The notes under the pieces: generated by a model | Databases searched by the model: none | What the model was told of the DNA's origin: nothing | Seen by the model: only the letters and a program-made list of their open reading frames with translations | Part shown: positions 1-22,087 of the stretch, piece after piece | Position numbering within the stretch: the first letter of the stretch is position 1 | Layout: every line of letters starts with the position of its first letter | Translations under genes and position numbers: made by a program | Source of the DNA: a virus | Reading direction: 5' to 3' (one strand) | Virus record (IMG/VR): IMGVR_UViG_3300049727_000049 | Coordinates: 1 to 22,087 of that record | Length of the DNA stretch: 22,087 nt

Positions 1-94
1 GATGTTTCGCCGCCTGAAAAGATTTATGGATTCCTACATAATTAAAATCCTTGCCTGCGTTTTTATCTATTAGAATCCATATTTCCTCTTTCAT
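1..94 (-). CDS. Partial small protein, runs off the left edge
   Basis: An ATG at 94 on the minus strand opens a frame that stays open to the window edge (31 codons visible). It begins MKEEIWILIDKNAGKDFNYV. The direction and close spacing match the leftward early block, and the next gene upstream ends at 124. I do not recognise it; the visible part looks like an ordinary soluble protein. The C-terminus lies outside the window. Confidence 0.5.
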   Translation of the reverse strand, partial: MKEEIWILIDKNAGKDFNYVGIHKSFQAAKH

Positions 95-123
95 TTAATT
101 ATGGTTATTGGTTGATAAAGGGG

Positions 124-291
124 TTAGCAAGTTGTTATTGGATAATTAGGTATAAAGGGATAATTTGGATTTTGCGGATTTGTCGGACTTGGAATATTAA
201 AAGGTGGCACAGTCCAATTATTTTGATGAACATAAATATGTATTTCTACTACTTGCTTTTTTGGCTCTTTCTTTGTTGTTTTCTTTTTCAT
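124..291 (-). CDS. Small Lys-rich/Pro-Asn-rich protein (55 aa)
   Basis: The frame could open further upstream, but the first good ATG is at 291, which avoids overlap with the gene ending at 294 and follows the A/T-rich start context of this block. The N-terminus is strongly basic (MKKKTTKKEPKK). A short strand-like stretch follows (VVEIHIYV), then a proline- and asparagine-rich tail ending in Cys. There is no known domain. The low-complexity tail and small size make the call moderate. A longer rightward frame overlaps it, but every supported neighbour is leftward. Confidence 0.45.
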   Translation of the reverse strand: MKKKTTKKEPKKQVVEIHIYVHQNNWTVPPFNIPSPTNPQNPNYPFIPNYPITTC

Positions 292-293
292 AT

Positions 294-707
294 TTACTCT
301 TTTAGGATTGATAAACAATCGTCTAAAATCCAATCACCATCCCGTAATTCTTCAGTGGAATATTGTTTCTTTCTTTTCTCTATCTTATCCACAAAACTCT
401 CCCTTTGATTGGCGAGGGCGGTGGTGATGGCGGAGGAGATGAAATCTTTATTATCCTTTAAATAAAAATTAGATAGATGATGTGAACTAGCTACATCTTC
501 TTGCATTGTCTCAAATTTTTTCTCAAACTCAACTTCCCATCCCTGCTTCACTTCTTTTAGTGGAGTAGAATCATGGCAGATACATTCACACTTAAAAGTA
601 GCTATTCTTTCTGTAATTTTTGCACAATGTTCAAATTTATCAGGGTGGCAATTACCACATTCTACTGTTTTACCTACTTGCATAAAATTGTTTTGTTCTT
701 TTGCCAT
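294..707 (-). CDS. Hypothetical protein with Cys/His cluster (137 aa)
   Basis: I chose the ATG at 707 (MAKEQNNF); a TTG four codons upstream is possible. The N-terminal half has CGNC near residues 18-21 and CECIC with a following His near residues 40-46, a likely metal-binding site. The C-terminal half is charged and helical (KKFETMQEDVASS, then VDKIEKRKKQYSTEELRDGD). It ends 3 bp before the next gene's start, as expected in a co-transcribed early cluster. No family is recognised; structural zinc is an inference from the cysteine spacing. Confidence 0.6.
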   Translation of the reverse strand: MAKEQNNFMQVGKTVECGNCHPDKFEHCAKITERIATFKCECICHDSTPLKEVKQGWEVEFEKKFETMQEDVASSHHLSNFYLKDNKDFISSAITTALANQRESFVDKIEKRKKQYSTEELRDGDWILDDCLSILKE

Positions 708-727
708 TTTCTTTCCCAAGATGGGAG

Positions 728-1045
728 TTATTTATCACTTACTATTAAATCGTATAAATTACTCAGAGTTTTAATTGGGATTTTCTTGCCCTTCTTATCT
801 TTAACACTGTTTAATATCTTGGAATTTTTTCCGCAATTACATTCATATAACCAATAGACTATCCAATCGTATTTATCATTTACCGCCATTTTAAGAGAAT
901 CAACTACTAATGTTTCATACTGACCGAAAGAAATGTAGTTAAAATCTGGGTCAAACTTTAGAAAAGCCTCGTTCAAATCATCTTCACATTTCTTAATATT
1001 TACTAATTTATTCATTAACTCTATAAACTTTTTCTTTTTTTCCAT
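728..1045 (-). CDS. Hypothetical protein (105 aa)
   Basis: An ATG at 1045 opens a 105-residue frame with a very basic N-terminus (MEKKKKFIEL), a helical first half, and an aromatic, Cys-containing centre (YDWIVYWLYECNCGKNSK). Its start is about 115 bp from the next leftward gene, the longest gap in this part of the block. I recognise no domain. A TTGACA lies upstream on this strand, but its -10 position would overlap the start codon, so I do not claim a promoter. Confidence 0.6.
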   Translation of the reverse strand: MEKKKKFIELMNKLVNIKKCEDDLNEAFLKFDPDFNYISFGQYETLVVDSLKMAVNDKYDWIVYWLYECNCGKNSKILNSVKDKKGKKIPIKTLSNLYDLIVSDK

Positions 1046-1162
1046 ATAGATTAATTAACTAACTTGTGTCAATGGTTCTCCTAAGCCCACAAATCTATTA
1101 CATTTATAATGATTGTACACAGGACTATAATAAACAGTGTAAAAATTATTTTATACATACAC

Positions 1163-1360
1163 TTAGGGTCTCAGAGCCATTACGATACTTACAAAATTCG
1201 ACCAACCAACCACATTTTTTCTAGCCACAACTGGCACAAACTTGGGTAGTTCAACACTTGGACGTTTAGTCCACTCCACCAATGCCTCCCTGTCCACTAA
1301 CTCCTTGTAAGCTCTTTCATTCCTTGAATTAAGTGATTTCTCAAAAAGTTTCTTGTTCAT
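1163..1360 (-). CDS. Small basic hypothetical protein (65 aa)
   Basis: An ATG at 1360, preceded by an A-rich stretch, opens a 65-residue frame starting MNKKLFEKSLNSRNERAYKE. The first half looks like a charged helix; the second is more hydrophobic (VPVVARKNVVGWSNFVSIVM). There is no signal peptide and the hydrophobic part is too short and polar for a firm membrane call. It lies 16 bp downstream of the zinc-ribbon gene, so it is probably co-transcribed. Function unknown. Confidence 0.45.
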   Translation of the reverse strand: MNKKLFEKSLNSRNERAYKELVDREALVEWTKRPSVELPKFVPVVARKNVVGWSNFVSIVMALRP

Positions 1361-1376
1361 ATTTTTGTTTTTTTAA

Positions 1377-1583
1377 TTAAAATAATTTAGGCTGACAATC
1401 GAAACAAATGTACTTGCGTTGGTGTTTCCCCGTTAAACTTTTATCTCTTTGAACCCCGCAAGTTATGCAGACTTTCAACACCCTTATCCCCGTTCTCCCT
1501 GCACTCGACTTATAACCAACATCACCAGCACGCAATCTGGAGAAGTTCTTTTTGTCTTTTTGTCGCTGTGTTCCATTGCTCAT
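1377..1583 (-). CDS. Small zinc-ribbon-type protein (68 aa)
   Basis: This 68-aa basic protein carries two CxxC pairs in its C-terminal half (CITC and CFDC, 16 residues apart), the layout of a small zinc ribbon. The N-terminus is rich in Lys, Arg and Ser. The start at 1583 lies inside the 3' end of the RusA-like gene, a 62-bp out-of-frame overlap, suggesting coupled translation. Small zinc ribbons are common among early phage genes and often bind nucleic acid or host proteins; the actual role is not visible. Confidence 0.6.
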   Translation of the reverse strand: MSNGTQRQKDKKNFSRLRAGDVGYKSSAGRTGIRVLKVCITCGVQRDKSLTGKHQRKYICFDCQPKLF

Positions 1584-1923
1584 TTTCTTTTTTTAGACTA
1601 ATAATTTCTACCTCAATTCTATCTCTTGTTGCCCAAAATTTCTCTACATTAAATCTCTTTACCATGCAGTCATCCGTAATCAAATCACATTTAACCATTA
1701 TATCTTCAAGACATTTTACGAAGTTTGAACAGTCTGAGTTTGTGAAATTATTCTTCAGATAAAATCTATAATGTATTTCAACCCAACCATCAATATGCTT
1801 CTTTGGTAACAGATAGGATAGCTCTTTCTCAAAATCAGTATAAAATGACGACTTGAATCTCCGACCTCCACGCCACGCCTTGTTCACGCTCATGGGTCTA
1901 ATATCAACAGAGAAGTTTATCAT
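1522..1923 (-). CDS. rusA: RusA-like Holliday junction resolvase
   Basis: RusA-family endonucleases are small homodimeric, metal-dependent nucleases that cleave Holliday junctions in phage recombination and packaging. The 133-aa product has the family layout: an N-terminal strand and RPMSVNKAWRGG near residues 9-20, a Tyr/Asp-containing helix, then the acidic core with Asp64, Asn67 and Asp74, and Asp84/Asp85 in LITDD. These match the catalytic aspartate pattern of E. coli RusA (120 aa). The ATG at 1923 overlaps the previous gene's stop by one base (TGATG). The C-terminal ~25 residues are Lys/Gln-rich and encoded where the zinc-ribbon gene overlaps. The resolvase beside a putative DNA-binding protein and a Cas4-like nuclease points to a recombination module. 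Confidence 0.85.
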   Translation of the reverse strand: MINFSVDIRPMSVNKAWRGGRRFKSSFYTDFEKELSYLLPKKHIDGWVEIHYRFYLKNNFTNSDCSNFVKCLEDIMVKCDLITDDCMVKRFNVEKFWATRDRIEVEIISLKKENEQWNTATKRQKELLQIACW

Positions 1924-2192
1924 CAAAATGGGTCTCCAAACTTACAGACTTCATCAGGGTGATTAAGAATTTTCTCGACTATGTCAATCTGGCTAGGTGT
2001 TATGTACTCATTCTCTTCGATATAATCTAAAACGGATTGTAGGTATTCGTGATTACTCTCATATTCCACCCTTCCCACAGCCTCTTGCAACTGCCCAAAA
2101 TACGACAAAGTGCGTTCTGCATATTTTCCCTTGTTCTCTTCTTTGAGATTTTGTTTCAACTGCAAGAAGTTTTTGTAGGCGGGATTAGACAT
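1923..2192 (-). CDS. Hypothetical helical protein (89 aa)
   Basis: The start at 2192 has the AATAAATTTATG context shared by many genes in this block. The product is acidic and mostly helical, with NFLQLKQNLKEENKGKYAER early and LQSVLDYIEENEYITPSQID later. The C-terminal part resembles a small winged or helical domain, but I cannot place it. Its stop overlaps the RusA-like start by one base and it begins 5 bp after the putative OB-fold gene, so it belongs to the recombination operon. Confidence 0.6.
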   Translation of the reverse strand: MSNPAYKNFLQLKQNLKEENKGKYAERTLSYFGQLQEAVGRVEYESNHEYLQSVLDYIEENEYITPSQIDIVEKILNHPDEVCKFGDPF

Positions 2193-2196
2193 AAAT

Positions 2197-2547
2197 TTAT
2201 TCTAAATTCTTTACACTTGACACAAGGTATTTAGTGTGAAAACCCTCCCCTTTTTTCGTCACGACGAAGCTACTACCAACATCAACACCAGCAGATTCAA
2301 GTGCTGTGACTGCGTTTTCAGAAGAAACAGACCATGTCTTCCTTGCAGAACCATCAGCAGTTTCAACCTTAACAGTCATTTGTAATACGATATATTTATC
2401 TCCGTCATTATTCTCTTTTTCAGCAGGAATAATTTCCAACACTTCTAAAACCTTTGCAGGTATATTTGTTTCAGGTTTAAATACAGGGGACAATTCTTGC
2501 TTTCTCTCTCTAAATGCTTTTGCTAATTCACTAAATTTTGATGACAT
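2197..2547 (-). CDS. Putative OB-fold ssDNA-binding protein (116 aa)
   Basis: Start at 2547 in an AAATAAATATATG context. After a charged N-terminal helix (residues 1-17), the rest alternates hydrophobic and polar residues like a five-strand OB barrel: IPAKVLEVLEIIPAE, DKYIVLQMTVKVET, ARKTWSVSSENAVTALESAG, SSFVVTKKGEGFHTKYLV. Small phage single-strand-binding proteins often have this size and pattern. The position between an excisionase-type regulator and a RusA-like resolvase fits. There is no acidic C-terminal tail typical of bacterial SSB. The fold assignment is by eye from the strand pattern, so function stays tentative. Confidence 0.5.
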   Translation of the reverse strand: MSSKFSELAKAFRERKQELSPVFKPETNIPAKVLEVLEIIPAEKENNDGDKYIVLQMTVKVETADGSARKTWSVSSENAVTALESAGVDVGSSFVVTKKGEGFHTKYLVSSVKNLE

Positions 2548-2556
2548 ATATTTATT

Positions 2557-2871
2557 TTATTTGTTGTTATTATTGTTTTTATTATTGTTTTTAATATTAT
2601 TAATTTCCTCTAACCGATTCTCCACCTCCCCATCCGTCATCTTATCAATCACAGAACCCTCCTTGCGTTCAACCACAAATCTAAGACTATCAAGAAAAAT
2701 TTTAAAATCATTTTTCTGTATCTTAAATTCTTGTGTACCGACCTTGAAAGCTCGAAGTTTTCCTGTTTTGATATGTTTTCTAATTGTGGCTGGATGACAA
2801 CCTAAAAACTTAGCACAATCATCCACGTACAACCACTCATTCGTTATTTCATTGTTATTTTCTTCCATCAT
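2557..2871 (-). CDS. Excisionase-type helix-turn-helix DNA-binding protein
   Basis: Residues 12-64 match the MerR/excisionase-type winged helix: EWLYVDDCAKFLGCHPATIR gives the helix-turn-helix, followed by KHIKTGKLRAFKVG, which ends in the usual wing. The C-terminus is charged and ends in a long Asn/Lys tract encoded by an AT-rich repeat. Such small proteins bind DNA as regulators or recombination directionality factors; no integrase is in view, so a regulatory role is more likely. A TATAAT-type promoter lies immediately upstream and would give an almost leaderless mRNA. It is the first gene of the segment that continues into the OB-fold and RusA-like genes. Confidence 0.75.
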   Translation of the reverse strand: MMEENNNEITNEWLYVDDCAKFLGCHPATIRKHIKTGKLRAFKVGTQEFKIQKNDFKIFLDSLRFVVERKEGSVIDKMTDGEVENRLEEINNIKNNNKNNNNNK

Positions 2872-2879
2872 GTTTACAT

Positions 2880-2908
2880 ATTATACTACTGTTAATCACT
2901 GTCTACAA
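2880..2908 (-). promoter_or_regulatory. Predicted sigma70 promoter of the HTH gene
   Basis: On the minus strand, TTGTAG (2903-2908), a 17-bp spacer and a perfect TATAAT (2880-2885). Transcription would begin near 2873, only a few bases before the ATG at 2871 (second ATG at 2868). The -35 is weak (3 of 6), but spacing and -10 are ideal. Confidence 0.5.
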
Positions 2909-2929
2909 CTAATTATGTGGATAACCGAC

Positions 2930-3052
2930 CTATTCATTCTCCCTGTCATCCTCCTCTTCGACCTCCTCATTGAAATCAGGGTTGTCCTCTGTCTCATCAG
3001 GATCTCTAAAATTATAATCTGTCATACCACGTGGGTCTAAAAATATTCCCAT
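2930..3052 (-). CDS. Very acidic 40-aa microprotein
   Basis: The frame starts at 3052 with the ATAAATATATG context seen at other starts here. It encodes 40 residues starting MGIFLDPRGMTDYNFRD and ending in a strongly acidic tail (EEVEEEDDRENE). It fills an otherwise unexplained gap and ends just before the promoter of the HTH gene. The gene upstream ends 4 bp away. The acidic tail suggests a DNA mimic or a protein-binding tail, but no family is recognised. Confidence 0.5.
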   Translation of the reverse strand: MGIFLDPRGMTDYNFRDPDETEDNPDFNEEVEEEDDRENE

Positions 3053-3056
3053 ATAT

Positions 3057-3428
3057 TTATGAAAATCGCACTTTAACACTTTCCGACAAAAGTGCTTCCA
3101 TGGTTAATGTCAAGTCTCGAAGCGACAACTTAAAACCTTCCTGTGTTCCCTCTAAAGAAATATCTTTGTTTAAATTTTCACTCCAATACAAATAATTATG
3201 ATAAAGCACATTCATTGAGCGGCACAACTGCTCGTATCTTTCCAGTGAAAACTCCGTATTATCCTCACATGTGATTCGTGGGGCTTCCATCAATTCTAGC
3301 TTGGCTTCCAAGGGCAAGGCACTCTGAAAAACAGCCTGTCTTTGCTCACGCTTTGCCTGTATTGACTCCCGTAACTTACTTAATGCACTATTCTGCCCTT
3401 TTGTACTCTCTAATTCATTATTTTCCAT
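3057..3428 (-). CDS. Hypothetical protein (123 aa)
   Basis: The true ATG is at 3428 (MENNELES); two codons earlier is only a TTG. The N-terminal 45 residues are a charged, probably helical stretch (SKLRESIQAKREQRQAVFQS). The middle has EAPRITCEDNTEFSLERYEQ, and the C-terminus LSLRDLTLTMEALLSESVKV looks helical. It lies between the zinc-ribbon gene and the acidic microprotein, all close-packed. No known domain is recognised. Confidence 0.6.
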   Translation of the reverse strand: MENNELESTKGQNSALSKLRESIQAKREQRQAVFQSALPLEAKLELMEAPRITCEDNTEFSLERYEQLCRSMNVLYHNYLYWSENLNKDISLEGTQEGFKLSLRDLTLTMEALLSESVKVRFS

Positions 3429-3454
3429 GTTCAATGTTCATTTAGTTATTTTAA

Positions 3455-3667
3455 TTATTTATGTGTCGCAAAAAATGCTTTCCTCTTATTCCTGCACTCT
3501 TTACACCTCTTTGGGTAACTCACTTCTTTAATCACACTGTGGTTAATCGGATTTTCTGACTGTTCTAAAAAACACTTGTTCAGAAATTCTTGTTCCCCCG
3601 CAGTAACTATAAATACTATCTTGCACTCCTTGCACTCAACTTCCATGTCCTTAAATTCGTTGTCCAT
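3455..3667 (-). CDS. Probable zinc-ribbon protein (zf-trcl type, 70 aa)
   Basis: The sequence matches the small 'probable zinc-ribbon' family: an N-terminal CKEC (Cys12, Cys15) followed by IVFIVTAGEQEFLNKCF, then YPKRCKECRNKRK (Cys55, Cys58). Four cysteines in two CxxC pairs around the VTAGEQEF signature would hold one zinc. Family members are common in bacteria and phages without a defined function. A strong leftward promoter sits 31-59 bp upstream of the start, so this gene likely heads a transcription unit of its own. Confidence 0.75.
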   Translation of the reverse strand: MDNEFKDMEVECKECKIVFIVTAGEQEFLNKCFLEQSENPINHSVIKEVSYPKRCKECRNKRKAFFATHK

Positions 3668-3697
3668 TGTTATAGGTTAAATATATTAATACAATAT

Positions 3698-3726
3698 ATT
3701 ATCCTATAACCGAATGTTCATGTCAA
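3698..3726 (-). promoter_or_regulatory. Near-consensus sigma70 promoter (leftward)
   Basis: Minus strand: TTGACA (3721-3726), exactly 17 bp, GATAAT (3698-3703; 5 of 6). It lies in the short gap between the Cas4-like gene's stop and the zinc-ribbon gene, giving a ~24-nt leader. The -35 lies just beyond the upstream gene's stop. Confidence 0.7.
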
Positions 3727-3728
3727 CT

Positions 3729-4601
3729 TCATGACTTTTTGATGAGCTTATTTTTCACTTTTATCTTGTCTTCTATGTCCAGTGACCACATCGGACTGCA
3801 CTTCTCGTGGTAGCTACAGTACTTACAAAGCCAGTTCGTCTTGTATTTTCCTTTGTCGAAAATAATCGGCTCTGGGAGCTTTAATAATTCAGGGTTTTCA
3901 TTATCAATCGCTTCTGATAATGCGTCCAAAATGGGGAGCACAATCTCATTAATTATATTTCTATTGTACTTTACAGCCACGCCATTGATTGTACAATCGT
4001 CCTTAGAAATATACGCATAATATCCATCAACTTCATCTTGAAAAAGCTCCCTGCGTAACCACAAATACGTTTGTAACTGTATCTGATGTTGCCACTGTAC
4101 GCCCATTTGCTCTTTTAACATGTACCAAAAACTATCGCTGTGCTGACTCTTCACTTCGAGCACACGCCTTTCGCCTTTATCATCTAAGAAAGTGCCATCA
4201 TCACGCCCGACAAGTGTCAAACTTTTGTACTTGAAACGGTACTCTGTTTGCCTGTCGAGCATACGTTCGCCCATTGACTCAATGATAAAGTCCTCAAAGA
4301 AGTTTCCTGCCTTAAAAACACCCAGCACTCTAGGCTCAATCGTGCCTGTTGGCTTCTCGCCCATCATCTCGTAATAAACGCCACGCAAACACCTATAAAG
4401 ACTTGAAACGTGCACCTCGCCTTTCTTGCTCTCGTAATACTCACTACTATCTTTAATCGTATTATCTGCGACTAATTTATCTTGCACCACACGCTGAAGG
4501 TTAAACTTACAATCATAGTCCAAAGTATTACTGTTGAACTGTGATTTTATAAAATTTTCAGCATTTTGGTACAAACGTATTTTGTTATTTTCCTGTTCCA
4601 T
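3729..4601 (-). CDS. Cas4/RecB-like PD-(D/E)XK exonuclease with Fe-S cysteines
   Basis: This 290-aa protein has the motif order of Cas4-like nucleases: His64 and Cys71 in EVHVSSLYRCLRG, the first catalytic acid in VGRDDGT (Asp134/135), the EVK core (Glu149, Lys151), the QhxxY-type helix in HQIQLQTYLW (residues 172-181), and a C-terminal cysteine triplet CKYCSYHEKC (Cys259, Cys262, Cys268) that with Cys71 can hold a 4Fe-4S cluster. Such enzymes resect or process DNA ends. No cas1, cas2 or repeat array is nearby, so this is a phage recombination nuclease rather than a CRISPR adaptation gene. Its start overlaps the upstream small gene by 17 bp. Confidence 0.8.
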   Translation of the reverse strand: MEQENNKIRLYQNAENFIKSQFNSNTLDYDCKFNLQRVVQDKLVADNTIKDSSEYYESKKGEVHVSSLYRCLRGVYYEMMGEKPTGTIEPRVLGVFKAGNFFEDFIIESMGERMLDRQTEYRFKYKSLTLVGRDDGTFLDDKGERRVLEVKSQHSDSFWYMLKEQMGVQWQHQIQLQTYLWLRRELFQDEVDGYYAYISKDDCTINGVAVKYNRNIINEIVLPILDALSEAIDNENPELLKLPEPIIFDKGKYKTNWLCKYCSYHEKCSPMWSLDIEDKIKVKNKLIKKS

Positions 4602-4809
4602 TTTGTTTAATTAAATTTTGTAATAATCTTTTTACCGCAAGTTCTGGAGTTGAACCAATTCCTTTAGCCCCAGAATTTTCACCCCATTCTAAAAACTTTT
4701 CTTCTGCAATCCAACAGTTTAATTTGCCTTTATTTGTATCTCTAAAAAGGCTCTGAAAACCACCCCCACATAATTCTATAAGTTCTCCCAATGTCTTTTT
4801 ATTTTCCAT
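4585..4809 (-). CDS. Hypothetical protein (74 aa)
   Basis: Start at 4809 (MENKKTLGEL). The middle, KGKLNCWIAEEKFLEWGENS followed by STPELAVKRLLQNL, resembles small single-domain phage proteins in which a short sheet is followed by a helix with Pro-Glu-Ala at its start. It overlaps the Cas4-like gene by 17 bp in another frame, suggesting coupled translation. Role unknown. Confidence 0.6.
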   Translation of the reverse strand: MENKKTLGELIELCGGGFQSLFRDTNKGKLNCWIAEEKFLEWGENSGAKGIGSTPELAVKRLLQNLIKQNGTGK

Positions 4810-4812
4810 AAT

Positions 4813-5073
4813 TTATAAATTCTCCATCCCCCCAATTAATTCTATTAATTCATCCACCTTCTCAATTATTTCATTTGCTTGCCCCGCTCTCTCTTCTTGA
4901 CTGCCCGCTTCGTCCCCGTTCCATTCACCAGCAATTTCTTCCGCCCACTTCTTAATTCCCTTTAAATCCATTTCAGCATAAGCCAGAAACATTTCCTCCT
5001 TTGTTGCTTCTTCGTTGTTCAAATTCTTTAAATGATTTTCTGCAATCTTCTTAAAATTTGTTTTATTTTCCAT
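4813..5073 (-). CDS. Acidic helical hypothetical protein (86 aa)
   Basis: The ATG at 5073 is one of the few in this block with a Shine-Dalgarno-like AAGGA at good distance. The product is almost all helix-forming and acidic (MENKTNFKKIAENHLKNLNN, then EEIAGEWNGDEAGSQEERAG and a final EIIEKVDELIELIGGMENL). It overlaps the upstream gene by 11 bp. No domain is recognised; size and charge would suit a protein-binding inhibitor, but that is only a guess. Confidence 0.6.
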   Translation of the reverse strand: MENKTNFKKIAENHLKNLNNEEATKEEMFLAYAEMDLKGIKKWAEEIAGEWNGDEAGSQEERAGQANEIIEKVDELIELIGGMENL

Positions 5074-5320
5074 ATTTTTCCTTGTCTTTTAACTCCCCCA
5101 CCTTGATAGCTTCTTTTTCCGCTTCCTCATTAAACTGTTTTTTATTTCTTTTCTCACATAACATATCTAATACTTCTGTCAATAAATTATCTGACAAAAC
5201 AAAACCGTCTTCATGCCTAATACGCAACTCACGCATTAAATCGGTTAATGCCAAGTTATAACCAATATCTTCACTCTTTGCGACCAAATCACGCACTGTT
5301 GTTATTGTTGTATTTTTCAT
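5063..5320 (-). CDS. Hypothetical protein (85 aa)
   Basis: Start ATG at 5320. The sequence runs TTITTVRDLVAKSEDIGYNL, then a helical stretch with RIRHEDGFVLSDNLLTEVLD and a highly charged C-terminus ending KEKYGK. It starts 7 bp after the upstream gene and overlaps the downstream one. I see no known motif. Confidence 0.55.
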   Translation of the reverse strand: MKNTTITTVRDLVAKSEDIGYNLALTDLMRELRIRHEDGFVLSDNLLTEVLDMLCEKRNKKQFNEEAEKEAIKVGELKDKEKYGK

Positions 5321-5326
5321 GTGTTT

Positions 5327-5650
5327 TTACACTAAGTTAATTATATCCTGCTCTTGTAATATATCCCCTAGCCCCCTTGTTCTCGCATTGACTGCGACCA
5401 CGATGCTACCTGAACCATCATACACTCTCTGCTCACGCTCTATAAGCCGTTTTAAGCGGGGTATATTTGTAATATCACCCCAAACACACTTTGACTGCAC
5501 AACTCTGCTCTCCGCACTGATAACGACCACATCAGCGGGGACATCAAGCTCTGTCTGCTCTTCAACTACCGCTTTAACCCAACCATTCTCTTTTTTCTTT
5601 TTATTGCTCTGCTCTAAACTAAGTAAAAATTGCTCTTCGTTTTTAGTCAT
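5327..5650 (-). CDS. Hypothetical protein (107 aa)
   Basis: Start ATG at 5650. After a charged N-terminal helix, the core has alternating hydrophobic strands (DVPADVVVISAESRVVQSKC, later GSGSIVVAVNARTRGLGDIL), suggesting a small alpha/beta domain. It sits 4-7 bp from both neighbours. No family is recognised and no catalytic motif is clear. Confidence 0.6.
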   Translation of the reverse strand: MTKNEEQFLLSLEQSNKKKKENGWVKAVVEEQTELDVPADVVVISAESRVVQSKCVWGDITNIPRLKRLIEREQRVYDGSGSIVVAVNARTRGLGDILQEQDIINLV

Positions 5651-5654
5651 ACAA

Positions 5655-5837
5655 CTAAATTATTCCGTTTTTCTCAAACTCTCCTAATAGCCCAAAACGA
5701 TGTCCAAGCTCCGTGAAAAACGCCTGTGCTTCCGCTAATTCACTATAGCTCATGCTCTCCTCACTCGCTCTGCTCTGCCACTCAATAGCATAGTCCCTCG
5801 CCTCTTCTTTTGTATTTATTATTATATTTTTGTCCAT
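5655..5837 (-). CDS. Small phage-type protein (60 aa)
   Basis: I place the start at 5837, where AATAAATTTATG precedes MDKNIIINTKEEARDYAIEW; a frame-open extension to 5888 would overlap the upstream gene. The pattern RDYAIEWQSRASEE, then SYSELAEAQAFFTELGHRFG and a terminal LLGEFEKNGII, is like a widespread class of ~60-90-aa phage proteins of unknown function, which I recall but cannot search here. Confidence 0.6.
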   Translation of the reverse strand: MDKNIIINTKEEARDYAIEWQSRASEESMSYSELAEAQAFFTELGHRFGLLGEFEKNGII

Positions 5838-5848
5838 AAATTTATTTA

Positions 5849-6184
5849 TTATTCTTTTAATATACTTTTGCCCATTTCCGCACTCCAAGTATTCTCTCTC
5901 AATAAATACTCCATAATTTCTTTTTCATTCTTTGCTGGTGTATCGGTATAATTAAAATAGAAATGCACGGGTATTTTCTTTGCATAAACATAAGAAACAA
6001 TTTGAAACGAGTTTTCAAATTTTGACTCTCTATACTCAAAATAATTCTCATACTCCCTTGCAAAGTCTGTATATTCCTCAATAAATTCTGTCGTGAAGTT
6101 ATAGCACTTCATTGCTCTGCCAAACTTTAAATGGATATAATTATCTTCGCTACCATACCAATTTATCTCTTTTTTTGTTTTCAT
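5849..6184 (-). CDS. Hypothetical aromatic-rich protein (111 aa)
   Basis: Start ATG at 6184. The protein is unusually rich in Tyr, Phe and Glu (FIEEYTDFAREYENYFEYRE; IPVHFYFNYTDTPAKNEKEI). It probably forms a compact alpha/beta domain. Spacing to neighbours is 7-12 bp. No motif is recognised. The aromatic, acidic make-up is typical of small phage proteins that bind host proteins, but nothing identifies a target. Confidence 0.6.
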   Translation of the reverse strand: MKTKKEINWYGSEDNYIHLKFGRAMKCYNFTTEFIEEYTDFAREYENYFEYRESKFENSFQIVSYVYAKKIPVHFYFNYTDTPAKNEKEIMEYLLRENTWSAEMGKSILKE

Positions 6185-6190
6185 ATCTTT

Positions 6191-6361
6191 TTATATTTTA
6201 TTTGTTGATAGTACTTTTATTTCTCTAGCCCCATTCTGTGCCTCATAAAGAAAAGCCTGTGCTATTGCCGACTGCTCACCATAACCACTCCAACGGCTCT
6301 GCATATTTTCTGTGTCGCCATTCTCTCGCTTGACTTCAAAATTTATTAAATAGTTTTCCAT
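6191..6361 (-). CDS. Small hypothetical protein (56 aa)
   Basis: I prefer the ATG at 6361 (MENYLINFEVKRENGD), 8 bp after the upstream stop, over an in-frame ATG at 6382 that would overlap that gene. It looks like strand, strand, helix, strand: INFEVKR, then SAIAQAFLYEAQNGAREIKV. The pattern suggests a small sheet with one helix. Function unknown. Confidence 0.55.
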   Translation of the reverse strand: MENYLINFEVKRENGDTENMQSRWSGYGEQSAIAQAFLYEAQNGAREIKVLSTNKI

Positions 6362-6368
6362 ATATATT

Positions 6369-6548
6369 TTATTTATTCTCAAACTCTAAAACAAAATCAC
6401 TTATAATAGCCCTAGCTTGTTTCGCATTGACACAATCTCGCTCTCGCAAGGTGTCCCCGTTGCCATTGACGACATCAACGCCTCCACGCTCTTTAATATA
6501 ACTAATTCTCAACTGTGTCCCGTCTTTACGCCATATATATTTATCCAT
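6369..6548 (-). CDS. Small hypothetical protein (59 aa)
   Basis: The frame is open to 6620, but the start that fits the operon is the ATG at 6548 (MDKYIWRKDGTQLRIS), 5 bp after the upstream stop. The sequence alternates short strands (YIWRKDGTQLRISYIKERGG, VDVVNGNGDTLRERD) with a C-terminal helix (NAKQARAIISDFVLEFENK). Architecture is similar in outline to the downstream 56-aa protein (strands then helix), but identity is not evident. Function unknown. Confidence 0.55.
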   Translation of the reverse strand: MDKYIWRKDGTQLRISYIKERGGVDVVNGNGDTLRERDCVNAKQARAIISDFVLEFENK

Positions 6549-6552
6549 AGAA

Positions 6553-6789
6553 TTATAAATCGTAATTATATTGTAATTTTTTAACATTTTTCGCCCATTG
6601 TTTTGCATATTCCAACACATAATTCGGTATAACTACCCAGCTACAAGTTTTTTCAAACCAAAAATAATTTCCGTATTTTATTATTGACATAATATCCTCG
6701 TCCATTTTTGCCCTTACTCTTTTTGCTATTTTAGTTTTTCCATTATCTAAGAAATTGAAAAACTCTCCTGTGATATATTCTGTTTCCAT
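6553..6789 (-). CDS. Hypothetical protein (78 aa)
   Basis: Start at 6789 in the AATAAATTTATG context. It contains TKIAKRVRAKMDEDIMSIIK and an aromatic stretch, GNYFWFEKTCSWVVIPNYVL, then a helix EYAKQWAKNVKKL. No domain is recognised. Part of the tightly spaced early series. Confidence 0.6.
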   Translation of the reverse strand: METEYITGEFFNFLDNGKTKIAKRVRAKMDEDIMSIIKYGNYFWFEKTCSWVVIPNYVLEYAKQWAKNVKKLQYNYDL

Positions 6790-6808
6790 AAATTTATTGT
6801 TTATGCTT

Positions 6809-7132
6809 TTAATGCTCCCACCTCACTGATAAATTCTCTCCGCTCTCATTCAAAGCCTCATAGATATATACCCTAGAATTATCTTTGTTGTCATTGACTT
6901 CAAAATACCTAGAATAGTCTGCACACGCCTTACTTGACTTCGTTTCACGCAATAGTGTTTTGCCTTTGTATGTCTGTATTGCAAAAGACCGCCAAAAATT
7001 AAAACCGCCCTTCATTCCATTATCATTACCAATGCTCGCATATTGCTCTGTTTTCAACTTCTTGCCCTGTTTTGCCCTTTCATAGCCCATAAGCAAGTAA
7101 ATATATTTCTCGCCCTTGATTTCTTTTTTCAT
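6809..7132 (-). CDS. Hypothetical protein (107 aa)
   Basis: Start ATG at 7132. Charged and Lys-rich N-terminal half (KKEIKGEKYIYLLMGYERAK), then a Gly/aromatic stretch (GMKGGFNFWRSFAIQTYKGK) and a more acidic C-terminal half ending SVRWEH. The make-up suggests a soluble alpha/beta protein. Neighbours are 7-20 bp away. Not recognised. Confidence 0.6.
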   Translation of the reverse strand: MKKEIKGEKYIYLLMGYERAKQGKKLKTEQYASIGNDNGMKGGFNFWRSFAIQTYKGKTLLRETKSSKACADYSRYFEVNDNKDNSRVYIYEALNESGENLSVRWEH

Positions 7133-7138
7133 AGTGTT

Positions 7139-7459
7139 TTAACTAAAATAATCTTGCAACCATTTATAATTTTGTTTTATCTCATTAAACTTCAATCCAA
7201 GTGTATAACCGATTGATAGTATTACTTCCAAACGCCTATCTGTACCCCACGCACCGCATTTATAAATACCATTTTTCTCGTTCCAATAGCTTGCCTCTTT
7301 TTCAATAATAGGCACTAGCTCATTTTTGTATATCTCATAAACCTTGAAACCCACCCAACCATTTTTTGCACTATACTTGCACCCGACTATTATAATACGC
7401 CCCTCCTCCAATGCTTTTTGATATTGTTTTTTTAATGTCATACTACTCAATGCCCTCAT
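7139..7459 (-). CDS. Hypothetical protein behind an RBS-containing hairpin (106 aa)
   Basis: An ATG at 7459 has GAGG seven bases upstream, a rare Shine-Dalgarno-like site in this block; an internal ATG six codons on is the alternative. The protein starts MRALSSMTLKKQYQKALEEG and has a strand-rich core (RIIIVGCKYSAKNGWVGFKV) and a C-terminal helix. The GAGG lies in the 3' arm of an 11-bp stem, so translation may be structure-controlled. No known domain. Confidence 0.6.
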   Translation of the reverse strand: MRALSSMTLKKQYQKALEEGRIIIVGCKYSAKNGWVGFKVYEIYKNELVPIIEKEASYWNEKNGIYKCGAWGTDRRLEVILSIGYTLGLKFNEIKQNYKWLQDYFS

Positions 7460-7461
7460 AT

Positions 7462-7497
7462 AGCTACCTCATAGACTTACAACCCAATGAGATAGCT
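7462..7497 (-). promoter_or_regulatory. 11-bp stem-loop covering a ribosome binding site
   Basis: Arms at 7487-7497 and 7462-7472 pair over 11 bp (one G-U in the RNA) with a 14-nt loop. The 3' arm contains GAGG and ends two bases before the ATG at 7459. In RNA from the minus strand this would hide the ribosome binding site. As DNA it could instead be an operator. Confidence 0.5.
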
Positions 7498-7527
7498 GTA
7501 TAAAGGTGTAAATTATTTATAATATTT

Positions 7528-7626
7528 TTAATCTGCAAACTCTGGCACAACTACAAATTCGCCATTATACCAACCAAAGACAAGCCCCCGACTTCTCAAC
7601 TGCTCAATAAATTGTATTCTACTCAT
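7528..7626 (-). CDS. 32-aa microprotein
   Basis: The ATG at 7626 is preceded by AATAAATTTATG, the same context as longer genes nearby. The peptide begins MSRIQFIEQLRSRGLVFGWY and continues NGEFVVVPEFAD, a plausible helix followed by two strands. It lies 14 bp downstream of the membrane-protein gene. The start context is the main support; there is no family match. Confidence 0.45.
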   Translation of the reverse strand: MSRIQFIEQLRSRGLVFGWYNGEFVVVPEFAD

Positions 7627-7640
7627 AAATTTATTTTGTT

Positions 7641-7796
7641 TTATTTCATTAAAGTTATTAAACCCGCTACAAACAAACAAACCGCAAAAGCGATTACCGC
7701 AAACAACTGCCTATTTTCTACACTCTTTTTTGAACGCTCAAAGCTCTCAAACTCGCATTGTCTACACTTATCGATACTACAATTATACTTAATCAT
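7641..7796 (-). CDS. Small membrane protein, first gene of the leftward block (51 aa)
   Basis: The frame is open to 7838, but the ATG at 7796 carries the AATAAATATATG context and gives MIKYNCSIDKCRQCEFESFE. Three cysteines in CSIDKCRQC precede a charged linker and a single C-terminal transmembrane helix (LFAVIAFAVCLFVAGLITLM). A soluble Cys-containing N-terminus with a tail anchor could fit a superinfection or host-envelope role, but there is no direct evidence. Confidence 0.55.
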   Translation of the reverse strand: MIKYNCSIDKCRQCEFESFERSKKSVENRQLFAVIAFAVCLFVAGLITLMK

Positions 7797-7957
7797 ATAT
7801 TTATTCTCTTTTTTTTTTATAATATATCTCACGACCATTGATATACATAAATACTACCATACACCACATTAAAGTACAATGAAGCACATGTTAATAACTT
7901 ATTGATTATATCCATATAATACGTTGCCCACCTAATTTGTTACATTCATTAGATTTA

Positions 7958-7986
7958 TTGACAGTATAGTATATACATTGTATTGT
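7958..7986 (+). promoter_or_regulatory. Predicted sigma70 promoter (rightward, into the gap)
   Basis: TTGACA (7958-7963), 17 bp, TATTGT (7981-7986; 4 of 6). No rightward gene follows for more than 1 kb, so it would make a non-coding or antisense RNA. The -35 and spacing are ideal; the -10 is moderate. Confidence 0.4.
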
Positions 7987-8034
7987 AATGCTCGGCTATA
8001 ATAGTTCTATCACCAAAATAAAAGAGAACGAACA

Positions 8035-8050
8035 GTGAACGATTGTTCAC
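8035..8050. repeat. Perfect inverted repeat, possible operator
   Basis: GTGAAC and GTTCAC arms flank GATT (8035-8040, 8045-8050). It lies about 45 bp downstream of the predicted rightward promoter. The compact palindrome suits a dimeric repressor site; a weak RNA hairpin is the alternative. Confidence 0.35.
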
Positions 8051-8307
8051 CTACATATAGTCTGTTAAGTGCTGTACAATGTACTGTAGAAATACTGTTT
8101 ATATAAAAGTGTTAACCCCCCATCCAACACACTCTAAATAAATCTAACTACTAAAACCGCCCTACATTGTATGCATATGCTTTAGCATATACCTATATCT
8201 TATTATCTCTTGTCATTGCTTTACATACTTACTGGTATCTTTGGGGTTTTAAGTTAGTGGATGAGATTAACCCTCAAAAACGCTATATAAAAATTGAAGT
8301 TCAGATA

Positions 8308-8330
8308 TAAAAAAAGACCTTAAAAGGCTT
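8308..8330 (-). terminator. Predicted intrinsic terminator (leftward)
   Basis: On the minus strand, AAGCCTT and AAGGTCTT form a 7-bp stem with one bulged U and a TT loop, followed by a run of seven T (8315-8309). It lies ~120 bp beyond the HNH stop and would end that transcript, or the short RNA from the promoter at 8420-8448. Confidence 0.45.
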
Positions 8331-8414
8331 ATAAAATAAAGATATTAAATAGAAATGCTGTGGTTAAACTTTGACAGCCGAAAAGATTATGAAATACAAG
8401 AGCCGAAACTCCCC
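8308..8414 (-). ncRNA. Candidate ~105-nt small RNA
   Basis: A near-consensus leftward promoter (8420-8448) and an intrinsic terminator (8308-8330) bracket about 105 nt with no open frame of note. The RNA would start near GGGAGTTTCGGCTC and contain a GCTGT/ACAGC stem with a 12-nt loop before the terminator hairpin. No known RNA family is recognised. It could also be just the 3' end of the HNH mRNA with an added promoter. Confidence 0.35.
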
Positions 8415-8419
8415 TTTCT

Positions 8420-8448
8420 ATTTTATTGTTTCTTAAAATACTTGTCAA
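8420..8448 (-). promoter_or_regulatory. Near-consensus sigma70 promoter (leftward)
   Basis: Minus strand: TTGACA (8443-8448), 17 bp, TAAAAT (8420-8425; 5 of 6). It sits right after the HNH stop codon. The RNA would meet the predicted terminator ~85-105 nt later; read-through would enter the early gene block. Confidence 0.55.
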
Positions 8449-8451
8449 TTT

Positions 8452-8868
8452 CTAAAGTAGGTGTTTCCAATTTCTCCTTGTAGCTGTTCGTATTCTATGA
8501 CAGTTTGAACACACTAATTCACATTGTTCAATCTCTTCCAAAGCGGCTTGTATTCTCCCCTGTTTAGCAAAATTACTAACTTCAGAGCCACGACCATTAA
8601 CTTTACCACCTTCCTTGTGGTCATAATCCATACATACTGGTGGATAAAATTTACCACAATCTTTACACGGGCTATTTCTTTTTAACATTGTAATTTTATC
8701 ACGCAATATTTCTACGTTTTTCTTACTTCTAACATAACGCCTTTTGTTCTGACAAGTCTTACATTGTCCATGTAACCCGTCTTTTGAAGAAAAGTTTTGA
8801 TAAAAGCAATCTCTTAATTTAAATTCTCCACATTCACTACATTGTTTTTTGTTTATTTTGTCATCCAT
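8452..8868 (-). CDS. Free-standing HNH endonuclease with zinc-binding cysteines
   Basis: This 138-aa protein has an N-terminal cysteine pair (CSEC, Cys10/13) with CKTC (Cys36/39), and the HNH core: CKDC (Cys68/71), MDYDHKEG (Asp83, His84), and CELVCSNCHRIRT (Cys120, Cys123, His124). The layout is typical of stand-alone phage HNH nucleases, which nick or cut DNA and spread as homing genes or aid packaging. It has its own promoter and a likely terminator, separating it from the early operon. It points away from the late genes. A homing role is likely because it interrupts the control region, but a packaging role cannot be excluded. Confidence 0.85.
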   Translation of the reverse strand: MDDKINKKQCSECGEFKLRDCFYQNFSSKDGLHGQCKTCQNKRRYVRSKKNVEILRDKITMLKRNSPCKDCGKFYPPVCMDYDHKEGGKVNGRGSEVSNFAKQGRIQAALEEIEQCELVCSNCHRIRTATRRNWKHLL

Positions 8869-8921
8869 ATGTATAAGTATATTCTTTTTATAATTTAATG
8901 TTAAGAGTACACTCCCCTCCC

Positions 8922-8950
8922 ATTGTATTGTTTTAAGAACAAGATGTCAA
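8922..8950 (-). promoter_or_regulatory. Near-consensus promoter of the HNH gene
   Basis: Minus strand: TTGACA (8945-8950), 17 bp, TACAAT (8922-8927; 5 of 6). The start would be near 8915, giving a ~47-nt leader before the ATG at 8868. It is back-to-back with the rightward promoter whose -35 begins 28 bp away. Confidence 0.7.
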
Positions 8951-8977
8951 ATTAACAGGATTATACATATAAAAGAC

Positions 8978-9006
8978 TTGACAATCTTTTTGTATTCATA
9001 TAAACT
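8978..9006 (+). promoter_or_regulatory. Predicted sigma70 promoter of the late-side leader
   Basis: TTGACA (8978-8983), 17 bp, TAAACT (9001-9006; 4 of 6); a TATAAA two bases earlier is an alternative -10. Transcription would begin near 9013, right at the 5' base of the leader hairpin (9015). It is the only good rightward promoter before the packaging genes. Confidence 0.55.
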
Positions 9007-9014
9007 TCATTTAT

Positions 9015-9081
9015 GCTAGGAAAGAAGAAAGACAACTTCATAGTTGACGTAATAATCAAGCATGCAGCTGTCTTTCTTAGC
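9015..9081 (+). promoter_or_regulatory. Leader stem-loop with alternative pairings
   Basis: GCTAGGAAAGA (9015-9025) pairs with TCTTTCTTAGC (9071-9081) over 11 bp with one G-U. A nearby AAGAAAGACA can pair with the same right arm instead, and the right arm CTGTCTTT (9068-9075) is also fully complementary to AAAGACAG at 9136-9143, the first strand of the structured RNA downstream. Mutually exclusive helices next to a terminator suggest a switch. Confidence 0.45.
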
Positions 9082-9092
9082 AAAAAGACGTT

Positions 9093-9126
9093 AGACCGCA
9101 ACCTATTTAGTTAGGAGCGGTCTTTT
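9093..9126 (+). terminator. Intrinsic terminator/attenuator in the leader
   Basis: AGACCGC (9093-9099) and GCGGTCT (9117-9123) make a 7-bp GC-rich stem; CCTA/TAGG extends it internally around a 6-nt loop, and a short T run follows. It lies ~80 nt after the predicted start and before the large structured RNA, so it would either end a small RNA or act as an attenuator. Confidence 0.65.
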
Positions 9127-9133
9127 GTATTGT

Positions 9134-9338
9134 GTAAAGACAGACTGGTTGTAGGGTAGTGCCAGTATAAAAATACATCCTGCGGATAATTTATGGTGTT
9201 CTGTTGCCGAGGGTAGAACTAAGGTACACGGTGGAGAAATCCACCCTTTGAACAGGACATCATAATGAAAGCCATCTAAGCCCTTAAAGAAGGCGAGCAC
9301 ACGAAGACATTCGTTCAGATGGTATAAGTTGTCTCTAC
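9134..9338 (+). ncRNA. Candidate ~205-nt structured RNA (four-way junction)
   Basis: The segment folds by eye into a closed multibranch RNA. The closing helix pairs 9134-9143 with 9329-9338 (10 positions, one A-C mismatch). Arm 1 pairs 9144-9148 with 9162-9166. Arm 2 is a 15-bp helix, 9191-9205 with 9251-9265, two G-U pairs, and contains a perfect 6-bp hairpin with a GAAA loop (9230-9245). Arm 3 pairs 9271-9277 with 9317-9323 and contains two small hairpins (9280-9294; 9301-9314 with a GACA loop). No coding frame fits here, and base composition is visibly richer in G and C than the flanks. It is upstream of the packaging operon. I recognise no known family: it lacks the marks of tmRNA, RNase P RNA, group I introns and hammerheads. 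Possible roles are a cis-acting antiterminator, a riboswitch-like leader or a packaging RNA. Confidence 0.6.
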
Positions 9339-9415
9339 TTTTATTATTAACCTTGCAACTGATTTGTATTCACATAGCAATACATTCAAAGTGGGAGGAC
9401 TATATCTAAGACATT

Positions 9416-9649
9416 ATGGATTGGAATAAACTAAAAGAAGAAAGGTGCCCGATGTGTAGTGATTTTTTAAAGCATCGTGTTGCAAATAGGAAGACAAAGA
9501 TAAGAGCAAGACATTACAGCGATATAAAAGATGATATGTATTTTTGTTTTAAGTGTGACTTCCAAATAAGCCAACACAAATTACTAAAGATAATTAAACA
9601 AGAGGGAATAAAACCCAAAACTTTCACAACTGGCTTGCTACAATTCTAA
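9416..9649 (+). CDS. Small zinc-finger protein (77 aa)
   Basis: First gene of the rightward block. It has CPMC near residues 11-14 and CFKC near 44-47, a split zinc ribbon, within a basic protein (FLKHRVANRKTKIRARHYSD). The C-terminal third is helical (HKLLKIIKQEGI). There is no Shine-Dalgarno at normal spacing. It stands 24 bp before the small-terminase-like gene, so it may assist DNA recognition for packaging or regulate late genes; no family is recognised. Confidence 0.65.
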   Translation: MDWNKLKEERCPMCSDFLKHRVANRKTKIRARHYSDIKDDMYFCFKCDFQISQHKLLKIIKQEGIKPKTFTTGLLQF

Positions 9650-9672
9650 CTTCATTGTAAAATCATAAATAT

Positions 9673-10125
9673 ATGCCACGCCCTAAAGGAAGTAAAAATA
9701 AAACGGCAGTTGATGAGCAATCAAGAAGAATTGATTTACTTGATTTAAAAGAGGAGATGCGACTGAAGTTCCTAGAAGAGCATCCGAACTTCGACAACAC
9801 CAGAAAGAACATCGCCCTACCCGAAGTACCCGTAACCCCATTAAACGCCTCTGAGGTCCTTGTAGGGGCTATGAATAGGGTTATAGGAATATATAACGAC
9901 ATCGCTGCCTCTATTACTTCTGATGATATAAAGAAGATGAAACCAAATGAGAAGATTCTCGCTCTACAGAAACTATCCTACTTGCATGGAGCAACCAAGA
10001 AGATGAAGCCGACTTCCGTGAAGTTCCTACAGATAAATACAAATAATAAAAGTGCGGGGGAACTAGAGAGTGCTCTATTAGAACTTAATCGGGACGAGGA
10101 GGAACAAGACAATGCACAAGGATAA
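9673..10125 (+). CDS. terS: Putative small terminase subunit (TerS-like, 150 aa)
   Basis: TerS proteins recognise phage DNA and load it onto the large subunit. Evidence here is mainly position just upstream of terL and size (150 aa). The N-terminus PRPKGSKNKTA is a short basic, AT-hook-like stretch common in small terminases of this kind. The rest is helical (DLLDLKEEMRLKFLEEHP; IGIYNDIAASITSDDIKKMK) with an acidic C-terminus (NRDEEEQDNAQG). The start context is ATAAATATATG. The 3' end overlaps the next small gene by 14 bp. A different DNA-binding protein is possible. Confidence 0.55.
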   Translation: MPRPKGSKNKTAVDEQSRRIDLLDLKEEMRLKFLEEHPNFDNTRKNIALPEVPVTPLNASEVLVGAMNRVIGIYNDIAASITSDDIKKMKPNEKILALQKLSYLHGATKKMKPTSVKFLQINTNNKSAGELESALLELNRDEEEQDNAQG

Positions 10126-10285
10126 AATATATTTAGTTAAAATGGAGGTGAAGGCAAAGAACCTTAAAAAAGCCCTGACCACAAAAGGGAAGATTTTTTA
10201 TGTAGAAGAATTGCCAGACTCAATGCAACCTGAGTTTATAACCCCATCAAAGATAATTGGCTTTCAAAAAACAAAGACAAAATGA
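10112..10285 (+). CDS. 57-aa basic protein between terS and terL
   Basis: This frame starts inside the end of the terS-like gene and its stop overlaps the terL start by four bases (ATGA), a classic coupled arrangement. GGAGG about 10 bases before the ATG could act as a ribosome binding site, although it also encodes Glu-Glu of the upstream protein. The peptide starts MHKDKIYLVKMEVKAKNLKK and continues KGKIFYVEELPDSMQPEFIT. It fills the gap exactly, which supports it being real. Function unknown. Confidence 0.6.
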   Translation: MHKDKIYLVKMEVKAKNLKKALTTKGKIFYVEELPDSMQPEFITPSKIIGFQKTKTK

Positions 10286-11892
10286 ACTACAAATTGATAC
10301 AGACTTACTACCAGAGCCCAGAGTATCTAGAGAAACTCAAAACACGAGTAGAGAATTTACAGTTGTTGTCGGCTGACATCGTGAACCGCAAGCAAATGTT
10401 TGTGGATATGTATTCAAACGACTTTGAGGGATTCTGCGAGAACTTCCTCTTCCTGATTATCCCCGAATATGCCGATGCTATTAAACCCTTTTTCTTATTT
10501 GATTACCAGAAAGATATAATTAAGAAATTAAGAGAAAGTGAAGGAAGTGGGAAGGACGTTGAGTTGTTAATAGATAAACCACGAGGTATGGGTCTATCCT
10601 GGCTCTTAATCGCCTACTTCCTTTGGCGTTGGATGTTTCAACCAAACTGGACTGCCTTTGTACTTTCAAGAACAGAAGTAGAAGTTGATGATGGCACTAA
10701 GACACCGAACAACTCCTTGTTCTCAAAGTTTCGTTGGCTCATCCTACATCTACCTAAATGGACTCTACCAGAAGGTTTCAAGTTAAAAGAACAGGTTGGT
10801 AATGCGAATGACTCAACCTTGAAGATAATCAACCCTGAAATTAAGAGTGGTATCTTTGGGTCTTCCACAAACAGTAATGCTGGAAGGTCCCGCCGCTACT
10901 CTATAACTTTTGTCGACGAGTGTTTTGCGATTGACCGCTTTACGGAGGTCCACCGTTCTCTAACCTCTGTCTCTCGTGTACAGGTCTATGTCTCAACCAC
11001 TAAAGCTAGTCGTGAGGCGAAGAACTTTATGCTCTCAATTAAGCCAGAGAACTATATCTCCCTTGAATGGAGGAACCATCCGTGGAAAGACGAAGAGTGG
11101 TATCAAGAACAAATCAAGAAGGCAGAATTTGACCCTGAAATAATGAAGGAGGTAGACAAGGGTTACTCTATCTCAGAGAAGTTACAATATTACCCAGAAG
11201 TTAAATATGCCAAGGTAGCTCGCATCCAATACAATCCACAACTCCCCCTCTATTGCGGTCTTGATTTTGGTAAAGGGGATTTGACAGTTATTATCTGGTT
11301 TCAATTTGATGGCAACCAAATAAATATTGTTGAGTGTTACTACAATTCAAATAAGGGGAAAGCCAGTTGGTATGCCCCCTTCCTGAATCCTGACTACCAA
11401 ATACCACAAGGGGTTCAATACACACCTAAAGCCCTTGAGTTTATGAACATGGTTCGCAAGTGGCAGAAACCACAGGGCTTCTTCGGTGAGCTCGCCCACA
11501 CAATCAAAAGCATGGCAGACAATACCTCTATTGCAGATACTATGGCAAGATGTGGAGTTCGCTTAATGTGGAATAACTATGCGGTAGAACACGAGCCACG
11601 CAGAATAGCCACAGCCCTCCTCCTTCCTAAGATGGTTTTTAATGAAGCATCAGACAACGTAATGAAACTATATGATGCAGTCGTGAACTCCCGATACTCT
11701 AGTAGTACCTCCACAAAGAATGGAGCAATGAAACCTGTACATGACGATGAGATTGCAGATTTTCGAGCGGCACTTGAAAACGGTTGCACGAATTTTGGTA
11801 GAATATTTAAACATCAAAGAAAAGAAAGTCAAGAAGGAGGTATAAATAAGGATGGCTTTGCAAATAAACTTATTTCATTCTTGAAGGTCTAA
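10282..11892 (+). CDS. terL: Terminase large subunit (TerL)
   Basis: TerL is the ATPase-nuclease motor that fills the prohead with DNA through the portal. In this 536-aa protein the ATPase has a Walker A variant DKPRGMGLS (residues 98-106), Walker B SITFVDE (207-213) and a coupling STT (238-240). The RNase H-fold nuclease starts with YCGLDFGKGD (Asp328), and HDDEIADFRAA (His487-Asp489) supplies late acidic residues. Length is normal for the family. Translation is probably coupled to the 57-aa gene. The last codons contain the -35 element of the chaperonin promoter. Confidence 0.93.
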   Translation: MNYKLIQTYYQSPEYLEKLKTRVENLQLLSADIVNRKQMFVDMYSNDFEGFCENFLFLIIPEYADAIKPFFLFDYQKDIIKKLRESEGSGKDVELLIDKPRGMGLSWLLIAYFLWRWMFQPNWTAFVLSRTEVEVDDGTKTPNNSLFSKFRWLILHLPKWTLPEGFKLKEQVGNANDSTLKIINPEIKSGIFGSSTNSNAGRSRRYSITFVDECFAIDRFTEVHRSLTSVSRVQVYVSTTKASREAKNFMLSIKPENYISLEWRNHPWKDEEWYQEQIKKAEFDPEIMKEVDKGYSISEKLQYYPEVKYAKVARIQYNPQLPLYCGLDFGKGDLTVIIWFQFDGNQINIVECYYNSNKGKASWYAPFLNPDYQIPQGVQYTPKALEFMNMVRKWQKPQGFFGELAHTIKSMADNTSIADTMARCGVRLMWNNYAVEHEPRRIATALLLPKMVFNEASDNVMKLYDAVVNSRYSSSTSTKNGAMKPVHDDEIADFRAALENGCTNFGRIFKHQRKESQEGGINKDGFANKLISFLKV

Positions 11893-11909
11893 ATTATTAG
11901 TGTTATAAT
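11881..11909 (+). promoter_or_regulatory. Extended -10 promoter of the chaperonin gene
   Basis: TTGAAG (11881-11886, inside the end of terL), 17 bp, perfect TATAAT (11904-11909) with TG at the extended -10 position (11901-11902). The start would be near 11916, with a ~33-nt leader. The -35 matches 4 of 6. This lets the chaperonin be made apart from the packaging operon. Confidence 0.65.
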
Positions 11910-11914
11910 GTATC

Positions 11915-11931
11915 TCATTAAAAGTTAATGA
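11915..11931. repeat. 17-bp palindrome at the chaperonin transcription start
   Basis: TCATTAA, AAG, TTAATGA: perfect 7-bp arms around 3 bp, starting at the predicted +1. It could be an operator for a dimeric regulator or a 5' mRNA hairpin. It does not match the CIRCE element that controls many bacterial groEL genes. Confidence 0.4.
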
Positions 11932-11948
11932 AGTTAAGAAAATAGAAT

Positions 11949-13526
11949 ATGCAATACACAAAAGAATTTGAGGGGAAGGAGGCAAGAGAAAAAATGTTAG
12001 CTGGGATGGAACGAGTTTTTAAAATGGTAGCACCAACATACGGTGGCAATGGTCGCAATGTTGTTTTTAATAAATGGAGTGGAACACCCGTCGCTTCAAA
12101 CGATGGAGAAAATATCGCAGATAGAGTTATTCCTCAAGACGAGTCTGAACAGCAAGGAGCTAATTTGATAAAGCAGGTAGCACGAAATACCAATGCGATT
12201 CTAGAAGATGGTTCAACTGCAACCTATATTAATTCTTTTACTCTAGCTAAGAAGGGGCATGAGATGCTTGCTTCTGACCCACGCATTAGTCCTGTCAAAC
12301 TACGAAAGGAGATGAAGGAGGCGGCGAAGAAAGTCTTAGAAGAAATTAAAAATTCAGTTATCCCGATTAATGATATTACAGACCTAGAAAAATTAGCCAT
12401 CACTTCAGTTGAAGATGTTGAATATGGGAAGACAATTGCTAAAGCGATATATGATGCAGGCGATAATGGAATAGTCTATGTAAATGAGACAGACAAGGAA
12501 GGTATGACAGTTGAACAAGGAGAGGGGTATCAATTCCACGAAGGAATGATTACACCCTACCTGATTTCTAATATTGACCGAATGGAAACCAAACTAGAAG
12601 ATGTGGCTGTCCTTCTAACCGAGGTACAACTTAATTTCCCAGACAACGATGTTCTTAAATTGGTTGATGGAATTGTTTCTTCTGGTACTAAGAATATTCT
12701 TATCATCTGTGACGAGCTCCACCCAAAATTAATTGAGTTTGCTTATAAGAACCGTTTCGCTGGTAAATTTAATATGTGTATTGTAAAGAAACCAATGGCA
12801 AAAGATGCCCTTGAAGATATTGCCTCCGTTCTTGGAGCAACTGCAATGACTCAAAATAAGGGATTAATTATTCCACGAATGGAATATCTAGGTAGGGCAA
12901 AAAAGATTGTGGTAACTCAAAAGACGACAACCATTTATGCAGACGAAAATATTATTCCAAAGACACAGAGTTATATTGAATCTCTAAACAAACAATTAGA
13001 AACCATTGAAGACGAAATCTCTAAATCTAAATTACAGGAAAGAATTGCTAAACTAACTGGTAAAGTATTTACTGTTAATATCGGAGCAACCACTGAAGCA
13101 GGGTTAAAACAGTTACGAGATAAAGCAGACGATGCGGTAAATTCTCTTAGAAAGGTTTGGAAAAATCGTGAAGACGGCGTGGTAGCAGGAGGAGGTTCCG
13201 CCCTCTATCACATAGGTACCCGCCTTTCAAAAGGTGAGAACCTAACGAACGGTGAAAAAGTTGTCTACGACTCTTGTAAGGCAACCATGCTTCAAATGCT
13301 TAAGAATGGAGGTGAAGAACCTGCCATGCTAGATAGAATCACCGATGAAGGTGGAGGATATAACGCTCTAACAATGGAATACACCCCCGATATGTTTGCA
13401 GCTGGAATTATTGATGCTACGAAGGTAATTTCTACCTCCTTCACTAATGCCGCCTCCTTTGGAGCCGACTTTGTGACCTACGAAAACCTCATCACAAACT
13501 ATGAAGTTGACACTAAAGCTATATAA
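11949..13526 (+). CDS. groEL: Phage-encoded GroEL-type (group I) chaperonin
   Basis: A full-length 525-aa group I chaperonin: an ATP-driven ring that folds proteins in a closed cavity. The ATP site is intact: Thr30 and Gly32 in PTYGGNGRNV, Asp52 in SNDGENIA, Asp87 in LEDGSTAT, Asp395 (equivalent of E. coli Asp398) in ADDAVN, and GVVAGGG at 410-416. Residues up to Asp87 align with E. coli numbering without gaps. Differences: Pro33/Lys34 are Gly/Asn, a three-residue insertion precedes Gly410 near the hinge, and the C-terminal Gly-Gly-Met tail is absent. On the apical face, Pro202-Tyr203 are kept, but aligned helix I reads KLIEFAYKNRFAG, placing Tyr and Lys at Val263 and Val264. No groES gene is in the window. 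It lies between terL and portal with its own promoter, so folding of head or tail proteins is the likely job. Confidence 0.95.
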   Translation: MQYTKEFEGKEAREKMLAGMERVFKMVAPTYGGNGRNVVFNKWSGTPVASNDGENIADRVIPQDESEQQGANLIKQVARNTNAILEDGSTATYINSFTLAKKGHEMLASDPRISPVKLRKEMKEAAKKVLEEIKNSVIPINDITDLEKLAITSVEDVEYGKTIAKAIYDAGDNGIVYVNETDKEGMTVEQGEGYQFHEGMITPYLISNIDRMETKLEDVAVLLTEVQLNFPDNDVLKLVDGIVSSGTKNILIICDELHPKLIEFAYKNRFAGKFNMCIVKKPMAKDALEDIASVLGATAMTQNKGLIIPRMEYLGRAKKIVVTQKTTTIYADENIIPKTQSYIESLNKQLETIEDEISKSKLQERIAKLTGKVFTVNIGATTEAGLKQLRDKADDAVNSLRKVWKNREDGVVAGGGSALYHIGTRLSKGENLTNGEKVVYDSCKATMLQMLKNGGEEPAMLDRITDEGGGYNALTMEYTPDMFAAGIIDATKVISTSFTNAASFGADFVTYENLITNYEVDTKAI

Positions 13527-13545
13527 GATGTAAAATGAAGTCCTG

Positions 13546-13824
13546 ATGAACCCCTATATTAGACGTTGGATAGAAAGAGTTTGTAAGAAGTATGGTCTTT
13601 CAGCCTTTTACCTTCCCAGAAAAGACGTTTATCTAATACACTACAAAGGTCGGGCATTGCAAGGTTTTAATTCAGAAGTTTTCTATCAAGTACCGCCCGA
13701 TGCCCGTGAAAGACAGTTCACCCCATTAATGAAATTAGGATTGAATAATAATATTGACGAGAAAAATAGGGATAACCTCTATACGAAGAAAAAATTAGGC
13801 AAACTTATTTATCAATCTAACTAA
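13546..13824 (+). CDS. Hypothetical basic protein (92 aa)
   Basis: ATG at 13546, 19 bp after the chaperonin stop and 6 bp before portal. The N-terminus is a basic amphipathic helix (NPYIRRWIERVCKKYGLSAF), then LPRKDVYLIHYKGRALQGFN, strand-like, and a Lys/Asn-rich C-terminal third. It is about GroES-sized but lacks a GroES-like mobile loop and the conserved strand pattern, so I do not call it a co-chaperonin. A small head-operon accessory protein is the safest label. Confidence 0.65.
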   Translation: MNPYIRRWIERVCKKYGLSAFYLPRKDVYLIHYKGRALQGFNSEVFYQVPPDARERQFTPLMKLGLNNNIDEKNRDNLYTKKKLGKLIYQSN

Positions 13825-13830
13825 TTTATA

Positions 13831-15834
13831 ATGGCAGACAAAAAAACTGATGAGAAAATAAACCTGGAAGCTATTCGTGGAAAATTGTCCGAGGAAGAAG
13901 CCCAAGTCTTATCTAAAACATACGAGGACTACTACAAGTTTAAGGCTTCTCGTGATGGTTGCACTAGCCAGTTTCAGGGAAAACAACTTGAAGATTTTTT
14001 GACTACCTCCCGTGAAATGTTTTGGAATAGTGTTGTTACTCCATCAAACGACCTTGCTGCCCTCGACCTCTCACTCACCATTGGTTTTATCCGCAAGGAA
14101 GTTTGGGACTTCGTTTCTCAATTAACTTCTCAGGACTTCAAGGCAAAAATAGACGGAGAAGGACTTGATGCTTTCGGAGTAAAAGTTCTGCAAGCTATCT
14201 ATGACAAATGGCGTTTCAAATCAAATGATAAAGTTGAAAAGTTTTGGCAGATTCTCTATGGAGTTGTAAACGGAACCGTCTGTGAATACGTTGGCTACAA
14301 CAATGCCAAGATTAAGCACCGATACTTGAAAGAATATGACAAGTCTACGGGTCAATACCGCATCGAAGAGAAAGAAGACTACTACTACAATGATGTCTGG
14401 ACAGAAATTGCCCCTCTTGAAGACATCTACTTGAAGAAGACATGGGAGCGTGATGTGCAAAGACAAGGAAAATTGATTTGGCGAAACCAGATGTCTTGGA
14501 AGGACTTCCTTTTAGAGTTTAAGAATTTCGACAATGCTGAATATGTCTACCCTGGAAACCAGATAGCCGAAGACTCACTCTACTTTAGATTGCTTGCAGG
14601 TTCAGGAGTCACCTCCTACGACATGGTTGAGGTAATGAAAGAATATGATGTAATTGAAGATGAATATACTATCTGTGCAAACGGAGTTTGGTTAAACCCA
14701 GTTGGAAAAGGAGAAGACCAGAAAAGATCTCCGATGCCTTTCAACCACAAGAAGATGCCATTCGGTTGGACCATTTGGAAAGCGATTGATGAAAAATTTG
14801 CCTATGGAATGAGTAGTCCTTTTGAGTTGAAAGACTACCAGAAGATTCTAAATGTAGGAATGACGATGGGAGTCGAGGCTGAATTGCGAGCGATTGACCC
14901 TCCTACCCTATCTTCTGACTTTGAAGCTCCTGATTTCATCTTTGGACAACATAAAGTTATCCCCGTTAATGATGTGAACGCCTACAAACAGATGGAAACC
15001 AAGGAGGGTTCTGCCTCCTTCTATAATATGATTCAATCCTTACAGGGAATTATGTCTGCTCAAGCTCAAGGTGGAACACAATCTATCGGACCTTCCAAGC
15101 AACCAAAATCTTCTCGTGAGGTCATGCAGATGCAGTTAATTAAACAACAAGCTCTCGGAAATTCCCTCCTGATGTACTACGATATGCTCCGTCAGGAAAT
15201 GCTTCTAGTTTTAAAAACCGCTTTGCAATTCTACCCAACTAATAAAATGGCAGACAGCAATGACCGTATTGTTCGAGCTATTAAAATCCCAAATACTTCT
15301 CTGATGGGTGGTGGAATGGGAGCTTTGCAAGTTCGCTTAGTTAAAAGTAAACAGCAAGACTTGATTACCTTCTTTGAAGCAATAGAGGAGTCAATCAAGA
15401 ACGGTAGAATGACCGAAATCATAGAAGCTCCGATTGATGTTATTCGTGAATTAGAATTTATGATTCATGAGATTAAGATTGCCCCTGCTCAAACTTCAGA
15501 GATGGAAAGAGCAACCTGGATGGAACAAGTATTTATGCCAGCTATTCAGAACTTCGTACAAGCTGGAATCGTTGACCCTTCAAAGCTATATCTAAGATGG
15601 CTTGAGAAGATGGGAGAACATCCTGCTGACCTAACTTCAGACAAAATAATGCCACAACTAATGGCACAATGGGGACAAGAAATGAACTTCCCAATGCCTG
15701 ACCCAAATGGTAAAAATAAACAGACAGGGGGAGAAGTAGGAGCTCAGACTTCAAATGTACTCCAGCAAAATACGGGGGTACAAAATGGTGGCAATAATCA
15801 AAACGGTGGGGCTGGTTCTTTATTACAAAAATAG
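13831..15834 (+). CDS. Portal protein (667 aa)
   Basis: The portal is the dodecameric ring at one head vertex through which DNA enters and leaves. Support is position downstream of terL, length (667 aa, in the range of large portals) and pattern: an N-terminal helical clip/stem region, a central block with EIAPLEDIYLKKTWERDVQR and MPFNHKKMPFGWTIWKAIDE, which is the usual plea for a 'minimal travel through' loop in this family, then long helices (SSREVMQMQLIKQQALGNSL, LLMYYDMLRQEML) and a Gln/Asn/Gly-rich C-terminal tail. No Shine-Dalgarno; the start follows CTAATTTATAATG. No fold search could be run, but few other genes fit this place and length. Confidence 0.85.
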   Translation: MADKKTDEKINLEAIRGKLSEEEAQVLSKTYEDYYKFKASRDGCTSQFQGKQLEDFLTTSREMFWNSVVTPSNDLAALDLSLTIGFIRKEVWDFVSQLTSQDFKAKIDGEGLDAFGVKVLQAIYDKWRFKSNDKVEKFWQILYGVVNGTVCEYVGYNNAKIKHRYLKEYDKSTGQYRIEEKEDYYYNDVWTEIAPLEDIYLKKTWERDVQRQGKLIWRNQMSWKDFLLEFKNFDNAEYVYPGNQIAEDSLYFRLLAGSGVTSYDMVEVMKEYDVIEDEYTICANGVWLNPVGKGEDQKRSPMPFNHKKMPFGWTIWKAIDEKFAYGMSSPFELKDYQKILNVGMTMGVEAELRAIDPPTLSSDFEAPDFIFGQHKVIPVNDVNAYKQMETKEGSASFYNMIQSLQGIMSAQAQGGTQSIGPSKQPKSSREVMQMQLIKQQALGNSLLMYYDMLRQEMLLVLKTALQFYPTNKMADSNDRIVRAIKIPNTSLMGGGMGALQVRLVKSKQQDLITFFEAIEESIKNGRMTEIIEAPIDVIRELEFMIHEIKIAPAQTSEMERATWMEQVFMPAIQNFVQAGIVDPSKLYLRWLEKMGEHPADLTSDKIMPQLMAQWGQEMNFPMPDPNGKNKQTGGEVGAQTSNVLQQNTGVQNGGNNQNGGAGSLLQK

Positions 15835-15844
15835 TTAAACATAC

Positions 15845-16318
15845 ATGAACATCAAACAGAAAATAATTAAGTGGTTAGGCGGGGAGAAAAAGTTAGACTT
15901 AGAAGAAGTGTATTTAAATAACCAGCACTTCTTTGAATTGAGACTCCTTAAAGACTTCGTTGGTTATATCCCTAAAGACGTTTCAGAACCAACCCTTAAT
16001 ATCTTTAAAGACCACGGAGAAGCAATGGAAAGATGGACACTCTGGCAATCGTGGTATATCAATGGTCGCTATATCAACGACCCAAAACATATTGAATTTA
16101 GCCACGGGATGATGGTCTATCTGAAGATGTTAAATACGATGGCAAAACTGCAGAAGAAAAATTTTCAACCTGCTGTAAGGCAGGTGCAAAATGAGGAAGT
16201 GGTCGCATCCTCCTTTATTGATAAAGCATTAGAAGGACTAAAAGAATTTCAAGATGGCAACACTAAAAATAATCAAACCAATCAAGGGTCCCAAGGCACA
16301 GAAAATGCCGAAGTTTAA
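15845..16318 (+). CDS. Hypothetical head-operon protein (157 aa)
   Basis: ATG at 15845, 10 bp after portal. The first 110 residues look like a folded helical domain rich in aromatic residues (ERWTLWQSWYINGRYINDPK, HGMMVYLKMLNTMAKLQKK). The C-terminal ~20 residues are Asn/Gln/Gly-rich and disordered (NTKNNQTNQGSQGTENAEV), exactly where a second gene overlaps in another frame. Possible portal-associated or scaffold-accessory protein; no family recognised. Confidence 0.65.
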   Translation: MNIKQKIIKWLGGEKKLDLEEVYLNNQHFFELRLLKDFVGYIPKDVSEPTLNIFKDHGEAMERWTLWQSWYINGRYINDPKHIEFSHGMMVYLKMLNTMAKLQKKNFQPAVRQVQNEEVVASSFIDKALEGLKEFQDGNTKNNQTNQGSQGTENAEV

Positions 16319-16403
16319 GGTGGTTACCCCAGGTAAAAGTACAATAAAAGGAAAAGCCTTTACCTTCCACGCTGCTAACTTCAAGGTAAAGAAAAGTAAG
16401 TAG
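16254..16403 (+). CDS. Highly basic 49-aa protein overlapping the previous gene
   Basis: The frame starts within the low-complexity tail of the upstream gene (65-bp overlap, different frame) and ends one base before a strong promoter. The product, beginning MATLKIIKPIKGPKAQKMPK and ending ANFKVKKSK, is about one quarter lysine with hardly any acids. It could bind DNA or act as a minor head protein. Support is the gap-free fit and continuous frame; there is no similarity I can name. Confidence 0.5.
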   Translation: MATLKIIKPIKGPKAQKMPKFKVVTPGKSTIKGKAFTFHAANFKVKKSK

Positions 16404-16404
16404 C

Positions 16405-16433
16405 TTGACATTAAAATCAGTTCATAAGATAAT
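16405..16433 (+). promoter_or_regulatory. Near-consensus promoter for scaffold/capsid genes
   Basis: TTGACA (16405-16410), 17 bp, GATAAT (16428-16433; 5 of 6). Transcription would begin near 16440, leaving a ~100-nt leader that includes a TTAGGT/ACCTAA stem (16447-16452 with 16474-16479). This would allow high-level capsid expression independent of the packaging operon. Confidence 0.7.
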
Positions 16434-16541
16434 GTGTTTGTGAAGTTTAGGTGAAGTGAAAAAGGTGCCGCCTACCTAAGGGCGTAAAACATTAAAATAT
16501 CGGGCGTGTCAATCGTGGTCGCCGCACGGAGAACAAAAGCA

Positions 16542-17168
16542 ATGGATACTAAACAGCTTGTAGATAAGTTTATTAATGGTGAAATTTCTGAAACCGAATT
16601 TGATGCAGAAACCGCTAAGTTATCCCCTGAAGATAAAGTTAAACTCGACAATGAGGCAAAGACTAAACTGCCTGACGCTGTTGAGAAATTAAAAGGTGTA
16701 AGAAGAGGAATTGATAAAATTGCCGATACTCATAAAGCCGATGATGCCTCGCTTGCTGCTAAACTTAAACAGGAGAACTTAGTCTCAGCTAAAACTAAAT
16801 TTTTTAACGATTTCGGGATTGAGAAGGAAGAAGACCGCAAAGCCTTTGAGGAAGGTTTCCAAACAGAAAGCATAAACGTGGAAAATATCATGAAAGATAT
16901 GAAGACCCGTTATGTCGCTATGAACCCAGACAAGTACCTTAACCTTGAAAAAGAACTCAAAAATCGTGAGAAAAATGCTGAAGAATACAATGCAGAGAAT
17001 GCTGGTGGAGGAAATGGTAGTGGAGCAGGTGGTGACAACTTAACAAAAGTTTCCAAGGAGGTGAAAGAGCATATTGCCAATACCTTGAAACTTACTGGTA
17101 GAACAATCTCTCCTGAGCAAGCTGAAAGAGCCCTCAAGATTAAGAACCAGAGAGGTCACATCGCTTAA
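16542..17168 (+). CDS. Putative capsid scaffolding protein (208 aa)
   Basis: I take the ATG at 16542 (MDTKQLVDKFINGEISETEF), with GGAG ten bases upstream; a GTG at 16506 is an in-frame alternative. The protein is highly charged and helical (AAKLKQENLVSAKTKFFNDF; KEEDRKAFEEGF), has a Gly/Asn-rich linker (NAGGGNGSGAGG) and a small basic C-terminal helical domain (SPEQAERALKIKNQRGHIA). This composition, with a basic capsid-binding C-terminus, and the place just before the capsid genes are typical of scaffolds. No maturation protease motif is seen. Confidence 0.65.
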   Translation: MDTKQLVDKFINGEISETEFDAETAKLSPEDKVKLDNEAKTKLPDAVEKLKGVRRGIDKIADTHKADDASLAAKLKQENLVSAKTKFFNDFGIEKEEDRKAFEEGFQTESINVENIMKDMKTRYVAMNPDKYLNLEKELKNREKNAEEYNAENAGGGNGSGAGGDNLTKVSKEVKEHIANTLKLTGRTISPEQAERALKIKNQRGHIA

Positions 17169-17198
17169 CCCTAAAAACCAATAGTAGTAAGTTTATCT

Positions 17199-17248
17199 AT
17201 AAGCTGTTAAGAAGTCATATCCATTGACTACATTAACAGCTTATTTTT
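17199..17248 (+). terminator. Intrinsic terminator after the scaffold gene
   Basis: ATAAGCTGTTAA (17199-17210) and TTAACAGCTTAT (17233-17244) form a perfect 12-bp stem, with AGTCA/TGACT extending it inside the loop, followed by TTTTT (17244-17248). Partial termination here would lower or raise scaffold relative to capsid transcripts. Confidence 0.75.
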
Positions 17249-17257
17249 AATATAAAA

Positions 17258-17758
17258 ATGATTAAGCCACAGAAAGAAGCAATTGATGCTTTTGTTATAC
17301 AAAATTGTATTTTGTCTAACAGCATCACAGTAAAAGTTGGAGATGCCATGATAATCAACTCAGCAGCTCCTCAATTTGTTACAGTAAACGGTATAAACAC
17401 GACAGGTGCAATTCTAGGAACAGTTATTGCTATTAACGGAAGTCCAACTGGAGGAAATCCTTTCCCTCAAGTTAACTCCATCACAACCGCTGCAAACAAC
17501 CAAACAGTCGGATTAATCTCAGTTGACATCATGCCTTCTCAAACTCCAATGACATACATTGCAGACCTTGATGCTGTTGCAGGTACAACTTCAGGTTCAA
17601 ACTACTTCGGTTATTTCGCTATGCTTTCAGGAACAGCAGGTCAATTACATGAATCCTCTTTCTCAGCTTCTACACCTAAGCAATTCTTGTCTTACGGAGT
17701 AAACCCAGGAAACAGCTCTCAAGTAATCGGAACATTCTCAACTGTAGCCAAGAGTTAA
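17258..17758 (+). CDS. Putative capsid decoration protein (166 aa)
   Basis: A Ser/Thr/Gly/Asn-rich, beta-type protein of 166 aa between scaffold and major capsid protein, the place of head-stabilising (gpD-like) proteins. Strand-like stretches include SNSITVKVGDAMIINSAAPQ and NGINTTGAILGTVIAINGSP; the only charged part is the N-terminus (MIKPQKEAIDAF). The G/T-rich beta composition is shared with the later structural genes. Assignment rests on position and composition. Confidence 0.55.
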   Translation: MIKPQKEAIDAFVIQNCILSNSITVKVGDAMIINSAAPQFVTVNGINTTGAILGTVIAINGSPTGGNPFPQVNSITTAANNQTVGLISVDIMPSQTPMTYIADLDAVAGTTSGSNYFGYFAMLSGTAGQLHESSFSASTPKQFLSYGVNPGNSSQVIGTFSTVAKS

Positions 17759-17766
17759 GTATAACG

Positions 17767-18397
17767 ATGACGGAGGAAACTAAACGTAAAATATCTTGTA
17801 CTTTGAAAGCCAGAGGAATTAGACCTAAAAATCCAATGGATTGGACAGGCATTAAAAAATATCCAAACGGTAATTCTTCACCTCTTAAAGGAAAAACTAG
17901 ACCACCTGAAATTGGGAAAAAGATTTCTGAGAAAAGAAAAGGACATTTAGTCTCACAAGAAACTAGAAATAAAATTAGTTCTAATTTAATGGGTAGATTC
18001 CAAGGAAAAGAAAGTCCGAATTGGATTGAAGATAGGTCAAACAAAATAGTATAATGGTTTCAGTTATTAGTTATAAATAACGTATAAATGAAATATATAG
18101 ACTTTTTGGGCAAATTCAAGGACTTCCCTAATTATTAGAAGAAACAGAAGTGACTTTAAGTCTATCGAGTTTAGAAAGAAAGTTTTTACAAGAGATAACT
18201 TCAAATGTTTAATAAATAATTCTGAATGTAAGGGTGGAATTGAAGCACATCACATTAAAAGTTATCGTGACTATGTCGAGTTACGATACGAAGTTAATAA
18301 TGGCATTACTTTGTGTCATGCTCATCACCCTAGAAGGTGGAGCGAAGAGAAACGACTAGAGGAGTATTTTACAAATCTAGTGTCAGTATCACAATAG
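17767..18397 (+). pseudogene. Split NUMOD3-HNH homing endonuclease
   Basis: Two halves of one homing-endonuclease type lie in different frames. The first (17767-18054, 95 aa) has repeated NUMOD3 DNA-binding motifs (EETKRKISCTLKARG; PPEIGKKISEKRKG; SQETRNKISSNLMG) and ends after SPNWIEDRSNK. The second (18101-18397) carries the catalytic part: SDFKSIEFRKKVFTRDNFKC, then KGGIEAHHIKSYRDYVELRY, NNGITLCHAHHPRRW and EEKRLEEYF. It has no ATG. In intact relatives these halves are joined by a short linker; here an AT-rich ~90-bp stretch with stops in the needed frames separates them. The catalytic His-His and NNG residues are preserved, so the break may be recent or be bypassed. The catalytic half is in the same frame as the capsid gene that follows. 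Confidence 0.75.
18026..18055 (+). promoter_or_regulatory. Possible promoter inside the broken endonuclease
   Basis: TTGAAG (18026-18031), 18 bp, TATAAT (18050-18055), at the junction where the endonuclease frame is lost. It could serve the major capsid gene ~360 bp downstream. The -35 is 4 of 6 and spacing is one above ideal. Confidence 0.3.
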
Positions 18398-18418
18398 GTC
18401 AAAATTTTTAACGGATAT

Positions 18419-19522
18419 TTGTCACAGGGGTCATTAGATGTTTTCCTCACGAACGTGATGGGAGATATTGAAACAGTTACAGACCAATCTCGTGTCGCCC
18501 TCAAGGCTTTGATGGACTACTCAATGATTGGAACAGACAGTAAGGTTGGTGCAATTTATACCAATGTTGGTTCTTCAACTGAATCAGGTGGTAGAGCTGT
18601 TTACCGACACACTGGTACTACTGCATTACAAGGACCTCTAGGAACTCGTGGTTCCAAAGATTTGTATGCTGATGCTACCTACATCCGAACATGGATGACT
18701 GCTATCTACAACCCTGATATGGAATTAGCCAATCAGCTAGTAGAATCAGAGGAATTGCTTATGAAGCAGGAAGTAAAATACAAGCAATATCTTAACTCAA
18801 CTGCAAAGTTGTACGAGAAATTTGCTCGTCAGAACATTCTTGATTTGTTTGAATTGTTCAACTTTCAATTCTCAGCTCCTACTGCTTACCCAAACCCTCT
18901 TTTCTTCGCAAAAGGAACTCAAGGGTTAGATGGTAACTTTACTGCTTTGAACGAAAGATTAATCTCAACCCAGCATGCACGAGCCGATGGTGGAACAACC
19001 ATCTCAAACGCTGTTAACACTTCAGGTAACGCAGCTCCTTTCTCCGTAACTGCATACAACGCAGCCTTAGAACAAGGTGGTGCCCTAGTTGATGATGTTG
19101 GAGAGCCTATGCCTCTATTCGGAGGTTTGAAAGACATCTTCATCGTTAACCAAAATGGTCAGGTTGCGACTGTTAAGACTTTAAACGAGTCTCAATGGCA
19201 ACCTAAAACTGGTAACAACGATATTAACGTCTATCAGGGTTCATTTGAAAGAATTGTTACTTCCCCATACTTCGGAACTTCTTATTACACTCCTTCTGTT
19301 ACTAACTCAACCGCTTGGACAGTACTAGACCGTTCAAATCTTGACCCTGAAGTTGGTACTGGTTTGGTTCGTGTTGAATTTCAACCTATGGATGCTCGTG
19401 TTGACAGAGTACCCGAAAAGGATTCTATCGCCTTCAAAATGAAGGAAGAATACGCATACGGATGGTTGGATTTCCGAAATTTCATCGGTTCTAACGGTTC
19501 AGGATTAACATACTCTTCCTAG
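18419..19522 (+). CDS. Major capsid protein (up to 367 aa)
   Basis: The protein that forms the icosahedral shell. It is the long well-expressed-looking gene after scaffold and decoration genes. The start is unusual: the only in-frame choices are TTG at 18419 (giving SQGSLDVFLTNVMGDIETVT) or ATG at 18458 (MGDIETVTDQSRVALKALMD). The residues before that ATG look coding. The middle has NPDMELANQLVESEELLMKQ and VKYKQYLNSTAKLYEKFARQ, a long helix like the spine helix of HK97-fold capsids. The C-terminus has QPMDARVDRVPEKDSIAFKM and YAYGWLDFRNFIGSNGSG, typical of late P-domain strands. The frame continues upstream into the endonuclease half, with only a TAG (18395-18397) between. Confidence 0.8.
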   Translation: MSQGSLDVFLTNVMGDIETVTDQSRVALKALMDYSMIGTDSKVGAIYTNVGSSTESGGRAVYRHTGTTALQGPLGTRGSKDLYADATYIRTWMTAIYNPDMELANQLVESEELLMKQEVKYKQYLNSTAKLYEKFARQNILDLFELFNFQFSAPTAYPNPLFFAKGTQGLDGNFTALNERLISTQHARADGGTTISNAVNTSGNAAPFSVTAYNAALEQGGALVDDVGEPMPLFGGLKDIFIVNQNGQVATVKTLNESQWQPKTGNNDINVYQGSFERIVTSPYFGTSYYTPSVTNSTAWTVLDRSNLDPEVGTGLVRVEFQPMDARVDRVPEKDSIAFKMKEEYAYGWLDFRNFIGSNGSGLTYSS

Positions 19523-19599
19523 TTTAAAGCTATTTCACCTCCTGGTTTGTCAAAAATCGGGAGGTCGGAAATAGGCTATCGCCATTATCAATTTAAACT
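19521..19599 (+). promoter_or_regulatory. Nested intergenic stem-loop after the capsid gene
   Basis: Three nested helices: AGTTTAAA/TTTAAACT (19521-19528, 19592-19599), CTATTTC/GAAATAG (19530-19536, 19568-19574) and ACCTCC/GGAGGT (19537-19542, 19560-19565). There is no T run, so it is not a normal intrinsic terminator. It could protect the capsid mRNA 3' end or be a processing site. Confidence 0.5.
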
Positions 19600-19608
19600 A
19601 AAAAACGT

Positions 19609-20190
19609 ATGGTCAATTTTTCTACAGGAACAAACTTCGGAGACGGAGTAGCTCCAATCGAACACTGGCAGACAAACGACAACGGTGAATGGATTCTATC
19701 TCGCTGTACTCAAGCAAACATTCCTTCGGGAGTTGCTGGTTATGCAGTCGGTGGAATACTTGAAACTTCTGATACTGGAAAACTATATTCCAACATCGGC
19801 AGTGCCACCTCTTGTCTCTTTGTTCTCCAAACAATCACTCAAAATCTAGCTGGTGTTGCAATCAACTCTTCTGCTACTGCTACCCCCGCTCAGATTTTAT
19901 CTGGTCTTATCACCTCAACCTCCGCAGCCGCTACAAACATTACGACTCCTACTGCTACCGCTATCGCTGCCTTAATCCCAGGAACCAAGCAAGGTACATC
20001 AGTATGTTTCTATGTTGATAACTCCGCAGGGGCAAACACCGTAACGATAGTTCTTGATGGAAGTATCACAGCTCCAGTTGGTGCAATTACAGGAGGTAAC
20101 AACCTAGCTGTTACTACAACTAACAAGGTTGGTTACTTCGAGTTATACTTTACCAGTCTGACTACTGCCGTAATTTTTAGAGCTTTCTAA
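19609..20190 (+). CDS. Putative structural protein, Ala/Thr/Ser-rich (193 aa)
   Basis: The N-terminal part looks globular (NFGDGVAPIEHWQTNDNGEW; ILSRCTQANIPSGVAGYAVG). A central low-complexity stretch is rich in Ala, Thr, Ser and Pro (STSAAATNITTPTATAIAAL). The C-terminal ~60 residues look beta-sandwich-like (TVTIVLDGSITAPVGAITGG). Such proteins next to the capsid gene are often head decoration or head-fibre proteins. No Shine-Dalgarno; the start follows an A-rich run. Confidence 0.55.
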   Translation: MVNFSTGTNFGDGVAPIEHWQTNDNGEWILSRCTQANIPSGVAGYAVGGILETSDTGKLYSNIGSATSCLFVLQTITQNLAGVAINSSATATPAQILSGLITSTSAAATNITTPTATAIAALIPGTKQGTSVCFYVDNSAGANTVTIVLDGSITAPVGAITGGNNLAVTTTNKVGYFELYFTSLTTAVIFRAF

Positions 20191-20204
20191 CTAAAATAAA
20201 AACT

Positions 20205-20501
20205 ATGAAATATATAACAAGCACGACAGGTTCTAAAATCACTTTCAACATAAATGCAAACAGAAAAATCGTAATTGATACGATTGTTCCCGTTCAAGTT
20301 GAAGATTCTGAATTTGTCCTACTCGATTCCCGTTTAGGTTCAGCATTAAAATTAGTTGACATCAATGCTCCTGCTAAAATGAACAAAATTGATAAAAAGG
20401 AGGAGGAAGATGATGAAGACACTGATTCAACTCTTAAAAAAGGAGAAGAAAATACTGAGGCTAAATTTAGTGAAGAAGATACCGAAGAAGATACTCTTTA
20501 G
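20205..20501 (+). CDS. Small structural-region protein with acidic tail (98 aa)
   Basis: A short beta-type domain (KYITSTTGSKITFNINANRK; IVPVQVEDSEFVLLDSRLGS) is followed by a Lys/Glu/Asp-only tail of about 35 residues (DKKEEEDDEDTDS...). Position after the capsid and putative decoration genes suggests a minor head or head-completion protein. Identity is unknown; the tail may be disordered and bind basic partners. Confidence 0.55.
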   Translation: MKYITSTTGSKITFNINANRKIVIDTIVPVQVEDSEFVLLDSRLGSALKLVDINAPAKMNKIDKKEEEDDEDTDSTLKKGEENTEAKFSEEDTEEDTL

Positions 20502-20545
20502 GCTTCTACTCTGCCCTATGTGTTTGAAGGGTGGGGCTAGAATCC
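20501..20545 (+). promoter_or_regulatory. Intergenic stem-loop in the structural operon
   Basis: TTCTA-CTCTGCCCT (20504-20517) pairs with AGGGTGGGG-c-TAGAA (20528-20542), 14 pairs with three G-U and one bulged C; two further G-C pairs lie outside. No T tract follows. It lies between two structural genes and may act in mRNA stability or processing. Confidence 0.45.
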
Positions 20546-20577
20546 TAAAACTATTACAAGTTTAACTACAAAATACT

Positions 20578-21003
20578 ATGTCAAGAATTATCCAAGCTCC
20601 ACATATTGCATTAAGTGCCGCAGCAGCCAATGTAGCTGGTGCCGCTCTTGATGTAAGAGGTTATAAAAATATAACTCTTGCTGTTTACACTACGGGCTCA
20701 ACCACAGCGACAATTAAGTTTGCTGTTTCTAACGCACTCACAGTTCCAACTTTTAGTTCGGCTGCAAGTGCAACAAATCTTTATGACTATGTTCAAATTA
20801 CTCCAGTTAATAGTCAATTAACAGCAGACCATCTAGCTGGTTCTACTGGTATTGCTTTAACAGGAACAGATATAGTAAAAATGTATACTGTTGATTCTTC
20901 TAATAACTCTTGTTCTTTCCGATGGATTTGTCCTATCGTTTCAGGCTACTCAGCTGGTTCAATCAATGTCGCTATAACTGGTTCTTCTGACGAAAGTCGT
21001 TAA
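20578..21003 (+). CDS. Putative structural protein, beta-rich (141 aa)
   Basis: A Thr/Ser/Ala-rich protein with strand-like pattern throughout (NITLAVYTTGSTTATIKFAV; GIALTGTDIVKMYTVDSSNN; AGSINVAITGSSDESR). It resembles small jelly-roll type decoration or tail-attached proteins by composition. It follows the acidic-tail gene and precedes a degenerate tail-type gene. No named family. Confidence 0.55.
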   Translation: MSRIIQAPHIALSAAAANVAGAALDVRGYKNITLAVYTTGSTTATIKFAVSNALTVPTFSSAASATNLYDYVQITPVNSQLTADHLAGSTGIALTGTDIVKMYTVDSSNNSCSFRWICPIVSGYSAGSINVAITGSSDESR

Positions 21004-21060
21004 TTTAATTAATTTAATATAAAAATATTATGTCAGAACAAACTACAACAGAACAAATTG

Positions 21061-21213
21061 ATGGCGATATTAAATAAATTTAGCACACCGATAGTTGCAG
21101 GAGGAGAAATAAGTAATAGAACAAATCCTGGAATGATACAAAATCAACCAATGTCAAAAGATGAATTACAAAGTAAAATACCTGGACTTTTCGGAGGTAA
21201 TGTTAATCAATAG
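21061..21213 (+). CDS. Small hypothetical protein (50 aa)
   Basis: An ATG at 21061 opens a 50-residue frame (MAILNKFSTPIVAGGEISNR, then QPMSKDELQSKIPGLFGGNV). It overlaps a 15-codon frame (21030-21077) whose end carries a 15-bp sequence repeated at 21363. The Gly-rich, compositionally normal sequence may be coding, but this stretch looks partly decayed, so confidence is low. Confidence 0.35.
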   Translation: MAILNKFSTPIVAGGEISNRTNPGMIQNQPMSKDELQSKIPGLFGGNVNQ

Positions 21214-21310
21214 TTTTGATACCATTTATGAAACAAGCAACAAACCAGATTAAAACAATAACATATATCATGACTACAATATACCACATTAAAATTAAAA
21301 ATACAATACT

Positions 21311-21596
21311 ATGGTAGAGATATTTCAACCAAGTGAAGCAGGCGTAACCACAATCAATGGACTTGATGGCGATATTACCCTCGCCGCAGGAACAAACATA
21401 ACTCTCGTACCAAAAATAGAAAAATAGACGATTATACTTTACAAATAACAACCCAACCACCAGCACCAGAACCAATCGTGCAAACTTATGATAGAGGATT
21501 TATAGAACAACAAGTGAAATAAATGAAAATATTGGAACTGCACAAGCGACAATAAATCAAGGACAGGCGGAATTATCGATGATAGAAGCATTATAA
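21311..21596 (+). pseudogene. Frameshifted tail/appendage-type gene
   Basis: The first frame (21311-21427, 38 aa) reads VTTINGLDGDITLAAGTNIT followed by LVP, a motif common in phage tail fibres and neck appendages, then stops. An exact 8-bp tandem duplication sits at the break; removing one copy joins it in frame to IDDYTLQITTQPPAPEPIVQ and on to a stop at 21522. A second shift would join SEINENIGTAQATINQGQAE, ending at 21596. So at least one, probably two, indels interrupt a once longer gene. Alternatives: sequence error, or programmed or phase-variable shifting. Confidence 0.6.
21412..21427 (+). repeat. Exact 8-bp tandem duplication causing a frameshift
   Basis: AAAAATAG is repeated directly at 21412-21419 and 21420-21427. 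The second copy brings a TAG into frame and shifts the reading frame of the tail-type gene. Confidence 0.85.
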
Positions 21597-21610
21597 ATAA
21601 CATTATTAAC

Positions 21611-21937
21611 ATGGAACAAGACATAGACATAGGAAAATTAACAGATAGAGAACTTTTGGTAAAAATTGCCACTACTTCTACTTTGAATTTTGCCGAAGTG
21701 CGTAAAGATATTAAGGAATTAAAAGATGGAACGACTGCTAAAATTTCCGACCACGAGGAAAGAATACGCAAAGTAGAAAATGACTTTCTCGGAAAAAAAG
21801 AACATGAAAAGATACACGTAGTTCTTGAAAAATTTGTAGAGGGATTAAATACAAAAATAAACTACGTCTACGCTTTCTCGGCTGGGGTTGCTGGACTCGC
21901 TTCATTGTTAATGTGGATTTTTGAGAATAAAAAATAA
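21611..21937 (+). CDS. Putative holin / XhlA-like membrane protein (108 aa)
   Basis: Residues 1-80 are charged and coiled-coil-like (EVRKDIKELKDGTTAKISDH, EERIRKVENDFLGKKEHEKI), followed by one C-terminal transmembrane helix at about residues 84-104 (YVYAFSAGVAGLASLLMWIF) and a short basic end. This is the layout of XhlA/hemolysin-type proteins that help holins permeabilise the host membrane. The neighbour downstream begins like a papain-type peptidase, so a lysis pair is plausible. A tail-associated coiled coil is the alternative. Confidence 0.6.
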   Translation: MEQDIDIGKLTDRELLVKIATTSTLNFAEVRKDIKELKDGTTAKISDHEERIRKVENDFLGKKEHEKIHVVLEKFVEGLNTKINYVYAFSAGVAGLASLLMWIFENKK

Positions 21938-21938
21938 T

Positions 21939-22087
21939 ATGAAATACAAATTAGGTGCAATTATAGACGAAAATAGAACAGTAGAAAAGGAATATGTGGT
22001 TAGTGCCACAGTTCTCCCGCCTTTTGTTTTAACAGACATTTCTCATTTACCAGTTTTAAATCAAGGACAGCAACCTGCTTGCGTGGG
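21939..22087 (+). CDS. Partial papain-like (C1) cysteine peptidase
   Basis: ATG at 21939; 49 full codons before the right edge. The N-terminus ends in LPVLNQGQQPACVG, which matches the active-site start of papain-family peptidases (QG..xxCxA), with the catalytic Cys at residue 48 and Gln at 42 as the oxyanion glutamine. The His and Asn of the triad would lie beyond the window. Phage members act in lysis, head processing or host-protein cleavage; placement after a holin-like gene favours lysis. Only the first motif is visible. Confidence 0.65.
   Translation, partial: MKYKLGAIIDENRTVEKEYVVSATVLPPFVLTDISHLPVLNQGQQPACV

Follow-up and report, generated by a model that had tools for sequence, protein, structure and literature searches.

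A non-coding stretch (9134-9338) that precedes the packaging genes of a virus record is very likely to fold into an intricate RNA; it lies within a longer, strand-specific domain at 9126-9384. Our preferred reading, held at a probability of about 0.42, is that this domain is a cis-acting 5' leader or attenuator domain of an accessory module. The reading draws on sequence features, folding statistics, strand asymmetry and the finding that two close relatives (L013 and L014) lack the leader; from these observations we infer transcription, termination, readthrough and a regulatory role. The window analyzed here is the whole 22,087-base virus record, a fragmentary contig, in which most genes to the left of 8868 are read leftward and genes are read rightward from 9416. 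The features of the region are as follows.

8452-8868, minus strand: HNH endonuclease gene, within an otherwise largely non-coding intergenic region
8950-8922, leftward: divergent promoter partner, predicted from sequence
8978..9006, plus strand: sigma70-like promoter TTGACA-N17-TAAACT, with 10 of 12 consensus matches
9013..9114, plus strand: 33-aa reading frame, with its ATG at the predicted start and its stop inside hairpin II
9014..9082, plus strand: hairpin I, a long inverted repeat (9025-9047/9056-9078) with 23-nt arms that are 83% complementary
9093..9131, plus strand: hairpin II, intrinsic-terminator-like (hairpin 9093-9123), AGACCGC...GCGGUCU, -15.3 kcal/mol, followed by the U-tract UUUGUAUU
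9126..9384, plus strand: structured RNA domain with revised boundaries, 259 nt, branched interior, two outer helices
9134..9338, plus strand: interval as first flagged, which holds the domain core and whose closing helix is an alternative fold
9191..9265, plus strand: robust central arm, a 15-bp helix that encloses two inner hairpins, one of them GAAA-capped (9230-9245)
9416..9649, plus strand: 77-aa Cys-rich protein with two CxxC motifs, the first conventional gene 3' of the RNA
9673..10125, plus strand: TerS-like small protein, assigned by position and about 50% identical to the genes preceding TerL in L013 and L014
10282..11892, plus strand: TerL (terminase large subunit; PHROG phrog_5989, E 6e-19; phrog_2, E 1.5e-18)
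11949-13526, rightward: GroEL-like chaperonin gene (PHROG, E 2e-84)

A 667-aa rightward protein had no PHROG match and was read as the portal, judged from its size and place.

Folding of the flagged interval and revision of its boundaries

The original prediction placed at 9134-9338, ahead of the packaging genes, a structured non-coding RNA that fits no known class, and folding statistics back this. The interval folds at -61.5 kcal/mol with a z score of -3.26 (-3.32 on repetition), and only 1 of 200 dinucleotide shuffles folded as well. As had been claimed, its G+C content (0.43) exceeds that of its flanks (0.31 at 8870-9125 and 0.30 at 9339-9415), and it contains no plus-strand frame of at least 20 aa; a 65-aa minus-strand frame starting with GTG crosses it and is unsupported. 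Rfam gave the interval no match at the gathering threshold and two chance matches, far below threshold, at E<=10, in keeping with the claim that no known class was recognizable. Nor did Rfam match anywhere in the window at gathering, and permissive thresholds applied to the window and to L001 and L002 yielded nothing beyond chance. Membership of any Rfam family, including group I and group II introns, tmRNA, GOLLD, ROOL and riboswitches, was rejected, as no covariance score reached gathering. A tRNA/tmRNA search of the window returned none, leaving either identity unsupported in this record. Retron msr-msd RNA and TnpB guide (omega) RNA were likewise rejected: RVT_1 (retron reverse transcriptase) and PF07282 (OrfB/TnpB-type nuclease) were absent both next to the element and from the whole 22-kb record, with positive controls in each search.

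The individual helices fared unevenly. The predicted 15-bp arm (9191-9205/9251-9265; pair probability, 0.94 to 0.95) and the GAAA-capped inner hairpin (9230-9235/9240-9245; 0.98) were kept in every context folded, and the central arm that they form has a z score of -5.0 when folded alone. The closing helix (9134-9146/9327-9338), the 5' arm and the 7-bp arm (9271-9277/9317-9323) disappeared once both flanks were folded in, and with them went the four-way junction, the interior branching of the native-context fold being different. Since the fold shifts with the ends chosen, a single structure is uncertain. In its native context the domain is bounded by an outer helix of 17 bp (9140-9157/9350-9367; 17 of its 18 positions pair, with a mean probability of 0.96) and another of 8 bp (9126-9133/9377-9384). 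Folding is strand specific only in this longer domain: on the plus strand 9126-9384 has a z score of -4.6 to -5.2, against -1.2 to -1.9 on the minus strand (-4.6 against -1.9 in one run, -5.2 against -1.8 in an exact rerun), whereas the minus strand of 9134-9338 is as stable as the plus strand (z = -3.6). Thirteen of the 86 pairs of the domain are G-U, and the strand asymmetry that accompanies them argues for an RNA that is read rightward. Between the end of the domain and the start codon of the 77-aa gene (9416) lie 31 nt that are predicted to be little structured.

An ordinary, moderately GC-rich spacer that is conspicuous only because it was picked might also look like this, since the coordinates were chosen after looking, no homologue was found and some coding windows elsewhere reach z scores of about -4.4 to -5.2. 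However, these coding windows come from an unselected scan (728 windows of 259 nt across the whole 22 kb) in which the three lowest z scores all fell within 8946-9264 and 6 of the 10 lowest within 8886-9384. We regard a chance origin as improbable.

Anatomy of the leader upstream of the domain

The sigma70-like promoter at 8978-9006 predicts a transcription start at about 9013. In progressive folding from there, hairpins I and II form first, rearrangements occur midway, and three separate domains are present at about 9370 to 9386. Hairpin II was not returned by a simple terminator scan. Because it lies before the domain, the domain cannot influence it co-transcriptionally. The 33-aa frame that begins at the predicted start is possibly a leaderless leader peptide; a frame of that length is not significant in itself. 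Leaderless initiation is conceivable, since most genes of this phage lack a Shine-Dalgarno motif and since TerS of L013 follows its predicted start site by only a few nucleotides. The motif TTGTATTSNNNTA occurs three times around the leader (8923, 8990 and 9364), with 0.26 copies expected in the whole window.

The region of hairpin I (9013-9130) has a z score of -4.7 on the plus strand and -7.5 on the minus strand, and given the greater stability of hairpin I on the minus strand, part of the leader region may act at the DNA level or in the opposite direction. The palindromic region could act as DNA (a regulator, replication or packaging-recognition site) or be a decayed mobile insert, its RNA fold being incidental. 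Its position between divergent operons would suit this explanation, as would the better minus-strand fold of hairpin I and the HNH endonuclease gene at 8452-8868, which is likewise missing at that place in L013 and L014. Yet the strong strand asymmetry of 9126-9384, with its 13 G-U pairs, is not expected of a DNA palindrome, and we consider the explanation unlikely but still a serious contender.

Relatives sharing the terminase and portal genes

Searches with TerL and the portal-like protein gathered two close relatives, L013 (L001/L006) and L014 (L002/L007), and eleven more distant ones. TerL is 74 to 77% identical and the portal 79 to 83% identical between the window and the close pair; among the phage records searched, the portal-like protein had no match. 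In L013, L014 and all eleven distant relatives, TerL and the portal-like gene flank a GroEL-like gene, as they do across the whole lineage (about 30 to 66% identity). A pair of divergent promoters also precedes the TerS operon in L013 and in L014. The rightward promoter of L013 (TTGACT-18-TATAAT) stands directly 5' of TerS; that of L014 (TTTACA-17-TATACT) stands directly 5' of a 145-aa gene, in our reading putatively RNase H-like, which is followed by TerS. Neither phage has a rightward leader, the operon starting within a few nucleotides of the promoter, where the window has 400 nt. The slot between promoter and TerS is thus variable, with nothing in L013, the 145-aa gene in L014, and the leader and the 77-aa gene in the window.

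Other features of these genomes were noted in passing. Most genes of the window, L013 and L014 have A/T-rich sequence and hardly any Shine-Dalgarno motif 5' of their start codons, and the promoters of all three resemble the sigma70 consensus, a combination that may help toward host identification. A 54-nt non-coding block between the divergent operons is about 80% identical between the window (8234-8286) and each relative (L013, 2666-2718; L014, 3706-3758), and a stem within it, GGGGUU/AACCCU and its equivalents, seems to be kept by pairing.

Homologues of the RNA were sought with single-sequence covariance models of the flagged interval (R1, 9134-9338) and the revised domain (R2, 9126-9384). 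Both models matched the window alone among the relatives' records, as did R1 among 80 motif-matched contigs; unfiltered low-scoring matches in L013 and L014 reached at most 10.4 bits and were scattered and background-like. We also rejected an inversion, in which the rightward leader of the window would be the leftward leader of the relatives, flipped: the layouts are alike, but local alignments of the leader with the intergenic sequence of L013 and L014 did no better than shuffles. A blastn search against phages and plasmids gave chance matches only. Two short exact-motif scans of IMG/VR, the second among the matches listed, and one of GTDB genomes found no homologue; of the motif matches considered, that in L025 has only the short motif in common and that in L061 sits within a 901-aa gene. 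Protein searches with the 77-aa Cys-rich protein, used also as a route to the RNA, found no relative. Judged from these sequence comparisons, the domain is an accessory singleton, a term that applies to the data searched, since distant homologues are easily missed by single-sequence models and by exact motifs.

An accessory RNA that is missing from relatives is what would be expected of a moron-type RNA, and the domain, with its self-contained plus-strand fold and long closing helix, might be an independent trans-acting small RNA that is processed from the leader, or transcribed apart from it, and has host or phage targets. Against this, the plus strand of 9130-9415 yielded neither a promoter-like site belonging to the domain nor a terminator after it, and such an independent existence seems doubtful, if well worth keeping in mind.

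Comparison with known systems

Put RNAs sit close behind an early promoter and suppress termination in cis through the zinc-binding domain of the RNA polymerase beta' subunit. In HK022 the put RNA (putL/putR) comprises about 70 nt in two stem-loops and resists terminators further downstream (PMC9378689). A put-like antiterminator, in which the nascent RNA would bind polymerase and make it terminator resistant along the late operon, had been suggested for the flagged element. The likeness lies in a structured RNA close 3' of a phage promoter that heads a long operon, with paired hairpins directly 3' of the predicted start site. However, the domain of the window is branched and, at 259 nt, far larger than put (PMC9378689); it begins about 113 nt beyond the predicted start site and behind the only terminator-like hairpin, and it is missing from relatives with the same late operon. 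We consider a put-like function very improbable.

The suggestion of a packaging RNA like that of phi29 fared still worse. The element is indeed a structured phage RNA that adjoins the terminase genes, but it is larger than the phi29 RNA, had no match to the Phage_pRNA model at either the gathering threshold or E<=10, and is accompanied by a TerS-like gene. Moreover, it is not conserved with the terminase: the two phages with 74 to 77% identical TerL and 79 to 83% identical portal start their packaging operons at a promoter without such an RNA. That the RNA is missing from phages with the same terminase and portal makes both a packaging RNA and a core late antiterminator unlikely, and the former is in our view hardly credible.

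The late leader of lambdoid phages consists of PR', the 6S RNA and tR' and is Q-dependent. The window resembles it in having a late or packaging promoter from which a short leader would run to an intrinsic-terminator-like hairpin ahead of the first genes; on sequence criteria only, this terminator-like hairpin lies within about 200 nt of the promoter (about 115 nt apart; 8978-9006 and 9093-9131). The window differs in having an extra 259-nt structured domain after the terminator-like hairpin, and its nearest relatives lack a terminator at the corresponding place. GOLLD and ROOL are likewise structured non-coding phage RNAs without an assigned function, but they form large, widespread families, whereas the RNA of the window is a 259-nt singleton without an Rfam match.

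A candidate leftward switch in the relatives

A different regulatory candidate was observed behind the leftward promoters of L013 (TTGACA-17-TATAAT) and L014 (TTTACA-17-TATATT), where an attenuator-like switch lies on the minus strand (L013, 3258-3150; L014, 4482-4376). In both, the segment of about 105 nt after the promoter has two mutually exclusive predicted folds, similar in topology despite sequence divergence. The first 80 to 90 nt fold one way (-27.6 kcal/mol in L013 and -30.5 kcal/mol in L014 at 90 nt), and at 95 to 100 nt the fold flips to a hairpin with a U-run behind it (-33.8 and -38.0 kcal/mol, respectively, at 100 nt). The two sequences are alike in little beyond a CCCGAAAGGG hairpin, which is absent from the window, and the stretch just behind the U-run; MAFFT yielded no structural alignment. 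Folding of the two sequences suggests that the switch would behave as an attenuator or a riboswitch-type expression platform, and it is perhaps a more informative and better-supported regulatory RNA than the leader of the window.

Proposed role of the leader

Under the reading that we prefer, the domain would be the structured 3' part of a 5' leader RNA of about 400 nt belonging to the rightward packaging/head operon. RNA polymerase would start at about 9013, make hairpin I and then the terminator-like hairpin II, and often stop near 9130. Transcripts that read through would carry the self-folding domain 9126-9384 and leave a little-structured landing site for ribosomes between it and the 77-aa gene. 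Attenuation, together with a stable or ligand- or protein-binding 5' domain, might in this way gate or tune the 77-aa accessory module and the genes behind it, the module occupying the late promoter-TerS slot that varies among relatives. It is quite unlikely, if conceivable, that a new class of phage accessory RNA is represented here for the first time by the 259-nt domain, which would travel together with a small Cys-rich protein in a module placed between a late promoter and the terminase genes and would act in trans or as a leader that responds to a ligand or a protein.

If real, the domain would be an undescribed structured leader added to a lineage whose portal-like protein matches no phage record searched, and the late promoter-TerS slot would be a place where accessory RNAs and genes are exchanged.
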